This document shows, piece after piece, positions 1 to 64,000 of a DNA stretch of 64,000 nucleotides (positions are counted from its first letter, which is position 1; every line of letters begins with the position of its first letter). The translations under genes were made by a program, and so were the position numbers. Source of the stretch: Pseudacidovorax intermedius (GTDB lineage: Bacteria; Pseudomonadota; Gammaproteobacteria; Burkholderiales; Burkholderiaceae_C); assembly GCF_001476815.1 (NCBI RefSeq), contig NZ_LDSL01000004.1, positions 1 through 64,000 on the forward strand, read 5' to 3'. Below the pieces are notes generated by a model. That model had not been told where the DNA came from. It made no database searches and saw only the letters and a program-made list of their open reading frames with translations.

Positions 1-421
1 CACCGGCCATGTCGGCCAGCCGCTGCGGTCGCTGCTCGACGCCGTGCCTGCCTGGCGGGCCTGGACGCTGTGCGACCGGCCGCCGCTGACCGGTCCGCAG
101 GAGATGGTGGACGGCCGCGTGGCGCTGCTGGGCGATGCGGCGCATCCCATGCTGCCCTACCTGGCGCAAGGCGCCGGCATGGCGATCGAGGATGCCGTGG
201 CCCTAGTGGCGCAGCTCGACGGCCGCACGCCGGCCGAGGTGCCCCATGCCTTGGCGCGCTATGCCCAGGCGCGCTGGGCGCGCAATGCGCAGGTGCAGGC
301 CCGGGCGCGGCGCAACGGCCGCATCTTTCACCTCGGCGGCCCCGTGCGGTGGGGCCGCGACCTGGCGATGCGCTTCGCCGGCCCGGCCTTGATGGACCAG
401 CCCTGGCTCTACGCCGGCTGA
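1..421 (+). CDS. FAD-dependent monooxygenase, C-terminal part (5' end outside window)
   Basis: The reading frame is open from the first bases of the window, so the start lies upstream. About 139 codons remain. The visible part carries the second FAD-binding motif of the salicylate hydroxylase / 3-hydroxybenzoate 6-hydroxylase class of flavoprotein hydroxylases: GDAAHPMLPYLAQGAG followed by the helix AIEDAVAL. The GD motif contacts the ribose of FAD. Family members hydroxylate aromatic rings using NAD(P)H and O2. It lies tail-to-tail with the kynurenine genes, which makes an aromatic-catabolism role likely, but the substrate cannot be read from the C-terminus. The family call is firm; the specific enzyme is unknown. 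Confidence 0.85.
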   Translation, partial: TGHVGQPLRSLLDAVPAWRAWTLCDRPPLTGPQEMVDGRVALLGDAAHPMLPYLAQGAGMAIEDAVALVAQLDGRTPAEVPHALARYAQARWARNAQVQARARRNGRIFHLGGPVRWGRDLAMRFAGPALMDQPWLYAG

Positions 422-437
422 GCGCCGGCCCGGACGC

Positions 438-1322
438 TCACAGCTCCGTTCGCAGCGTCCAGAGCTCCGGGAACAGCACCACGTCCAGCATCTTGCGCAG
501 ATAGCTCACGCCGCCGGTGCCGCCCGTGCCGCGCTTGAAGCCGATCACGCGCTCCACCGTGGTCACGTGCCGGAAGCGCCAGAGGCGGAAGGCGTCCTCG
601 ATGTCGGTGAGCTTCTCGCCCAGCTGATACAGGTCCCAGTGCGCCTTGGGGTCGCGGTACACCGTGAGCCAGGCCTGCTTGACGCCTTCGCTGGCGGCAT
701 AGGGCTGCGTCCAGTCGCGCGCCAGCCGGTCGGCCGGAATGGGCAGGCCTTCGCGCGCCATCAGTCGCAGCGCCTCGTCGTAGAGCGACGGGCTGCGCCA
801 GGCCGCCTCCACCATCGCGAGCAGGTGGGGCCGGTGGGCATGCGGCTTGAGCATGGCGGCGTTCTTGTTGCCCAGGGCGAATTCGATGCAGCGGTACTGC
901 GCGCTCTGGAAGCCGCTGGAATTGGCCAGGTAGGGCCGCATGGCCGTGTACTCGGTCGGCGTCATGGTCGACAGCACGGTCCAGGCGCCCACCAGCTGTT
1001 CCATGATGCGCGTGACCCGGGCCAGCATCTTGAAGGCCTGCGGCCGGGTGTCTTCCGCCGGGTTGGCAATGGCGGCGGTGGCGGCCGTCAGCTCGTGCAG
1101 CATGAGCTTCATCCACAGCTCGCTGGTCTGGTGCTGCACGATGAACAGCAGTTCGTCGTGCGTGGGCGACAGCGGATGCTGGGCGCCGAGGATCTCGTCC
1201 AGGTGCAGGTAGTCGCCATAGCTCATCGACTGGCTGAAGTCGAGCTGGGCTTTCTCTTCGTGGACGATCTGTTCGGGCAGTGCTCCGCCCTCCGCCTGGC
1301 CGGCGGATGTCGAGGGATTCAT
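438..1322 (-). CDS. kynA: Tryptophan 2,3-dioxygenase
   Basis: A 294-residue haem enzyme that opens the indole ring of L-tryptophan to give N-formylkynurenine, the first step of the kynurenine pathway. Seen: the active-site segment HQTSELWMK (H64) and the proximal haem ligand region [11 protein letters not shown] (H252), followed by the glycine loop KRGTGGTGG. Length is normal for a bacterial enzyme. I chose the ATG at 1322, which gives MNPSTSAGQ; the frame stays open upstream but there it only shadows the next gene. It lies 26 nt downstream of an aromatic aminotransferase on the same strand, so the two are probably co-transcribed. kynB is nearby on the same strand, separated by a ridA gene on the other strand. 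Confidence 0.95.
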
Positions 1323-1348
1323 CGCAGGGCTCCTGGGAGGGGTGAGGG

Positions 1349-2542
1349 TCAGTCCAGCACGGCGGCCATGGCCTGGGCCACGTAGGCGACGTTCCTGGTC
1401 GACAGGCCGGCGATGCACATGCGGCCCGAGCGGACCAGGTATACCGCATGCTCTTCGCGCAGCCGGTCCACCTGCTCGGGCGTGAGGCCGGTGTAGCTGA
1501 ACATGCCGCGCTGGGTCAGGAAGTAGCCGAAGTCCCGCCCGGGCAGGCGCTCGGCCAGCGAGGCGTGCAGCGCTTCGCGCATGGCCTTGATGCGGCCGCG
1601 CATCTCGGCGAGTTCGGCGTCCCATTGCGCGTACAGCTCGGGCGTGCTCAGCACGCGCGTGACGATGCGCGGGCCGTGCGTCGGCGGGCTGGAATAGTTG
1701 GCGCGCACCGCGCTCTTGAGCTGGCCCAGCACGCGACCGGCTTCCTCGGCCGAGCCGCACACCACCGACAGGCCGCCGCAGCGCTCGCCATACAGCGAGA
1801 AGCTCTTCGAGAAGGAGTTGGCGAGGAAGAAGCGCACGCCCGCATCGGCCAGCGCGCGCGGCGCGAAGGCGTCTTCCACCAGTCCGTCGCCGAAGCCCTG
1901 GTAGGCCATGTCGACGTAGGGAATCAGGCCGCGCTCGGCGATCACCGGGATCAGCTGCTTCCACTGGTCCTGCGACAGATCCACGCCGGTCGGGTTGTGG
2001 CAGCTGGCGTGCATCAGCACGATGCTGCGGGCCGGCAGCGTCTTGAAGGTGGCCAGCATCTCCTCGAAGCGCAGGCCGCCGGTGGCGGCGTCGTAGTACG
2101 GGTACAGGTTCACCGGGAAGCCGGCGCCTTCGAACATGGCGCGGTGGTTCTCCCAGGTCGGGTCGCTGACCCAGACCTGCGAGTCGGAGAAGTAGCGCTT
2201 GAGGAAGTCGCCGCCGACCTTCAGGCCGCCGGAGCCGCCGATGGTCTGGATGGTGGCGATGCGGCCGCTGGTCACGGCCTCGTGCGTGGGGCCGAAGGCC
2301 AGCTTCTGCACTGCGGCGCGGTAGTCGGCCATGCCTTCCATGGGCAGGTAGGAGCGCGGGCCGATCTCCTGCAGCAGTGCGGTCTCGGCGGTGCGCACGG
2401 CCTTCATCACCGGCAGGCGGCCGTCGTCGTCGAAATAGATGCCGATGCTCAGCGACACCTTGTTGGGCCGCGTGTCGCGCTGGAAGTCCTCCATCAGCGA
2501 GAGGATCGGGTCACCAGGGTAGGCGGGGATGTGTTCGAACAT
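1349..2542 (-). CDS. tyrB: Aromatic amino acid aminotransferase (class I, TyrB/AspC type)
   Basis: A 397-residue PLP enzyme of the AspC/TyrB subfamily. It swaps amino groups between aromatic amino acids or aspartate and 2-oxoglutarate. Seen: N-terminal [11 protein letters not shown], the HNPTG motif near residue 183, the D/Y pair at YVDMAYQGF and the PLP lysine K246 in [17 protein letters not shown]. All are typical of the family. It precedes kynA by 26 nt on the same strand, which suggests a joint role in breaking down aromatic amino acids (tryptophan, or kynurenine to kynurenate). Substrate preference among Asp, Tyr and Phe cannot be told from sequence, so the gene symbol is the best guess. 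Confidence 0.85.
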
Positions 2543-2762
2543 GGCGGGCTTTCGGTGGTGCGGTCCGTGGGCGAATGGCGGCGCGGACGATGCAAGCTGC
2601 GGGCCGGGCGGGCTGCCGCGCTCGGAGTTCGAGCGGCGTAGGACAGGGCGCTGCGGAGCGAAGCCGGGAAGTTATCACCGCCAAAAAACGTGTTGTGTCG
2701 CTTATTTCCAACGGCGCCCATAAAATAAACGACGTTTTACATATGGAACATCTGGAGTCCTG

Positions 2763-3143
2763 ATGAAGCAAGTGATCGATGTGGGCCTGCCGGCGCTCAA
2801 GCAACCGTTTTCGTGGGCCGTGAAGGCCTCCGGCGCCATGCTCTTCACGGCGCACGGGCCGGTGCGCACCGACGGCACCATCGACACGGGCGCCATCCAC
2901 GCGCAGGCGCGCCTGACCTTCGACAACCTGCGGCGCGCCGTGCAGGCCGCCGGCGGCACCATGGCGGACGTGACGCAGGTGCTGATCTACATGACCGACG
3001 TGGCGGACATGCCGGCCATCGACGCCGTGTACCGGGAGTTCTTCGAGGCGCCGTACCCCAACCGCTCCAGCGCGGCGGTTGCGGCGCTGGTGGTGCCGGG
3101 CATGAAGATCGAGATCGTGGCGTACGCGATGGTGCCGGCCTGA
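2763..3143 (+). CDS. RidA family protein (enamine/imine deaminase or related)
   Basis: A 126-residue protein of the YjgF/YER057c/UK114 superfamily, which forms trimers. Canonical RidA hydrolyses reactive enamine/imine intermediates made by PLP enzymes; several catabolic operons carry dedicated paralogues. Seen: QVLIYMTDVADMP and the C-terminal VVPGMKIEIVAYAMVP. The signature Arg of deaminase-active RidA (R105 region, usually in CxxAR) is not clear: this protein has NRSSAAVAALVVPG, so activity may differ. A GGAG Shine-Dalgarno precedes the ATG. It is divergent from the aminotransferase-kynA pair across a 220-nt, comparatively AT-rich promoter region and convergent with kynB, so it likely belongs to the same pathway. 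Confidence 0.85.
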   Translation: MKQVIDVGLPALKQPFSWAVKASGAMLFTAHGPVRTDGTIDTGAIHAQARLTFDNLRRAVQAAGGTMADVTQVLIYMTDVADMPAIDAVYREFFEAPYPNRSSAAVAALVVPGMKIEIVAYAMVPA

Positions 3144-3197
3144 CGGTGCCGCTGAAGGCGCGCACAGGGCGGCGCGCCCGGATCGCACGCGGACCCG

Positions 3198-3842
3198 TCA
3201 GCGCAGCGTCCGCAGCACGGCCCGCACCGGCGACGCATCCGCCTCCACCAGTTTGAGCGGCAGCGCGATCAGCTCGTAGTCACCCTCCGGCACGTCGTCG
3301 AGCACCAGGTTCTCCAGCACGCGCATGTCGTGCCGGCGGATGGTCTGGTGGCTGGGCAGGGCCTTGCTGTCGGCGGGGTCGATGCTGGCGGTGTCGATGC
3401 CGATGAGGCGCACGCCCAGGGCCGCGAGGCGCTCGACGGTCTCGGGCGCGTAGGCGGGCAGGGCCGGGTCCCAGCGGTCCACGGGCGCGCGCTCGTAGGT
3501 GCGCACCAGCACGCGCGGGGGCAGGCGGTCGTCGATGGCATGGGCGATGTGCTGCCATTCGACGAGCGGCGCCGCGCCGATGGCATGGATCACGCGGCAG
3601 GGGCCAAGGAAGGCGTCCAGGTCGACGTCGCCGATGGTGGCGCCGTCGGCGGCGTAGTGCAGCGGCGCATCGGCATGCGCCCCGACGTGCGGCGACATCG
3701 TGATCTGGCTCACGTTGACAGGGCAGCCGGGTCCGAGCGTGGTGGCCCATTGCTGGGCATAGGGCGTGTCGCCCGGAAAGACGGGCGCACCGACGTAGAC
3801 GGGGGGCGAGATGTCCCAGAGGCGGGCGGAGGTGGCAGGCAT
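3198..3842 (-). CDS. kynB: Kynurenine formamidase
   Basis: A 214-residue member of the bacterial cyclase-like formamidase family (KynB), which hydrolyses N-formylkynurenine to kynurenine and formate after KynA. Seen: N-terminal [20 protein letters not shown]; the metal-binding [12 protein letters not shown], whose spaced histidines and Asp bind zinc; and [13 protein letters not shown] near the C-terminus. I chose the ATG at 3842 because the conserved LWDISPP follows within a few residues and the length then matches the usual 209-215. Another ATG at 3854 adds four residues. It sits apart from kynA with ridA in between, unlike the compact kynBUA operons of many relatives. No kynU is in the window. 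Confidence 0.93.
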
Positions 3843-3981
3843 GGGCCGGACCATAGCGCCGCTTGCGGGTGTGTGGTGTCGGTTATTCCCAACGCGGCGC
3901 GACAAGCGCCGATGCGCTCGGCCCGGGGCGCCGCAACGCGTCCACCTGCTGGTGGTGTGGGTGCTTGCCGGCGCTGTGGGT

Positions 3982-4290
3982 TCAGCCTTCGAGCGCCGGC
4001 AGCCCGTGCCGTGCGCGGGCCCTCTCGCAGCCGGGACTGCCGGCTTCCAGCTCGTGGCAGGGATTCGGCCGCCATTCGTAGATGCCGCAGGCCACGGAAC
4101 GGCCGATCTGGCCGGTCAGCGCCGCGCAGCGCATCGGCACATGGTCGGTGCCGCGCATGCGGCAGATGGCGTCCGTCACCGGCACCGCCAGGCCGGCCGG
4201 CACGCGGCCGCCCATGTCGTCCAGTTCGTGGACGCTGAAGTCGACGCGGTAGCTCGCGCAGCAGGCGCCGCATTGCTGGCAGGGGCTCAC
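3982..4290 (-). CDS. YkgJ-family cysteine cluster protein
   Basis: A small protein of about 102 residues with the YkgJ/Fe-S-type cysteine pattern: [11 protein letters not shown] at the N-terminus, then single cysteines in [23 protein letters not shown] and GCERAR. The family is thought to bind zinc or an iron-sulfur cluster, but no reaction is established. No ATG precedes the first cysteine motif. The GTG at 4290 starts directly before SPCQQC and is chosen for that reason; no strong ribosome-binding site is visible. It begins 29 nt downstream of the argF stop on the same strand and probably rides on the argD-argF transcript. Function unknown. Confidence 0.8.
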
Positions 4291-4319
4291 GGCGCTGTGG
4301 AAAGGACGAAGGGAACGCT

Positions 4320-5276
4320 TCAGCCGATGCGGCCGAGCAGCAGGTACTCCATCAGCGCCTTCTGCACGTGCATGCGGTTCTCGGCCTCGTCCCACACGAC
4401 CGACTGCGGCCCGTCGATGACCTCGCCCGTCACTTCCTCGCCGCGGTGGGCGGGCAGGCAGTGCATGAACAGCGCATCGGGCTGGGCCACGGCCATCATG
4501 GCCTCGTCCACGCACCAGTCGGCGAAGGCCTGGCGGCGCTGCTCGTTCTCGGCCTCGTAGCCCATGCTGGTCCACACGTCGGTGGTCACCAGGTGGGCGT
4601 CGCGGCAGGCGTCCATCGGGTCCTTGAAGACCTTGTAGCTGTCGCCGGAGCGGATGCCGGCGACGTCCTGGTCCACCTCGTAGCCGCTGGGCGTGCTCAC
4701 GTGCACCGCGAAGCCGAGGATCTCGGCCGCCTGCAGCCAGGTGTTGGCCATGTTGTTGCCGTCGCCCACCCAGGCCACCGTCCTGCCGCGCAGGGCCTGC
4801 GGGTCGGGCGTGCCGTCGGCCGCCAGGCCGCGGTGCTCGAGGTAGGTGAACAGGTCGGCCAGGATCTGGCAGGGATGGAATTCGTTGGTCAGGCCGTTGA
4901 TGACCGGCACGCGCGAGTTGGCCGCAAAGCGTTCGATCTTCTCCTGCTCGTAGGTGCGGATCATGACCAGGTCGGTCATGCGGCTGATGACCTTGGCGCT
5001 GTCCTCGATGGGCTCGGCGCGGCCCAGCTGGCTGTCGCCCGTGGTCAGGTGCACCACGCTGCCGCCCAGCTGGTACATGCCGGCCTCGAAGCTCACACGG
5101 GTGCGGGTGCTGGCCTTCTCGAAGATCATGGCCAGGGTGCGATCCGCCAGCGTGTGGTGCTTCTCGTAGGTCTTGAACTTCTTCTTGATGAGCGCCGCGC
5201 GTCGGAACAGGTACGCGTACTCGTCGGCCGTGAAGTCGCTGAACTGGAGGTAGTGGCGGATCGCAGGAAAGCTCAT
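4320..5276 (-). CDS. argF: Ornithine carbamoyltransferase
   Basis: A 318-residue cytosolic enzyme that joins carbamoyl phosphate to L-ornithine to form citrulline in arginine biosynthesis. Seen: the carbamoyl-phosphate loop STRTR at residues 56-60, HPCQILADL in the middle, DVWTSMG, and HCLPAHRGEEV near the C-terminus carrying the catalytic cysteine. The start MSFPAIRHYLQF fits related proteins. It lies only 4 nt downstream of the argD stop, so the pair is translationally or transcriptionally coupled. Biosynthetic ArgF is far more likely than catabolic ArcB given the argD partner and the absence of arcA or arcC. Confidence 0.96.
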   Translation of the reverse strand: MSFPAIRHYLQFSDFTADEYAYLFRRAALIKKKFKTYEKHHTLADRTLAMIFEKASTRTRVSFEAGMYQLGGSVVHLTTGDSQLGRAEPIEDSAKVISRMTDLVMIRTYEQEKIERFAANSRVPVINGLTNEFHPCQILADLFTYLEHRGLAADGTPDPQALRGRTVAWVGDGNNMANTWLQAAEILGFAVHVSTPSGYEVDQDVAGIRSGDSYKVFKDPMDACRDAHLVTTDVWTSMGYEAENEQRRQAFADWCVDEAMMAVAQPDALFMHCLPAHRGEEVTGEVIDGPQSVVWDEAENRMHVQKALMEYLLLGRIG

Positions 5277-5280
5277 GGGC

Positions 5281-6486
5281 TTATTGTGCCGGCTCGGCCA
5301 GGAAGGCCTTCACGAGCGGCGCGAGGATGGCGACGATCTCGTCGGCCTCGGCCGTGGTCAGGATGAGCGGCGGCACCAGGCGGATCACCCGGTCGGCCGT
5401 CACCGAGAACAGCAGCCCGGCGTCGCAGCCGCGCTCCAGCAGCGCGCCGGCCGGCCGGTCGAGTTCGATGCCCAGCATCAGGCCCTGGCCGCGGATGTCC
5501 GTCACGCCGGCCACTCCCTCGAAGGCGGCCTGCAACGCCGACTTGAGATGCGCGCCGACCTGTTCCACATGGGCCAGCAGGTTCTGCGCTTCCATGATGC
5601 GGATGGTCTCGATGCCGGCGCGCATGGCCAGCGGATTGCCGCCGAAGGTGGTGCCGTGGTTGCCGGGCTGGAAGATGTTCGCGGCCTTGGGGCCGGCCAC
5701 GACGGCGCCGATCGGCACGCCCGAGCCCAGGCCCTTGGCCAGCGGCATCACGTCCGGCACGATGCCGGCCCACTGGTGCGCGAACCACTTGCCGGTGCGG
5801 CCCATGCCGCACTGCACCTCGTCGATCATCATCAGCCAGTCGTTCGCGTCGCACAGCGCCCGCACCTGCTTGAGGTAGTCCCAGCGCATCGGGTTGATGC
5901 CGCCTTCGCCCTGGATGGTCTCGAAGAACACGGCCACCACGTTCGGGTTGCCCTGGGTCGCCGCCTTCAGGGCCTCGATGTCGTTGAGCGGCACGCGGAT
6001 GAAGCCCTCGACCAGCGGGCCGAAGCCGGCCTGGATCTTGGGGTTGCCGGTGGCCGACAGCGTCGCGATGCTGCGGCCGTGGAAGGCCTTCTCGTACACC
6101 ACGATCTGCGGCTTCTCGATGCCCTTGTCGTGGCCGAACTTGCGCGCCAGCTTGATGGCGGCTTCGTTGGCCTCCAGCCCGGTGCAGCAGAAGAAGGCGT
6201 TGGTCATGCCCGACAGCTCGGTCAGCTTCTTCGCCAGGATCTCCTGGCCGGGCACGTGGTAGTAGTTGGAGCTGTGGATGATCTTGGTGAGCTGGTCCTG
6301 CAGCGCAGGCACGAGCTCGGGATGGTTGTGGCCCAGCGTGTTGACGGCGATGCCGCCCAGGCCGTCCAGGTAGGCCTTGCCGTTCGTGTCCCACACGCGG
6401 CAGCCCTGGCCGTGCGACAGCGCGATCGGCAGCCGGCCATAGGTGTTCATGACGTGGGGCGAGGTGGGGGCGGCGGTGGCGCTCAT
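5281..6486 (-). CDS. argD: Acetylornithine / ornithine-type aminotransferase (ArgD class)
   Basis: A 401-residue class III PLP aminotransferase. ArgD converts N-acetylglutamate semialdehyde and glutamate to N-acetylornithine and 2-oxoglutarate, and often also acts in lysine synthesis. Seen: MNTYGRLPIALSHGQG, the GLEANEAAIK cofactor loop, the Asp-containing IDEVQCGMGRTG, and the PLP lysine in LAKGLGSGVPIGA, followed by HGTTFGGNPLA. The ATG at 6486 is preceded by a clear AGGAGA ribosome-binding site; the longer open frame to 6669 lacks one. It is the first gene of argD-argF-(ykgJ). The substrate assignment rests on linkage to argF. Confidence 0.92.
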   Translation of the reverse strand: MSATAAPTSPHVMNTYGRLPIALSHGQGCRVWDTNGKAYLDGLGGIAVNTLGHNHPELVPALQDQLTKIIHSSNYYHVPGQEILAKKLTELSGMTNAFFCCTGLEANEAAIKLARKFGHDKGIEKPQIVVYEKAFHGRSIATLSATGNPKIQAGFGPLVEGFIRVPLNDIEALKAATQGNPNVVAVFFETIQGEGGINPMRWDYLKQVRALCDANDWLMMIDEVQCGMGRTGKWFAHQWAGIVPDVMPLAKGLGSGVPIGAVVAGPKAANIFQPGNHGTTFGGNPLAMRAGIETIRIMEAQNLLAHVEQVGAHLKSALQAAFEGVAGVTDIRGQGLMLGIELDRPAGALLERGCDAGLLFSVTADRVIRLVPPLILTTAEADEIVAILAPLVKAFLAEPAQ

Positions 6487-6668
6487 GGGTTCTCCTGGAA
6501 AGTGAAGAAATTCTAGGTGGGGGCCATGACGGCTTCGTTGAGGATTGCGCATCACTGCCATGCGTGCGGGATTCGCAGCGGCGGCCATGGCCTTGCGCGG
6601 TCGCCCGCGGGACACGCTGGGTAGAATCCCTTGTGCGGCGCAACACGCCTGCGCCGAACACGAGAACA

Positions 6669-6992
6669 ATGGTTTCCCCCTCTGCCAAAGAAGTCTTCAT
6701 CCAGGGCGTCACGAGCCAGGGCCGCACCTTCCGGCCCAGTGACTGGGCCGAGCGGCTGGCCGGCGTGATGAGCCAGTTCCGCCCCGGCGGCGCCTGGCTC
6801 GGGGGGCACCTGAGCTACTCGCCCTGGTGCGTGCCGACGGTGATCAACGGCGTGAAGTGCGTGGTGGTCCACCGCGACCTGCAGGCGGCCGAGCCCATGG
6901 CCTGGGACTTCGTCATGAATTTCGCCAAGGACAACGACCTGCAGGTGGCCGAGGCCTGTCTGGTGCCGGACGAAAAACCCGCCAAGGGCTGA
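6669..6992 (+). CDS. DUF3579 domain protein
   Basis: A 107-residue protein matching the DUF3579 family found widely in Burkholderiales. Seen: an N-terminal FIQGVTSQGRTFRPSDWAER, a central SYSPWCVPTVINGVKCV and a C-terminal acidic helix around DFVMNFAKDNDLQV. No catalytic motif and no membrane segment is visible, so it is probably a small cytosolic protein. A -10-like TAGAAT lies at 6622-6627. It is divergent from argD and convergent with rpsT, sharing a bidirectional terminator with the latter. Function unknown. Confidence 0.85.
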   Translation: MVSPSAKEVFIQGVTSQGRTFRPSDWAERLAGVMSQFRPGGAWLGGHLSYSPWCVPTVINGVKCVVVHRDLQAAEPMAWDFVMNFAKDNDLQVAEACLVPDEKPAKG

Positions 6993-7041
6993 ACGCGTCG
7001 CCCTGCTTTTCCGGTTCCCATGCGGCCGGATCCGCCAACGA

Positions 7042-7065
7042 AAAAACCGCCCGAAGGCGGTTTTT
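7042..7065. terminator. Bidirectional rho-independent terminator
   Basis: A perfect 10-bp hairpin, 7042-7051 pairing with 7056-7065, with a CGAA loop. It has A-runs on the left and T-runs on the right, so it works as a terminator on both strands. It lies between the convergent DUF3579 gene and rpsT. Confidence 0.93.
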
Positions 7066-7136
7066 CTTTATTCGCTGCAGCGCACCCGATCAAACGGCGG
7101 ACCGCCTGTGGGCAGTCCGGGCTGACCTGAATTCCG

Positions 7137-7451
7137 TCAGGCGGCGGCCGCCGGAGCGGCAGTGGCCAGGGCCTTGACCTTGGCGGCCAAGCGGCTCTTG
7201 TCGCGCGCGGCCTTGTTCTTGTGGAAGATGCCCTTGTCGGCGATGGTGTCGACGACGCTCTGGGCCTTGGCGAACAGCTCGGCGGCCTTGTCCTTGTCAC
7301 CGGCGGCCACGGCCTTGGCGACGTTCTTGATGGCCGTGCGGTACTTGGAGCGCAGCGAGCTGTTGGCGGCGTTGAGCTTGGTGTCCTGGCGGACGCGCTT
7401 GCGGCCCGACGCGAGGCGCGGGTTCTTCTTCTTGGGCTTGGCGGATGCCAT
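7137..7451 (-). CDS. rpsT: Small-subunit ribosomal protein S20
   Basis: A 104-residue basic protein that binds 16S rRNA early in 30S assembly. Seen: the N-terminal [19 protein letters not shown], highly basic as in all bS20, the [14 protein letters not shown] helix, and [15 protein letters not shown] near the C-terminus, ending in an alanine-rich tail. The ATG at 7451 has an AAGGAA ribosome-binding site. The longer frame to 7505 lacks family similarity. It is transcribed alone, as is usual for rpsT, and ends at a strong terminator. Confidence 0.97.
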
Positions 7452-7500
7452 ATCTGTGTTCCTTGAGTGTCTGGGGATGTTGCGGCGAACCGGAAAGTAT

Positions 7501-7600
7501 ACCACCCCGTTTCTTGCTCACTTCGTGTAGCCGAATCCCCCTCAAGGGGCGCACCCGGCGGCCCGGCAAAGCCGGTTCCGCGGATGCACGGGCGGCACCG
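7501..7600 (+). repeat. Dispersed intergenic hairpin element, copy A
   Basis: One of four copies of an intergenic element (others at 10297, 29799 and 55066). The core is a hairpin with inner stem CCGGC-AAA-GCCGG flanked by GCACCCGGCGG and CCGCGG-ATGC. Copy A starts with ACCACCCCGTTT, as copy C does, and is the most degenerate at the 3' side. It lies in the 343-nt gap between rpsT and murJ, which otherwise holds only a short tandem repeat and the murJ promoter region. Confidence 0.75.
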
Positions 7601-7660
7601 GTTCACGACTGCTGCTGTCACGCCATCCGGTGCTGCGGCTCGCTGGAAGCGATGGTGGTG

Positions 7661-7690
7661 CCGATGCCGATGCCGATGCCGATGCCGGTG
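7661..7690 (+). repeat. Short tandem repeat, (CCGATG)4 plus one variant unit
   Basis: Four perfect CCGATG hexamers at 7661-7684 are followed by the variant CCGGTG. It is non-coding and lies about 105 nt upstream of murJ. Such simple repeats can change length by slippage. Confidence 0.85.
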
Positions 7691-7794
7691 TGATGCGGTG
7701 CCTGCGTTGAGCTGGGCAGTGCTCCGTCGGTCCCAAAGCGGGTGGCAGTCGGCCCAACCGGCCCGCCGGTACGCCCCGCCTACACTGCGCCGCC

Positions 7795-9357
7795 GTGTCG
7801 CTCTTCAAATCCGCTTCCACCGTCTCCCTGCTGACCCTGGCCTCGCGCGTCACCGGGCTCGTGCGCGATGTGCTGATGAGTTCGGTGTTCGGCGTCAGCG
7901 CACTGACCGACGCTTTCTACGTCGCCTTCCGCATTCCCAATCTCTTCCGCCGGGTGCTGGGGGAGGGCGCTTTCAGCCAGGCCTTCGTGCCGGTGCTGTC
8001 GGCGACCCGCACCGAGGGGGGCGAGGACAGCGCCCGGCAGCTGATCGACCACGTGGGCACCCTGCTGCTGTGGGCGCTGGTGCTGCTGTGCGTGGCGGGC
8101 GTGGTGGGCGCGCCGCTGATGGTCTGGGCCATGGCCAGCGGGCTGGAGCGCTCGGGCAGCTTCGATGCCGCAGTGGTCATGACGCGCTGGATGTTCCCCT
8201 ACATCGGCTTCATGTCGCTGGTGGCCTTCGCGGGCGGCATCCTCAACACCTGGAAGCGCTTCGCCGTGCCGGCGGCGTCGCCGGTGCTGCTCAACGTGGC
8301 GCTCATCGGCTCGATCGTGCTGGGCGCGCCGCTGTTCCGGCGCTGGGGCATCGAGCCGATCTATGCGCAGTGCGTCGGCGTGATGGTGGGCGGGCTGCTG
8401 CAGCTGGCGATCCAGGTGCCGGCCCTGCGCCGGCTGGGCCTGATGCCGCGGCTGGGCGTGCGCCTCGCGGCGCTGCGCGCGGCCTGGGCCGACCCGGGCA
8501 CGCGCAAGATCCTCGGCCTGATGCTGCCAGCCATGATCGGCGTCAGCGGGGCGCAGCTGTCGCTGCTCATCAACACGCAGATCGCCTCCCACCTGACGGC
8601 CGGCAGCGTCACCTGGATCACCAATGCCGACCGGCTGATGGAATTCCCGAGCGCCATGCTCGGCGTCGCCCTGGGCGTGGTGCTGATGCCCCAGCTTGCC
8701 GCGGCGCGCGCGGCGAAGGACGCGGACCGCTATTCCGCCATGCTGGACTGGGGCCTGCGGCTGATCGTGCTGCTGGCGCTGCCCTGCGCGGCGGCGCTGC
8801 TGGTGTTCCCCGTGCCGCTGGTGGCGGTGCTGTTCCACAACGGCGCCTTCGACGACGCCAGCGTGCTGCGCACGGCCGACGCCCTGGCCGGCTATGGCGT
8901 CGGGCTGGTGGGCATCGTCTCGATCAAGGTGCTGGCGGCGGGCTTCTATGCCCGCCACGACATGCGCACGCCCATGCGCATCAGCCTGGCGGCCCTGGCG
9001 GTGACCCAACTGCTCAACCTGGCCTTCGTGCCGTGGCTGCAGCATGCCGGCCTGACGCTGGCCATCGGGGTGGGCCAGCTGCTCAATGCCCTGGCGCTGT
9101 GGGTCGGGCTGCGGCGCGCCGATGCCTACCAGCTGGCGCCGGGCTGGGGCCGCTTCCTGCTGCAGGTGCTCGCGGGCACGGCCGTGATGACCGCGCTGCT
9201 GTTCTGGGGCGCGCACGGCTTCGACTGGGTGGGCCTGCGCGGCCAGCGGCTGCTGCGCATCGGGCTGCTGGCCGGCTTCGTCGTGGGCGCGGCGCTGCTG
9301 TACTTCGGCGTGCTCGCGGCCTGCGGCGTGCGCCTGCGCAGCTTCATGCGGCGCTGA
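7795..9357 (+). CDS. murJ: Lipid II flippase MurJ
   Basis: A 520-residue polytopic membrane protein of the MVF/MATE-like superfamily with about 14 hydrophobic helices. It flips the peptidoglycan precursor lipid II from the inner to the outer face of the cytoplasmic membrane. Seen: N-terminal LTLASRVTGLVRDVLMSSVFG, with the conserved SRxxGxxRD, and DAFYVAFRIPNLFRRVLGEGAFSQAF, the family hallmark. The GTG at 7795 is chosen because these motifs follow at once. A -10-like TACACT at 7781-7786 sits only 8 nt before the GTG and no Shine-Dalgarno is visible, so the message may be leaderless. Confidence 0.96.
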   Translation: MSLFKSASTVSLLTLASRVTGLVRDVLMSSVFGVSALTDAFYVAFRIPNLFRRVLGEGAFSQAFVPVLSATRTEGGEDSARQLIDHVGTLLLWALVLLCVAGVVGAPLMVWAMASGLERSGSFDAAVVMTRWMFPYIGFMSLVAFAGGILNTWKRFAVPAASPVLLNVALIGSIVLGAPLFRRWGIEPIYAQCVGVMVGGLLQLAIQVPALRRLGLMPRLGVRLAALRAAWADPGTRKILGLMLPAMIGVSGAQLSLLINTQIASHLTAGSVTWITNADRLMEFPSAMLGVALGVVLMPQLAAARAAKDADRYSAMLDWGLRLIVLLALPCAAALLVFPVPLVAVLFHNGAFDDASVLRTADALAGYGVGLVGIVSIKVLAAGFYARHDMRTPMRISLAALAVTQLLNLAFVPWLQHAGLTLAIGVGQLLNALALWVGLRRADAYQLAPGWGRFLLQVLAGTAVMTALLFWGAHGFDWVGLRGQRLLRIGLLAGFVVGAALLYFGVLAACGVRLRSFMRR

Positions 9358-9443
9358 ACACGGCCCGTCGCATCGCCCGGGGCGGCGGTGGGGCTTCCCC
9401 GGGCCGCCTTGACGCTGTCGGCGCGGCCCCGCTACAAAGGCCC

Positions 9444-10295
9444 ATGACCCTGAGCTACGACACGCCCACGCCGCTGGCCTATTTCGCCGCCCTGGTGCAG
9501 AGCGACGAGCATTTCCCGCTGCTGGAGGCCGCCGCGTCCCTCGCCCAGGACGAATATCCCGAGCTCGACGTCCAGCAGGTGCTGGGCGACCTGGACCAGC
9601 TGCTGGCCCGCATCAAGCGCCGCCTGCCCGCCGACGCCGCCCCGCTCGCCCGGCTGCGGGCGCTCAACCAGTTCTTCTTCCACGACCTGAACTTCGGCGG
9701 CAACGTCAACGACTACTACGACCCCGACAACAGCTTCCTGCACGTGGTGCTGCGCACGCGCCGCGGCATTCCCATTTCGCTGGCCGTGCTCTGGATCGAG
9801 CTGGCGCAGGGTTTGAACCTGCATGCGCGGGGCATCAGCTTCCCCGGCCATTTCATGCTGAAGGTGTCGCTGCCCAAGGGGCAGGTGGTGATCGACCCCT
9901 TCACGGGCCGCTCGCTGTCGCGCGAGGAGCTGGCCGAACGGCTGGAGCCCTACAAGCGCAGCAACGGACTGGTGGGCGAATACGACGTGCCGCTGGGCCT
10001 GTACCTGCAACCGGCGCCGCCGCGCGAGATCGTCGCGCGCATGCTTCGCAACCTGAAGGAGATCCACAGCGCGCAGGAGGACTGGGCCCGCCTCATCGCC
10101 GTGGAAGACCGGCTGCTGGTGCTGCTGCCCGAGGCCTGGGCCGAATACCGCGACCGCGGCCTGGCCCATGCCGAGCAGGGCCACACCGCCCAGGCGGTGC
10201 AGGACCTGGAGACCTACCTCGCCCATGCCGAGGACGCGCTGGACGTCGATGCCATCGCTGAACGTGCGGCGGCGCTGCGGCGACAGATCTCCTGA
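9444..10295 (+). CDS. SirB1 family protein (transglutaminase-like plus TPR)
   Basis: A 283-residue cytosolic protein of the SirB1 group. It has an N-terminal transglutaminase-like fold (FFFHDLNFGGNVNDYYDPDNS; GIPISLAVLWIELAQ; FPGHFMLKV, where family members carry an N/H in the papain-like site) and a C-terminal TPR-type helix pair (WAEYRDRGLAHAEQGHTAQAVQDLETYL). E. coli YchA/SirB1 is the reference; its biochemical role is unproven. The ATG at 9444 follows a TACAAA hexamer (9433-9438) closely. It sits 86 nt behind murJ on the same strand. Confidence 0.88.
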   Translation: MTLSYDTPTPLAYFAALVQSDEHFPLLEAAASLAQDEYPELDVQQVLGDLDQLLARIKRRLPADAAPLARLRALNQFFFHDLNFGGNVNDYYDPDNSFLHVVLRTRRGIPISLAVLWIELAQGLNLHARGISFPGHFMLKVSLPKGQVVIDPFTGRSLSREELAERLEPYKRSNGLVGEYDVPLGLYLQPAPPREIVARMLRNLKEIHSAQEDWARLIAVEDRLLVLLPEAWAEYRDRGLAHAEQGHTAQAVQDLETYLAHAEDALDVDAIAERAAALRRQIS

Positions 10296-10296
10296 A

Positions 10297-10426
10297 CCCC
10301 CCATGCCGCTTCGCGGCTCCCCCCCCTCTCTGGCGCCTTCGGCTTGGAGGGGGGCGCACCCCGCGGCCCGGCAAAGCCGGTTCCGCGGGTGCACTGGCGT
10401 GGCCTGCTCCGCGGCCTTCTGAATCG
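10297..10426 (+). repeat. Dispersed intergenic hairpin element, copy B
   Basis: This element starts directly after the sirB1-like stop codon. A left part (CCCATGCCGCTTCGCGGCTC, then CGCCTTCGGCTTGGAGGGG) is followed by the core hairpin (GCACCCCGCGG, CCGGC-AAA-GCCGG, CCGCGGGTGC) and the tail TGGCCTGCTCCGCGGCC. The left part is shared with copy D on the opposite strand. It fills much of the 303-nt gap before the response regulator; the remaining 170 nt show no other feature. Confidence 0.82.
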
Positions 10427-10598
10427 TGCGGTGGCGTTGGGCGTCGTTCGATCGCGGACCCCGTTCTGGGAGAAACAGCAGATAGAGAGATGCCGCTGTT
10501 TGGATCGCCGGCCGGCCGTGCGCCATCCTGCGCCAAGCTGACCAATGGCTGACTCTCCCCTGGTCAGCTTCCCTTCGGCTGGGGTAGCCTTCGCCCCC

Positions 10599-11288
10599 AT
10601 GCGAATCCTGTTGGTGGAAGACGATGCGACGCTGCGCGACGTGATGTTGCGCAGCCTGACCGATGCCGGACATCGGGTCGATGTGGCGGCAAGCATGGAG
10701 GAGGCCGATTACCTGTGGCGCGTGCAGCCCTTCGATGCGGTGCTGCTGGACCTGAACCTGCCCGCCGGCCCGGGGCCGGGCAGCCCGCTGGGCAGCGGGC
10801 TGACCGTGCTGCGCCAGGCGCGCAGCCGCGGCGACCGCACGCCGGTGCTCGTGCTCACGGCCCGCAACCGCACCGACGAGCGCATCGCCGGCCTGGATGC
10901 CGGCGCCGACGACTACCTGGGCAAGCCCTTCGAGCTGCCCGAAGTCGACGCCCGCCTGCGCGCCCTGGTGCGCCGTGCCCAGGGCACCGACGACGTGGCC
11001 ACGGTCGGCCAGCTCCGGCTGGACCGGCGGGCGCGCCGCTTCTTCATCGGCGCCGCGCCGCTCGACCTGCCGGCGCGCGAATTCGAGGTGCTGTGGGAGC
11101 TGATGAGCCCGCCCGGCCATGCGGTGAGCAAGCGGGTGCTGTCCAACAAGCTCTCCAGCTTCGACGATGCCCTGGGCGACAACGCGCTCGAAGCCTTCAT
11201 CTCCCGCCTGCGCAAGAAGCTGCTGGGCAGCGGCGCCGGCATCCGCACCCTGCGCGGCATCGGCTACCTGCTGGAAGGCGAGGCTTGA
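10599..11288 (+). CDS. OmpR/PhoB-family response regulator
   Basis: A 229-residue two-component regulator. The receiver domain (about residues 1-118) shows the acidic pair VEDD, the phospho-acceptor Asp in DAVLLDLNLP and the lysine in DYLGKPFELPEV. An unusual glycine/proline insert (PAGPGPGSPLGSG) follows the Asp. The C-terminal winged-helix domain ends in AFISRLRKKLLGSGAGIRTLRGIGYLL, typical of DNA-binding OmpR proteins. I chose the ATG at 10599 over 10545 because RILLVEDD follows directly. Its stop overlaps the start of a histidine kinase by 4 nt, so the two form a coupled pair. The signal and target genes are unknown. Confidence 0.92.
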   Translation: MRILLVEDDATLRDVMLRSLTDAGHRVDVAASMEEADYLWRVQPFDAVLLDLNLPAGPGPGSPLGSGLTVLRQARSRGDRTPVLVLTARNRTDERIAGLDAGADDYLGKPFELPEVDARLRALVRRAQGTDDVATVGQLRLDRRARRFFIGAAPLDLPAREFEVLWELMSPPGHAVSKRVLSNKLSSFDDALGDNALEAFISRLRKKLLGSGAGIRTLRGIGYLLEGEA

Positions 11289-12748
11289 ACGCGCAGACGG
11301 CGCCGGCGGCCGCCGGGTCGCGCCTCGCCGGCGCCGCGCGTCCGGCCGCCGCACGCGCCCGGCCTTCGCTGCGCGCCCGGGTCCTGCGGCAGGTGATGCT
11401 GCCGCTGGCCCTCACGTGGCTGGCCGGCACGCTGGTGGTGATCGTCATCTCCAACTATTTCGTGCGCCAGGCCTTCGACCGCGCCCTGGTGGACGACGCC
11501 TATGCGATCGCCGCCAACATCCAGCCCATGGGCCGTTCGGATGCGCAGCTGCAGCTCACCGCGCACGAAATGACCACGCTGCTCTTCGACCAGCACGAGA
11601 CGGTCTATTTCGCGGTCCGCCGCCCGGACGGCAGCCTGCTCTCCGGCGACGCCTCGCTGCCCACGCCCTTCCTGGCCGACGGCACCGTCTGGCACCTGGC
11701 GGACGTGCGCTTCGCCGGCAAGCCGCTGCGGGCCGTGGTGCTGCGCCATCCGGCCGGCAACGGCGGCGACTTCATCGTGGTGGTGGCCCAGACCACCGGC
11801 TCGCGCACCGCGCTGCTGCGTCGGCTGGGCCTGTATGCCACGCTGCCGCAGATGCTGCTGCTGGCCATGCTGGCCTGGTGGCTGTGGCGCGGCATCGCGC
11901 GCGAACTGGCACCGCTGGGCGCCCTGCAGCAGGACCTGGGCCGGCGCGACGCCAGCGATCTGTCGCCCGTGGCGGTGCGCGGCGACACGCGCGAGGTCGC
12001 GCAGCTCGGCGATGCGCTCAACGACCTGTTCGTGCGGCTGGACGGCAGCGTGCGCGCCCAGCGCGAATTCGCCGGCAACGTGGCGCACGAGCTGCGCACG
12101 CCGCTGGCCGGCATCCGCGCGCTGGCGCACTACGGCCTGGGCCACACCGACCCGGCGGTGGCCCGCGAGCAGCTGCAACGCATCGCCGACAGCGAGGCGC
12201 GGGCCAGCCACCTGGTCGACCAGTTGCTGGCGCTGGCGCTGGCGGCCGAATCGGACGCCGTGCTCCAGCGCGAGCCGGTGGTGCTGGACCAGCTGGCGCA
12301 CGAGGCCGTGCTGCGCCACCTCACCCGGGCCGACGCCCGTGGCGTCGACCTCGGCGCCCGCGGCCTGGACGAGGCGCAGGAGGCCGGCGGCTTCACCGTC
12401 CCGGGCAGTGTGGCGTTGGTGGAGGGCATCCTCGACAACCTGATCGACAACGCGCTGCGCTATGGCGGCAAGACGGTGACCATCGAACTGGCGAAGGAAG
12501 ACACGGCCGCTGGCCCGGTGCCGGTGCTCTCGGTCGCGGACGACGGGCCCGGCATTGCCGAGGCGCAGCAGCAGGCGCTGATGCACCGCTGGGCCCAGGG
12601 CACCGACGGCCGCAAGCTGGGCGAGGGCTCGGGCCTGGGCCTGTCCATCGTCGCGCGCTACGCCAAGCTCCTGGGGGCCGAACTGCGGCTGTCCGCCGCA
12701 GCGCCCACGGGCGGGTTGCGCGTGAGCGTGCTGTTCGTCAGCCGCTGA
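11285..12748 (+). CDS. Sensor histidine kinase, partner of the upstream OmpR regulator
   Basis: A membrane sensor kinase of about 487 residues. Order: a basic, alanine-rich N-terminus; TM1 (VMLPLALTWLAGTLVVIVIS); a periplasmic sensor of about 130 residues like the 2CSK_N type; TM2 (MLLLAMLAWWLWRG); a HAMP-like linker; HisKA with the phospho-acceptor in NVAHELRTPLAGIRA; and an ATPase domain with N box LIDNALRYG, DDGPGIAE and GEGSGLGLSIV. The TTG at 11285 overlaps the regulator's TGA and is chosen for coupling; an ATG inside TM1 at 11396 would truncate the helix. The stimulus is not apparent. Confidence 0.9.
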   Translation: MNAQTAPAAAGSRLAGAARPAAARARPSLRARVLRQVMLPLALTWLAGTLVVIVISNYFVRQAFDRALVDDAYAIAANIQPMGRSDAQLQLTAHEMTTLLFDQHETVYFAVRRPDGSLLSGDASLPTPFLADGTVWHLADVRFAGKPLRAVVLRHPAGNGGDFIVVVAQTTGSRTALLRRLGLYATLPQMLLLAMLAWWLWRGIARELAPLGALQQDLGRRDASDLSPVAVRGDTREVAQLGDALNDLFVRLDGSVRAQREFAGNVAHELRTPLAGIRALAHYGLGHTDPAVAREQLQRIADSEARASHLVDQLLALALAAESDAVLQREPVVLDQLAHEAVLRHLTRADARGVDLGARGLDEAQEAGGFTVPGSVALVEGILDNLIDNALRYGGKTVTIELAKEDTAAGPVPVLSVADDGPGIAEAQQQALMHRWAQGTDGRKLGEGSGLGLSIVARYAKLLGAELRLSAAAPTGGLRVSVLFVSR

Positions 12749-12848
12749 GGGGGCCGGCCGCCCACGCCGCATCCCCTGCCCATCCACCGCGCCGGCCCAC
12801 GGCATGCATCCTGCGTGTCGGGCGGCCACGGCCCTGTAGTTCGTCGCC

Positions 12849-15194
12849 ATGGATTCCCTGCTCCCGATCGATGCCCTGCGTCAGCAGTGGCGCCTGCTGT
12901 TCCACCATGCCCAGCCGCTGCGGGTGCTGCTGGCGCTCGCCAGCCTGATGGCGGGCGCGCGCCTGGCCGGTCACCAGGAGGCCGTGATCCCGCTCTTCCT
13001 CGGCACCATCGCCAGCGCACTCGCCGAAACCGACGACAGCTGGCGCGGCCGGCTGCGGGCGCTGCTGGTGACACTTGGCTGCTTCAGCGCGGTGGGCGCA
13101 GTGGTGCAGGCGCTGTTCGGCCTGTCGTGGGTGTTCATCGCGGTGTTCTGCCTGGTCGCCTTCGGCCTGACGCTGCTGGGCGCCATCGGCGCGCGCTACA
13201 AGGCCATCGCCTATGGCACGCTGATCCTGGCCATGTATGCCACCATCAGCGCCGAACATGCGGTGGCCGCACACGGCCCGGGGCGCCACTGGCACGAGCC
13301 GGTGCTGCTGGTGGCCGGCGCGGCCTGGTACGGCCTGATCTCGGTGCTGTGGTGCGCCGTCTTTCCCTCGCAGCCGGTGCAGGCGCGGCTGGTGCGGCTC
13401 TTTCGCGAACTTGGCGAATACGTGCGCTACAAGGCCTCGCTGTTCGAGCCGTTGCGCGGCGTCGACGTGGAGCGCAAGCGGCTGGCGCTGGCCGGCCTCA
13501 ATGCGCGCGTGGTGGCGGCGCTCAACGAGGCCAAGGAGGCGATCTTCTCCCGCCTCGGCCCGCGGGCGCCCACCGGCCGGCTGGCGCGCTACCGCGGCCT
13601 CTACCTGATCGCGCAGGACGTGCACGAGCGCGCCAGTTCCTCCCACGAGGACTACAACGCCCTGGCCGACGCCTTCTTCCACAGCGACCTGCTCTACCGC
13701 TGCCGCCGCGTGCTGTGGCTGCAGGGCGAGGCCTGCACCCGGCTGGCCCATTCGGTCGAGCGGCGCGAGCCCTTCGTCATGGACGGCCAGAGCGTGCAGG
13801 CCCTGGCCGAGCTGCGCAGCGCCATCGCCCACGCACGGGCCACCGCGGACGCGGCGGGGCGGGCGCGGCTGCCCGCCATCGAGGCCCTGGCGCGCAACCT
13901 CGCGCTGCTCGACGGCCAGCTGGCCGGCGCCAGCCACACGGCGCATCCCTCCGCGCGGCTGGGCCGCACCGACATGAGCCTGTTCGACCGCTCGGCGCGC
14001 GACTGGCGCGACGCGCTGGCCCGCGTGCGGCGCCAGCTCACCGTGCGCTCGCCGCTGTTCCGGCATGCGGTGCGCCTGTCGGTGGCGCTGGCTGCGGGCT
14101 ATGGCGTGATGCATGCGGTGCAGCTGCCCGAGGGCTACTGGATCATGCTGACGACGATCTTCGTCTGCCAGCCCGGCTACGGCGAGACCATCGCCCGCAT
14201 GGGCCAGCGGGTGGCCGGTACCGCGCTGGGTGTGGTGGCGGGCTGGGCGCTCATCGAGCTCTTTCCGCAGCCGCTGCTGCAGTCGGTGTTCGCGGTGGTG
14301 GCGGGCGTGGTGTTCTTCGCCAACCGCAGCACGCGCTACCTGCTGGCCACGGCGGCCATGACGCTGCTGGTGCTGATGTGCTTCAACCAGATCACCGACA
14401 GCGCGCGGCTGATCCAGCCGCGGCTGATCGACACCGCCATTGGCAGCCTGATCGCCGGCCTGGCCGTGCTGCTGGTGCTGCCGCACTGGCAGGCGCGCCG
14501 CCTGCACGAGATCGCCGCGCAGGCCATGCGCCACCATGCCGCCTACCTGCGTCAGATCGCCAGCCAGTACGACAGCGGTGCCCGCGACGACCTGGCCTAC
14601 CGGCTGGCGCGCCGCAATGCCCACAACAGCGATGCGGCGCTGGCCACCGCCGTGACCGAGATGTTCCGCGAGCCCGGCTTCGCCCGCCGCCGCGCGGGCG
14701 TGGCGGTGCGCTTCGTGATCCAGTCGCACACGCTGCTGAGTTACCTGTCGGCGCTGGGCGCACACCGCGCCGCGTTGCCCGATGGCACCCGCGTGGCGCT
14801 GCTGCGCGACGCGGCGGCGCAGGCGGCCACGGCACTGGAGCAGCTGGCCGCCGCGGTGGAGGCCGGCACGCCCGGCCAGGGCGCCGACGCACCGGCGCGC
14901 CGGCAACTCGCCGCCTGGGCCGGCGATGCCGACGCCCGCGAGGCCGACGAGACGGAGGCCCGGCTGCGCCTGATGCGCACCGAACTGCTGCTGGTGTGGG
15001 TGCAGATCGACGTGCTGCAGCAGCATGCCGTGGACTGGCTGGCGGTGGCGGAGCCGGCGGCAGGGGGCATGGCGGAACGCGCGGACGGAACCGCCTCACC
15101 GGACGGTGCCGTCGGCACGATGGCCCAGCAGGGCCCGGCGCTGGCCGCCGACGCTCAGTCCGGCCGCGCGGGGCTCCCCGGCAAGCCGAACTGA
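12849..15194 (+). CDS. FUSC-family inner-membrane protein (YccS/YhfK type)
   Basis: A 781-residue protein with two blocks of about five to six transmembrane helices (roughly residues 25-170 and 405-540), each followed by a soluble region. This is the YccS architecture of the fusaric acid resistance-like / aromatic acid exporter superfamily. Seen: AVIPLFLGTIASALAETDDSWRGR near the start and the FUSC motif EGYWIMLTTIFVCQPGYGETIARMGQR at about 430. Relatives export aromatic acids or are of unknown role. It lies 100 nt behind the two-component pair, which may control it; that link is inference. The substrate is unknown. Confidence 0.87.
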   Translation: MDSLLPIDALRQQWRLLFHHAQPLRVLLALASLMAGARLAGHQEAVIPLFLGTIASALAETDDSWRGRLRALLVTLGCFSAVGAVVQALFGLSWVFIAVFCLVAFGLTLLGAIGARYKAIAYGTLILAMYATISAEHAVAAHGPGRHWHEPVLLVAGAAWYGLISVLWCAVFPSQPVQARLVRLFRELGEYVRYKASLFEPLRGVDVERKRLALAGLNARVVAALNEAKEAIFSRLGPRAPTGRLARYRGLYLIAQDVHERASSSHEDYNALADAFFHSDLLYRCRRVLWLQGEACTRLAHSVERREPFVMDGQSVQALAELRSAIAHARATADAAGRARLPAIEALARNLALLDGQLAGASHTAHPSARLGRTDMSLFDRSARDWRDALARVRRQLTVRSPLFRHAVRLSVALAAGYGVMHAVQLPEGYWIMLTTIFVCQPGYGETIARMGQRVAGTALGVVAGWALIELFPQPLLQSVFAVVAGVVFFANRSTRYLLATAAMTLLVLMCFNQITDSARLIQPRLIDTAIGSLIAGLAVLLVLPHWQARRLHEIAAQAMRHHAAYLRQIASQYDSGARDDLAYRLARRNAHNSDAALATAVTEMFREPGFARRRAGVAVRFVIQSHTLLSYLSALGAHRAALPDGTRVALLRDAAAQAATALEQLAAAVEAGTPGQGADAPARRQLAAWAGDADAREADETEARLRLMRTELLLVWVQIDVLQQHAVDWLAVAEPAAGGMAERADGTASPDGAVGTMAQQGPALAADAQSGRAGLPGKPN

Positions 15195-16153
15195 TGCCAG
15201 GCCCGGCGCAGCTGGGTGTCGGTGCCGAAGCCCGCGTCCTGCGCCGCCTGCGTCACGCTGGCGCCGGCGCGGATCGCCTGGCGGGCCGTCTCCAGCCGCA
15301 GCCGCCGCAGGTAGGCCAGCGGCGCGGTGCCGGCATGCTGCACGAACAGGCGGGTCAGGTGGCGCGGCGAGGTGTGGGCCAGTTCGGCCATGCGCGGCAC
15401 CGTCCAGTCCGACTGCGGCGCCTCGCTCACCGCGTCCTGCACCCGGTGCACGGCGGCATGCAGGTGGTGGCGGTGGGCCAGGAAGGGCGACAGCTCCGGG
15501 TCGTGCGGCCCGCGGCGCAGCGGCATCACCAGCGTCTGGGCCACCTGCGCCGCCAGGGCCTCGCCGCACAGCGCGCCCAGTCGGTGCAGCACCAGGTCGA
15601 TGCCGGTGGTGACGCCCGCGCTGCTGTAGACCGGGGCGTCGAGCACGAAGACGCGGTTGGTCACGACCTCGCAGGCCGGCTCGGCGGCCTTCAGCTCGTC
15701 CAGGTGATGGTGGTGCGTGGTGGCGCGGCGGCCGGCCAGCAGCCCGGCATGGGCGGCGAGCAGGGCGCCGCCGCAGATGGTCAGCAGCTCCACACGGCCG
15801 GGCGCCAGGCGCTGGCCGCGCAGCCAGTGCAGCAGATCGCGCGCTGCGGGCGTGCCGACGTCGATGCGCCGGCCGGGCAGGCCCACCAGCACCAGCCAGG
15901 TGGGGCGATGGTCCCAGTCCGTCGGCAGCGGCGAGAGCCCGGCCAGTTGGACGCCGACCGAGCTGCGCAGTTGCGGCGCGGCGGCGACGAATTCGATGTC
16001 GAAGCGCCAGGGCCGGCCTGCCGCCTCCAGCAGCCGGTCGGCGATGCGCAGCGCCTCGGCCGGGCCCGCCCAGTCCAGCGCCAGGCTGTCCGGCAGCAGC
16101 GCGAAGACCACGCGGATGGCGGTGGGCGGTGTGCCGCTGTTGCCGGGGCTCAC
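15155..16153 (-). CDS. GlxA family transcriptional regulator (DJ-1/PfpI plus AraC HTH)
   Basis: A 332-residue regulator. The N-terminal DJ-1/PfpI-like domain (about residues 10-180) has the nucleophile-elbow cysteine region LLTICGGALLAAHAGLL and GRRATTHHHHLDEL. The C-terminal AraC domain contains MAELAHTSPRHLTRLFVQHAG and QAAQDAGFGTDTQLRRAWHQFG, the two helix-turn-helix motifs. The GTG at 16153 overlaps the stop of the monooxygenase gene by 4 nt; an in-frame ATG at 16216 lies inside that gene. It is the last gene of a three-gene overlapping operon and shares about 40 nt at its 3' end with the convergent FUSC gene. The regulated signal is unknown. Confidence 0.87.
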   Translation of the reverse strand: MSPGNSGTPPTAIRVVFALLPDSLALDWAGPAEALRIADRLLEAAGRPWRFDIEFVAAAPQLRSSVGVQLAGLSPLPTDWDHRPTWLVLVGLPGRRIDVGTPAARDLLHWLRGQRLAPGRVELLTICGGALLAAHAGLLAGRRATTHHHHLDELKAAEPACEVVTNRVFVLDAPVYSSAGVTTGIDLVLHRLGALCGEALAAQVAQTLVMPLRRGPHDPELSPFLAHRHHLHAAVHRVQDAVSEAPQSDWTVPRMAELAHTSPRHLTRLFVQHAGTAPLAYLRRLRLETARQAIRAGASVTQAAQDAGFGTDTQLRRAWHQFGLPGSPARPD

Positions 16154-16500
16154 CGCGGCGTGCTGCCGTAGGCGCGCTCCACCCGGGCGACGCGCAGCTC
16201 GAAGGCCTCGTACCACCGGGCGCGGCCCTGCTCGCGGGCCGCCGTGTGCTCGGCATGGCGGCGCCAGGCGGCGATCGCCGCCTCGCTGGCCCAGTAGGAC
16301 ACGGTGATGCCGAAGCCGTCGGCGCCACGGGCGCTTTCCACGCCCAGGAAGCCGGGCTGCGCCGCCGCCAGCTCGACCATGCGGTCGGCGGCGGCCGCAT
16401 AGCCGGCATCGTCCTCGCTGCTCCGGCGGGACGAGAAGATCACCGCATAGCAGGGACCGGGCGGCAGGCTGGCGAAGGGGCTGGGCGAGGGCGTGCTCAT
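16150..16500 (-). CDS. Antibiotic biosynthesis monooxygenase (ABM) domain protein
   Basis: A 116-residue protein with the small dimeric ferredoxin-like ABM fold. Seen: YAVIFSSRRSSED, then AAAQPGFLGVESARGADGFGITVSYWASEAAIAAWRRHAEHTAARE, the typical W/H pattern of YgiN/ABM-like proteins. Relatives are cofactor-free monooxygenases or haem/quinone-related proteins; no substrate is evident. It overlaps the upstream isochorismatase by 4 nt (ATGA) and the downstream glxA-type gene by 4 nt (GTGA), so the three are translated as a coupled unit. Confidence 0.85.
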   Translation of the reverse strand: MSTPSPSPFASLPPGPCYAVIFSSRRSSEDDAGYAAAADRMVELAAAQPGFLGVESARGADGFGITVSYWASEAAIAAWRRHAEHTAAREQGRARWYEAFELRVARVERAYGSTPR

Positions 16501-17105
16501 GAGGGACGAAGGCGGAGCGGGTCCGCGATTCTCACGCCGCCTGCGCCCACCGGCAGCGCAGCCAGCACCTGCGCGGCGCTGCGCACGCGGGCGAAGCGGC
16601 CGTCCAGCACGGTGGCCGTGCGGGCGCGGATCTGCGACGCGGTCAGCGGCTGGCCGTCCGGCTGCACCATGTCGAAGGTGAGGGTGGCGTCCAGCGCGTA
16701 GTCCACCTGCCAGCCCAGGTCGCTGGCATGGCGCGTGGTGGTCTCGCAGCATTGCTCGGTGCGGATGCCGGTGACGATCAGCCGCCGGATGCCCTGCTGC
16801 GTCAGCCAGACGTCCAGCCCGGTGCCGACCAGCGCGCTGTGGCGGTGCTTGACGAAGGTGGCATCGGCCGCGAAGTCGGCCAGACCCGTGAAGGGGCGGA
16901 TGTGGCCGCTTTCCTGGGCGAAGGGGTTGCCGGCCTCCTGCGGGCCATCCACGTGGTAGATGCGCACGATGGGCACGCCGGCCTCGCGACAGCCGGCGAT
17001 CAGTGCGTTCTGCGCCGCCAGCCAGGCGGGCACGTCGTCGGCGCGGTAGTAGGGGCGATGGCGGAAGGATTCCTGGGCATCGATCACGATCAGACAGGCG
17101 GTCAA
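16497..17105 (-). CDS. Isochorismatase-family cysteine hydrolase
   Basis: A 202-residue hydrolase of the isochorismatase/nicotinamidase fold. Seen: the catalytic Asp in CLIVIDAQESF, the lysine region FVKHRHSALVGTGLD, and the cysteine in VTGIRTEQCCETTTRHASDLGW, which together form the Asp-Lys-Cys triad. No ATG is available near the conserved start. The TTG at 17105 has a GGAG ribosome-binding site about 8 nt upstream and is chosen. It is the first gene of an overlapping operon with an ABM protein and a GlxA-type regulator. The substrate could be a nicotinamide- or carbamate-like amide. Confidence 0.86.
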   Translation of the reverse strand: MTACLIVIDAQESFRHRPYYRADDVPAWLAAQNALIAGCREAGVPIVRIYHVDGPQEAGNPFAQESGHIRPFTGLADFAADATFVKHRHSALVGTGLDVWLTQQGIRRLIVTGIRTEQCCETTTRHASDLGWQVDYALDATLTFDMVQPDGQPLTASQIRARTATVLDGRFARVRSAAQVLAALPVGAGGVRIADPLRLRPS

Positions 17106-17224
17106 GGTGCAGCTCCGTGGCAGGGCCGTTGGGGAAAGCTGCATTCTTCGCGGCACGGCTGTGGCCGTCCGCACGCCGCCGGCCGGCGACCGATCGTTTT
17201 CGGACATCACGTCCGGCCGGCCGC

Positions 17225-18277
17225 TCACACCAGCTGCGCCGCCTCCAGCTCCTTCTTGAGGTAGGCATAGAACAGCGGCGCCGCCACCAGCCCCGCGGGG
17301 CCGAACAGCGTCTCGGCCACGAACATCACCGACAGCAGTTCCCACACCGCCATGTGCGTGCGCCGGCCCACCACCTTGGCGTTGATGACGTACTCGGCCT
17401 TGTGGATCAGGATCAGGAACACCAGGCAGGCCGCCGCCGTGACCGGCGACACCGACAGGCCCACCAGCGTCAGCACCACGTTGCACACCAGGTTGCCGAC
17501 GATGGGCACCAGCCCGGCCACGAAGGTGAAGGTGATGAGCGCCGGCGTGTAGGGCAGCCGCGCGTCCCACAGCGGCAGCACCAGCAGCAGGAAGACGGCC
17601 GTGAGCGCCGTGTTGAAGGCCGCGATCCAGAACTGCGCCGCCACGATCTGCCGGAAGGCCTGGCCGAAGGTGGTGATGCGCTGGTGCAGCTCGGACGCCA
17701 GCGGCCGGCGGTAGCCGGGCGGCTGCGCCACGGCGGCCAGACCGCCGACGATCAGGCCCACGTAGCCGTGCAGCACGGCATTGAGCCAGGCGCGGCCGGC
17801 CAGCGCCAGGGTGCCGGCCTCGTTGCGCAGGTAGTTGGCGACCATGCGCTGGATGTCGTCCGCCGCCGCCGGCAGCGAGGCCGCGAGTTCGGGCGGCAGC
17901 TTCTGCCGCAGCTCGAGCACGGTGCGGGCGACGAAGTCGATCAGGCCGCGGTACTGCTGAGGCGCCTCGACCACGTATTCGCGGGCCTGCGACACGCCCA
18001 GCGCCACCAGCGCCAGCGGGCCCAGCACCACCAGCAGGATGCCCACGGCCTTGATGAGCGACTCGGCCCGCGGCTGCAGCCGGGCGGGCAGGCGCCGCTG
18101 GGCCAGCCCCACGGTGGCGCGCACGAACCAGCGGATGGCGAGGAAGCCCACGCAGGCGCACAGCAGGCCCACGAGCAGATGGCTCATCAGCAGGCCCAGC
18201 AGGCCCACACCCATGAGCAGGTAGCTGGCGATGACGACCGGGCGGCGCCGGTCGTGGGTGGCGGAAGGCGGCGTCAT
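17225..18277 (-). CDS. AI-2E transporter family permease (PerM/TqsA type)
   Basis: A 350-residue polytopic protein with about eight hydrophobic helices arranged as in the AI-2E exporter (PerM) family: an N-terminal helix pair from SYLLMGVGLLGLLMSHL, a soluble segment with VVEAPQQYRGLIDF, and C-terminal helices with the family motif LVPIVGNLVCNVVLTLVGLS and FGPAGLVAAPLFYAYLKKELE. Most members have no proven substrate. The ATG at 18277 is preceded by a G-rich stretch. It starts 25 nt downstream of purM on the same strand, so the two are probably one transcript, an arrangement common in this family. Confidence 0.88.
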   Translation of the reverse strand: MTPPSATHDRRRPVVIASYLLMGVGLLGLLMSHLLVGLLCACVGFLAIRWFVRATVGLAQRRLPARLQPRAESLIKAVGILLVVLGPLALVALGVSQAREYVVEAPQQYRGLIDFVARTVLELRQKLPPELAASLPAAADDIQRMVANYLRNEAGTLALAGRAWLNAVLHGYVGLIVGGLAAVAQPPGYRRPLASELHQRITTFGQAFRQIVAAQFWIAAFNTALTAVFLLLVLPLWDARLPYTPALITFTFVAGLVPIVGNLVCNVVLTLVGLSVSPVTAAACLVFLILIHKAEYVINAKVVGRRTHMAVWELLSVMFVAETLFGPAGLVAAPLFYAYLKKELEAAQLV

Positions 18278-18302
18278 CCCCCGGGTGCGGCGCGGATGGG
18301 GG

Positions 18303-19370
18303 TCAGGCGACCACGACGGCGGCGCCCTCGCCGCGCCCGGCGATGGTGCCAATGCGGTGCACCGTCTCGCCCTGCGCGCGCAGCGTGGTGGCGCAGGCCT
18401 CGGCGTCGGCTGCGGCCACGACCACCACCATGCCGATGCCGTTGTTGAAGGTGCGGTTCATCTCGATGTCGTCGATGCCCGCCACCTTCTGCAGCCAGGC
18501 GAACAGCTCGGTCTGGGGCCAGCTGCCCTTCTGCAGGTGCGCGGCGGTGCCTTCGGGCAGCACGCGCGGAATGTTCTCCAGCAGGCCGCCGCCGGTGATG
18601 TGGGCCAGGGCCTTGATGCCGCCGTCGCCGGCCTCGCCGCCGTGCGGATGCGCGGCCAGGGCGGCCAGCACCGGCTTGACGTACAGGCGCGTGGGCGCCA
18701 TCACGGCCTCGCGGAAGGGCTGGCCGTCCAGCGTGGCGGGCAGGTCGGCGCCGGCGCGCTCGATCACCTTGCGCACCAGCGAGAAGCCGTTGGAATGCAC
18801 GCCGTGCGAGGCCAGGCCCAGGACCACGTCGCCGGGCTTTACGTTCTGGCCGGTGAGGATCTTCGACTTCTCCACGGCGCCGACGGCGAAGCCCGCCAGG
18901 TCGTACTCGCCGGCCGGGTACATGCCGGGCATCTCGGCCGTCTCGCCGCCGATCAGCGCGCAGCCCGACAGCTCACACCCCTTGGCGATGCCGCCGACCA
19001 CACGGGCGGCGGTGTCCACGTCCAGCTTGCCGCAGGCGAAGTAGTCCAGGAAGAACAGCGGCTCGGCGCCCTGCACCAGCACGTCGTTGACGCTCATGGC
19101 CACCAAGTCGATGCCCACCGTGTCGTGCATCTGCCATTCGAAGGCCAGCTTGAGCTTGGTGCCCACGCCGTCGGTGCCGGAGACCAGCACCGGCTCCTTG
19201 TAGCGCTTGGGCACCTCGAACAGCGCGCCGAAACCGCCGATGCCGGCCAGCACACCCTCGCGCATCGTCTTCTTCGCCAGCGGCTTGATGCGGTCGACCA
19301 GCGCATCCCCCGCATCGATGTCGACGCCGGCGTCCTTGTAACTGAGGGGGGTGGAGGAGGGCGAAGTCAT
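18303..19370 (-). CDS. purM: Phosphoribosylformylglycinamidine cyclo-ligase (AIR synthetase)
   Basis: A 355-residue enzyme of purine synthesis that uses ATP to close FGAM into aminoimidazole ribonucleotide. Seen: [13 protein letters not shown] at the N-terminus, the glycine-rich [28 protein letters not shown] (ATP-binding signature), [11 protein letters not shown] and [16 protein letters not shown]. Length and order are normal. The ATG at 19370 leads directly into the conserved domain; the much longer open frame upstream is a shadow of hda. It is divergent from hda, as in many Burkholderiales, and followed by the PerM-type gene. Confidence 0.97.
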
Positions 19371-19529
19371 GGTGGCGGAACGCGAGGGAGAGGGACGAAA
19401 AGAAGGCGGCCCGGGCGTCTTCGACAGGCGCGGAGGCGGGCCGCATAGAATTTCGGGTGATTTTAAGGGCCGGCTCCGGCCCGCCCCGCCGCATTCCCGC
19501 ATCCTCCCGCCGCCTTCCCATTCCCTCGC

Positions 19530-20213
19530 ATGAAGCAGCTCGCGCTCGACATCGGCCTGCAGACAGCGCCGACGCTGGCGAGCTTCCACGTCGGGCCGAA
19601 CGAAGAGGCGGTGGCCCATCTGCGCGGCTGGGTGGGCACCGGCCGCGGCACGCTGCACTCGCCGGTGCCGATCTACCTGTGGGGCGAATCGGGCACCGGC
19701 AAGACGCACCTGCTGGAGTCGGTGGCCTCGGCCCTGTACGACCAGGGCGCGCGGCTGGGCTGGATGCATCCGGGCCTCTACGATCCGCCGCCCTTCGAGG
19801 AGCAGTGGGACGCCGTGCTGATGGACGACGTGCACCTGTACGACAACGTGCAGCAGCAGGCCGCCTTCAGCTGGTTCGTGCAGGCCCAGTCGCTGCAGTG
19901 CGGCGTGGTGGCGGCGGGCGAGTTGCCGCCGGCCGACCTCCGGCTGCGCGAGGACCTGCGCACGCGGCTGGCCTGGGGCCATGTGTTCCAGCTGCAGCTG
20001 CTGGGCGAGGCCGAGCGGCGCGCCGTGCTGCACGAGCTGGCCTCGGCGCGCGGCCTCAAGCTGCCGCCGGAGGTGGTCGACTACATGCTGCACCGCTTCA
20101 GCCGCGACCTGGGCAGCCTCGTCGAACTGCTCAAGACGCTGGACAGCTACGCACTGCGCACGCAGCGTGCCATCACCATCCCGCTGGTGCGGCACATGCT
20201 CGAAAACGAATGA
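19530..20213 (+). CDS. hda: DnaA regulatory inactivator Hda
   Basis: A 227-residue AAA+ protein homologous to DnaA domain III. With the sliding clamp it stimulates hydrolysis of DnaA-bound ATP to prevent re-initiation. Seen: N-terminal [11 protein letters not shown] (the QL..D..L clamp-binding type), Walker [13 protein letters not shown], Walker [11 protein letters not shown], and the C-terminal helices [35 protein letters not shown] hexamer at 19444-19449 is a plausible -10, giving an 80-nt leader. It is the first gene of hda-pcnB-folK. Confidence 0.94.
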
Positions 20214-20259
20214 CGACATTCCGGGCGGCCCTGCGGGGGCCGTCCGACACACGGATTCC

Positions 20260-21906
20260 ATGATCAAGCAATTCATCGACAAGATCCTGGCCAAGACGGG
20301 CTCGGCCCGCGGCGGCCGCTCGCGCTTCGGCAAGCGCCAGGAAGTGGATGCCAGCGTGCACCGCATCGACCCCGCCCTGGTGGACGAGCGGGCCCGGAAC
20401 GTGGTGACCACGCTGCAGCAGGCCGGCTTCGAGGCCTACGTCGTGGGCGGCGCCGTGCGCGACCTGCTGCTCGGCCTCAAGCCCAAGGACTTCGACGTGG
20501 CCACCAATGCCACGCCGGAAGAGGTCAAGGGCCTGTTCCGGCGCGCCTTCATCATCGGCCGGCGCTTCCGCATCGTGCACGTGGTGTACGGCCGCGGGCG
20601 CGAGCACGAGGTGATCGAGGTCTCGACCTTCCGCGCCTACATGGAAGCCGGCGCCGCCGAGCAGGTGGCCGGCAACGAGCGCACCAGCAAGAGCGAACTC
20701 TCGGCCATGAAGCATGCCGTGGACGCCAGCGGCCGCGTGCTGCGCGACAACGTCTGGGGCCCGCAGGACGAGGACGCCGCGCGCCGCGACTTCACCGTCA
20801 ACGCCATGTACTACGACCCGGCGCGGCAGATCGTGGTCGACTATCACAACGGCATCCGCGACGCGCAGAAGCTGGTGCTGCGCATGATCGGCGACCCCGC
20901 CATCCGCTACCGCGAGGACCCGGTGCGCATCGTGCGCGCCATCCGCTTCTCGGCCAAGCTGGCGGCGCTGGGCTTCAAGATGGACACCAAGACGGCGGCG
21001 CCGCTTGTCGAATCCGCCAGGCTGCTGGCCGACGTGCCGCAAAGCCGCATGTTCGACGAAATGCTCAAGCTGCTGCAGACCGGCCATGCGCTGGCCAGCA
21101 TCGCGCAACTGCGCGCGCTGGGCCTGGCGCGCGGCATCTATCCGCTGCTGGACGTGGTGGTGGAGCGCGCCGACCTGCCCTTCGTCAAGGCGGCGCTGGC
21201 GGACACCGACCGCCGCGTGGGCGAGGGCAAGCCGGTGGCCGCCAGCTTCCTGCTGGCCTGCGTGCTCTGGAGCGACGTGCGCGAGGGCTGGAAGGCGCGC
21301 CTCCAGGAGCGCCCCGGCCAGCGCGCCCAGCCGCCCGTGCCGGCGCTGCAGGACGCCATCGACGACGTCTTCAACACCCGCATCGGCGACGTGTCGGGCC
21401 GCGGCAAGCTGGCGGCGGACATGCGCGAAATCTGGATGATGCAGCCGCGCTTCGACAAGCGCGTCGGCAGCACGCCCTACGGCCTGGTGGAGCAGGCGCG
21501 CTTCCGCGCCGGTTTCGACTTCATGCGCCTGCGTGCCGACATCGGCGAGGTGGACGAGGCCATCGCCGAGTGGTGGCAGGAGTTCAGCACCGCCGACGAC
21601 ATCCGCCGCGAGGACCTCATCGAGCAGGTGCGTGCGGAGCAGCGCAAGGCCCAGTCGGGCAGCCGCGCGCCGCGGGTGCACACGCGCAGCCACCGCGCCT
21701 CGGCGCCCGCGCCGATGGACGGCGGCGAGATGGCCGAGGGCGCGACGACCGGGCAGGCCGCCGAGGGCGAGGGCGCCCTGGTGCCGGCCGATGGCGAGAC
21801 CGGCGCGCCGCGCAAGCGCCGCCGGCGCCGCAAGCCCCGCACCGGCGGCGGTGCGGCCGGCGGCGGCGATGCGGGCGACTCGGGCGGCCCGCCCGACGCG
21901 GCGTGA
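20260..21906 (+). CDS. pcnB: Polynucleotide adenylyltransferase (poly(A) polymerase I)
   Basis: A 548-residue class II nucleotidyltransferase that adds 3' A-tails to RNA and so promotes decay. Seen: [25 protein letters not shown], the G[GS] and DxD-type motifs that bind the metal and nucleotide, [12 protein letters not shown], and [19 protein letters not shown]. The last about 80 residues are basic and disordered (KRRRRRKPR), typical of PcnB tails and useful for RNA binding. The related CCA-adding enzyme is less likely given this tail and the linkage to hda and folK. It overlaps folK by 4 nt. Confidence 0.94.
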
Positions 21907-22442
21907 GCGCACGCCCGGCCTCTGCGCAGGGGTCTTCCATTGCGGGAGAAGCCGAGGGCCGTTGCGCCACCGGTGCTGAAGCGCCCCAGGTTCGCGCCTA
22001 CGTGGCGCTCGGCGCCAACCTGGGCGACGCCCAGGCGACGGTCACCCTGGCACTCGCGGCCCTGGATCGCTTGCCGCAGACGCGCCGGGTCGCCTGCTCC
22101 AGTCTCTACCGCAGTGCGCCGGTCGATGCCGGTGGCCCCGATTTCATCAATGCCGTGGCGGCGCTCGACACCGCCCTGGCGCCGCTGGCGCTGCTGGACG
22201 AACTGCAGCGCCTGGAGCTCGCCGCCGGCCGCGAGCGGCCCTACCGCAACGCGCCGCGCACGCTGGACCTGGACCTGCTGCTCTACGGCGAGGCCCGCAT
22301 CGACGCGCCGCGCCTGACGGTCCCGCATCCGCGCCTGCACGAACGCGCCTTCGTGCTGCTGCCGCTGGCCGAGATCGCCCCGGAACGGGTCGATGCCGCC
22401 TGGCTCGCCGCGGTGGCCGGACAGGCCATCGAGCGGCTCTGA
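21903..22442 (+). CDS. folK: HPPK (folate synthesis pyrophosphokinase)
   Basis: A 179-residue enzyme that transfers pyrophosphate from ATP to 6-hydroxymethyl-7,8-dihydropterin. Seen: [12 protein letters not shown] at the start of the fold, [25 protein letters not shown], and the diagnostic [12 protein letters not shown] followed by [15 protein letters not shown]. The first about 30 residues are a non-conserved, disordered extension. The GTG at 21903 overlaps the pcnB stop (GTGA) and is chosen for that; no other start lies close before the fold. It closes the hda-pcnB-folK operon. Confidence 0.94.
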
Positions 22443-22477
22443 AGTACCCACCGGCGGCGCCCGCCGGGCCGGCCAAT

Positions 22478-22483
22478 TACACT
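22478..22483 (+). promoter_or_regulatory. -10-like box upstream of the DUF47/Pit genes
   Basis: TACACT followed by TGCGGG. The same -10 plus GCGG discriminator pattern appears before rpsP, rplS and tRNA-Ser. No convincing -35 hexamer is visible. Confidence 0.45.
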
Positions 22484-22541
22484 TGCGGGTTGCTCGGGTG
22501 TCATCACCCTGTCGCATCTTTCGTGTAAGGACGTCCATTTC

Positions 22542-23186
22542 ATGCTCGGCAAGCTGCTGCCCCGCGAGGGCAATTTTTTCGAGATGTTCAACCAGCATGC
22601 CGAGCGCATCGTCGAGGCCGCGCACGCCTTCGAACAGCTGGTTGCCAACTACAACGACGTGCATCTGCGTGAGCAGTACAACCGCGACGTCGACAACGCG
22701 GAGCGCGCGGCCGACCGCGTGACCCACGACGTCAACCTGCTGCTGCACAAGACCTTCATCACGCCCATCGACCGCGAGCAGATCCACAAGCTCATCAACA
22801 CGATGGACGACGTGGCCGACCTGATCCAGGACTGCGCCGAGACCATGGCGCTGTACGACGTGCGCCAGATGACCGAGGAGATCTCGCGCCTGACCACGCT
22901 GTCGGTCAAGTGCTGCGGCCGCCTCAAGGACGCCGTCAAGTACCTGGGCAAGATCGCCGACCCGGCCGTGGCCGAGGCGACGCTCAAGACCTGCGAGGAA
23001 ATCGACCGCATCGAGTCCGACGCCGACCGCGTGATGCGCAGCGCCATGAGCAAGCTCTTCCGCGAGGAGCCCGACGTCCGCGAGGTGATCAAGCTGAAGG
23101 CCATCTACGAGCTGCTGGAGACCGTCACCGACAAGTGCGAGGACGTGGCCAACGTGATCGAGGGCATCATCCTCGAGAACTCCTGA
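22542..23186 (+). CDS. DUF47 / PhoU-like protein paired with Pit
   Basis: A 214-residue, almost wholly helical cytosolic protein of the DUF47 (TIGR00153) family, related to PhoU. Seen: FFEMFNQHAERIVEAAHAFEQL at the start, the acidic E/D-rich helices ADRVTHDVNLLLHKTFITPIDREQIH (the family signature) and ETVTDKCEDVANVIEGI at the end. It is thought to regulate low-affinity phosphate transport through the adjacent Pit permease, whose gene starts 19 nt later. An AAGGA box lies before the ATG. Confidence 0.93.
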   Translation: MLGKLLPREGNFFEMFNQHAERIVEAAHAFEQLVANYNDVHLREQYNRDVDNAERAADRVTHDVNLLLHKTFITPIDREQIHKLINTMDDVADLIQDCAETMALYDVRQMTEEISRLTTLSVKCCGRLKDAVKYLGKIADPAVAEATLKTCEEIDRIESDADRVMRSAMSKLFREEPDVREVIKLKAIYELLETVTDKCEDVANVIEGIILENS

Positions 23187-23205
23187 GCCGCCGGGAGCAG
23201 TCTCC

Positions 23206-24216
23206 ATGGCAACGGTGCAGGTCGCCCTCTGGGTGGTGGTGGTGCTGGTCGCGCTGGCCATCGCCTTCGACTTCATGAACGGCTTCCACGACGCGGCGAA
23301 TTCCATCGCCACCGTGGTGTCCACCGGCGTGCTCAAGCCGGGTCAGGCGGTGCTGTTCGCCGCCTTCTTCAACCTGATCGCCATCTTCGTCTTCCACCTG
23401 AGCGTGGCGGCGACGGTGGGCAAGGGCATTGCCCATCCCAACGTGATCGACGTGCACGTGGTGTTCGGCGCGCTGATCGGCGCCATCAGCTGGAACCTGG
23501 TGACCTGGTACTACGGCATTCCCAGCAGTTCCTCGCATGCGCTGATCGGTGGCATCGTGGGCGCCGTGATGGCCAAGACCGGCACCTCGGGCCTGGTCGG
23601 CGCCGGCATCTGGAAGACGGTGGCCTTCATCTTCGTCTCGCCGCTGCTGGGCTTCCTGCTCGGCTCGCTGATGATGGTGGTGGTGGCCTGGGTCTTCCGC
23701 CGCGCCACGCCCTCCCGGGTGGACCGCTGGTTCCGGCGGCTGCAGCTGGTGTCTGCCGGTGCCTACAGCCTGGGCCACGGCGGCAACGACGCGCAGAAGA
23801 CCATCGGCATCATCTGGATGCTGCTGCTGGCCACCGGCTATGCCTCGGCGGGCGATTCCGCGCCGCCCACCTGGGTGGTGGTGGCCTGCTACACCGCCAT
23901 CGCCATGGGCACGATGTTCGGCGGCTGGCGCATCGTGCGCACCATGGGCCAGAAGATCACCAAGCTCAAGCCCGTGGGCGGCTTCTGCGCCGAGACCGGG
24001 GGCGCGCTGACGCTGTTCCTGGCGACGGCGCTGGGCATTCCGGTGTCGACCACCCACACCATCACCGGCGCCATCGTCGGCGTGGGATCGGTCCAGCGCG
24101 CCAGCGCGGTGCGCTGGGGCGTGGCGGGCAACATCGTGTGGGCCTGGATCTTCACCATCCCCGCCGCCGCCTTCGTGGCGGCCATCGCCTACTGGCTGAG
24201 CATGCAGCTGTTCTGA
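23206..24216 (+). CDS. pit: Inorganic phosphate transporter, Pit family
   Basis: A 336-residue inner-membrane symporter with about ten helices that takes up metal-phosphate with protons. Seen: the duplicated family motifs DFMNGFHDAANSIATVV near residue 25 and GHGGNDAQKTIGIIWM near 190, and the serine/histidine-rich GIPSSSSHALIGG and GIPVSTTHTITGAIVG. It is preceded by a DUF47 PhoU-like gene, the usual pairing. It ends 28 nt from the convergent TM2-domain gene, with no clear terminator between them. Confidence 0.95.
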   Translation: MATVQVALWVVVVLVALAIAFDFMNGFHDAANSIATVVSTGVLKPGQAVLFAAFFNLIAIFVFHLSVAATVGKGIAHPNVIDVHVVFGALIGAISWNLVTWYYGIPSSSSHALIGGIVGAVMAKTGTSGLVGAGIWKTVAFIFVSPLLGFLLGSLMMVVVAWVFRRATPSRVDRWFRRLQLVSAGAYSLGHGGNDAQKTIGIIWMLLLATGYASAGDSAPPTWVVVACYTAIAMGTMFGGWRIVRTMGQKITKLKPVGGFCAETGGALTLFLATALGIPVSTTHTITGAIVGVGSVQRASAVRWGVAGNIVWAWIFTIPAAAFVAAIAYWLSMQLF

Positions 24217-24244
24217 GCCGTCAGAGAAACGGCGCGCCGCTCGC

Positions 24245-24733
24245 TCATTGCGAGATGCGGCGGCCTTCCTCGATCTGGTGCTCGAAGTAGCGCTGGAAGC
24301 TGAAGACGATGCTCGACATCAGCACCGTCGCACCGACCAGCAGTGCAAGCACCACGGCACCGATGGTGAACCAGTTGGTGCGGCCCGGCAACGCGTCGGG
24401 CGGCACCTGGGGGTTGTGTCTGGCGTTCCAGCGCTCCGGCGTCGTCAGGCCGTAGATGATGGCCATCAGCGCGCAGCCCGCAATCGTGAAGCCGACGAAG
24501 GGAATGAGCACCCAGCTCCAGCCGTCGTCCAGCCCGTACATGCGGGCCCGCTCGATGCCGTAGAGGCCCAGCGCCGTCGGGATCGGCAGCAGCCAGCCCG
24601 TCATGTCGCCCAATCCGTACAGGTAGAAGCGGTGCAGCCCCAGCGGCCCGCCCAGGAAGGCGAGCCAGGCGGCGAGGGTCTTGCTGCGTGGCGCGCGTGC
24701 GGTGTCGAGGACGGCTTCGGCGCGGGTGGTCAT
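24245..24733 (-). CDS. TM2 domain-containing membrane protein
   Basis: A 162-residue protein. Residues about 17-110 form the TM2 domain (KTLAAWLAFLGGPLGLHRFYLYG), a short helix pair with the GxxGxHRFYLG-like loop; a third hydrophobic helix (FTIGAVVLALLVGATVLMSS) lies near the C-terminus. Family members are small membrane proteins of unknown function. It is convergent with pit and lies 33 nt downstream of the GNAT gene on the same strand, so it may share its transcript. Confidence 0.85.
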   Translation of the reverse strand: MTTRAEAVLDTARAPRSKTLAAWLAFLGGPLGLHRFYLYGLGDMTGWLLPIPTALGLYGIERARMYGLDDGWSWVLIPFVGFTIAGCALMAIIYGLTTPERWNARHNPQVPPDALPGRTNWFTIGAVVLALLVGATVLMSSIVFSFQRYFEHQIEEGRRISQ

Positions 24734-24766
24734 GCCAGGGCTTTCTTCATTCGGTCAGTCGGTCGG

Positions 24767-25294
24767 TCATTCAGGCGCGGTGCCGCTGCCCTCGCCGAGC
24801 ACCTTGTCCATCAGCACCACGTCGCGCCACTGGCCGAACTTCCAGCCGCAGTCCTTGATGACGCCGACCTCGGCGAAGCCCAGCTTGCGGTGCACGCCGA
24901 CCGAGCCGGCGTTGGCGGAGTCGCCGATCACGGCGATCAGCTTGCGCACGCCGGCGGCCTCGGCGGCCTCGATCAGCGCTTCGAGCAGCTGCGCCCCCAG
25001 GCCCATGCCGCGCGCGGCGTCGGCCATGTAGATCGAGTCTTCCGCGGAGTAGCGGTAGGCCGGCCGCGGCTTGAACCAGTTGCAGTAGGCAAAGCCGAGC
25101 ACCTCGCCCGCCTCGCCCTCGGCCACCAGGTAGGGCAGGCCCTTGGCCAGCACGTCGGCGCGGCGGTTGGCCATGTCGGCCTGGCTGGGTGCCTCGGTTT
25201 CGAAAGTGCCCGTGCCGTGCAGGACGTGGTGGGCGTAGATGGCCGTGATGGCCGGGACATCGTCGTCGCGGCTCGGTCGGATGGTCAGGGGCAT
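24767..25294 (-). CDS. GNAT acetyltransferase, phosphinothricin/methionine-sulfoximine type
   Basis: A 175-residue N-acetyltransferase of the Pat/Bar/MddA group, which acetylates the free amine of phosphinothricin, methionine sulfoximine or similar. Seen: IRPSRDDDVPAITAIYAHHVLHGTGTFE, typical of the subfamily; RYSAEDSIYM; the acetyl-CoA loop ARGMGLGAQLLEALI (RGxGxG-like); and HRKLGFAEVGVIKDCGWKFGQWRDVVLM. The ATG at 25294 is chosen because the conserved IRP begins two residues on. It is divergent from rpsP. The true substrate is uncertain. Confidence 0.87.
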   Translation of the reverse strand: MPLTIRPSRDDDVPAITAIYAHHVLHGTGTFETEAPSQADMANRRADVLAKGLPYLVAEGEAGEVLGFAYCNWFKPRPAYRYSAEDSIYMADAARGMGLGAQLLEALIEAAEAAGVRKLIAVIGDSANAGSVGVHRKLGFAEVGVIKDCGWKFGQWRDVVLMDKVLGEGSGTAPE

Positions 25295-25317
25295 GGCGGA
25301 TGGGGTCGGAAGGGCGC

Positions 25318-25333
25318 TATACTGGCGGGCTTT
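25318..25333 (+). promoter_or_regulatory. Candidate promoter -10 region of rpsP
   Basis: TATACT at 25318-25323 is followed by GGCGGGCTTTT, matching the segment before rplS (TATAAT then CGCGGGCTTTT). This leaves a leader of about 125 nt before rpsP. No good -35 is seen. Confidence 0.55.
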
Positions 25334-25457
25334 TCGGCGTGTCGCTGGCCGGGTGGCCATGTCGCGTGTCTCAACGCTGAAGAAGAATTCATCGGCTGGT
25401 TTCGGGCTTTCGTCGATTTTCAGAAGCCTTCAGCCGGTTCCACCCCAAGGATAAATC

Positions 25458-25733
25458 ATGGTCGTGATCCGACTCTCCCGCGGCGGCTCGAAGGGCCGTC
25501 CGTTCTTCAACATCGTCGTCGCCGACAAGCGCACCCGTCGCGACGGCCGCTTCATCGAGCGCCTGGGTTTCTACAACCCCACCGCCCGCGGCGGCGAGGA
25601 AAGCATCCGCATCGCCCAGGACCGCCTGGCCTACTGGAAGAGCGTCGGCGCCCAGGCTTCGCCCACCGTCGTGCGCCTGATCAAGCAGGCCGGCAGCGCC
25701 GCCCCTGCCGCCGCCGAGCAAGCCGCCGCCTGA
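25458..25733 (+). CDS. rpsP: Small-subunit ribosomal protein S16
   Basis: A 91-residue 30S protein. Seen: [25 protein letters not shown], then [13 protein letters not shown] and ALDRLAYW-like [21 protein letters not shown], the standard bS16 order, with an alanine-rich tail. AAGGA precedes the ATG. It is the first gene of rpsP-rimM-trmD-rplS, the conserved operon linking ribosomal proteins with a 30S maturation factor and a tRNA methylase. Confidence 0.97.
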
Positions 25734-25750
25734 TCGGCGCGCCGTCGCCG

Positions 25751-26311
25751 ATGCTGCCCACCCTCGACGCCGCCGAACTGCCGGCGGACGCCATCGAAGT
25801 CGGGCGCATCGTCGATGCCTGGGGCATCAAGGGCTGGTTCAAGGTCCTGCCCCACAGCGCCGAGCCGGAGGCGCTGTTCACTTCCAAGCGCTGGTTCCTC
25901 CAGCCGCCTGGCAACGATCGCCAGGTCTTCCGGCTTCCCATCCGCGAAGCCCGCGAGCACACCGACTGCATCGTCGCCCATTCCGACGACGTGCCCGACC
26001 GCAACGCGGCCGAGGCCCTGCGCGGTGCGCGCATCTTCGTGCCGCGCTCCCTGTTTCCGACGCCTGGCGAGGACGAGTTCTACTGGGTCGACCTGATCGG
26101 CCTGTCCGTCTTCAACCGCGAGGGCGTGGCCCTGGGTGTGGTGCGCGAACTGCTCGCCACCGGCCCGCAGACCACGCTGGTGCTCGAGGTGGCCCCGGCC
26201 GCCGAGGGCGACAAGCCCGGCGAGCGCCTGATCCCCTTCGTCTCCGCCATCGTCGACAAGGTCGACCTGGCCGGCCGCACCATCGTGGCCGACTGGCAAC
26301 CGGACTATTGA
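25751..26311 (+). CDS. rimM: 16S rRNA maturation factor RimM
   Basis: A 186-residue protein needed for maturation of the 30S head; it binds S19. Seen: an N-terminal beta-barrel start IEVGRIVDAWGIKGWFKVLPHS (the GxxGxxG-like family motif), the linker REHTDCIVAHSDDVPDRNAAEALRG, and a C-terminal PRC barrel beginning DEFYWVDLIGLSVFN and ending LIPFVSAIVDKVDLAGRTIVADW. The ATG at 25751 lies 17 nt after the rpsP stop. A 196-nt gap with a large palindrome separates it from trmD. Confidence 0.95.
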   Translation: MLPTLDAAELPADAIEVGRIVDAWGIKGWFKVLPHSAEPEALFTSKRWFLQPPGNDRQVFRLPIREAREHTDCIVAHSDDVPDRNAAEALRGARIFVPRSLFPTPGEDEFYWVDLIGLSVFNREGVALGVVRELLATGPQTTLVLEVAPAAEGDKPGERLIPFVSAIVDKVDLAGRTIVADWQPDY

Positions 26312-26470
26312 GAAGGTGTGAACGAACCCGCCATGCCCGCTCGCTCTGCCAAAACACGCCCACTCTGCGTTGCAAATGCTCGCCATAGCCCGAGCTATGG
26401 CTGTGCTTTGCGCCTTGATTGGCCGCGTTTTGGCAGCCCGCTCGGCCACGCCGGATTCATTCACACCTTC
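26312..26470. repeat. Long imperfect palindrome between rimM and trmD
   Basis: An inverted repeat of about 159 nt. The outer arms pair perfectly over 11 bp (26312-26322 with 26460-26470). The middle arms share CTGCCAAAAC near 26345-26354 with its complement near 26427-26436. The centre is a perfect 8-bp stem, GCCATAGC with GCTATGGC, and a 4-nt loop near 26383-26402. It starts one base after the rimM stop. It has no coding potential and no transposase. It looks like a palindromic intergenic element (REP- or MITE-like); identity not known. Confidence 0.8.
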
Positions 26471-26507
26471 TGACCGGCCCCCCCCGCGGCCCCCTGCGCA
26501 GACGCCA

Positions 26508-27266
26508 ATGCGCTTCGACGTCCTGACCCTTTTTCCCGAGCTGTTCGCGCCATTTCTGGCCAACGGCATCACCCGCCGCGCCTTCGCGTCGGGACAGGTG
26601 GACGTGCGCTTCTGGAACCCGCGCGATTTCGCCGAGGGCAACTACCGCCGCGTGGACGACCGTCCCTTCGGCGGCGGCCCCGGCATGGTCATGATGGCCG
26701 AGCCCATGGCCCGCTGCGCCGAGGCAGCCTTCGCCGACCGCGGCGCGCGTGCGCCGGTGGTGCTGTTCTCGCCCATCGGCGAGCCGCTGCGTCACGCCGC
26801 CGTGAGCGAATGGTCGGCGGGTCCCGGCGCGCTGCTGGTCTGCGGCCGCTACGAGGGGCTGGACCAGCGCTTCATCGACCGCTACGTCACGCACCAGATC
26901 AGCCTGGGCGACTTCGTGCTCTCCGGCGGCGAGCTGGCCGCGCTGGCGCTGCTGGACGCGGTAGCGCGCCTGCAGCCCGGCGTGCTCGGCGACGCCGACA
27001 GCCATGCGCAGGACAGCTTCAACCCCGCGCTCGACGGCCTGCTGGACTGCCCGCACTACACCCGGCCCGAGGTCTGGCAGGGCGAGGCCGTGCCGGCGCC
27101 GCTGATGTCGGGCCACCATGCCCAGATCGAGCGCTGGCGCCGCGAGCAGCGGCTGGCGATCACGGCGGCGCGGCGGCCGGAACTGATCGACGCGGCCCGC
27201 GCCGCGGGTCGGCTCCAGCCGCGCGACGAGCAGTTCTTGCAACAGCAGCCGCGCGACGCGCTATAA
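26508..27266 (+). CDS. trmD: tRNA (guanine-37-N1)-methyltransferase
   Basis: A 252-residue SPOUT-class enzyme that methylates G37 next to the anticodon with S-adenosylmethionine and so prevents frameshifts. Seen: [21 protein letters not shown] at the start, [61 protein letters not shown] (the trefoil-knot SAM site), then [14 protein letters not shown]. The ATG at 26508 begins the conserved domain. Its last codons overlap the -10 box of the rplS promoter. Confidence 0.96.
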
Positions 27267-27267
27267 T
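27237..27267 (+). promoter_or_regulatory. Candidate internal promoter for rplS
   Basis: TTGCAA (27237-27242) and TATAAT (27262-27267) with a 19-nt spacer; the -10 overlaps the trmD stop codon. It is followed by CGCGGGCTTTT, as at rpsP. It would give rplS its own transcript with a leader of about 140 nt. Confidence 0.6.
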
Positions 27268-27412
27268 CGCGGGCTTTTCCGATCCTCTGTCCGGCCGCGG
27301 CCCTCGTTCAGGAACCCCGCTTCCTGGTCCGGCGCCCTCCACGCACTGGCGTGCGAACCGGCACCGGCAGCCGCCTTCAGTGCAGCGCGGACACGATCCT
27401 TCGCAGGAAACC

Positions 27413-27799
<387 letters not shown>

Positions 27800-27847
27800 T
27801 CCGAGGCATGTCGGCGAGGCCAGTCCCTGTCCTCGCCGCCCGAACCG

Positions 27848-27870
27848 GGCCGCCTTCGGGCGGCCTTTTT
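27848..27870 (+). terminator. Rho-independent terminator after rplS
   Basis: GGCCGCC at 27848-27854 pairs with GGCGGCC at 27859-27865 (loop TTCG) and is followed by five T. It ends the rpsP-rplS operon. Confidence 0.92.
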
Positions 27871-27968
27871 CATGGCCGGGCCGCCGCGCCCGCGGGTTTT
27901 GCAGGGCGGCCCTGCCGTCCACCGCGCCGCCTGTGCCGCGGTGGCCTTCCTCAACGAAGCCGATTGCC

Positions 27969-28718
27969 GTGTCCCTGAGTCCCGATCCCCAACCTTCCGA
28001 CGCCGACGGGCATGCGCCGCCCGAGGTGGTCAACGCCGTCGCGCCGGTCGGCGCGGTGGTCGATCCGCGCGCGGTGCCGGTGGCCGGCGTCGACAGCGAC
28101 CTGCCCGCCGTGCCCGCCGAGCGCCTGTCCGCCGCCGCCCTGCGCGCCCGCTTCGCCGCGCCGCCGGTGTGGGCGGCCGAGGTGCGGCGCGAGCCCCGGC
28201 AGACCCGCCGCAGCCCGGCGCCCGCCGCCGTGCTCGTGCCCATCGTGCAGCGGGCCGAGCCCATGGTGCTGCTCACCGAGCGGGCCACGCGCATGTCCAC
28301 CCATTCGGGGCAGATCGCCTTTCCGGGCGGGCGCGTCGACCCGGGCGACGCCAGCATTGCCGATGCCGCATTGCGCGAGGCCTGGGAAGAGGTGGGCCTG
28401 GAAGCCGGCTTCGTCGAGGTGCTGGGCGAACTGCCCACCTACACGACCATCACCGCCTTCGTCGTCACGCCGGTGGTGGCGCTGGTGCAGCCCGGCTTCG
28501 TGCTGCGGCCCAATCCGGCGGAGGTGGCGGACGTGTTCGAGGTCCCGCTTGCCTTCCTGATGGATCCGGCCCACCACCGCCGCCACCGTGTGGACGACGG
28601 CAGCGGCCAGAGCCGCCATTTCTTCTCCATGCCCTACGACGACCACGGCCGCGAGCGCTACGTCTGGGGCGCGACGGCGGGCATGCTGCGCAACCTCTAC
28701 CGCTTCCTGTCGGCATGA
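27969..28718 (+). CDS. Nudix hydrolase, CoA pyrophosphatase type
   Basis: A hydrolase of about 249 residues resembling NudL/YeaB, which cleaves CoA and its esters to 3',5'-ADP and phosphopantetheine. Seen: the subfamily segment TERATRMSTHSGQIAFPGGRV and the Nudix box GGRVDPGD..ALREAWEEVGL, which holds the metal-binding glutamates, then ELPTYTTITAFVVTPVV. The N-terminal 85 residues are disordered and not conserved. The GTG at 27969 is chosen as the first start in the open frame after the rplS terminator; a shorter product is possible. Confidence 0.87.
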   Translation: MSLSPDPQPSDADGHAPPEVVNAVAPVGAVVDPRAVPVAGVDSDLPAVPAERLSAAALRARFAAPPVWAAEVRREPRQTRRSPAPAAVLVPIVQRAEPMVLLTERATRMSTHSGQIAFPGGRVDPGDASIADAALREAWEEVGLEAGFVEVLGELPTYTTITAFVVTPVVALVQPGFVLRPNPAEVADVFEVPLAFLMDPAHHRRHRVDDGSGQSRHFFSMPYDDHGRERYVWGATAGMLRNLYRFLSA

Positions 28719-28793
28719 GGGCGGCGGCTTGCCCGCAGACGCGCCGGCGGGCCGGCAGCCGCCGCGCGTGAAGCGCAGATTTATGATTCCTCG

Positions 28794-29792
28794 ATGAGCT
28801 TCTTTGCCATCCTGTGCGCGCTGCTGATCGAGCAGGTGCGACCGCTGGCGGCCGACAACCCGGCCTATGGCGCGGCCCTGTCGTGGACGCGCTGGACCAG
28901 CCGCAACTTCGACGCCGGCAAGCCGCAGCACGGATGGATCGCCTGGACGCTGGCGGTGGGCGCGCCCAGCCTGCTGGCGCTGGGCCTGCACTGGCTGCTG
29001 ATGCTCACGCTGGGCGCGCCGTTCGCGCTGATCTGGAGCGTGGGCGTGCTCTACGCCACGCTGGGCTTCCGCCAGTTCAGCCACCACTTCACCGAGATCC
29101 GCGACGCGCTGGACGTGGGCGACGAGGCGCTGGCGCGCAGCCTGCTCGCCCGCTGGCAGCGGGTGGACGCGGCCGAGCTGCCGCGCAGCGAGATCGTGCG
29201 CCACGTCATCGAGTATTCGGTGATTGCCGCCCATCGCCACGTGCTGGGCGTGCTCGCCTGGTTCTCGCTCGGGGCGCTGCTGGGCCTGGGGCCGGCGGGT
29301 GCGGTGTTCTACCGCATGAGCGAATTCGTGGGCCGCTACTGGGCCCACAAGCACAACGCCATGCGGCAGCCGGCGAGCGTGTGGGTGCAGCAGGCGGCCG
29401 CGCGGGCGTGGGTGGCCATCGACTGGCTGCCGGCGCGCATCACGGCCCTCGGCTTCGCGGTGGTGGGCAGCTTCGAGGAAGCCATCGACTGCTGGCGCAA
29501 CGATGCGCGCCGCTTCGCCGGCATCAACGACGGCGTGATCCTGGCGGCCACCTCGGGCGCGCTCAACGTGCGCCTGGGTGGCGAACAGCTGCGGCCCAGC
29601 CGCGGCGGCCTGGGCGATGCGCTCATGACCGAGACCGAACTGCCGGACGCCGGGCTGCTGGACGGCGGCCCGACGACGGGCCGCGAGCCGGAGCCCGGCC
29701 ACCTGCGCAGCGTGGTGGGCCTGGTGTGGCGCTCGGTGGTGCTGTGGATGCTGCTGCTGGCCCTGCTGACCCTGGCGCGATTGCTGGGGTAG
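28794..29792 (+). CDS. CbiB/CobD-family membrane protein
   Basis: A 332-residue protein with several hydrophobic segments (near residues 60-90, 150-180 and 310-330). It is similar to CbiB/CobD, the cobalamin-pathway enzyme that attaches the aminopropanol arm. Seen: the N-terminal FFAILCALLIEQVRPL and the late ATSGALNVRLGGEQ, like the AGALGVRLGG block of the family. No other cobalamin gene is in the window, and Burkholderiales carry such a stand-alone paralogue, so the reaction is uncertain. A -10-like TATGAT ends 6 nt before the ATG and no Shine-Dalgarno is seen. It lies upstream of hisC. Confidence 0.8.
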   Translation: MSFFAILCALLIEQVRPLAADNPAYGAALSWTRWTSRNFDAGKPQHGWIAWTLAVGAPSLLALGLHWLLMLTLGAPFALIWSVGVLYATLGFRQFSHHFTEIRDALDVGDEALARSLLARWQRVDAAELPRSEIVRHVIEYSVIAAHRHVLGVLAWFSLGALLGLGPAGAVFYRMSEFVGRYWAHKHNAMRQPASVWVQQAAARAWVAIDWLPARITALGFAVVGSFEEAIDCWRNDARRFAGINDGVILAATSGALNVRLGGEQLRPSRGGLGDALMTETELPDAGLLDGGPTTGREPEPGHLRSVVGLVWRSVVLWMLLLALLTLARLLG

Positions 29793-29798
29793 GAATGA

Positions 29799-29926
29799 GA
29801 CCACCCCGTTTGGACTTCCTCACTGCGTGTGGAAGTCCAATCCCCCTCGAGGGGCGCACCCGGCGGCCCGGCAAAGCCGGTTCCGCGGGTGCACTGGGAT
29901 GGCCTGCTCCGCGGCCGTTCGATCTT
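29799..29926 (+). repeat. Dispersed intergenic hairpin element, copy C
   Basis: This copy fills most of the gap between the CbiB-like gene and hisC. It starts GACCACCCCGTTT as copy A does, and has an extra perfect 10-bp hairpin (29810-29819 with 29831-29840). The core follows (GCACCCGGCGG, CCGGC-AAA-GCCGG, CCGCGGGTGC) and then the tail GGCCTGCTCCGCGGCC. Confidence 0.85.
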
Positions 29927-29985
29927 GGGACCGCGCCGGTTTTCTGCGGCGCGGGTGACGCGCGGCGCCTTCGAAAAAAACTGAG

Positions 29986-31074
29986 ATGTCTACGCTGACC
30001 TCCTCCCCCTTCTGGAGCCCGCTCGCGGCAGGGCTGTCGCCCTATGAGCCCGGCGAGCAGCCGCACATCGCGGACCTGGTCAAGCTCAACACCAACGAGC
30101 ATCCCGCCGCGCCGTCGCCGCGGGTGGTGGCGGCCATCACCGAGGCGGCGCGCGACGGGCTGCAGCGCTACCCCGATCCGGAGTCCACGCGACTGCGCGG
30201 CGCCATCGCCCGCCGCCATGGCCTGAAGCCCGAGCAGGTGTTCGTGGGCAACGGCTCGGACGAGGTGCTGGGCCATGCCTTCCTGGCCTTCTTCCAGCGG
30301 CCGCAGCCGCTGCTCTTTCCGGACGTCACCTACAGCTTCTACCGCGTCTGGGCGCAATTGCACGGCATCGCGGCCGAACTGCTGCCGGTGGACGACGGCC
30401 TGCGCATCGACATCGACGCCCTGGCGCAGCGGGCCGCCCAGGGTTGCGCCGGCGTGGTCGTCGCCAACCCGAACGCGCCCACGGGCATCGGCCTGCCGCT
30501 GCCGGCCATCGCGCGGCTGCTGCGGGCCTGCCCTGACCGCGTGGTGCTGGTGGACGAGGCCTACGTGGACTTCGGCGGCGAAAGCGCCACGGCGCTGATC
30601 GACGCGCATCCGAACCTGCTGGTGGTGCAGACGCTGTCCAAGTCGCGCGCGCTGGCCGGGCTGCGGGTGGGCTTCGCGCTGGGCCAGGCGGGGCTGATCG
30701 CGGGGCTCGCGCGCGTCAAGAACAGCTTCAATTCCTATCCGCTGGACCGGCTGGCCCAGGCCGGCGCCCAGGCCGCCATCGAGGACGAGGACTGGTTCGC
30801 GCGCCAGTGCCGCGAGGTGATGAACACCCGCGAGGGCCTGACGCTGCAGCTCGAAGACCTGGGCTTCCAGGTCCTGCCCTCGCAGGCCAATTTCGTCTTC
30901 GTGCGGCATCCGGCACGCGATGCCCGCGAACTGGCGGCGGCGCTGCGGGCGCGTGCGGTGCTGGTGCGGCATTTCCGCCAGCCGCGCATAGAGCAGTGGC
31001 TGCGCATCAGCATCGGCAGCCGCGCGCAGTGCGCGGCGCTGGTGGAGGCGCTGCAGGCGATCCTGGAAGGGTGA
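29986..31074 (+). CDS. hisC: Histidinol-phosphate aminotransferase
   Basis: A 362-residue class I/II PLP enzyme that converts imidazole-acetol phosphate and glutamate to histidinol phosphate. Seen: VKLNTNEHPAAPSPRV, VFVGNGSDEVLGHAF (cofactor phosphate loop), VVVANPNAPTGIGL, VLVDEAYVDFGG, and the PLP lysine in VQTLSKSRALAGLRVGFALG with Arg in NSFNSYPLDRLAQAGA. It is not beside other his genes here and may be a second hisC paralogue. A role with aromatic amino acids is also possible for such paralogues. Confidence 0.9.
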   Translation: MSTLTSSPFWSPLAAGLSPYEPGEQPHIADLVKLNTNEHPAAPSPRVVAAITEAARDGLQRYPDPESTRLRGAIARRHGLKPEQVFVGNGSDEVLGHAFLAFFQRPQPLLFPDVTYSFYRVWAQLHGIAAELLPVDDGLRIDIDALAQRAAQGCAGVVVANPNAPTGIGLPLPAIARLLRACPDRVVLVDEAYVDFGGESATALIDAHPNLLVVQTLSKSRALAGLRVGFALGQAGLIAGLARVKNSFNSYPLDRLAQAGAQAAIEDEDWFARQCREVMNTREGLTLQLEDLGFQVLPSQANFVFVRHPARDARELAAALRARAVLVRHFRQPRIEQWLRISIGSRAQCAALVEALQAILEG

Positions 31075-31104
31075 ACGCGGCCGCGCACGGGCGCGTGCCG
31101 GTGG

Positions 31105-32064
31105 TCAGTACGACGGCGGCCGGCTCAGCTCGTCGAAGAGCTCGTTGTAGATGCGGTAGCGCATGGCGCTGATGTCGGCGTCGCTGGGCGGCGCTGCCCC
31201 TTCGACATGGGCGATCACGCCGCAGCCGGGCTCGTGCCGGTGCGTGCAGTTGTAGAAGCGGCATTCGCCGGTGTGGGCCGCGATGTCGGGCATGAGCGCC
31301 GGCAACTGCGTGGGTTCGATGTGGTTCAGGCCGAATTCCTGGAAGCCCGGCGAGTCGATCAGCGCCGTGCCCGCGGCCTTGTCCATCCAGTACCAGGTGG
31401 TGGTGGTGGTGGTGTGGCGGCCCGAATTGAGGGCTTGCGAGATTTCGCCCGTCTGCGCCAGCGCGCCGGGCACGAGGCGGTTGACCAGCGTGCTCTTGCC
31501 CACGCCCGAGGGGCCGAGGATGAGGGTGGTGCGGCCGGCCAGTTCGGCCTCCACGGCGGCCAGGCCCGGTGCGTCGGCGCCTTCCAGCGACAGCGGCAGC
31601 ACCGCATAGCCCATGCGCCGGTAGGGCGCCAGCCGCTCCCATGCGCGGCCGAACAGCTCGGCCAGATCGCTCTTGTTGAGCACGATCAGCGCGCGGATGT
31701 GCTGCGCCTCGGCCGCGATCAGCGCGCGGGTCAGCTGGTGCTCGGAGAAATCGGGTTCGGCCGCCACCAGCAGCAGGATCTGGTCGAGGTTGGCGGCGAA
31801 GGACTTGGTGCGGATCTCGTCCTGGCGGTAGAAGAGGTTGCGGCGCTCGTCGACGCGCTCGATGGTGCCTTCGTCGGCGGTGGGCTGCCATTGCACGCGG
31901 TCGCCGACCACGGCCTGGCTCTTCTTGCCGCGCGGATGGCAGATGCGGCGCTCGCCGTCGGGCGTCTCCACCAGGCAATGGCGGCCGTGGCTGCCGACCA
32001 CCAGGCCTGCGCGCGCCGTGCCGCTGGCCGGCGCACCCGCTGCTGCAGCTTTGCCGCGGCCCAC
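31105..32064 (-). CDS. rsgA: Ribosome small-subunit-dependent GTPase RsgA
   Basis: A 319-residue circularly permuted GTPase that checks late 30S assembly and releases RbfA. Seen: an N-terminal OB fold (RAGLVVGSHGRHCLVETPDGERRICHPRG), the G4-G1-G3 order with LNKSDL, then ILGPSGVGKSTLVNRL, TTTTTWYWM and DSPGFQEFGL, and a C-terminal zinc-knuckle CRFYNCTHRHEPGC. The GTG at 32064 is used. It starts 10 nt after the M48 peptidase gene, so the two are co-transcribed, and it is convergent with hisC. Confidence 0.95.
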   Translation of the reverse strand: MGRGKAAAAGAPASGTARAGLVVGSHGRHCLVETPDGERRICHPRGKKSQAVVGDRVQWQPTADEGTIERVDERRNLFYRQDEIRTKSFAANLDQILLLVAAEPDFSEHQLTRALIAAEAQHIRALIVLNKSDLAELFGRAWERLAPYRRMGYAVLPLSLEGADAPGLAAVEAELAGRTTLILGPSGVGKSTLVNRLVPGALAQTGEISQALNSGRHTTTTTTWYWMDKAAGTALIDSPGFQEFGLNHIEPTQLPALMPDIAAHTGECRFYNCTHRHEPGCGVIAHVEGAAPPSDADISAMRYRIYNELFDELSRPPSY

Positions 32065-32074
32065 GCTGCCGCCT

Positions 32075-33349
32075 TCAGGCGGCGGCCGCGGCCGCGCCCT
32101 GCAGCCGCGCCAGGCGCTGGGCGGCCGGCGGGTGGGAATAGTAGAAGCCGACGTAGATCGGGTCGGGCGTCAGCGTCGAGGCGTTGTCCTGGTGCAGCTT
32201 GAGTAGCGCGCGGGCCAGGTCGGCGCCATCGGCATGGGCGGCGGCGAAGGCATCGGCCTCGAACTCATCGCGGCGCGAGGACCGCGCCATCAGCGGGGAG
32301 ACGAAGAAGCCGAACACCGGCACCACCAGCATGAACAACAGCAGCGCCAGCGCATCGTTGGGCGCCGCCATGTGCGGCCGCACGCCCAGGCCGGTGTAGA
32401 ACCAGGCCTGCGCGGAAAGCCAACCCAGCAGCGCGAAAGCCGCCAGGCTCAGCACCAGCATCAGGCCCATGCGGCGGGCGATGTGGCGGTGCTTGAAGTG
32501 GCCCAGTTCGTGGGCCAGCACCGCCTCCACCTCGCCCGGGGTCAACTGGCGCAGCAGGGTGTCGAAGAAGACGACGCGCTTGGCGCGGCCGAAGCCGGTG
32601 AAGTAGGCATTGGCATGCGCGCTGCGGCGGCTGCCGTCCATGACGAACAGGCCCTTGGCGGCAAAGCCGCAGCGGGCCATGAGCGCCTGCACGCGCTCGC
32701 GCAGCGGGGCGTCTTCCAGCGGCGCGAACTTGTTGAACAGCGGCGCGATCCAGGTCGGCACGATGAACTGCAGCAGCAGCGTCCAGCCGGCCAGTGCGAC
32801 CCAGGCCCACAGCCACCACAGCGGCCCTGCCGCGCCCATCAGCCACAGCACCAGCGCGGCCAGCGGCAGGCCCAGCGCCACGCCGACGGCGGTGCCCTTG
32901 AGCAGGTCGGCCAGCCACAGGCCAGGCGTCATCTTGTTGAAGCCGAAGCGCTCTTCCAGCCGGAAGGTCTGCCACCAGGTGAAGGGCAGGTCGATCAGCC
33001 CGCCGATCAGGCTGAAGGCGCCCAGCAGTGCCAGCTGCTGCAGCAGGCCGGCGCCCAGCCAGGCGGCCAGCGCCTTGTCCAGCAGGTCCAGGCCGCCCAG
33101 CAGCGTCCAGCCCACGAGCACCGCGGCGCCCCAGGCCGCCTCGACCATGCCGAAGCGCATGCGCGCCAGCGTGTAGTCGGCCGCCTTGCGGTGGGCCGCC
33201 AGGTCGATGGTGCCGGCGAAAGGGGCGGGCACGGCGTCGCGGTGGCGGGCCACATGACGCACCTGCCGCGCCGCGAGCCAGAAGCGGACCAGCAGCCCGG
33301 CCACCAGGGCCAGGGCGAAGACGAGCGTGAAAGCGAGAGAGGCGGACAT
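32075..33349 (-). CDS. M48 family (Ste24-like) membrane metallopeptidase
   Basis: A 424-residue polytopic zinc protease of the CAAX prenyl protease 1/Ste24 type. Seen: multiple N-terminal helices from [19 protein letters not shown], an [21 protein letters not shown] loop typical of Ste24, and the zinc site [10 protein letters not shown] with the third ligand in [12 protein letters not shown]. Bacteria lack farnesylated CAAX proteins, so it probably acts in membrane-protein quality control. It is upstream of rsgA (10-nt gap) and divergent from orn. Confidence 0.9.
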
Positions 33350-33418
33350 GCGCGGGCGAGTGTAGTGGGCACCTGCGCGCCCCACGGGCGACGCCGTCGT
33401 CTGGGCGAGAATGCCCCG

Positions 33419-34003
33419 ATGTCCGCCCCCCAAGCCACCCCTGCCCAAGCCCTGCCCAAGAGCGACCAGAACCTCGTCTGGCTCGACTGCGAGATGAGCG
33501 GGCTCGACCCCGAGAAGGAACGCCTGCTCGAGATCGCCGTCGTCGTCACCAGCCCCGACCTCGCCACGCGCGTTGACGGCCCGGTGCTCGTGGTGCACCA
33601 GAGCGAGGCCGTGCTCGACGGCATGGACGCCTGGAACAAGGGCACCCATGGCCGCAGCGGCCTGATCGACAAGGTGCGTGCCTCCACCCTCGACGAAGCC
33701 GCGGCCGAGCAGCAGCTCATCGACTTCATCGCGCGCTACGTGCCGCGCAGCGGCTCGCCCATGTGCGGCAACACCATCGGCCAGGACCGCCGCTTCCTCG
33801 TCAGGTACATGCCGCGGCTGGAGGCCTACTTCCACTACCGCAACCTGGACGTCAGCACGCTCAAGGAACTGGCCAAGCGCTGGAAGCCGGCCGCCTATGC
33901 CGCCTTCAAGAAGCAGCAGGCCCACACCGCACTGGCCGACGTGCACGAATCCATCGACGAACTGCTGCACTACCGCGACACCTTCCTGCGGCTGGAAGAT
34001 TGA
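33419..34003 (+). CDS. orn: Oligoribonuclease
   Basis: A 194-residue DEDDh 3'-5' exoribonuclease that degrades 2-5-nt RNA remnants and pGpG to mononucleotides. Seen: [22 protein letters not shown] (first D and E), [17 protein letters not shown] (second D), [16 protein letters not shown] and the [14 protein letters not shown] end with H and D. The ATG at 33419 follows a -10-like GAGAAT by 6 nt and lacks a Shine-Dalgarno. The N-terminus has an extra disordered 15 residues. It is divergent from the M48 gene. Confidence 0.96.
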
Positions 34004-34021
34004 ACGCGTCGGCAGTGAGGA

Positions 34022-34271
34022 TTAGGCAAAACCCTCGCTCCATGCCATAATCGCTGGCTCGCCTCAAAAAACATGGCGAGTTTGCGCATCTCCCTTCTTG
34101 CACATTGGTCGGCGGCTCCCGCTTCAGGCGGAACAGCTCGATGAACCCGACCACGGCGCCCTGATCCTCACCCGGATCGCCACGCGCCGATCGTCGTTGG
34201 ATGGTTGATGTTTTTCTGAACCTCCAACGTGCCTGCCCCCACGGGGCGGCGTGCGTTCACGATCAGTTTTT
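34022..34271 (+). promoter_or_regulatory. Promoter and structured leader of the DEAD-box helicase gene
   Basis: An extended -10 (TG-C-CATAAT, 34043-34051) has a weak -35 TTAGGC 18 nt upstream. The transcript would start near 34058 and run about 215 nt before the ATG. The leader holds two hairpins: TTGGATGGTT (34197-34206) with AACCTCCAA (34219-34227), and GCCTGCCCC (34231-34239) with GGGGCGGC (34243-34250). No open reading frame or Shine-Dalgarno is visible before the ATG. Leader-based control, as in cold-shock or self-limiting helicase genes, is likely but inferred. Confidence 0.6.
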
Positions 34272-36224
34272 ATGACCGACTCCCTGCATGAGCAGGGCGC
34301 AGCCGCGCCTTCGCTCGACCTTTCCCTTTCCACCGACACCGTGGCCGAAGGCCGCAACGATGCGCCCGAGGCCGTGCTGGCCGACGGCATCGCTGCCGAA
34401 GCCGTCGTGCCCGAGGGCCCGCATCCCTTCGCCGAACTGGGCCTGGCGCCCGAGCTCGTCGCCGCCGTGCGCGACCTGGGCTACACCGAGCCCACCGCCG
34501 TTCAGACCAAGGCCATCCCCATGGCCATGCCCGGCAACGAAGAGCAGGACGCGAGCGCGGCCGGCTTCGTCGACCTGATGGTCTCCAGCCAGACCGGCAG
34601 CGGCAAGACCGCCGCCTTCCTGCTGCCCGTGCTGCACACGCTGCTGCTGCAGCAGCAGCGCGAGGAAGCCGAGGCCAAGGCCGAGCACGCCCGCCTGGCG
34701 GCCGAAGCCGCCGCCCGCGGCGAAGCGCCGCCCAAGAAGCCGCGCCGCGTCAATCCCACGCAGTCGCGCAACTTCAAGGCCGCCGTTCCCGGCGCGCTGG
34801 TGCTGTGCCCCACGCGCGAGCTGGCCCAGCAGGTGGCCCATGACGCCATCGAGCTGGTGCGCCACTGCCGCGGCCTGCGCATCGCCAACGTGGTGGGCGG
34901 CATTCCCTACCAGCTGCAGATCGCCCGCCTGCAGAACGCCAACCTGGTCGTGGCCACGCCCGGCCGCCTGCTGGACCTGCAGCGCTCCATGCAGATCAAG
35001 CTGGACCAGGTGCGCTTCCTCGTCGTCGACGAGGCCGACCGCATGCTGGACCTGGGTTTCGCCGACGACCTGGCCGAGATCAACCAGCTGACCATCCAGC
35101 GCCAGCAGACCATGATGTTCAGCGCGACCTTCGCGCCGCGCATCCAGCAGCTGGCCGCCCGCGTCATGCGCGAGCCGCGCAAGGTGCAGATCGACAGCCC
35201 GCAGCAGAAGCACGCCAACATCCGCCAGGTGCTGCACTGGGCCGACCACGCCACGCACAAGCGTGCGCTGCTCGACCACTGGCTGCGCGACACCGCCATC
35301 CAGCAGGCCGTGGTGTTCGCCAGCACGCAGATCGAATGCGACGGCCTCGCCAACGACCTGCAGCAGGCCGGCTTCTCCGCCGTGGCGCTGCACGGTGCCT
35401 TGAGCCAGGGCCTGCGCAACCGCCGCCTGATGGCGCTGCGCAACGGCCAGGTGCAGATTCTGGTCGCCACCGACGTTGCCGCCCGCGGCATCGACGTGCC
35501 CAGCATCAGCCACGTCTTCAACTTCGGCCTGCCGATGAAGTCGGAGGACTACACCCACCGCATCGGCCGCACCGGCCGTGCGGGCCGCGACGGCATCGCC
35601 GTCACCTTCGCCGAATTCCGCGACCAGCGCCGCATCTTCGACATCGAAGCCTTCACCAAGCAGCCCTTCCAGGCCGAGGTGATCGAGGGCATGGAGCCGA
35701 CGCGCCGTGCGCCCACGGCCCAGCCGCCGCGCGGCGGTGCCGGCCGTGGCCGTGGCGCTCCTGGCGGCCGCCAGGGCGACGACCGTCGCCGCTCCTCCGG
35801 TTTCGCCGGTGGTGGCCGTGCGTCTGGCTGGGGCGAGTCGTCCTACGGTGACCGCCAGGGCGGCCAGCGTTCCCAGGGCTTCGACGGCGGTCGCGCAGGC
35901 GGCTTCGGCGGTCCGCGCCCGCAGGGTGGCGGCGAAGGCTTCGGTGGCGGCCATCGCGGCCACAACGAGGGCTTCGGTGGCCAGCAGCGTGGCCACGGCC
36001 ACGGTGAAGGTTTCGGCGGCGGCTACCGTGGCCGCAGCAACGAAGGCTTCGGCGCACCGCGCGGCCATGGCGAAGGCTTCGCCGGCCCGCGCTCGCACGG
36101 CGATGCGCGCCGCCCGGCCCCCGCCGGTCGCGATGGCCGGGATGCCCGTTCGTCCGAAGGCCCGCGCGGCAACGGCGGCAAGCCTTTTGCAGGTCGCGCC
36201 TTTGTTCCCCGTAGCCGCGGCTGA
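34272..36224 (+). CDS. DEAD-box ATP-dependent RNA helicase (RhlE/DeaD type)
   Basis: A 650-residue RNA helicase. Seen: the Q motif PTAVQTKAIPMAMPG, motif I SSQTGSGKTAAF, PTRELAQQ, ATPGRLLD, DEAD as VVDEADRMLDLGF, SAT in MFSATFAPRI, and motif VI HRIGRTGRAGR. An unusual insert of about 50 residues rich in charged residues and alanine (EEAEAKAEHARLAAEAAARG) splits the first RecA domain after motif I. The C-terminal about 170 residues are a glycine/arginine-rich tail with repeated GFGG and RG units, typical of RNA-binding tails. It has a long leader and is followed within 30 nt by tRNA-Ile. Confidence 0.93.
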   Translation: MTDSLHEQGAAAPSLDLSLSTDTVAEGRNDAPEAVLADGIAAEAVVPEGPHPFAELGLAPELVAAVRDLGYTEPTAVQTKAIPMAMPGNEEQDASAAGFVDLMVSSQTGSGKTAAFLLPVLHTLLLQQQREEAEAKAEHARLAAEAAARGEAPPKKPRRVNPTQSRNFKAAVPGALVLCPTRELAQQVAHDAIELVRHCRGLRIANVVGGIPYQLQIARLQNANLVVATPGRLLDLQRSMQIKLDQVRFLVVDEADRMLDLGFADDLAEINQLTIQRQQTMMFSATFAPRIQQLAARVMREPRKVQIDSPQQKHANIRQVLHWADHATHKRALLDHWLRDTAIQQAVVFASTQIECDGLANDLQQAGFSAVALHGALSQGLRNRRLMALRNGQVQILVATDVAARGIDVPSISHVFNFGLPMKSEDYTHRIGRTGRAGRDGIAVTFAEFRDQRRIFDIEAFTKQPFQAEVIEGMEPTRRAPTAQPPRGGAGRGRGAPGGRQGDDRRRSSGFAGGGRASGWGESSYGDRQGGQRSQGFDGGRAGGFGGPRPQGGGEGFGGGHRGHNEGFGGQQRGHGHGEGFGGGYRGRSNEGFGAPRGHGEGFAGPRSHGDARRPAPAGRDGRDARSSEGPRGNGGKPFAGRAFVPRSRG

Positions 36225-36231
36225 AAATCTG

Positions 36232-36240
36232 TGCCATAAT
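36232..36240 (+). promoter_or_regulatory. Extended -10 promoter of tRNA-Ile
   Basis: TG-C-CATAAT sits 11 nt before the mature tRNA 5' end, just after the helicase stop codon. It has the same extended -10 as the helicase promoter. No -35 is visible. Confidence 0.55.
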
Positions 36241-36251
36241 CTCATCTCTTC

Positions 36252-36580
36252 GGGCCGTTAGCTCAGTTGGTTAGAGCAGAGGACTTGAAGGGTGAGAGCC
36301 TAAAGGTGCTTTTTGTGCCAACGGCTGTTGCCCGACGGGTTGCTCAAGGTAAGTTCACTCTGCCTTGAAGTAGAACTTCTCAAATTCGGCGAACGCTAAC
36401 GTGCTCTTCCGAGCGCCAGGCCAACGCCGAGCGAAGCCCCGCAAGGGGAACGTGTAGAGACTCGACGGGAAGGCCGAAAGGCAAGACAGAGTCCAGACCA
36501 CAAACCGGAAACGGGCAGCGAAAGCTGAAGTGGGAGGCATAATCCTTTGGTCGCTGGTTCAAGCCCAGCACGGCCTACCA
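36252..36580 (+). tRNA. ileX: tRNA-Ile(CAU), split by a group I intron
   Basis: Exon 1 is 36252-36285 and exon 2 is 36538-36580. Joined, they give a 77-nt cloverleaf: acceptor stem GGGCCGT/ACGGCCT (first pair G-U), D stem GCTC/GAGC, anticodon stem GAGGA/TCCTT with loop CTCATAA, a TTC-containing T arm, discriminator A and an encoded CCA. The anticodon CAU with the surrounding GACTCATAATC matches the minor isoleucine tRNA, whose C34 is changed to lysidine by TilS so that it reads AUA. Without removing the 252-nt intron the anticodon arm cannot form, so splicing is needed for function. Intron-unaware tRNA finders may miss this gene. Confidence 0.9.
36286..36537 (+). ncRNA. Group I self-splicing intron (IC3-like) in tRNA-Ile
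   Basis: A 252-nt intron with no open reading frame of note. Core elements: P at 36381-36400, Q at 36416-36436, R (GTGTAGAGACTCGACGGG) at 36452-36469, S (AAGACAGAGTCC) at 36483-36494. P4: TCGGCG 36386-36391 with CGCCGA 36425-36430. P7: GACTC 36459-36463 with GAGTC 36489-36493. P8 is GCC-GAAA-GGC at 36473-36482. P9 is CCAC/GTGG enclosing two more GAAA-capped stems. P1: exon ACT with GGT at 36291-36293, ending in the required U-G pair. The terminal omega-G is 36537. It is close in wording to the Azoarcus tRNA-Ile intron, from memory. Confidence 0.92.
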
Positions 36581-36613
36581 GGACGGAAGAACGAAGAAAG
36601 TTTTGCTTGATAG

Positions 36614-36642
36614 TTGGCGCCACGAAAATGTCGTGCTATACT
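36614..36642 (+). promoter_or_regulatory. Promoter of tRNA-Arg
   Basis: TTGGCG (36614-36619), a 17-nt spacer and TATACT (36637-36642): a good sigma-70 promoter ending 10 nt before the tRNA. Confidence 0.8.
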
Positions 36643-36652
36643 AGAAAGCTCA

Positions 36653-36729
36653 GCGGCTGTAGCTCAGCTGGATAGAGTACTTGGCTACGAACCAAGGGGT
36701 CGTGGGTTCGATTCCTGCCAGCCGCACCA
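36653..36729 (+). tRNA. tRNA-Arg(ACG)
   Basis: A 77-nt cloverleaf: acceptor GCGGCTG/CAGCCGC, D arm GCTC-AGCTGGATA-GAGT, anticodon stem CTTGG/CCAAG with loop CTACGAA (anticodon ACG, normally edited to ICG by TadA), T arm with GTTCGATTC, and encoded CCA. It has its own promoter and terminator. Confidence 0.96.
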
Positions 36730-36748
36730 TATTTCCCTATGGGGAACG

Positions 36749-36783
36749 ACGGGTTAGCGCCACAAGCGCTAGCCCGTTTTTCT
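36749..36783 (+). terminator. Rho-independent terminator after tRNA-Arg
   Basis: A 12-bp stem (36749-36760 with 36766-36777, one G-U pair) and loop CACAA, followed by a T-rich run. Confidence 0.94.
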
Positions 36784-36814
36784 TTGTCCAAACGGTTTCT
36801 GCACAATCCGGCCC

Positions 36815-37384
36815 ATGAGCAAGGCCTTCACCAAAGAGAGCGATGCCGCCGACGAGGACGATGACCTCGGCGGACTGCCGCCCCTGCCGCCCGGCGGCAA
36901 GAACTACATCACGCCGGCCGGCTATGCGCGGCTGCGGGCCGAGTTGTTGTCGCTGATGGACGAAGAGCGGCCCAAGGTGGTGGAGGCGGTGCACTGGGCC
37001 GCCAAGAACGGCGACCGCTCCGAGAACGGCGACTACCTGTACGGCAAGAAGCGGTTGCGCGAGATCGACCGCCGCATCCGCTTCCTCACGAAACGGCTGG
37101 AGATCGCCGAGGTGACCGATCCGTCCGTGCACCATGGTTCGGACCAGGTGTTCTTCGGCGCCACCGTCACCTATGCGGACGAGACGGGCGCCGCGCAGTC
37201 GGTGACCATCCTCGGCATCGACGAGGCGGAAAGCACCCAGCGGCAGGTGAGCTGGATCGCGCCGATTTCCCGCACGCTGCTCAAGGCCCGGGTGGGCGAT
37301 GTGCTCAAGCTGGTGACGCCGGGCGGCACGCAGGAGATCGAGGTGGTGGCGGTGGACTATCCGGCGCCGGCGCGGGCGGCCTGA
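36815..37384 (+). CDS. greB: Transcription elongation factor GreB
   Basis: A 189-residue factor that enters the RNA polymerase secondary channel and stimulates cleavage of backtracked RNA. Seen: KNYITPAGYARLRAELLSLMDEERPKVVEAVHWAAKNGDRSENGDYLYGKKRLREIDRRIRFL in pieces: the coiled coil with the tip acidic pair in GDRSENGDY and the GreB-type YGKKRLREID. A FKBP-like C-domain follows. The N-terminal 28 residues are acidic and extra. A CACAAT hexamer ends 7 nt before the ATG with no Shine-Dalgarno. It is convergent with spoT. Confidence 0.95.
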   Translation: MSKAFTKESDAADEDDDLGGLPPLPPGGKNYITPAGYARLRAELLSLMDEERPKVVEAVHWAAKNGDRSENGDYLYGKKRLREIDRRIRFLTKRLEIAEVTDPSVHHGSDQVFFGATVTYADETGAAQSVTILGIDEAESTQRQVSWIAPISRTLLKARVGDVLKLVTPGGTQEIEVVAVDYPAPARAA

Positions 37385-37404
37385 ACCCCGGACTGCGACG
37401 CGCG

Positions 37405-39660
37405 TCAGGCCGCCGGCACGATCCGCCGCGCCGACAGCACCGACGGCGTCCGGCGTGCGGCGCGCAGCACCGTCTCGAGTTGCGCAGCGTCGCGCACGGC
37501 CACCACGAAGCGAAGATCCGTCGAATCCCGCTGGCTCTCGTCCGGCATCTCGACATGGGTGATGTCGGCCTCGGCCCGGGCCAGGGTGGAGGCGACGCGC
37601 GCCAGCACGCCCTTGTCGTTGCGCACGGTGACGAGGATGCCGGTCTCGAAGCTGCGCACCGGCTCGTCCGCCCACTCGACGGCGAAGAAGCGTTCGGCGT
37701 CCTTGTGCCGCAGGCGCTGGCCGACGCCGCAGGCCTCGGTGTGCACCACCAGGCCCTCGCCGTGGCCCAGGTAGCCCACGATCGGATCGCCCGGCACCGG
37801 GCGGCAACACAGGGCGAAGCGCACGGAGGAGTTCTCGCTGCCGTCCAGCGTGACCGCGCCCTGGGACACGTTCTCGTGCGCGGTGAAGCGCTCGCGGCTC
37901 ATCAGCAGCGCGTCGGGCTTCTCGCCGCGCTCGCCCAGCAGCGTGACGAGCCGCTTGGCCACGATGCTGGCCACCCGCTTGCCGAGGCCGATGTCGGTCA
38001 TCAGGTCTTCGCGGTTGCGGTTGCCGGTGAAGCGCAGCAGCTTGTCCCAGATCGGCTGGTAGTCGGCGTCGCTGTTCGGCAGCTTGCGCACGCCCTCGGC
38101 GCGCAAGGCCTGCGACAGCAGCTTCTCACCCAGATGTTCCGATTCGGCCTGGGCGAGGGTCTTGAGGTAGTTGCGGATCTTGGACCGCGCCCGGCCGGTG
38201 CGCACGAAGCCCAGCCAGGCCGGGTTGGGCGTGGAGACCGGGGCGGTGATCACCTCCACCACGTCGCCGTTCTTCAGTTCGGTGCGCAGCGGCACCTGCT
38301 CGCCGTTGATGCGCGCGGCCGAGGCATGGTGGCCGACGTTGGTGTGGATGGCATAGGCGAAATCGACCACCGTGGCCCCGCGGGGCAGGGCGAGGATCTC
38401 GCTGCGCGGCGTGAACACGTAGACGGCGTCGGGAAAGAGGTCGACCTTGACGTGTTCCCAGAACTCGCGGGCGTCGCGGGTTTCGTCCTGGATGTCCACC
38501 AGCGACTGCAGCCACTTCGCGCTGAGCCGCTCGCCGTGGTCCGCGTCGCCCGCGGCCTTGTAGAGCCAGTGCGCGGCCACGCCCGACTCGGCCACCACGT
38601 GCATGGCTTCGGTGCGCAACTGGAACTCCACGTTCACGCCCGAAGGGCCGACCAGGGTCGTGTGCAGCGACTGGTAGCCATTGATCTTCGGGATCGCGAT
38701 GTGGTCCTTGAACTTGCCCGGATGCGGCTTGTAGAGCTGATGCAGTACGCCCAGGCCGGTGTAGCAGGCGATGGTGCTGGGCACGATCAGCCGGAAGCCG
38801 TAGATGTCCGTCACCTGGGCGAAGCTCAGGTGCTTGTCGTCCATCTTGCGGTAGATGGAATACAGCGTCTTCTCGCGCCCGGCGATGCGCACCTGCAGGC
38901 CGGCGGCAGCAAAGGCGGTCTCGACGTCGCGCTGCACCTTCTGGATCAAGTCGCGGCGCCGGCTGCGGGCCTTGGCCACGGCCTTGGTCAGGATGGCGTG
39001 GCGCCAGGGCTTCAGGTGGCGGAAGGACAGCTCCTGCAGTTCGCGGTAGGTCTGGTTCAGGCCCAGCCGGTAGGCGATGGGCGCATAGATGTCCAGCGTC
39101 TCATGGGCGATGCGGCCCCACTTGGCCCGGGGCGCATCGCCCAGGGTGCGCATGTTGTGGGTGCGGTCGGCCAGCTTGATGAGGATGACGCGCACGTCGC
39201 GCGCCATGGCCAGCAGCATCTTGCGGAAGGACTCGGCCTGATTCTCTTCGCGCGTGTTGAATTGCAGCTTGTCCAGCTTGGTGAGGCCGTCCACCAGTTC
39301 GGCCACGGCGGCGCCGAAGCGCTCGACCAGCTCGGGCTTGGTGACACCGCAGTCCTCGATGGCGTCGTGCAGCAGCGCGGCCATGAGGGCCTGGGCGTCG
39401 AGCTTCCACTCGGCGCACTGGGCCGCGACGGCGATGGGATGGGTGATGTAGGGCTCGCCGCTGTTGCGCAGCTGGCCCAGGTGCGCCTCGTCGGCGAAGC
39501 GGTAGGCGCGGCGCACCAGGTCCACGTCGTAGGCCGCCAGGTAATCCAGCCGCGCGGTCAGCGCGGCGAAACTCGCCGCGGCGGCGTTCAACGCGGCCGT
39601 GGGCGCCTTGCCGGGCGCTGGAACCGCGCCGGACGTGGAAGAGGGAAGCACCACACTCAT
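37405..39660 (-). CDS. spoT: Bifunctional (p)ppGpp synthetase/hydrolase (SpoT/Rel)
   Basis: A 751-residue stringent-response enzyme. Order: an HD hydrolase domain with intact HDAIEDCG and the RTHNMRTL block; a synthetase domain with YRKMDDKHLSFAQVTDIYGFR and NGYQSLHTTLVGPSG; TGS (DAVYVFTPRSEILALPRGATVVDFAYAIHT); helical and zinc-finger-like regions with ALCCRPVPGDPIVGY; and a C-terminal ACT domain. The intact HD points to SpoT/Rel rather than monofunctional RelA. It lies downstream of rpoZ, with a terminator hairpin between. Confidence 0.95.
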   Translation of the reverse strand: MSVVLPSSTSGAVPAPGKAPTAALNAAAASFAALTARLDYLAAYDVDLVRRAYRFADEAHLGQLRNSGEPYITHPIAVAAQCAEWKLDAQALMAALLHDAIEDCGVTKPELVERFGAAVAELVDGLTKLDKLQFNTREENQAESFRKMLLAMARDVRVILIKLADRTHNMRTLGDAPRAKWGRIAHETLDIYAPIAYRLGLNQTYRELQELSFRHLKPWRHAILTKAVAKARSRRRDLIQKVQRDVETAFAAAGLQVRIAGREKTLYSIYRKMDDKHLSFAQVTDIYGFRLIVPSTIACYTGLGVLHQLYKPHPGKFKDHIAIPKINGYQSLHTTLVGPSGVNVEFQLRTEAMHVVAESGVAAHWLYKAAGDADHGERLSAKWLQSLVDIQDETRDAREFWEHVKVDLFPDAVYVFTPRSEILALPRGATVVDFAYAIHTNVGHHASAARINGEQVPLRTELKNGDVVEVITAPVSTPNPAWLGFVRTGRARSKIRNYLKTLAQAESEHLGEKLLSQALRAEGVRKLPNSDADYQPIWDKLLRFTGNRNREDLMTDIGLGKRVASIVAKRLVTLLGERGEKPDALLMSRERFTAHENVSQGAVTLDGSENSSVRFALCCRPVPGDPIVGYLGHGEGLVVHTEACGVGQRLRHKDAERFFAVEWADEPVRSFETGILVTVRNDKGVLARVASTLARAEADITHVEMPDESQRDSTDLRFVVAVRDAAQLETVLRAARRTPSVLSARRIVPAA

Positions 39661-39703
39661 GGTCGGACTTTAGCCGCTGATGCGCCGCGCAGCAGCCGGG
39701 CGC

Positions 39704-39728
39704 AAAAAAAGCACCTCGAAAGGTGCTT
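39704..39728 (-). terminator. Terminator/attenuator after rpoZ
   Basis: On the minus strand AAGCACCT and AGGTGCTT (8 bp) close a TTCG loop and are followed by a run of seven T. It lies between rpoZ and spoT, so spoT expression needs read-through or its own promoter. Confidence 0.88.
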
Positions 39729-39769
39729 GTTCTCGGCGCTTTGGCGCCCGTTGCCGTCAGAGCAGAGGC

Positions 39770-39973
39770 TCAGCCCGGAACCTTCTTGAGCATTTCCAGG
39801 CCGACCTTGCCGTCGGCGATCTCGCGCAGGGCGGTCACGGCCGGCTTGTTCTTGCTTTCGATCTTGGGCGCATGGCCCTGGCTCAGCATGCGGGCGCGGT
39901 AGGTGGCGGCCAGCACGAGCTGGAAGCGGTTGGGGATCTGCTGCAGGCAGTCTTCGACGGTGATGCGGGCCAT
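39770..39973 (-). CDS. rpoZ: RNA polymerase omega subunit
   Basis: A 67-residue subunit that aids folding of beta' and can mediate ppGpp binding at the omega/beta' site. Seen: [30 protein letters not shown] and [22 protein letters not shown], the standard omega sequence. It follows gmk by 22 nt in the conserved yicC-gmk-rpoZ-spoT order. Confidence 0.96.
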
Positions 39974-39995
39974 GACGGTGTGCCTTGATGAAGTG

Positions 39996-40625
39996 TCAGG
40001 GAATGTTCAATGCCGCGAAGGTGTCGGCACGGGCGCGGCGCTGTGCGGAGTAGCGCAGCCGCTGCGCATGAACGATCGCTTTGAGGTCGAAAAGCGCGCG
40101 TTCAAAGAGCTCATTGATTATAACGTAGTCGAATTGGTGGGTCTGGCTCATCTCCTGGGCGGCATTGCGCAGGCGCAGCTCGATCACCTCGGGGGCGTCC
40201 TCGCCACGGCGCTCCAGGCGGGAACGCAGTTCTTCCCAGCTGGGCGGCAGGATGAAGATGAGCACCGCGTTGGCGAACGCGCGGCGCACCTGCAGCGCGC
40301 CCTGGAAGTCGATCTCCAGGATCACGTCGGTGCCGGAGGCTATGCGCTCTTCCACCGCGCGCTTGGAGGTGCCGTAGCGGTGGCCGTGCACGTTGGCCCA
40401 TTCGAGGAAAGCGTCGGCGTGGGCCATGGCCTCGAACTCGGCCGGCGACACGAAGAAGTATTCGCGGCCGTGCTTTTCCTGCCCGCGCGGCGCCCGCGTG
40501 GTGTGCGACACCGAGGGATTCACGCCCGTGTCGAGTTCCCTCAGCGCCTTGACCAGGCTGGACTTGCCGGCCCCGCTCGGGGCCGCCACGACGAACAGGT
40601 TTCCGGGGTATTCCATGGCGCTCAT
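39996..40625 (-). CDS. gmk: Guanylate kinase
   Basis: A 209-residue enzyme phosphorylating GMP to GDP with ATP. Seen: the P-loop [20 protein letters not shown], the GMP-binding [56 protein letters not shown] and [19 protein letters not shown]. Its start overlaps the yicC stop by 4 nt (ATGA); MEYPGNLF at the fourth codon is an alternative start. It supplies GDP/GTP, and its neighbour SpoT consumes those nucleotides for ppGpp. Confidence 0.96.
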
Positions 40626-41539
40626 TCGATGTTCTGGACCTGTTCGCGCATCTGCTCGATCAGCACCTTCATGTCGACGCCGATGCGGGTCAGCTCGAGG
40701 GCCGCCGACTTGGAGCCCAGGGTGTTGGCCTCACGGTGCAGTTCCTGGATGAGGAAGTCGAGCCGCTTGCCGACCTCGCCGCCTTGCCTGAGCAGCCGCT
40801 CGATCTCGTCCAGGTGGGCGCGCAGTCGGCCCAGTTCCTCGGCGACGTCGATGCGGATGGCGAAGGCCGTGGCTTCGGACAGGGCGCGGTCCTGGGCCGC
40901 CTCGGGGGTGGCGGCGCCGGCCGCGAGGCCCATGGCTTCCTGCCAACGCTCCAGGAAGCGGGCGCGCTGCTGTTCGACCAGCTGCGGCACCAGCGGCTCG
41001 GCCTGGGCGGCCAGCGCCTGGAGGCTCTCGAGCCGATCGCGCAGCAGCGCAACGAGGCGGGCGCCTTCGCGCTCGCGGGCGGCGATCAGGTCGTCGATGA
41101 CGGTGGCGGCAAGGGCGCCGATGTCAAAGCCGTCGGTGGCGCCGTGGCGGCCGCTGTCGTTGCCGGCCAGCCGGAGCACGTCGGCCACGCTCAACTCGCG
41201 GGCGGTGGGCAGCCAGGCGCGCACGGCGTCCTGCACGCCGTTCAGGCGCTGCAGCAGGCGCACGGAGGGCTCGGTCACACCGCCGTCGGTGCCGCTGTCG
41301 ATGGCGGCCCGCAGCTCGACCTTGCCGCGCTTGAGGCGCTTGGTGAGCAGTTCGCGCAGCAGCGGCTCGTGCTGGCGCAGTTCGTCGGCCAGCTTGAAGC
41401 TGAGGTCCAGGAAGCGGCTGTTGACCGCGCGCACCTCGATGCCGAGCCGCGGCCCGGAGCGCTCTTCTCCCAGTGCGCCCTCCGCGCCCGAGGCGCGGCT
41501 CTGGCCACTGGCGTAACCGGTCATGCTGTAAACTGCCAT
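40622..41539 (-). CDS. yicC: YicC family protein (YicC/YloC)
   Basis: A 305-residue helical protein. E. coli YicC was recently described as an RNase acting with PNPase on small RNAs; earlier it was a stress-related protein. Seen: N-terminal [13 protein letters not shown], the [31 protein letters not shown] block and the C-terminal [38 protein letters not shown]. The ATG at 41539 has a GAGG site and starts the conserved motif; the longer frame to 41698 does not. It is first in yicC-gmk-rpoZ and divergent from a kinase gene. Confidence 0.94.
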
Positions 41540-41660
41540 CGCACCTCGCTCTCGGCCCGTGTTCGTCTGACATGCCCCGCCAAAGCGCAGGGCCGGCGCC
41601 CAAGCTGATGCGGATCCGACGGGCCACGCCGCCTCTCCTCTTCGGGCGAAGCCTCCGATT

Positions 41661-42677
41661 ATGTCAAAGGTCAAACCGTCGCCCTTGATGCCGGACACGG
41701 TGATCGGCGGCTACCGAATCATTCGCCGTCTTTCCGCGGGCGGCTTCGGCGTGGTCTACCTCGCGGTGGACAAGGCGGGCCAGCAGGTCGCCATCAAGGA
41801 ATACCTTCCGTCGTCCCTGGTCACGCGCGAGGACGGCAGCCTCGCGCCGCAGGTGTCGCCCGAGAAGCTGTCGCTCTACCGCCTCGGCCTTAAGAGCTTC
41901 TTCGAGGAAGGCCGGGCGCTGGCGCAGATCGCGCACGCCTCGGTGGTGAGCGTGCTCAACTTCTTCCGCGAGAACGAAACCGTCTACATGGTGATGAACT
42001 ACCTGGAAGGCGCCACGCTCCAGGACTTCATCGTCACGGCCCGCGACCTGAAGCGGCCCAAGGTGCTGCGCGAGTCGACCATCCGGTCCCTGTTCGACGA
42101 GATCCTGCGCGGGCTGCGCGTGGTGCACCAGCACAAGATGCTGCACCTGGACATCAAGCCGGCCAACATCTTCATCACCGACGACGACCGCGCCGTGATG
42201 ATCGACTTCGGCGCGGCGCGCGAGGTGCTGTCCAAGGAAGGCAACTTCGTGCGCCCCATGTACACGCCCGGCTTCGCCGCCCCCGAGATGTACCGGCGCG
42301 ACTCGTCCATGGGGCCGTGGACCGACATCTATGCCGTGGGCGCCTGCATCTATGCCTGCATGAACGGCTACCCGCCCACCGACGCGCCGCAGCGGCTGGA
42401 AAAGGACCGCCTGAACCTGTCGCTCACGCGGCTGCGCGGCGTCTATTCCGACGACCTGATCGAGGTGGTGGAATGGGCCATGGCGCTGGACCCCCTGTCG
42501 CGGCCACAGTCGGTGTTCGCGCTGCAGAAGGAACTGGGCCGCGAGAGCGAACGCCGCTACACCAAGCTGTCGGTGGGCGAGCGCATGCGCCTGTCGCTGG
42601 ACAACATGCGGGCCAACGACCGCAAGCCCACGGCGCGCGCGCCGGCGGCGCCGACCACGCGGCCGGCCGTGCCATGA
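41661..42677 (+). CDS. Hanks-type serine/threonine protein kinase
   Basis: A 338-residue soluble kinase with no membrane helix and no PASTA repeats. Seen: glycine loop [11 protein letters not shown], lysine K46 in VAIKEYLP, a helix-C glutamate in [11 protein letters not shown], the catalytic loop [11 protein letters not shown] (HLD at 162-164 instead of HRD, so a non-RD kinase), DFG as MIDFGAARE at 182, and the activation end FAAPEMY. A basic/proline-rich tail follows the domain. Its stop overlaps a PP2C phosphatase gene by 4 nt, so the two are an antagonistic pair. Targets are not apparent. Confidence 0.92.
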
Positions 42678-43579
42678 AGTTCTCGGTCTTCCAGGTCAGC
42701 CGCAAGGGCGGGCGCCTCAAGAACGAGGACCGCATGGGCTACTGCTACACCCGCGAGTCGGCGCTGTTCGTGCTGGCCGACGGCATGGGCGGGCATCCGG
42801 AGGGCGAGGTGGCGGCGCAGCTCGCGCTGCAGGCGGTGTCGGCGCTGTTTCAGCGCGAGGCGCGGCCGGTGCTGACGGACGTGCGCCACTTCCTTTCCGC
42901 GGCCATCGGCGCGGCGCACCAGCAGATCATGCGCTATGCCGGCCGCAAGGCGATGCTCGACACGCCGCGCACCACCATCGTGGTCGCGGTGCTGCAGCAG
43001 GGCTGTGCCACCTGGGCGCATTGCGGCGATTCGCGGCTGTATGCGGTGCGCGGCGAGCGGCTGCTGGTGCGCACGCGCGACCATTCGCATGCCGAGCGGC
43101 CCCGCCCGGGCGTGTCGCCGCAGACCGTCAACCGCAACCTGCTGCAGACCTGCCTGGGCTCGCCGGTGCCGCCGGTGTTCGATCTGTCCGACGCGCTGCC
43201 GCTGCAGCAGGGCGACCGGCTGATGCTGTGCTCCGACGGCCTGTGGGGCGTGATCGAGGATGCCCTGCTGGTGCGCACGCTGGGCGGCGCCCGCCCGGTG
43301 GCCGATGCGGCGCCCGAGCTGGTGGAGATGGCGCTGCGCCGCGGCGGTCCGCAATCGGACAACGTGACCCTCATCGCGCTGGAATGGGAGACGCCCGACG
43401 CGCCCGGCAGCGAGCCCGGCGTGTCCACCGACAGCATCGGGCCGGACGTGTTCGCGTCCAGCATCCAGGCCGGCCTTCCGGGCGAGGCCGACTACGACGA
43501 ACTGGACGAAGCCGCCATCGAGCGCAGCATCGCCGAGATCAACGAGGCCATCCGCCGCTCGGCGGCCCGAAAAACCTGA
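42674..43579 (+). CDS. PP2C-family serine/threonine phosphatase
   Basis: A 301-residue metal-dependent phosphatase. Seen: [11 protein letters not shown] (motif 1 metal-binding D), [21 protein letters not shown] (motif 2 DGMGG), the [13 protein letters not shown] block, [12 protein letters not shown] and [12 protein letters not shown] (late Asp). The C-terminal 45 residues are acidic and end in a helix ([22 protein letters not shown]). The start overlaps the kinase stop (ATGA). The pair resembles kinase/phosphatase switch modules; no type VI secretion genes are nearby. Confidence 0.92.
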
Positions 43580-43671
43580 ACCCGCGCGCGGCGCCGCAGC
43601 GGCCCCGGCCCCGGGGTGACGCAGCGGCCCGCGCTTTTCCTTTTGCCATTGCCCTTTTTCCTGGACTTTCC

Positions 43672-44403
43672 ATGACCGACTTCCTCCGCAGCGGCGGCCG
43701 CGCCGCCGACCAGCTGCGCCCCGTGCGCATCACCCGCGGCTTCACCATCCACGCCGAAGGCTCGGTCCTGATCGAGTTCGGCCAGACGCGCGTGCTGTGC
43801 ACCGCCTCCGTCGAAGAGAAGGTGCCGCCGCACAAGAAGGGCAGCGGCGAAGGCTGGGTCACGGCCGAATACGGCATGCTGCCGCGCGCCACCCACACCC
43901 GCGGCAACCGCGAAGCCGCCAAGGGCAAGCAGAGCGGCCGCACGCAGGAGATCCAGCGCCTCATCGGCCGCTCCATGCGTGCCGTGTTCGACCTGGCCGC
44001 GCTGGGCGAGCGCACCCTCTACCTCGACTGCGACGTGCTGCAGGCCGACGGCGGCACCCGCACGGCCGCCATCACCGGCGCCTTCGTGGCCGCGCACGAT
44101 GCGGTGACCAAGCTCATCGCCACCGGCGCGCTGGCCGCCTCGCCCATCCGCAGCCATGTGGCCGCCATCTCGGTGGGCATCGTGCAGGGCACGCCGCTGC
44201 TGGACCTGGAATACGTCGAGGACTCGGCCTGCGACACCGACATGAACGTCGTGATGACCGGCGCCGGCCACTTCGTGGAAGTGCAGGGCACGGCCGAGGG
44301 CGCCGCCTTCAGCCGCGACGAGATGGACCAGCTGCTGGCGCTGGCCGACAAGGGCATCGCCGAGCTGGTGCAGCTGCAGAAGCAGGCGCTGCAGATCGCC
44401 TGA
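43672..44403 (+). CDS. rph: Ribonuclease PH
   Basis: A 243-residue phosphorolytic 3'-5' exoribonuclease that trims tRNA 3' ends and forms a hexamer. Seen: [44 protein letters not shown] in the N-terminus, [55 protein letters not shown] and [16 protein letters not shown], complete family blocks. It is followed by rdgB 23 nt on and then hemW, a common order. Confidence 0.97.
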
Positions 44404-44426
44404 GCACGCGCGCGCACGAGGCATCC

Positions 44427-45035
44427 ATGAAACTGGTTCTCGCATCCAACAACGCGGGCAAGCTGGCCGAGCTGCAGCAGCTCTTCGGCAAGCTGGGGCT
44501 CACGCTCGTGCGGCAGTCCGAGCTGGGCGTGGGCGAGGCGGAGGAGCCCTTCCGCACCTTCGTCGAGAACGCGCTGGCCAAGGCCCGCCACGCCAGCGCG
44601 GCCACCGGCCTGCCCGCCATCGCCGACGACGCCGGCCTCTGCGTGGACGCCTTCGGCGGCCTGCCCGGCGTGGACACGGCGTACTACGCCACGCAGTTCG
44701 GCTATGCCAAGGGCGACGCCAACAACGTCAAGGCCCTGCTGGAACAACTGCGCGGCGAATCCAACCGCCGTGCCGCGCTGGTCAGCACGCTCGTCGCGCT
44801 GCGCCATGCCGAAGACCCCGAACCGCTGGTCGCGGTGGGCCGTGCGGTCGGCGAGATCACCACCGAACCGGTGGGCGAGCACGGCTTCGGCTTTGATCCG
44901 GTGATGTTCCTGCCCCAGTTCGGCAAGACCTTCGCGCAGCTGCCGCCCGAGGTGAAGAATGCCCACAGCCACCGCGGCCAGGCGGCGCGCGCCATGCTGG
45001 CCCTGATGCGCGAGCGCTGGGCCCTTGGCGCGTGA
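44427..45035 (+). CDS. rdgB: XTP/dITP pyrophosphatase (RdgB/HAM1)
   Basis: A 202-residue house-cleaning enzyme that hydrolyses dITP, XTP and similar to monophosphates and so keeps them out of DNA. Seen: LASNNAGKLAELQQLF (nucleotide-binding N-terminus), FVENALAKARHASAATGLPAIADDAGLCVDAFGGLPGV, HGFGFDPVMFLP and NAHSHRGQAARAM. The ATG at 44427 begins the conserved MKLVLASNN. It lies between rph and hemW. Confidence 0.96.
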   Translation: MKLVLASNNAGKLAELQQLFGKLGLTLVRQSELGVGEAEEPFRTFVENALAKARHASAATGLPAIADDAGLCVDAFGGLPGVDTAYYATQFGYAKGDANNVKALLEQLRGESNRRAALVSTLVALRHAEDPEPLVAVGRAVGEITTEPVGEHGFGFDPVMFLPQFGKTFAQLPPEVKNAHSHRGQAARAMLALMRERWALGA

Positions 45036-45096
45036 GCCGTGCCCCGAACGTCCGCGTTCGCCTGCACCCGCGGTCGTTGAGCCCGAGGACAGTGTC

Positions 45097-46362
45097 GTGA
45101 CCATTCCCATCCAGCCCGCCGCGTCCGCGGTGGCCGCCGCGCCGCAGGCCAACGACGTGCTGCACATGATGCGGCCGGGCCCGCTGCAGCTGGCCGCGTC
45201 GCCGCCGCTGTCGCTGTACATCCACCTGCCGTGGTGCCTGCGCAAGTGCCCCTACTGCGACTTCAATTCGCACGAATGGCGCGGCGAGGGCGATGCCGCG
45301 GCCGTCCCCGAGCAGCGCTACATCGACGCGCTGATCGCCGACCTGGACGCCGCGCTGCCGCTGGTGTGGGGCCGCACCGTGCACACCATCTTCATGGGCG
45401 GCGGCACGCCCAGCCTGTTCGCGCCCGAAAGCATCGACCGCCTGCTCGGTGCTGTACGCGCCCGCCTGCGGCTGGAGCCCGGCTGCGAGATCACGCTGGA
45501 GGCCAACCCCGGCACCTTCGAGCGCGACCGCTTCCGCGCCTACCGCGCCGCGGGGGTGACGCGCCTCTCGGTCGGCGTGCAGAGCTTCGACGACGCGCAC
45601 CTCAAGGCGCTGGGCCGCGTGCACGACCGCCGCCAGGCCATTGCCGGCGTGGAAGAGGCGGCCCAGGCCTTCGACACCTTCAACCTCGACCTGATGTATG
45701 CGTTGCCCGGGCAGACGCTGCAGGGCCTGGAGGGCGAACTCGACCAGGCCCTGGCCCTCGCGCCGCCGCACCTGTCGATCTACCACCTGACCATCGAGCC
45801 CAACACCTTCTTCGCCAAGCACCCGCCGGCGCTGCCCGAGGACGACATCGCCTATGCCATGCTCGACCGCATCACCGAGCGCACCGCCGCCGCGGGCCTG
45901 GCGCGCTACGAGGTGTCGGCCTATGCGCGGCAGGGCCACAGCTGCACGCACAACCTCAACTACTGGCAGTTCGGCGACTACCTGGGGCTGGGCGCCGGCG
46001 CGCACGGCAAGCTGAGCTTCGCCCACCGCATCGTGCGGCAGGTACGCGTGCGCGACCCGCAGCGCTACATGGCGCAGGCCCTGGCCGGCCAGGCCGTGGC
46101 CCAGAGCGACGACGTGGCGCTGGCGGATCTTCCCTTCGAGTTCATGCTGAATGCGCTGCGGCTGAAGGAAGGCTTCACGCTCGCGCAGTTCTGCGAGCGC
46201 ACGGGCCTGGCCATCAGCGCCATCCGCCGCCCGCTGGAAGAGGCCGAGGCCCGCGGCCTGCTGGCACGCGACCTGCACCGCGTGTGGCCGACCGAGCGGG
46301 GCATGGATTTTCTGAGCAACCTGCAGGCGATGTTCCTGCCGGAAGGCGGCGCGGCGGACTGA
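45097..46362 (+). CDS. hemW: Radical SAM haem chaperone HemW (HemN-like)
   Basis: A protein of about 421 residues. HemW binds haem and delivers it; it lacks the coproporphyrinogen oxidase activity of HemN. Seen: YIHLPWCLRKCPYCDFNSH with the CxxxCxxC iron-sulfur motif but without the fourth cysteine of HemN; TIFMGGGTPSLF; LSVGVQSFDD; and LGLGAGAHGKLSF. The GTG at 45097 is taken; the protein then has a disordered 30-residue start before the barrel. An ATG exists at LHMMRP further in. It closes rph-rdgB-hemW. Confidence 0.92.
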   Translation: MTIPIQPAASAVAAAPQANDVLHMMRPGPLQLAASPPLSLYIHLPWCLRKCPYCDFNSHEWRGEGDAAAVPEQRYIDALIADLDAALPLVWGRTVHTIFMGGGTPSLFAPESIDRLLGAVRARLRLEPGCEITLEANPGTFERDRFRAYRAAGVTRLSVGVQSFDDAHLKALGRVHDRRQAIAGVEEAAQAFDTFNLDLMYALPGQTLQGLEGELDQALALAPPHLSIYHLTIEPNTFFAKHPPALPEDDIAYAMLDRITERTAAAGLARYEVSAYARQGHSCTHNLNYWQFGDYLGLGAGAHGKLSFAHRIVRQVRVRDPQRYMAQALAGQAVAQSDDVALADLPFEFMLNALRLKEGFTLAQFCERTGLAISAIRRPLEEAEARGLLARDLHRVWPTERGMDFLSNLQAMFLPEGGAAD

Positions 46363-46460
46363 CGCGGCGGCGGCCACCGAAGGGCGCGGCGGTGCCTTTA
46401 CACTTGCGGCCTCTTTTCGCCTTCGGGCGCCGCCCGGCGCCACCGCAGAAGGCCGACCCA

Positions 46461-46548
46461 GGAAGCGTGGCAGAGTGGTCGATTGCACCGGTCTTGAAAA
46501 CCGGCGACGGGCAACCGTCCGTGAGTTCGAATCTCACCGCTTCCGCCA
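46461..46548 (+). tRNA. tRNA-Ser(UGA)
   Basis: An 88-nt class II tRNA: acceptor GGAAGCG/CGCTTCC, anticodon stem CCGGT/ACCGG with loop CTTGAAA (anticodon TGA), a long variable arm (CGACGGGCAACCGTCC) typical of serine tRNA, GTTCGAATC in the T loop, discriminator G and encoded CCA. A TACACT-TGCGGC motif at 46399-46410 may be its promoter. Confidence 0.97.
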
Positions 46549-46661
46549 GCGTCAAGCGTTGATCGCGCTGCCCTTGGCCAGCCATTTCCCCTCAGCCAGG
46601 CGCGGCGTCATCCGCCCCGCTGCGGCGAGGCTCGACGTCGGCACGCCTTCCATGCGTTGCT

Positions 46662-47450
46662 TCAAACCACACGCGCCGGCCGACGCAGCATCCGGCTGCG
46701 CGCATCCAGACCTCGGATCACCACGTCGATCCACGCGTCGAAGCTGCTGTGCAGCGGCTGTTCGCGGCCGCTCGCCCAGCGCAGCATGAACGCCTGGTTG
46801 CGCAGTTCGCCCACGTGGCGGGCCAGGTGCGGATGGCGCTGCGCGTCGACGGCGTCGATGCGGCTGCGGCAGGCGTCTTGCCACTCGGCGGCGGCCTCGG
46901 CCGGCGCGGCCGACAGCTCCAGGGTCGCAAAGCCGCACATGGCGGCGATGACGACGTTGAAGGCGTCCACCAGCGCCGGGCCCTCGAAGCGGGCTTCTTC
47001 CAGCGCGGCCAGCACGTAGTCGATCAGCGGCGCATCGACATTGACGTTCGTGGCCAGTTCGCTGGCCACGGCCGGGGCCAGGTGCGGATGCGCCCGCAAG
47101 GCGTCGCGAAAGCCGCGCATGAGCGCCGCCAGGCGCAGCTGCCAGCCGCCTTCGGGCAATCGCGCCGCCACGTTCTGCATCGCGAGTCCGATGGCGCCCG
47201 CCACCAGCGCGTCGCGGCTCGGCACATGCCAGTAGATCGCCGCCGGGTAGACGCCGAGGGCGGTCGCCAGGGCCCGGATGTTGAACGCCGCGAGGCCCTT
47301 TTCGTCGATCAGCGCCAGCGTGGCCTGCAGGATGCGCTCGCGTCCCAGCACGGCCGCGGCCGCGGCGTCGGTCTGCGGCTTGCGGGGCCGGCCAGGCCTG
47401 GCGCGGGTGGGGGCGGGTGTTCCTTTTTCAGGTTTGCGCGGGCTGGGCAT
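46662..47450 (-). CDS. TetR/AcrR family transcriptional regulator
   Basis: A 262-residue regulator. A basic N-terminal tail of about 30 residues (GRPRKPQT) precedes the helix-turn-helix ERILQATLALIDEKGLAAFNIRALATALGVYPAAIYWHVPSRDAL, read in parts. The C-terminal ligand domain is helical and of the TetR_C type. It is divergent from a class IV aminotransferase gene with a palindromic operator candidate in the 76-nt gap, so it probably represses that gene and perhaps itself. The inducer is unknown. Confidence 0.88.
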   Translation of the reverse strand: MPSPRKPEKGTPAPTRARPGRPRKPQTDAAAAAVLGRERILQATLALIDEKGLAAFNIRALATALGVYPAAIYWHVPSRDALVAGAIGLAMQNVAARLPEGGWQLRLAALMRGFRDALRAHPHLAPAVASELATNVNVDAPLIDYVLAALEEARFEGPALVDAFNVVIAAMCGFATLELSAAPAEAAAEWQDACRSRIDAVDAQRHPHLARHVGELRNQAFMLRWASGREQPLHSSFDAWIDVVIRGLDARSRMLRRPARVV

Positions 47451-47469
47451 GGCCGGATTCTAAGGAGCC

Positions 47470-47514
47470 TTGTTTTCTGTTCAATTTTTATTAGACTGCG
47501 TTCAATTAATTGAA
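47470..47514 (+). promoter_or_regulatory. Promoter and palindromic operator of the class IV aminotransferase gene
   Basis: TTGTTT (47470-47475), a 16-nt spacer and TAGACT (47492-47497). A perfect 14-bp palindrome, TTCAATTAATTGAA (47501-47514), covers the expected start of transcription; TTCAATTTTT at 47480 is a half match. The placement suits repression by the divergent TetR protein. Confidence 0.65.
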
Positions 47515-47526
47515 GGAGTGCCTGCC

Positions 47527-48447
47527 ATGCCCGTTCCGCCGACCCCGCCCGTGAACCAGTTCGACGGCGGCTGCGTGTTCATCGACGGGGCGTATGCACC
47601 GCTGTCGGAAGCCAAGATCTCGATGTTCGACTGGGGCTTCACGCGCTCCGACGTGACCTACGACGTGGCGACCACGTGGCGGGGCCGCTTCTTCCGGCTC
47701 GACGCGCACATGGACCGCTTCTTCCGCAGCCTGGAGAAGATGCACCTGGCCATCCCCTATGACCGTGCGCAGCTGCGCGAGATCCTTCACGGCTGCGTGC
47801 GGGCCGGCGGTCTGCAGGACGCCTACGTCGCCATGGTCTGCACGCGCGGCGTGCCGGCCAAGGGCGCTCGGGATCCGCGGCTGGCCCAGAACCGCTTCTA
47901 TGCCTATGCCGTGCCCTACGTCTGGATCGCCTCGCGCGAGAAGCAGCTGGCGGGCATCGACCTGCACGTCAGCGAGCGCATCCGCATCGCGCCGGAATCG
48001 GTGGATCCCACGATCAAGAACTACCACTGGATCGACCTGGTGCAGTCGATGTTCGACGCCTACGACCAGGGCCGCGACACCAGCTGCATGGTGGACGCGC
48101 AGGGCAACATCACCGAGGGCCCGGGTTTCAACGTGTTCGCAGTGAAGGACGGCACCGTGTACACCGCCGACCGTGGCGTGCTCGAAGGCATTTCGCGCCG
48201 CACGGCGATCGAGTTGTGCGGCCGCTTCGGCATTGCGCTGCGCGTCGGGCCGCTGCCGGCCGCCCTGCTGCGCAGCGCGGACGAGGTGTTCATCACCTCC
48301 AGCGGCGGCGGCGTGTTGCCCATCGCCAAACTCGATGGCCGGCCGCTGCCTGCCTTCCCGGGCCCGATCACCACGCGTCTGTACGACGGCTACTGGGAGA
48401 TGCACGACGAGGCTGGCCTGAACGACCCGGTGTCCTACCAGCCCTGA
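47527..48447 (+). CDS. Class IV PLP aminotransferase (branched-chain / D-amino acid type)
   Basis: A 306-residue fold-type IV PLP enzyme related to IlvE, D-amino acid aminotransferase and aminodeoxychorismate lyase. Seen: FDWGFTRSDVTYDVATTWRGRFFRLDAHMDRFFRSL, the family N-terminus; the PLP lysine in TIKNYHWIDLVQ; ITEGPGFNVFAV; and RSADEVFITSSGGGVLPI. It is not next to ilv or pab genes; a role as (R)-amine or D-amino acid transaminase is possible. A strong GAAGGAG site precedes the ATG. It is likely under the divergent TetR protein. Substrate unknown. Confidence 0.88.
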   Translation: MPVPPTPPVNQFDGGCVFIDGAYAPLSEAKISMFDWGFTRSDVTYDVATTWRGRFFRLDAHMDRFFRSLEKMHLAIPYDRAQLREILHGCVRAGGLQDAYVAMVCTRGVPAKGARDPRLAQNRFYAYAVPYVWIASREKQLAGIDLHVSERIRIAPESVDPTIKNYHWIDLVQSMFDAYDQGRDTSCMVDAQGNITEGPGFNVFAVKDGTVYTADRGVLEGISRRTAIELCGRFGIALRVGPLPAALLRSADEVFITSSGGGVLPIAKLDGRPLPAFPGPITTRLYDGYWEMHDEAGLNDPVSYQP

Positions 48448-48460
48448 ACGCCGCCCCTCT

Positions 48461-50716
48461 TCATCCTTCCGGCCCTTTCGCCGACCCCACCGCCCACCAC
48501 GCCGGCAGCAGCCGCCGCACCTGCGGCGTGGCGAAGCGGTCGTCCAGCAGGTGCACCGTGCCGCGGTCCTGCTCGGTGCGCACCACGCGGCCGGCGGCCT
48601 GCACCACCTTGCGCAGGCCGGGATAGAGGTAGGTGTAGTCGTAGCCCTGGCCGAACATCGCCTCCATGCGTTCGCGCACCACCTCGTGCGCCTCGTCGTG
48701 CTGCGGCAGGCCCAGGCTGGCGATGAAGGCGCCGATGAGCCGGTCGCCGGGCAGGTCCACGCCCTCGGCGAAGGCGCCGCCCAGCACGGCGAAGGCGATG
48801 CCGCGGCCGCCGGCCCGGAAGCGCGCGACGAAGGCCGTGCGCTCGGCCTCGGACATGGCGGCCGACTGCCGCCACACCGGCACCTGCGGATGGCGCGCGG
48901 CGAAGTCGTCGAAGGCCATCTGCAGGTGCGCGAAGCTGCTGAAGAAGGCGATGTAGTTGCCGGGCGCGCGGGCGTACTGCGCCGCCATCACGGCCGTCAC
49001 GCGGGCCAGCGAGCGGGGCCGGTCGCGCAGGCGGGTGGAGACGTCGAGCGCGATCTCCACCTGCAGCTGCTCGGCCTTGAAGGGTGAGGCCACGTCCAGC
49101 TCCACCGCATCGCGCGGCACGCCCAGCAGGTCGCGGTAGTAGCCGAAGGGCGCCAGCGTGCCGGAGAAGCACACGGTGGTCATGGCCGCCTGGAAGCGCG
49201 GCCGCAGGAAGCCCGCCGGCACCACGTTGCGGATGGCCAGCGTCTGCGGCCGGCCGGCCGGGTCGGCACCGAGCTCCAGCACCGAGTGCGGCCCGAAGGC
49301 CTCGGCCAGGCGCACCAGCGCCAGCAGCGCGAAGAAGAAGTCCTGCAGTGCGCCCGCCAGGGCCTCGGGCTGCTGCGCCACGTGCTCGGCCAGGGCGGAC
49401 GCGGCCTCGGCCATGGCGCGCGACAGCCGCTCGGGCAGCAGCGGCAGCGCGGCGTAGGGGCCGGGCTGGGCCTGCGCCAGCTGGCGCCACTCGCGGCGCA
49501 ACGCGGCCAGGGCCGGGCGTACCGGGCCCACCGCGTCGGCAGCGACGGCTTCGAGCGATTCGCGGCCCAGCGTGGCCGAGTACATGGCGCGGGCGCGGTC
49601 GACCAGATTGTGGGCCTCGTCCACCAGCACGGCCACCTTCCATTCCTCGTCGCGCGTCAGGGCGTGCAGCAGCGCGCTGGCGTCGAACCAGTAGTGGTAG
49701 TCGGCCACCACCACGTCGCTCCAGCGCACCATCTCCTGCGCCAGGTAGTAGGGACAGACCTCATGGGCGAGGGCGAGCTCGCGCAGGGCCGGGCGGTCCA
49801 GCCAGCCGCGCTGCGCCGCGGCGTCGCGCGCGGCCGGCAGCCGGTCGTAGAAGCCGCGCGCCAGCGGGCAGCCCTCGCCGGTGCAGGGCGCCCCGGGGCG
49901 CTCGCAGGCGGATTCGCGCGCCGCCAGTTCCAGCACCCGCAGCGGCCGGCCCCCGGCCAGCAGGTCCAGCCCGTCCAGCGCGATGCGCCGCCCGGGCGTC
50001 TTGGCGGTGAGGAAGAACACCTTGTCGGTGCCGTGGGCCGCCATGCCGCGCAGCAGCGGGTAGAGTGTGGCGAGGGTCTTGCCGATGCCGGTGGGCGCCT
50101 GGGCCAGCAGGCATCGGCGCGCGGCGGCGGCGCGGTAGACGTCGCGCGACAGCTTGTGCTGCCCGGCGCGGAAGTCGCCGTGCGGAAAGTGCAGCCCGGC
50201 CAGCTGCGCATTGCGCCGCTCGCGGTGCTGCGCCTCCTGCGCGGCCCAGCCGGCGTAGGCGCGGCACAGGGCCTCGAAGCCGGCCTGCAGCTCGGCGCGG
50301 GTGGCCTGCTGCTCCAGCACCGTCTCCTCGCCGGTGCCCAGGTCCAGGTAGACCAGGGCGACGGTCAGGCCGTCCAGGCCGTCCCGGGCGCACAGCAGGG
50401 CGCCATAGGTGCGGGCCTGGGCCCAGTGCAGGGCGCGGTGGTTGGCTTTGATGCGGGCGAAGTCGCCGCGGAAGGTCTTGATCTCCTCCACCCGGCGGCG
50501 GCCGGCGTCGTAGCCGTCGGCACGGCCGCGCACGTGCAGGCCGTCCACCTCGGCCGACAGGCTCACTTCCCGCTCGTAGCCCGGCCCGCGGCGCGACTGC
50601 ACCAGGGTGTGGCCGGCCTGGCCTTCCTGGGCCGTGGGTGCGGGGGCGAAGCGGAAGTCCAGGTCGCCCGCCTTGGCCGCAAAGGCGCAGAGGGTCTTGA
50701 CGGAGACGTGGAGCAT
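48461..50716 (-). CDS. XPD/DinG-like DNA helicase with N-terminal PD-(D/E)XK-like domain
   Basis: A 751-residue protein. Residues about 1-165 resemble a RecB-type nuclease: GRADGYD (D67) and VEEIKT (E78, K80), spaced as in PD-(D/E)XK enzymes. Then an Rad3-type SF2 helicase: Walker A QAPTGIGKT (K213), cysteines C271, C278, C283 and C321 placed as for a 4Fe-4S cluster, DEAH at 366-369, CFSGTLAPFGYYRDLLG, and the late FRAGGRGIAFAVLGGAFAEGVD and VVQAAGRVVRTEQDRG. This suggests a 5'-3' DNA-repair helicase with a nuclease or DNA-binding module. Start at 50716 chosen: the frame upstream is non-coding. Confidence 0.87.
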   Translation of the reverse strand: MLHVSVKTLCAFAAKAGDLDFRFAPAPTAQEGQAGHTLVQSRRGPGYEREVSLSAEVDGLHVRGRADGYDAGRRRVEEIKTFRGDFARIKANHRALHWAQARTYGALLCARDGLDGLTVALVYLDLGTGEETVLEQQATRAELQAGFEALCRAYAGWAAQEAQHRERRNAQLAGLHFPHGDFRAGQHKLSRDVYRAAAARRCLLAQAPTGIGKTLATLYPLLRGMAAHGTDKVFFLTAKTPGRRIALDGLDLLAGGRPLRVLELAARESACERPGAPCTGEGCPLARGFYDRLPAARDAAAQRGWLDRPALRELALAHEVCPYYLAQEMVRWSDVVVADYHYWFDASALLHALTRDEEWKVAVLVDEAHNLVDRARAMYSATLGRESLEAVAADAVGPVRPALAALRREWRQLAQAQPGPYAALPLLPERLSRAMAEAASALAEHVAQQPEALAGALQDFFFALLALVRLAEAFGPHSVLELGADPAGRPQTLAIRNVVPAGFLRPRFQAAMTTVCFSGTLAPFGYYRDLLGVPRDAVELDVASPFKAEQLQVEIALDVSTRLRDRPRSLARVTAVMAAQYARAPGNYIAFFSSFAHLQMAFDDFAARHPQVPVWRQSAAMSEAERTAFVARFRAGGRGIAFAVLGGAFAEGVDLPGDRLIGAFIASLGLPQHDEAHEVVRERMEAMFGQGYDYTYLYPGLRKVVQAAGRVVRTEQDRGTVHLLDDRFATPQVRRLLPAWWAVGSAKGPEG

Positions 50717-50892
50717 CGAAGCAGCGGGGCGTGGAGGAAGGACGCACGCCGATGCCGGGCGCCGCATGGCAGCCCGGCATCGAAGGCTGGACGAATGTAC
50801 AGAAGTCCGGCCCCCTGCGCCGGGGGCTGGACTTCGGCGCAGCCCCGCCAGACGATGCTTGGCCATGCCCTGCAGGGGAGGAGGCGCGCCGT

Positions 50893-51174
50893 TCAGCGGC
50901 CGGGCGGCGCCTGCCGGCCCTTTCGGGTCTTGCCCGGCCAGGGCGGCGGCTCGGTGTTGGGGTTCGGGCGCATGGATTCGTGTACGCCCCAGGGCGTGGC
51001 GCCGTCGTGCTCGTCGGCCTCGGCGTTCTGGCGCTTGTCCGCCATGCGCTCGTGCGGGCCGGGGCGGACGGTGTCGCCCTCGGGGTAGCCCTTGGCGGCG
51101 CCGAGATTGCTGGCGGCGCCGTCGGTGGTGGGGCGGCTGCCTTCGCCGCTGTCCATGATGCGGGTGGTGCTCAT
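50893..51174 (-). CDS. Small hydrophilic protein of unknown function
   Basis: A 93-residue, highly charged protein without hydrophobic segments (MSTTRIMDSGEGSRPTTDG..., with PEGDTVRPGPHERMADKRQN and a proline-rich end). It is predicted to be disordered. The start has a GGAG ribosome-binding site (rev. strand near 51183). No family recognised. It lies near two other disordered small genes flanking the alcohol dehydrogenase, and may belong to a stress-linked set. The stop lies about 175 nt before the helicase start. Confidence 0.6.
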   Translation of the reverse strand: MSTTRIMDSGEGSRPTTDGAASNLGAAKGYPEGDTVRPGPHERMADKRQNAEADEHDGATPWGVHESMRPNPNTEPPPWPGKTRKGRQAPPGR

Positions 51175-51525
51175 CCTTCGTGCTCCTGGGTCTGACGGCG
51201 CGGCCGGGGAGGGCGGCGCCGGGTCCGGCGCGGCCAGTTGGGTGGCCGTGACGGCGTGATCGACCAAGGTGCGGCGCAGTCCGCTCGCCGCACGTAGGCC
51301 GCGGCGCAGGACGGCGTGCGTACAGGCCGCGCCAGTTGCCGTCGCAAGGCTCGGCAACGCATGTCCCCAGGCATCGCACGCCGCAGGGACGCGACTGCGC
51401 TCGCACGCGGACGCCGTGCTGCGGCTTTTCCTACCCGGGCGCCGGATGCGCCTGAACAGCCTCGGACCTGTCGCCGCCCGGCGCGGCCCACACCGCACGC
51501 CAGCCCATTCCCGAGGAGCATTGCC
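51175..51525. other. Intergenic region, 351 nt, no gene seen
   Basis: A divergent promoter region between the small hydrophilic gene and the alcohol dehydrogenase. No tRNA, repeat copy or convincing sigma-70 promoter is seen; only a CCGAGGAGCATTGCC ribosome-binding region before the dehydrogenase start. Confidence 0.6.
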
Positions 51526-52689
51526 ATGAAAGCCCTGACCTACCACGGCAGCCGCGACGTGCGGCTGGAAACGGTGGCCGACCCCGGCCTGCAGCACGAC
51601 GACGACATCGTGCTGCGCGTGACCGCCACCGCCATCTGCGGCTCCGACCTGCACATCTACCGCGGCAAGATCCCCGCCATGGAGACGGGCGACGTGCTCG
51701 GCCACGAGTTCATGGGCATCGTGGAGGAGGTCGGCAGCGGCGTCACCCGCGTCCGGCCCGGCGACCGGGTCGTGGTGCCCTTCACCATTGCCTGCGGTGG
51801 CTGCTTCTTCTGCAGCCGTTCGCTCTTCGCGGCCTGCGAGACCACCAATCCGGGCCGCGGTGCCATCCTCAACAGGAAGCAGCTGCGGCCCGGCGCCGGC
51901 ATGTTCGGCTACTCGCACCTGTACGGCGGCTATGCCGGCGGCCAGGCGGAATACGTGCGCGTGCCCAAGGCCAACGTCGGCCCGCTGGTGCTGCCGCCCG
52001 GCCTGCCGGACGAGCAGGTGCTGTTCCTGTCCGACATCCTGCCGACGGGCTACCAGGCGGTGATCAATGCCGAAGTGCAGGAGGGTTCTACGGTCGCCAT
52101 CTTCGGCGCCGGGCCCGTGGGGCTGATGGCGGCCGCCTGCGCGCAGATGCAGGGCGCCGCGCGCATCTTCATGATCGACAACCAGACCGACCGCCTGGCC
52201 TTCGCGCTGCGCACCTACGGGGTGGAGACGCTCAACTTCGACGACAGCGACGACCCGGCCGCCGAGATCATCGAGCGCACTGACGGCCGCGGCGTGGACG
52301 CCTGCATCGACGCCGTCGGCTTCGAGGCCAAGGGCAGCATGCTGGAGACGGCGCTCACGGCCGTGCGGCTGGAGGGCTCCAGCGGCAAGGCGCTGCGCCA
52401 GGCCATGGCGGCCGTGCGCCGCGGCGGCGTGGTGAGCGTGCCGGGCGTGTACGCCGGCTTCATCCACGGCTTCCTCTTCGGCGACGCCTTCGAGAAGGGC
52501 CTGACCTTCAAGATGGGCCAGACCCACGTGCAGCAGCACATGCCCTACCTCCTCGACTGCATCCAGGAAGGGCGGCTGAAGCCGGCGGCCATCATTTCGC
52601 ACCGTCTGACGCTGGACGAGGCGGTGCGGGGCTACAAGCTTTTCGACACGGCCGAGGACGGCTGCCTGAAGGTCGTGCTCACGCCGTGA
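51526..52689 (+). CDS. Zinc-dependent alcohol dehydrogenase (MDR family, glutathione-independent formaldehyde dehydrogenase-like)
   Basis: A 387-residue MDR enzyme. Seen: catalytic zinc ligands in [11 protein letters not shown] and [12 protein letters not shown], a structural zinc site [15 protein letters not shown], the nucleotide-binding [16 protein letters not shown], and the long form with [23 protein letters not shown], typical of the FDH/ThreonineDH-like subfamily seen with stress genes. It oxidises an alcohol or aldehyde with NAD(P). GAGGAG precedes the ATG. It is followed 85 nt on by a small disordered gene. Substrate not determined. Confidence 0.9.
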
Positions 52690-52774
52690 CGCTCGCACGC
52701 CCTCAGGCGCCGACCCTGGGCGGCCCGCGCAGCCGGCCGCCGCCTTCCGCCCATCATTTCCAGGAGACCTGCCC

Positions 52775-53137
52775 ATGCCCGACAACGACGACCGCCGCCG
52801 CGCACCCCCAGGGGGCGTGGGCGAAGACCCGGCCCGCACTCTCGACGGTGGCCGCGTGCCCGATGCCGGCACGCCGCCCGAGCAAATCCCCATGCCGCGT
52901 CCGCCCGTGGTGGGCGATGCACGCCATCCGCCCACCACGCAGTTCGACCAGGACGACGCCCCCGCCGGCGACCGGGGCGATGGCGGCCGGCGCCATGCGC
53001 AGGCGCTGCGCGACGTGAGCGGCGTGCCGGGTGGGCCGGCGGACGAGGGCGCGGCCCCGGGCGAGGCGCGGACCGAGCCCGCTGCCTCGCCAGTGGTTCA
53101 GCCGCCGTCGCAGCGGGGCCAGTCCGGGACGCCCTGA
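52775..53137 (+). CDS. Small disordered protein, 120 aa
   Basis: A proline-, glycine- and aspartate-rich protein without hydrophobic core (DDRRRAPPGGVGEDPARTL, DQDDAPAGDRGDGGRRH). It has a good AGGAG site before the ATG and G+C-rich codon use like its neighbours. No family recognised. It lies behind the alcohol dehydrogenase in the same direction and ends 6 nt from a convergent small secreted gene. It may be a stress-related, unstructured protein. Confidence 0.55.
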   Translation: MPDNDDRRRAPPGGVGEDPARTLDGGRVPDAGTPPEQIPMPRPPVVGDARHPPTTQFDQDDAPAGDRGDGGRRHAQALRDVSGVPGGPADEGAAPGEARTEPAASPVVQPPSQRGQSGTP

Positions 53138-53143
53138 GCGCGG

Positions 53144-53509
53144 CTAGCGGCCCTGGCGCGTGCCGGGCTTGGGCGCCTGATCGGTCTCGGTCGTCCGGTT
53201 GCCCGATCCGGCGGCGCGCTGCCCGCCGAGGCCGCCCGGTTGCCCCGCGCCGGCCTGCCGGCCATGGCCGCTGCTGACGTCGGGCTGGTCAGGATTGGTG
53301 CGCCTGCCCGCGTCATCGGGCGTCGGTGCCGCGGTCTGCGGCGGGCGTGAGGCGGGCGCAGGCGCGGCCCGTCCGCTGGTCCCCGGCGTTTCACTGCCTT
53401 GCGGATTGCCGCGGGGATTGCCGGAGCCCTGGGCGAAGGCCGTCAGCGACAGGAGGAGGGCGGCGACCCCGCCCACCGCGCGGCCCCACCGCCGGTCAGT
53501 GGCTGCCAC
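53144..53509 (-). CDS. Small secreted, glycine/proline-rich protein
   Basis: About 121 residues. A clear signal peptide (MAATDRRWGR, hydrophobic AVGGVAALLLSLTAFA, then AQG) is followed by a Gly/Asn/Pro/Gln-rich disordered mature part. The GTG at 53509 gives the best signal peptide; an ATG at 53563 would add 18 residues. It overlaps the next upstream small ORF by 14 nt. The exported product would be periplasmic. No family recognised. Confidence 0.5.
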   Translation of the reverse strand: MAATDRRWGRAVGGVAALLLSLTAFAQGSGNPRGNPQGSETPGTSGRAAPAPASRPPQTAAPTPDDAGRRTNPDQPDVSSGHGRQAGAGQPGGLGGQRAAGSGNRTTETDQAPKPGTRQGR

Positions 53510-53669
53510 GGATTTCGCGCGCCTGCTTCTGGTTGTGGCTGCCGACGTGGTCCTCGCGGTCATGGCGGCTCTGGGGCGTGCGCTGCGGCGTCTCGCCGGG
53601 TCGGGATGCCTGCGCGCTCTGCGGTGCGTGCGGGGTGGGGCGGGGATGGCCGCGGTGCGTGTTGGTCAT
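53496..53669 (-). CDS. Small His/Arg/Gln-rich protein, 57 aa
   Basis: A short hydrophilic protein (MTNTHRGHPRPTPHAPQ...) with a GAGAGG ribosome-binding site. It lies directly upstream of the secreted protein gene on the same strand, so the two may be co-translated. Histidine-rich composition might suit metal binding, but this is speculation. No family recognised. Confidence 0.45.
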   Translation of the reverse strand: MTNTHRGHPRPTPHAPQSAQASRPGETPQRTPQSRHDREDHVGSHNQKQAREIRGSH

Positions 53670-54020
53670 GGTCTTGCCTCTCATGGGCGGGCGCCTGGCG
53701 ATAGATGTACGGCCGTCGTGGCCGCAAGCACCGACGCCGCGGCGCCCTGGGTGGAAGGAACTCTTACCTTCTTCCCGGCGCGCTGCGCCGTTGTCGGACG
53801 TTGGCGGATCGCACGTCGGCCATGCGGACGCTGTGCAGCGTGGCAGCAGGCAGGCCTGCAAGACGGCCATGGCATGCCGCAAGCCTTGCGGCAACAGTTG
53901 CCGAAATGCGCGTACCGTGCCTCCGCTTCGGCATCAACATCAGCCTTGTGCGCCTAACAGTGCCCAAAATGCTTCATTTCGCGCAGATGTACGCGGCATG
54001 GGAGTTGCCAGCAAACCCTC
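53670..54020. other. Intergenic region, 351 nt, no gene seen
   Basis: Lies between the small genes and the first LuxR-type regulator. Its right end is less GC-rich (around 53930-54020). No clear promoter, repeat or RNA gene is evident. Confidence 0.55.
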
Positions 54021-54740
54021 ATGCAAACTTCCTCCATGCCGACTCTTGCGGCCCCTGCGGCCCCTTCCGTGCTGCATGGGCCGTCCCGCACCGGCGCCCG
54101 GCCGGGCCGCGCGCTGCGCATCGGCGTGGTCGACGACCACCCGGTGGTGCGCAACGGCCTGCGCGCGCTCTTCGAGGCCGAGGACGACCTCGACATGGTG
54201 TGGGAAAGCGACCGCGCGCGCGGCCTGGCACGCGAGCTGGCCGCCCATCGGCTCGACGTGCTGGTGCTCGATCTGGTGATCCCCGGCTCGAACGTGCTGG
54301 ACGAGGTGGTGCGCCTGCGCATGCAGGCGCCTGATGCCGGGCTGGTGGTCTACACCGGCTTTGCCGCCGAGCAGTACGCCTGCACCCTGGTGCGCGAAGG
54401 CGTGCGCGCGCTGGTGGACAAGGAAAGCGACCCGCACCAGGTGCTGCATGCCGTGCGCGCGGTCGCCCGGGGCGAGCGTTATCTGTCGCCGGCCATGGCC
54501 AGCCTGCTGCTGGAACATTGCGTGCCCGCCGACGGCCGCCGCGACGAGCCCCTGTCGCGGCGCGAACTGCAGGTGCTGCTGAAGCTGGCGGAGGGCTGCG
54601 ACCTGCAGCAGGCGGCCGAGTCGCTGTGCCTGTCGGTCAAGACCGTCGGTGGCTACCGCACGCGCATCCTGGCGAAGCTGGGCCTGCGCTCCAACGGCGA
54701 GATGACGCTGTATGCCATCCGCAACCAGCTGATGGGTTGA
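54021..54740 (+). CDS. NarL/LuxR-family response regulator (first paralogue)
   Basis: A 239-residue regulator. The receiver domain (about 33-150) has the acidic pair DD at 38-39, phospho-acceptor D84 in VLDLVIPG, VVYTGF with the switch threonine, and LVDKES with the lysine. The C-terminal LuxR helix-turn-helix is LSRRELQVLLKLAEGCDLQQAAESLCLSVKTVGGYRTRILAKLGL. A 33-residue extension precedes the receiver; a second ATG at 54036 is possible. It is convergent with the small DHp-like gene and closely related to the regulator at 55273-55908. Confidence 0.9.
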   Translation: MQTSSMPTLAAPAAPSVLHGPSRTGARPGRALRIGVVDDHPVVRNGLRALFEAEDDLDMVWESDRARGLARELAAHRLDVLVLDLVIPGSNVLDEVVRLRMQAPDAGLVVYTGFAAEQYACTLVREGVRALVDKESDPHQVLHAVRAVARGERYLSPAMASLLLEHCVPADGRRDEPLSRRELQVLLKLAEGCDLQQAAESLCLSVKTVGGYRTRILAKLGLRSNGEMTLYAIRNQLMG

Positions 54741-54998
54741 TCAGCCGCCGTCCTTCTCGACGCCGGCCATCGCCATGCGCTCGCGGAAGCCGGCGAACAG
54801 GGCGCTGAGCCTCTTCACCTGCCGCACGATCACCTCGCGCGCCTCGGCCTGCAGGCCCGGGTCGTCCGAGGCGTCCAGCAGTTCCGCCGCCGCGGCAAGT
54901 GCGCTGAGCGGCGAGCGGGCGTCGTGGTCGAAGGCGCGTACCGCCTCAACGAGCGCGGCGGGGGAGTGCCCTTCGGCACCCGACAATGAGCTGGTCAT
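54741..54998 (-). CDS. Stand-alone HisKA (DHp)-like protein, 85 aa
   Basis: A helical protein whose core, AFDHDARSPLSALAAAAELL, matches the H box of histidine kinases, with the phospho-acceptor His in DHDARSPLSA; a second helix, REVIVRQVKRLSALFAGFRER, matches the DHp partner helix. There is no ATP-binding domain and no room for one (the next gene ends one base away). A GGAG site precedes the ATG. It lies between two paralogous response regulators. It could be a phosphotransfer or dimer-blocking protein; not a recognised named family. Confidence 0.72.
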   Translation of the reverse strand: MTSSLSGAEGHSPAALVEAVRAFDHDARSPLSALAAAAELLDASDDPGLQAEAREVIVRQVKRLSALFAGFRERMAMAGVEKDGG

Positions 54999-55065
54999 TG
55001 CAGTCTCCTACGTCCTGCGCTGCAGGGCGCACCATGCGCCGTGCACGCGAGCGCTTCGGGATCGA

Positions 55066-55268
55066 CGATCGAAAGGCCGCGGAGCAGGCCACGCCAGGGC
55101 ACCCGAGGAACTGGCTTGGCCAGGCCTCGGGGTGCGCCCCCCTCCAAGCCGAAGGCGCGAGGGACGGGCTGAGGGCCGCGGCTCCGAGCCTGCCAGTGCA
55201 GGCTTGGACGTGCCCGAAGAGCAGCCGCCTCTGGCGGGCGCCCGGAGCCGCGAAGTGGCATGGGGGGT
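55066..55268 (-). repeat. Dispersed intergenic hairpin element, copy D
   Basis: A reverse-strand copy between the DHp-like gene and the second regulator. It has the same left part as copy B (CCCATGCCACTTCGCGGCTCC and CGCCTTCGGCTTGGAGG) with a longer insert. In the core hairpin, CCGGC/GCCGG of copies A-C reads CTGGC/GCCAG, and GCGG/CCGC reads GAGG/CCTC. Both changes keep the pairing. Confidence 0.8.
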
Positions 55269-55272
55269 GTGA

Positions 55273-55908
55273 TCATCTGATCAACCGCCGCTTGGTGGCG
55301 TAGTAGGTCAACTCGCTGTTCGAGTGCAGGTCCATCTTGGCCATGATCCGCGCCTTGTGCGTGCTGATGGTCTTGGCGGACACGCACAGCGTGTCGGCGA
55401 TGTGGGCCGGGCTGTCGCCCTGCGCCAGCTTGAGGAAGATCTGGAACTCCCGCGGCGTGAGCGTCTGGTGCGGCGCGCCCTCGCCCGTGTGCGAGCTTGA
55501 GCGCTGCGCGAGCACCCCGGCCATGTCGGAGGTGATGTAGCGGCGGCCCGCATGCAGCGCGCGGATGGCGGCCAGCAGTTCCACCGGATCGCAGTCCTTC
55601 CCCAGATAGCCGCGGGCGCCATCGCGCAGCAGCGCCGGTCCGTAATGCTCGGCCGGGTAGCCGGTGTAGATCAGCACGGCCACGCCCGAGGCGCGCTCGC
55701 GCAGGCTGGCCATCAGGTCCAGGGCGCTGTAGCCCGGCATCATCAGGTCCATGACCAGCACCTGGGGGCGCACGTCCAGCGCCAGCGCGCGGGTTTCGCG
55801 GCCGTCGCGCGCCTCGCCCACGACGGTCATGTCCTCGCAGGTGGACAGCAGCGCACGCAGGCCCGAGCGCACCACCGGATGGTCGTCCGCGATGCCGACG
55901 CGGATCAT
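55273..55908 (-). CDS. NarL/LuxR-family response regulator (second paralogue)
   Basis: A 211-residue regulator: receiver with D8-D9, phospho-acceptor D54 in VLVMDLMMPG, LIYTGY, and K104 in YLGKDCDP; and a LuxR DNA-binding domain LTPREFQIFLKLAQGDSPAHIADTLCVSAKTISTHKARIMAKM. It shares the unusual YTGYPAEHYG segment with the first paralogue (YTGFAAEQYA). A GGAG site lies before the ATG. It is divergent from the sigma-54 activator across 382 nt. Confidence 0.92.
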   Translation of the reverse strand: MIRVGIADDHPVVRSGLRALLSTCEDMTVVGEARDGRETRALALDVRPQVLVMDLMMPGYSALDLMASLRERASGVAVLIYTGYPAEHYGPALLRDGARGYLGKDCDPVELLAAIRALHAGRRYITSDMAGVLAQRSSSHTGEGAPHQTLTPREFQIFLKLAQGDSPAHIADTLCVSAKTISTHKARIMAKMDLHSNSELTYYATKRRLIR

Positions 55909-56290
55909 GGCCGTGACTCCTTCGGCGTCAGGCGCAAGGCGATGGGGCGGTGCGGATCATCGGGAAAGACATTCAATGGCATGGGCCGGAGGCAAGGGCG
56001 ACAAGGCGTCATCGTGGCAATGGGTGCCTTTTGCAGCGCAACGGATGTGCCACCGGTCCCGGTCTTCAAAATGAAAACAAAAGCTCTCTTTTTCTGCCTC
56101 TCTGGTCACGCGATCGGCAGTCCTTGCCGCAATTCCTGCTTCTGTCTGACATTCGTACGCGGCAAGCTGGGATAGCGTTGTCGCCTGCGTGGAAATCCGG
56201 GCCGCTGGTCCGCGCATCGATCTCATGGCGGGAGCGGCCCGCGGGACGACGCGACGTCGTCTCAGCCAGAAGCCAAATTCGAGGAGTGGA
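55909..56290. other. Divergent intergenic region, 382 nt
   Basis: Between the second LuxR-type regulator and the sigma-54 activator. The stretch 56040-56170 is clearly less GC-rich than its surroundings and probably holds both promoters. No convincing promoter pair, -24/-12 site or RNA gene could be fixed. Confidence 0.55.
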
Positions 56291-57721
56291 ATGGGACGAG
56301 CATTGATCATCGAGGACGATGAGGATGTGGCGCGCATGCTGGCCGCGCTGGTGGCCCGCGAGGGGCACCGTGTGGCCATCTGCGGCACCCTGGCCGAGGC
56401 GCGGCGCAGCCTGGCGGCCTCGCCGCCCGACCTGATGCTGCTCGATGTCCACCTGCCCGACGGCAGCGGCTTCGAGCTGCTGGAGGCCGCCCACGCCACC
56501 GCGCAGGACATCGAGGTGGTGCTCATCACCGGTCAGGCCAGCCTGGAGACCTCGATCCGCGCGCTGCGCCTGGGCGCGGCCGACTACCTCGTCAAGCCCG
56601 TGCAGCCCGAGCACCTGCGCCATCTGATGTCGCGGCTGACGCGGCCGTCGCGCCTGAGGGCCGAAGTTGCGGAGCTGACCGAGACGTGGCGCGAGACCGG
56701 CCGCTTCGGCGCGCTCATCGGCCGCTCCGAGCCCATGCAGAGCGTCTACCTGCAGATCGCGCGCGTGGCGGGCTCGGCGGTCACCGTGTTCATCCAGGGC
56801 GAGAGCGGCACCGGCAAGGAACTGGTGGCCCGCGCCGTGCACGACCTCGGCCGCCGGCGCGAGCAGCCCTTTCTGGCCGTCAACTGCGGCGCGCTGTCGC
56901 CGCATCTCATCGAGAGCGAGATCTTCGGCCACGAGCGTGGCGCCTTCACCGGCGCCGAACGCCAGCACCGCGGCTTCTTCGAGCGCGCGCATGGCGGCAC
57001 GCTGTTCCTCGACGAGGTGACCGAAATGCCGGCCGAGCTGCAGGTCAAGCTGCTGCGTGTGCTGGAGTCGGGCACCTTCATGCGCGTGGGCTCGACCGAA
57101 CTGCGGCAGACCGACGTGCGCATCATCGCGGCCACCAACCGGGACCCGCATGCCGCCATGCGCGCCGGCGTGCTGCGGGAAGACCTGCTCTACCGCCTGA
57201 ACGTCTTCCCCATCATGCTGCCGCCGCTGCGCGAGCGCGGCGGCGACGTCGAACTGCTGGCCCTGCACTTCGCGCAGCAGATGCGCGTGCAGGAGGGCTT
57301 GATCCGCCGCTTCACGCCCGAGGCGCTGCGCAAGCTGGCGGCCTACCACTGGCCCGGCAACGTGCGTCAGCTGCGCAACGCCGTGCAGCGTGCCTGGGTG
57401 ATGAGCGTGGACGGCTGGATGTCCGACGAATGGCTGCCGCCCAACGCGGCCGAGTCGGGCGCCGATGCCGTCGCGGCCGCCGCGGCCGGCGCCGGGGGCA
57501 TCGACTCGCTGCCCGCGCCCCTGCTGCCCGAGGCGGGCCCGGCGGAGCCCGGCAGGCCCGGCTGGATCAGCGTGCCGGTGGGCACCTCGCTGGCCGAGAT
57601 CGAGCGCCAGGCCATCGTCGCGACCTATCTCCATTGCGACCGCCACAAGGAGCGTGCAGCCGCGGTGCTCGGAATCAGCCTGAAGACGCTCTACAACCGC
57701 CTGAAAGCCTACAGCGTCTAG
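56291..57721 (+). CDS. Sigma-54-dependent response regulator (NtrC family)
   Basis: A 476-residue activator. A receiver (D52 in [10 protein letters not shown]), an AAA+ domain with Walker [13 protein letters not shown], the sigma-54 contact motif GAFTGAE, Walker [10 protein letters not shown], and the arginine finger region near [12 protein letters not shown], followed by a Fis-type helix-turn-helix ([23 protein letters not shown]). The ATG at 56291 has a GAGGAG site. The hybrid kinase starts 80 nt downstream on the same strand and is the likely partner. Target promoters are not visible here. Confidence 0.94.
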
Positions 57722-57801
57722 GCCCCGGCCCACGGCCCAATCGCGTGGACGCGCACGCGCCGCGCCCTTGTCGACGACCCGCAGCGAGAAACGCCACCGC
57801 C

Positions 57802-60165
57802 ATGCAAGCTCACGAACGCCCCGGCGGCGATCCGCCCGACGACACGGCCTCCGAGGCCGGTGCCCTTGCGGCGCGCGTGCGCGAACTGGAGCGCGAAGTC
57901 GAGGCCATGGCGCAGGGCAACGGCCACCTGCTCAACCTGCTGGACGCCACCGCCATCGCCACCGTCTTCCTGGACCGGGAGCTGCGCGTGGTGCGCTACA
58001 CGCCGGCGGCCTGCGCGCTGTTCCGCTTCATCCCCGGCGACCTGGGCCGGCCGCTGTCGGACCTGGCCACGCCGCTGCGCTACCCCGGCCTCATGGACGA
58101 CGCCCGCCGCGTGCTCAAGCAGCTGGGCGTGGTCGAGCGGGAGGTGGAGGCCGGTGCCGGCCTCTGGTACCTGGCGCGGGTGCTGCCCCACCGCACCGGC
58201 GAAGGCCAGGTGGCCGGCGTGGTGCTGACCTTCGTCGACGTGAGCGAGCTGCGGCTGGCGCAACGTGCGCTGCGCGACTCCGAGGCGCGCTTCGGCGCCA
58301 TCGTCAACCAGGCCGCCGTGGGCGTGCTGCAGGCCGACGCGCAGGGCCGCATCTTCTTCGTCAACCGCCACTACGCGCGCCTGCTGGGTTACGACGAGGG
58401 CGAGCTGGTCGGCCGGCCGCTGCTGGAGTTGGTGCATCCCGAGGACCGCCACGCGAGCGCCGAGCGCATCCAGCAGCTCATGCGCGACCGCCATCCCTTC
58501 CAGCTCGAGAAGCGCTGCCTGCGCAAGGACGGCACCGTCCTCTGGATGCACAACAGCGCCGGCCTGCTCGAGGGCGGCGACGACGACGGCGTGCGCTCGC
58601 TGGTGGTCGTCAGCACCGACATCAGCGAACGCCGCCGCGCCGAAGACGCCCTGCGCGGCAGCGAGGAGCGGCTGCGGATGATCCTGGAGAACGCGGTCGA
58701 GTACGCCATCTTCTCCACCGACCTGCAGGGCCGCATCACCGGCTGGAACACCGGCGCCCAGCGTGTTTTGGGCTACGACGAGCCCGAGGTGGTCGGCCGC
58801 TTCGCCGACCTGCTGTTCACCGACGAGGACCGCGCCGCCGGCGCCCCGCGCCTGGAGTTGCAGGCGGCCCTGCGCGAAGGCCACGCCATCGACGACCGCT
58901 GGCACGTGCGCAAGGACGGCTCGCGTTTCTGGGCCAGCGGCGTGCTCATGCCCATGCGCGGGCCCGAGGGCCTGGTCGGCTTCGTCAAGATCCTGCGCGA
59001 CCAGAGCCAGCAGCGTGCCGCCCAGCAGGCGCTGGAGGCCGCCAACCGCAGCAAGGACCGTTTTCTCGCGGTGCTCTCGCACGAACTGCGCAACCCGCTC
59101 GCCGCGATCCACGCCGCCGGCATGACCCTCGCCGAACCGGAACTTCCGCCGCACGAGCGCAGCCGCGCCGCCGACATCGTGCGCCGGCAGGCCCAGACCA
59201 TGAAGCTGCTGCTGGACGACCTGCTCGACGTCTCCAGCCTGCGCCTGGGCCGCATGAACCTGCGCAAGCGCTGGGTGCCGCTGCGCCTGCTGGTCGATGC
59301 GGCGCTGGAAACCGTCCGCCATGCGCTGGAAGGCGCCGCCCATGCGCTCGAGGTGGGGCTGCCCGGGTCCGACGTGCAGGTCTTCGTCGACCCCGTGCGC
59401 ATGAGCCAGGTGTTGTCGAACCTGCTGACCAACGCGGCCAAGTACACGCCCGACGGCGGCCGCATCGGCCTGGATGTGCGGGTGGAGGGCGGCGACGTGG
59501 TCTTCGCCGTGCGCGACAACGGCATCGGCATGGAGGCCGGACTGGTGGAGTCGATGTTCGAGATGTTCGCGCAACGGCCCTCCGAGCAGCGGCCCGGCGC
59601 CGGCGGCCTGGGCATCGGTCTGGCGCTGGTGCGCAGCATCGTCGAGCTGCATGGCGGGCGCGTCAGCGGCAACAGCGCGGGGCCGGGGCAGGGCTCCTGC
59701 TTCACCGTCACCGTGCCCATCGGCGGCCTGCCCGGCGAGCCGCGGCCCGACCCGGAGCCCGAGCCGCCAGCCGATGGAGGCAGCACCGGCCGGGCCCGGC
59801 CGCGGGTCCTGCTGGTGGACGACAACGCCGACGCGGTGTGGCCCATCGCCCGCCTGCTGGGCCTGCGCGGCTTCGACGCCCAGGTGGCGCTGACCGGGCG
59901 CGAGGCGCTGGCCATGGTCGTGCATGCGCCACCGGATGCGCTGGTGCTGGACATCGGCATGCCCTCGCCGGACGGCTACGAGGTGGCGCGGGCGGTGCGG
60001 GCCATGCCCGACGCGCATCACACCAAGCTCATTGCCGCGACGGGCTGGGGCCAGCCCGACGACGTGGAGCGCACCCGCCGCGCGGGTTTCGACGCGCACC
60101 TCGTCAAGCCACTGGACCTGGACGACCTGGTGGGCTGGCTGCAGCGGCTCTGTCCGACGCCCTAG
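57802..60165 (+). CDS. Hybrid PAS histidine kinase with receiver domain
   Basis: A 787-residue soluble hybrid kinase. Order: a coiled coil at 20-40, a first PAS domain of the CheR/CheB-linked type (VFLDRELRVVRYTPAACALF), two more PAS domains with the (RKDG) PAC ends, HisKA with H427 in VLSHELRNPLAAI, an ATPase domain (LLTNAAKYTPDGG, DNGIGME, GLGIGLALV), and a C-terminal receiver with phospho-acceptor D717 in LVLDIGMPSPDG. No transmembrane helix, so it senses an internal cue. It follows the NtrC-type regulator and is the only complete kinase in this island. Confidence 0.93.
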   Translation: MQAHERPGGDPPDDTASEAGALAARVRELEREVEAMAQGNGHLLNLLDATAIATVFLDRELRVVRYTPAACALFRFIPGDLGRPLSDLATPLRYPGLMDDARRVLKQLGVVEREVEAGAGLWYLARVLPHRTGEGQVAGVVLTFVDVSELRLAQRALRDSEARFGAIVNQAAVGVLQADAQGRIFFVNRHYARLLGYDEGELVGRPLLELVHPEDRHASAERIQQLMRDRHPFQLEKRCLRKDGTVLWMHNSAGLLEGGDDDGVRSLVVVSTDISERRRAEDALRGSEERLRMILENAVEYAIFSTDLQGRITGWNTGAQRVLGYDEPEVVGRFADLLFTDEDRAAGAPRLELQAALREGHAIDDRWHVRKDGSRFWASGVLMPMRGPEGLVGFVKILRDQSQQRAAQQALEAANRSKDRFLAVLSHELRNPLAAIHAAGMTLAEPELPPHERSRAADIVRRQAQTMKLLLDDLLDVSSLRLGRMNLRKRWVPLRLLVDAALETVRHALEGAAHALEVGLPGSDVQVFVDPVRMSQVLSNLLTNAAKYTPDGGRIGLDVRVEGGDVVFAVRDNGIGMEAGLVESMFEMFAQRPSEQRPGAGGLGIGLALVRSIVELHGGRVSGNSAGPGQGSCFTVTVPIGGLPGEPRPDPEPEPPADGGSTGRARPRVLLVDDNADAVWPIARLLGLRGFDAQVALTGREALAMVVHAPPDALVLDIGMPSPDGYEVARAVRAMPDAHHTKLIAATGWGQPDDVERTRRAGFDAHLVKPLDLDDLVGWLQRLCPTP

Positions 60166-60376
60166 CGTTTGTCGGCGCACGCGCGTCGGCCCGGCGTGCG
60201 GCGCGCCGCCGACAGCCCCGGCCGATGGCGGCCGACGCGGGCCCTGCGCAGCGGCGAAGACGATGTCGCATGCACCAACCACCCCACTGCCATGCCCGCG
60301 CCCCGGAGCCCCACCTGTCGCGAACGCCCATGCTTTCACCGACGGCCGTCCGGGCCGTTACTGCGGGAGTCGCCTG

Positions 60377-60637
60377 ATGGAATGGCTCGGTTGGCTGCAA
60401 TGGCCCGCATTCCTGGCGTCGGTGGTGTCGGCCTGGCTGGTGGCGTCGAACGACCAGGGCCGGCGCAACACCGGCTTCTGGATCTTTCTGCTGAGCAACG
60501 GGCTGTGGACCGCCTGGGGCGTCTTCACCCAGGCCTGGGCACTGATCGCCTTGCAGCTGTGCCTGGCCGTGATGAACGTGCGCGGCCTTCGCAAGACCGG
60601 GGACAGCGGCGAGGCGGGCGGCGCTCGCCGCAGCTGA
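60377..60637 (+). CDS. Small membrane protein, 86 aa
   Basis: Two to three hydrophobic helices (WPAFLASVVSAWLVAS, TGFWIFLLSNGLWTAWGVF, AWALIALQLCLAVMNVRG) and a short hydrophilic end. The ATG at 60377 has a GGGAG site. The pattern resembles small inner-membrane proteins of unknown function. It follows the hybrid kinase by about 210 nt and is convergent with the next gene. Confidence 0.7.
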   Translation: MEWLGWLQWPAFLASVVSAWLVASNDQGRRNTGFWIFLLSNGLWTAWGVFTQAWALIALQLCLAVMNVRGLRKTGDSGEAGGARRS

Positions 60638-60661
60638 CGCCGGGCGCGGCCCGACGCCGCG

Positions 60662-61000
60662 TCAGGCGGCCTTGGGCCGGACGGTGACGAAGCGCAGTTC
60701 CACCGCCGGCTCACCCGGGTGCACGCCCAGCACTTGGTTGGCGGCTTCCTGGGCGCACAGCAGCACGTCCACCGCCAGATCTTCCGCTTCCGAAAGCGGA
60801 GCCGGGTCGTTGGCGCCCTCCTGCTCCCAGTCGGCCAGCTTCTGGATGGCCTGCCAGGCGAACTCCGGCTTCACGTAGGTGGCCTGGAACACGCCCATCG
60901 CCCCTTTCAGCGCCAGCGCGTGCTCGGCGGGCGTGCCGCCCGGCACGTGCACCTCCAACATGACGGAGGGCTGGGTGGCGTTGGTGCGTTGGGCGTCCAT
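60662..61000 (-). CDS. Conserved-looking hypothetical protein, 112 aa
   Basis: A soluble protein with an even alpha/beta pattern (VMLEVHVPGGTPAEHALALKGAMGVF, then an EAEDLAVDVLLCAQEAANQVLG helix and VELRFVTVRP end). No family recognised. It begins 44 nt after the aminotransferase on the same strand, so they may be co-transcribed. Confidence 0.7.
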   Translation of the reverse strand: MDAQRTNATQPSVMLEVHVPGGTPAEHALALKGAMGVFQATYVKPEFAWQAIQKLADWEQEGANDPAPLSEAEDLAVDVLLCAQEAANQVLGVHPGEPAVELRFVTVRPKAA

Positions 61001-61044
61001 TCCGCGTATTTTGCTGCACGCGGATGGCAATCAGAAGCGCTGGC

Positions 61045-62403
61045 TCAGGCAACTTCATGCAGCGCGTCGCCCACGGCGTTGATCAGGCGGTCGATTTCGG
61101 CGCGTTCGGTGATGAAGGGCGGCGCCAGCTGGATGGTGTCGGCGCCATAGCGCACGTAGAAGCCCTTCTTCCAGCAGGCCATGGCGATCTCGTAGGGCCG
61201 CTTGGCCGGCTCGCCGGGCACCGGCGTGATGGTGATGCCGGCCGCCAGGCCGAAGTTGCGGATGTCGGCCACGTGCTTCGCGCCCTTGAGGCTGTGCACG
61301 GCCGTCTCGAAGTAGGGCGCCAGCGCCTTCACGCGGCCAGGGCCGTCCTCGGCGATCAGCAGGTCCAGCGCGGCGATGCCGGCGGCGCAGGCCACCGGAT
61401 GGGCCGAGTAGGTGTAGCCGTGCGGGAACTCCACCAGGTAGTCCGGGCCGCCGGCGGCCATGAAGGTGTCGTAGATCTCCTTGGTGGCCACCACGCCGCC
61501 CAGCGGCTGCACGCCGTTGGTCACCTGCTTGGCGAAGTTCAGGATGTCGGGCGTCACGCCGAAGGCCTCGGCACCCGTCATGGCGCCGGCGCGGCCGAAG
61601 CCGGTGATGACCTCGTCGAAGATCAGCAGGATGTTGTTCTGCGTGCAGATCTCGCGCAGGCGCTGCAGGTAGCCCACGGGCGGGATCACGACGCCGGCCG
61701 AGCCGGAGAAGGGCTCGACGATCACGGCGGCGATGTTCGACGCGTCGTGCAGGGCGATCACGTCCAGCAGGCGGTTGGCCAGCTCGACGCCGCCGACCTC
61801 GGGCATGCCCTTGGCGAAGGTGCCCATGGCCGGCTGGGTGTGGGGCAGGTGGTCGGCCTCGACGCCCTGGCCGAAGGTCTTGCGGTTGCCGCCGATGCCG
61901 CCGACGGAAATGCCGCCGAAGTTGACGCCGTGGTAGCCCTTCTCGCGGCCGATCAGGCGCGTCTTGCTGGCCTGGCCCTTGGCGCGCCAGTAGGCGCGGG
62001 CCAGCTTGAGCGAGGTGTCGGCCGACTCGGAGCCCGAATCGGTGAAGAAGACGTAGTCCAGGCCCTTCGGCATCAGGTCCTTGACCTTGTTGGCCAGTTC
62101 GAAAGACAGCGGATGTGCGAACTGGAAGGCCGGCGAATAGTCCAGCGTGGCCACCTGGCGGGCCACGGCTTCGCTGATCTCGTTGCGGCAGTGGCCGAGG
62201 CCGGTGCACCACAGGCCCGACAGGCCGTCGAAGATCCTGCGGCCGTCGGCGTCGGTGAAGTAGGCGCCCTTGCCGCTCACGATGATGCGCGGGTCGGCCT
62301 TGAACTGGCGGTTGCCGGTGAAGGGCATCCAGTGGGCTTCGAGCCAGGCGGCGTCGGTGCGCACGGCGGGGGCCGGAACGGGGGAGGCGATGGTGGTGGT
62401 CAT
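61045..62403 (-). CDS. Class III omega-aminotransferase (beta-alanine:pyruvate type)
   Basis: A 452-residue PLP enzyme. Seen: HWMPFTGNRQFKADPRIIVSGKGAYFTDADGRRIFDGLSGLWC at the N-terminus in pieces, DSGSESADTSLKLAR, HGVNFGGISVGG, IVEPFSGSAGVVIPPVGYL, FDEVITGFGRAGAMTG, and the PLP lysine in LNFAKQVTNGVQPLGGVV. The pattern matches omega-amino acid:pyruvate aminotransferases. It is divergent from a LysR-type regulator, which probably controls it. The ATG at 62403 is used; the longer frame to 62472 runs into the shared promoter region. Confidence 0.9.
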   Translation of the reverse strand: MTTTIASPVPAPAVRTDAAWLEAHWMPFTGNRQFKADPRIIVSGKGAYFTDADGRRIFDGLSGLWCTGLGHCRNEISEAVARQVATLDYSPAFQFAHPLSFELANKVKDLMPKGLDYVFFTDSGSESADTSLKLARAYWRAKGQASKTRLIGREKGYHGVNFGGISVGGIGGNRKTFGQGVEADHLPHTQPAMGTFAKGMPEVGGVELANRLLDVIALHDASNIAAVIVEPFSGSAGVVIPPVGYLQRLREICTQNNILLIFDEVITGFGRAGAMTGAEAFGVTPDILNFAKQVTNGVQPLGGVVATKEIYDTFMAAGGPDYLVEFPHGYTYSAHPVACAAGIAALDLLIAEDGPGRVKALAPYFETAVHSLKGAKHVADIRNFGLAAGITITPVPGEPAKRPYEIAMACWKKGFYVRYGADTIQLAPPFITERAEIDRLINAVGDALHEVA

Positions 62404-62496
62404 GGCGGCTGCAGGACGGAGGAGGACGATGGTGCCGATTGTGGCGGCGCCGTTACTGGCGAAAATGGACATTCATCACTGTTCACTTGTCGATTC

Positions 62497-63558
62497 ATGC
62501 AAGTAAAGAAGCCCCGCATCCCGCGTGCTGCCGCCCCGGTCCAGGCGGTCGAGCCGACCGACCGCCACGGGCGCGGCCATGCGGTGCTGGGCCAGGTCAG
62601 CGACATGGACCTGCGGCTGCTGCGCGTCTTCAAGGCGGTGGTGGAATGCGGCGGGATGACGGCCGCCGAGCTGGAGCTCAACATCGGCACCTCCACCGTG
62701 AGCCGCCACGTCAAGGACCTGGAAACGCGCCTGGGCCTGACGCTGTGCCGGCGTGGGCGCACCGGCTTCGCGCTGACGGCCGAGGGCCAGCAGGTGTACG
62801 AGCAGACGCTGGGCCTGCTGGCCGCGGTGGACGCCTTCCGCGGCGGCATCGACCAGATCCACGGCCGCATGGGCGGCGAGCTGGAGGTGGCGCTGTTCGA
62901 CAAGACCGCCACCAATCCCGACGCCCGCATCGGCGAGGCCATGGCGCGCTTCGCGCAGCGCGCGCCCAGCGTGTCGCTCAACGTGCATGTGGCCTCGCTC
63001 AACGCCATCGAGCGCGGCGTGATCGACGGCCGCTTCCACGTGGGCGTGGTGCCGGCGCACCGCGCCTCGCAGAGCCTGGCCTATGCCGACCTGTTCGGCG
63101 AGACCATGCTGCTGTACGCCGGGCGCGGCCATCCGCTCTTCGATGCCGACACCGACGGCCTGGACTGGGCCGACCTGCGCCGCCATGCCTTCGCGGGACT
63201 GGGCTACCACTCGCCCAACATGGAACTCAGCCACCGGGCCCGGCTGGCCCGCAAGGCGACCGGCTACGACCAGGAGGCCATCGCGCTGCTGCTGCTGTCG
63301 GGCGGCTATCTGGGCTTTCTGCCCGACCACTACGCCGCCGGCTTCGAGCGCGAGGGGCGGTTGAAGGCGCTGGCGCCGGCGCGGCTGGTGTACGACTGCC
63401 GCTTCGTGGCGGTGTGGCGGCGTTCGCCGGAGCCGGCGCGGGCCACGGCGCTGTTCGCGCAGTGCCTGCGCGAGGCGCATGCGGCGGTGAGCCTGCCGCC
63501 TGGCGAGTCCGGCACCGTGGATGGCGCCACCAGCGCCCTCGCGCCGCGGGCTGCCTGA
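62497..63558 (+). CDS. LysR family transcriptional regulator
   Basis: A 353-residue regulator with the LysR winged helix DLRLLRVFKAVVECGGMTAAELELNIGTSTVSRHVKDLETRLGLTLC (in parts) and a periplasmic-binding-protein-like effector domain. A 36-residue extension precedes the helix-turn-helix; an internal ATG at MDLRLL (62606) would give a canonical-length protein. Divergent from the omega-aminotransferase across 93 nt, so likely its activator, with a co-inducer such as an amino acid. The stop lies before a strong hairpin. Confidence 0.9.
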   Translation: MQVKKPRIPRAAAPVQAVEPTDRHGRGHAVLGQVSDMDLRLLRVFKAVVECGGMTAAELELNIGTSTVSRHVKDLETRLGLTLCRRGRTGFALTAEGQQVYEQTLGLLAAVDAFRGGIDQIHGRMGGELEVALFDKTATNPDARIGEAMARFAQRAPSVSLNVHVASLNAIERGVIDGRFHVGVVPAHRASQSLAYADLFGETMLLYAGRGHPLFDADTDGLDWADLRRHAFAGLGYHSPNMELSHRARLARKATGYDQEAIALLLLSGGYLGFLPDHYAAGFEREGRLKALAPARLVYDCRFVAVWRRSPEPARATALFAQCLREAHAAVSLPPGESGTVDGATSALAPRAA

Positions 63559-63562
63559 AACG

Positions 63563-63595
63563 AAAAAACCGGCGCCGTCGTTGCGACGGCGCCGG
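63563..63595 (-). terminator. Strong rho-independent terminator (mainly minus strand)
   Basis: A perfect 12-bp stem (63569-63580 with 63584-63595, loop of 3 nt). On the minus strand it is followed by six T, so it ends the small gene at 63658; on the plus strand it may also stop LysR transcription. Confidence 0.9.
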
Positions 63596-63657
63596 TCGGC
63601 TGTAATGGGCCCAGCCGGCGGCGCAGTGTGCCGCGCTGGGCCTTGGCCCTTGGGAGC

Positions 63658-63897
63658 TCAGGCCGTGGCGGTCTGCCCGCCCGCGTCCTCGGGGACGATC
63701 TTGCCGGCCTCCAGGTACTGGTCGTACTGCAGGCGCGGCATGGCGGTGGTGCCGACGGTGCCCGGTTCGGCCTCCCATGACAGGATGACGCTGTCGTCGG
63801 CCTCGTCGATCTCGACGCGGCCTTCCGGGATCGGGATCGGCACGCCGTCGCCGGGGGTGTAGGTGACGTGGCCTCGGATGGTGGCAAATCGGGGCAT
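63658..63897 (-). CDS. Small protein, 79 aa
   Basis: A soluble acidic protein with beta-strand pattern (FATIRGHVTYTPGDGVPIPIPEGRVEI, DDSVILSWEAEPGTVG, YDQYLEAGKIVPED). No family recognised. The ATG at 63897 has a GAGGAG site; the frame to 63930 lacks one. It ends at the terminator at 63563-63595. The last 103 bases of the window hold no feature I can support. Confidence 0.7.
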   Translation of the reverse strand: MPRFATIRGHVTYTPGDGVPIPIPEGRVEIDEADDSVILSWEAEPGTVGTTAMPRLQYDQYLEAGKIVPEDAGGQTATA

Positions 63898-64000
63898 TTC
63901 GTTTCTCCTCTGACGATGATGGACGGGCATTCCTCTGTCTCCCGTCCTACCGCCGATTCCAACAGCGCCCGGCCGGCGCCCCTGTCGGACGGCAGCGCGT

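Follow-up and report, generated by a model that had tools for sequence, protein, structure and literature searches.

The split tRNA-Ile(CAU) gene and its surroundings

As read from its letters, the region 36252-36580 of the window (the whole stretch of 64,000 nucleotides of Pseudacidovorax intermedius DNA that was analysed) is a tRNA-Ile(CAU) gene that is split after U33 by a group I intron:

36252-36285, + strand: 5' exon of tRNA-Ile(CAU), ending at U33; read from the sequence, the joined exons giving a 77-nt tRNA(cat)
36286-36537, + strand: group IC3 intron of 252 nt, with terminal G at 36537 and no overlapping open reading frame of 80 or more amino acids
36538-36580, + strand: 3' exon of tRNA-Ile(CAU), starting at anticodon base C34 and ending in CCA; the joined exons give tRNA(cat)

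Joining of the exons in silico yielded one 77-nt tRNA with the anticodon CAT, which ARAGORN labels tRNA-Met. The splice boundary cannot slide: the first bases of exon 2 and of the intron are C and U, respectively, and the last bases of exon 1 and of the intron are U and G. The preliminary description of the locus had the coordinates right, from exon 1 through the 252-nt intron to exon 2 with its CCA, and likewise the insertion after U33 (boundaries read from the sequence) and the complete 77-nt tRNA-Ile(CAU) that the two halves form once the 252 nt are removed (exons joined by script).

Neither default ARAGORN nor Rfam at gathering thresholds detects the split gene; tRNA-Arg(acg) and tRNA-Ser(tga) are all that either reports for the whole window. 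A covariance search with Rfam Intron_gpI (RF00028), which had been proposed as a check, gave a match to 36277-36518 at a permissive threshold, with 32.0 bits (E = 2.6e-6 for a search of 651 bases) and thus under the gathering score of 50; this cut-off was passed by one of the 15 other loci of the 33/34 insertion site given to the search (L109) and by one of five loci of other sites (L061). ARAGORN -i names the split gene tRNA-Ser(tga). For that choice the intron would have to end in CAT and not in G, the variable loop has five bases as against the long arm of the tRNA-Ser(TGA) at 46461-46548, and the intron-free homologues of congeners read CAT, all of which makes an intron-bearing tRNA-Ser(UGA) gene exceedingly improbable. 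An intron with an endonuclease of its own was also considered, and was rejected because no open reading frame of at least 80 amino acids overlaps 36286-36537.

Upstream lies the gene of a DEAD-box RNA helicase (34251-36224; Pfam DEAD and Helicase_C), whose end is separated from the split tRNA by 27 bases, and downstream follow tRNA-Arg, greB and a gene of the spoT/relA family. In a promoter scan of 36100-36850 no consensus promoter was found before the split tRNA, the sole one preceding the tRNA-Arg that comes next. DEAD-box proteins can be chaperones of group I introns; a link between this helicase and the intron would be a guess, and the intron-free congeners examined have other DNA upstream. 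The closest named DNA is that of Pseudacidovorax (85-88% over 6.7-8.1 kb, five loci). Among 14 other genomes of the genus, five carry the intron at 95% identity and nine an intron-free 77-nt tRNA-Ile(CAU); in these nine the downstream alignment extends through greB (six genomes), through the tRNA-Arg region (two) or over the 3' exon only (one). Upstream of the intron-free tRNA, the gene is not the helicase in any of the three loci examined (L042, L046 and L049), being hrcA in L042 according to Pfam and the same by likeness in the other two. In L046 the intron-free tRNA-Ile(CAU) has a phage-type integrase gene (PF00589; 1739-2920, minus strand) on its immediate 3' side and may act as an integration site.

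The catalytic core and the 3' domain

The core and 3' domain of the intron can be drawn as follows:

36376-36381 and 36467-36472, + strand: 5' and 3' strands of P3 (core alignment)
36386-36430, + strand: P4-P5-P5a, with P4 formed by 36386-36391 and 36425-36430 (core alignment)
36431-36453, + strand: P6-P6a (core alignment)
36459-36463 and 36489-36493, + strand: P7, the guanosine-binding helix, with changes on both sides in three of its five pairs
36473-36482, + strand: short P8 with a GAAA cap at 36476-36479, read from the sequence and lacking covariation support
36498-36533, + strand: P9 domain, CCAC/GUGG with two GAAA-capped stems, read from the sequence

The core was assessed in an alignment, spanning P3 to P8, of eight introns of four tRNA and site kinds (tRNA-Ile 33/34, tRNA-Ile 36/37, tRNA-Leu and tRNA-Arg). 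Of its 277 cells, 93.1% are paired, as opposed to 28.8-47.6% when one side is shifted by 1-3 columns, a comparison that favours the structure because we drew it on the window sequence. Eleven of the 36 core pairs, in P3, P4, P5, P5a, P6, P6a and P7, have changes on both sides (23 cells, against a shuffled mean of 9.1), and one P6 pair is G-C in the five introns of the 33/34 site and C-G in the three others; P8 has no such changes in these eight introns. The proposal that the insert is a group I intron is therefore backed by covariation in the P3-P7 core, P4 and P7 included, and the U-G at the 5' splice site, the terminal G at 36537 and three GAAA-capped stems (caps at 36476-36479, 36508-36511 and 36520-36523) are all present, as had been stated. 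Folding of the single sequence is more stable than that of shuffles (z of -2.88 and -2.71, with one equally stable shuffle per 100 and one per 200). Energy minimisation of the window sequence does not, however, return the group I fold: in its result the P3 strand pairs with the 3' end of the intron. The two inner stems of P9 recur in the single-sequence fold, but the outer P9 pairing does not.

Four features place the intron in IC3, a subgroup label that we take to apply to tRNA-Leu, -Arg and -Ile introns: the P3-P4-P5-P6-P7 core with its P3/P7 pseudoknot, the U.G splice site within a P1 that is formed by a guide (36338-36341), the terminal G, and the grouping with tRNA-Leu, -Arg and -Ile introns, both in matches of a core model and in a tree.

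Relatives and lineage of the intron

The core model (R1) was built from the eight-intron alignment, in which five introns are of the tRNA-Ile 33/34 type. In the samples from the family, the order and the class it matched 80 of 399, 62 of 399 and 56 of 369 genomes, respectively; of 131 entries parsed with ARAGORN -i, 124 gave intron-bearing tRNAs and seven no usable one. The tRNA-Ile 33/34 type is present in at least 10 of the 399 genomes sampled from the family, counting the window's own. A pattern search yielded 74 loci, whose titles name Pseudacidovorax, Paracidovorax, Polaromonas, Rhodoferax, Limnohabitans, Lautropia, Burkholderia, Paraburkholderia, Trinickia, Aquitalea, Vogesella, Silvimonas, Derxia and Glomeribacter, as well as Halotalea, Dokdonella, Perlucidibaca and Pseudoxanthomonas (in the last, L243, a complete intron was not found). 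We take these last four genera to be gammaproteobacteria. Leaving out the five loci without a complete intron (L200, L242, L243, L244 and L252), the remaining 69 and 18 from genome searches make 87 introns, 71 of them distinct. Because the pattern extends from P7 as far as the first base of L8, a short P8 is built into the 74 loci; the 18 loci, and those 16 of 27 new loci that are of the tRNA-Ile 33/34 type, came from searches with either the gene or the core model. All 71 distinct introns end in G, which for the relatives was built into the boundary search: it fixed a T before the intron and a G at its end, within the loop, the tRNA-Leu(CAA) boundaries being set by eye. With T and G fixed in this way, no intron at 37/38 was found among the 159 distinct introns parsed. 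Group I introns have been described in tRNAs of cyanobacteria, alpha- and betaproteobacteria, most of them at 37/38 (PMC4033280).

A tree was calculated from 162 core columns of 148 introns, its bootstrap not being fully settled. Eleven of the 159 were left out, namely five without a P3 anchor, L143 with an odd letter, and L113, L117, L118, L124 and L135 with long branches; L109 was kept despite its long branch. The 71 introns of the 33/34 site form one clade (bootstrap 99, SH-aLRT 100), and the 15 introns of the 36/37 site form their own (100/100). Two tRNA-Thr(UGU) introns at 34/35 (L087 and L102), which differ in tRNA and site, are the nearest to the 33/34 clade and join it to give 73 rows (100/99). 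After four congeners, the row nearest to the window intron is that of Halotalea, which makes horizontal transfer likely.

The tRNA-Ile(CAU) intron of Azoarcus sp. BH72 also belongs to IC3, and the preliminary description had likened the window intron to it, as a close relative displaced by three bases. The resemblance holds at the level of a related type: introns of the Azoarcus type at 36/37 (L057, L089, L091 and others) are alike in tRNA, core, U.G splice site and terminal G, and similar in size (199-279 nt, against 252 nt here). The close kinship and the three-base shift are not supported. In the Azoarcus type, insertion is between U36 and A37 and the guide GUG serves the CAU, whereas the window intron lies between U33 and C34; and a comparison of insertion sites, as the preliminary description had advised, with the 36/37 introns as proxy for that of BH72, puts the two kinds into distinct clades. 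Judged by these stand-ins, the window intron is not an Azoarcus-site intron that moved three bases, and its lineage is widespread, related to yet distinct from the Azoarcus intron. The tRNA-Leu(UAA) introns of bacteria and plastids are IC3 introns as well; they share the core and the matches to the same model, but their site is 34/35 (40 rows of the tree) and they fall outside the 33/34 clade.

The searches brought up further group I introns. These are found in tRNA-Thr(UGU) (L087, L102), tRNA-Ser(UGA) (L117), tRNA-Lys(UUU) (L131, L132), tRNA-Arg(UCU) (L135) and, at the unusual 33/34 site, tRNA-Leu(UAA) (L113). In tRNA-Leu genes with the anticodon CAA (L154, L157, L165, L167-L170, L172-L174 and L184) the introns are of the same subgroup, but the 5' exon seems to end at C34, which would put C-G in place of the usual U.G at the splice site (L154 and L157 were fully read); the ten distinct introns of this kind form one clade (100/92). 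One genome (G220; L149 and L183) has two tRNA-Ile(CAU) genes, with introns at 33/34 and 36/37, one of which is identical to the intron of L222. The phage collection contains no match to the split gene, and no plasmid record covers 80% of it: the best 20 of 1,260 plasmid records match only 31% of the gene, at about 76% identity, in a stretch that is another intron's core, and 1,259 of the 1,260 blastn records are at 60-80% identity. On plasmid NC_004464.2 (L273), an unannotated stretch at about 2434-2732 looks by eye like a tRNA-Leu(UAA) gene interrupted by an IC3 intron; R1 scores 105 bits at 2506-2641, and aac(3)-IId is about 650 bases away.

The guide sequence and the 5' domain

The 5' domain of the window intron was assigned as follows:

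36282-36287, + strand: upstream strand of P1, exon GACU (tRNA positions 30-33) and intron UG, with splice site U33.G (RNAalifold alignment A2, coordinates transferred)
36290-36333, + strand: L1 hairpin, an extension of P1 (covariation, receptor motif and fold)
36336-36341, + strand: downstream strand of P1, CGGGUU, with the guide GGUU at 36338-36341 (GGGTT in 71 of 71 introns; covarying edge pair)
36342-36371, + strand: P2 hairpin, directly after the guide (RNAalifold and covariation)

Alignment A2 holds 30 of the 71 introns, chosen by us for similar hairpin length, together with five exon bases. In the RNAalifold consensus, G30, A31, C32 and U33 and the intron bases U1 and R2 pair with Y GGG UU. 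Five of these six pairs are invariant in the 30 introns and hence uninformative alone; the last is A-U in 13, G-C in 10, G-U in six and other in one, and across 70 introns it is A-T in 33, G-T in 18, G-C in 15 and other in four. The 5' domain as a whole has 92.9% of 716 cells paired (28.6-49.8% when slid), both-side changes in 132 cells (42.6 when shuffled) and a covariation score of 0.485 (0.167 when shuffled), values for a structure that was derived from the same alignment that scored it. The helices of the L1 hairpin covary in this set, and so does P2. The string GGGTTG occurs exactly once per intron in all 71 distinct introns, the copy in the window being at 36337-36342. GGGTTGC is found in 70 of them and in 15 of the 16 new tRNA-Ile 33/34 loci; the exception among the 71, from Derxia (L269), reads GGGTTGT and has GATAG where the 30 aligned introns have GTAG, so that a C-G pair of P2 becomes U-A. 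The guide, on this comparative evidence, is GGUU at 36338-36341, pairing with the exon bases GACU. By eye, the tRNA-Leu intron at the same 33/34 site (L113) has GGGUC at the guide, complementary to GACU. Pairing of GUU with AAC at the base of P2 was considered as the cause of the conserved GGGUUGC, and is less likely, as RNAalifold puts GGUU in P1.

The preliminary description had placed the guide elsewhere, with ACU of the exon pairing with GGU at 36291-36293 across a five-base loop, in keeping with an Azoarcus-type intron shifted by three bases. These bases are indeed complementary in the window sequence and near the splice site, but they occupy intron positions 6-8, where only five of the 71 distinct introns have GGT, and they pair inside the covarying L1 hairpin; the separate clades of the 33/34 and 36/37 introns speak against the shift itself. 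Such a P1 is thus very unlikely. With the guide at 36338-36341, three of the six P1 pairs in the window are wobble pairs; C34 of the 3' exon can pair with G36337, which we infer to be P10, and A35 faces C36336, so that both helices are weak. P1 and the anticodon stem may compete for G30 and A31, which is maybe why P1 extends into the intron.

A possible exchange of a loop and its receptor

In IC3 introns of tRNAs the GAAA loop of L2 docks into an 11-nt receptor in P8. In the 33/34 introns P8 is short, a stem of three pairs, and an internal loop of the L1 hairpin resembles the 11-nt receptor, with CCUAAA or CCUAAG on one side and AYGG on the other (in the window CCUAAA at 36299-36304 and AACGG at 36320-36324, a non-canonical form). 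A strict receptor pattern was sought in 154 of the 159 introns (five lacking a P3 anchor): its frequency in the P8 domain is 0 of 71 at the 33/34 site and 40 of 83 elsewhere, and in the 5' domain 34 of 71 and one of 83; the Fisher values of 1e-13 and 3e-13, respectively, ignore relatedness and are therefore overstated. The 36/37 introns have the pattern in P8 in only five of 15 cases, the 33/34 clade in none, and the two tRNA-Thr(UGU) introns show the usual arrangement, with GAAA in the 5' domain of both and the P8 receptor pattern in L087. It is possible, at a little short of even likelihood and from sequence patterns, that the receptor moved from P8 to the hairpin in the P1 loop while a GAAA-like loop moved to L8, so that the partners were exchanged. 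The L1 hairpins of 68 of the 71 introns were shuffled, and the pattern occurs in 31 of these 68 against a shuffled mean of 0.28 and a maximum of two.

The same introns also supply reasons to think that nothing was exchanged, the L1 hairpin being a spacer or having another role, CCUAAA not being a receptor and L8 being free. The strict pattern is failed by 37 of the 71, and the motif of the window is not canonical. The L8 cap is GAAA in only 30 of the 71, GUAAA in 36 and another in five (GUAAA-like in 40 of 71), and where the receptor is canonical (CCUAAG/UAUGG in L109 and L216) L8 is GUAAA and GUAAU, respectively, and not GAAA. GNRA hairpins persist in the 5' domain of 35 of the 71 (52 of 83 others) and are present in the P8 domain of 31 of the 71 (42 of 83 others); GNRA counts alone thus do not show an exchange. 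The short P8, moreover, is a property on which the 69 pattern-derived loci were selected. Against this second reading stand the receptor pattern in the L1 hairpins, far above that in shuffles, and its absence from the P8 domain of all 71 introns; we regard it as falling just below an even chance. If the exchange is true, it would link the P1 substrate helix with the catalytic domain at its P8 end, and docking could position the splice site where the exon leaves only C32 and U33 of the anticodon loop for the guide.

Copy number and the decoding of AUA codons

The preliminary description had held splicing to be essential if this is the only tRNA that reads AUA. The draft genome comprises 5,546,132 bases in 295 contigs (completeness 99.97), and a search with the split gene gave one full match and two matches of 33 and 34 bases to tRNA-Lys genes. 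The Rfam tRNA model has 47 matches, and among the 46 loci that contain them ARAGORN named no tRNA-Ile. Two tRNAs with the anticodon CAT (L020 and L021) are labelled tRNA-Met, as is the spliced window gene; we read these two as true tRNA-Met. Neither a second tRNA-Ile(CAU) nor tRNA-Ile(GAU) was found in the 5.5-Mb draft, the latter presumably lost together with the rRNA operons. Since tRNA-Ile(GAU) is missing too, genes may be absent from the draft, and the lack of a second tRNA-Ile(CAU) is not proof. A protein of the tilS family is present (137.4 bits, cut-off 93.6), and AUA accounts for four of 132 Ile codons in eight open reading frames (the names of six were checked, those of the other two are ones we presume), with two of the four in the guanylate kinase gene. 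The split gene is thus probably the sole AUA-reading tRNA of the genome. As no other tRNA-Ile(CAU) was found, a tilS-family gene is present and AUA is used, splicing is probably needed for AUA decoding, and it is plausible that the predicted splicing is essential for the cell.

A dead intron in a tRNA pseudogene, with AUA read by another tRNA that was lost from the assembly, would fit a draft of 295 contigs from which tRNA-Ile(GAU) is absent as well. The core and exons are intact, though, AUA codons are in use, and the intron is kept at 95% identity in the five congeners, in which no intron-free tRNA-Ile(CAU) is among the matches listed (to E of about 3e-4), an intron-free gene scoring E of 1e-7 or better in congeners that have one. 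This makes a dead intron highly improbable. Taken together, it is very likely that the only tRNA-Ile(CAU) gene found is interrupted between U33 and C34 by an IC3 intron that is predicted to self-splice.

A model for splicing and its implications

The intron most probably removes itself by splicing. From the established chemistry of group I introns, a guanosine bound in P7 would attack after U33, and the freed U33 would remain on the guide. The first base of the 3' exon, C34, would pair with G36337 in P10, and U33 would then attack after the terminal G36537, such that the exons are joined. TilS may subsequently turn C34 into lysidine, whereby the tRNA reads AUA. Less surely, the L1 hairpin and L8 would substitute for the usual contact of L2 with P8.

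Parts of this picture have precedents. CAU, the isoleucine anticodon, is described as the triplet that the Azoarcus system uses in vivo (PMC6274277). The authors of tRNAscan-SE 2.0 mention that tRNA-Ile2 of Acidovorax and Burkholderia contains group I introns (PMC8450103), hence the same tRNA in overlapping host genera, the part of the text available giving neither site, structure nor lineage; these introns probably include members of the 33/34 lineage. Available parts of PMC3984707 and PMC11835236 contain nothing on the 33/34 site. The site, the hairpin extending P1 and a loop-receptor exchange are undescribed in the mainly open-access literature searched, which is weak evidence of novelty. 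The hosts of the 33/34 lineage were partly known already, and the guide and 5' domain differ from the first reading of the locus.

In beta- and gammaproteobacteria this lineage interrupts the tRNA for AUA just before C34, the base that is modified to lysidine. It represents a natural experiment, in which a ribozyme reaches a site with only two bases of the anticodon loop free for its guide, and raises the question of whether a tertiary contact was re-engineered to suit insertion between U33 and C34. For the organism, it would provide a testable case in which the decoding of AUA by the cell depends on an RNA enzyme.
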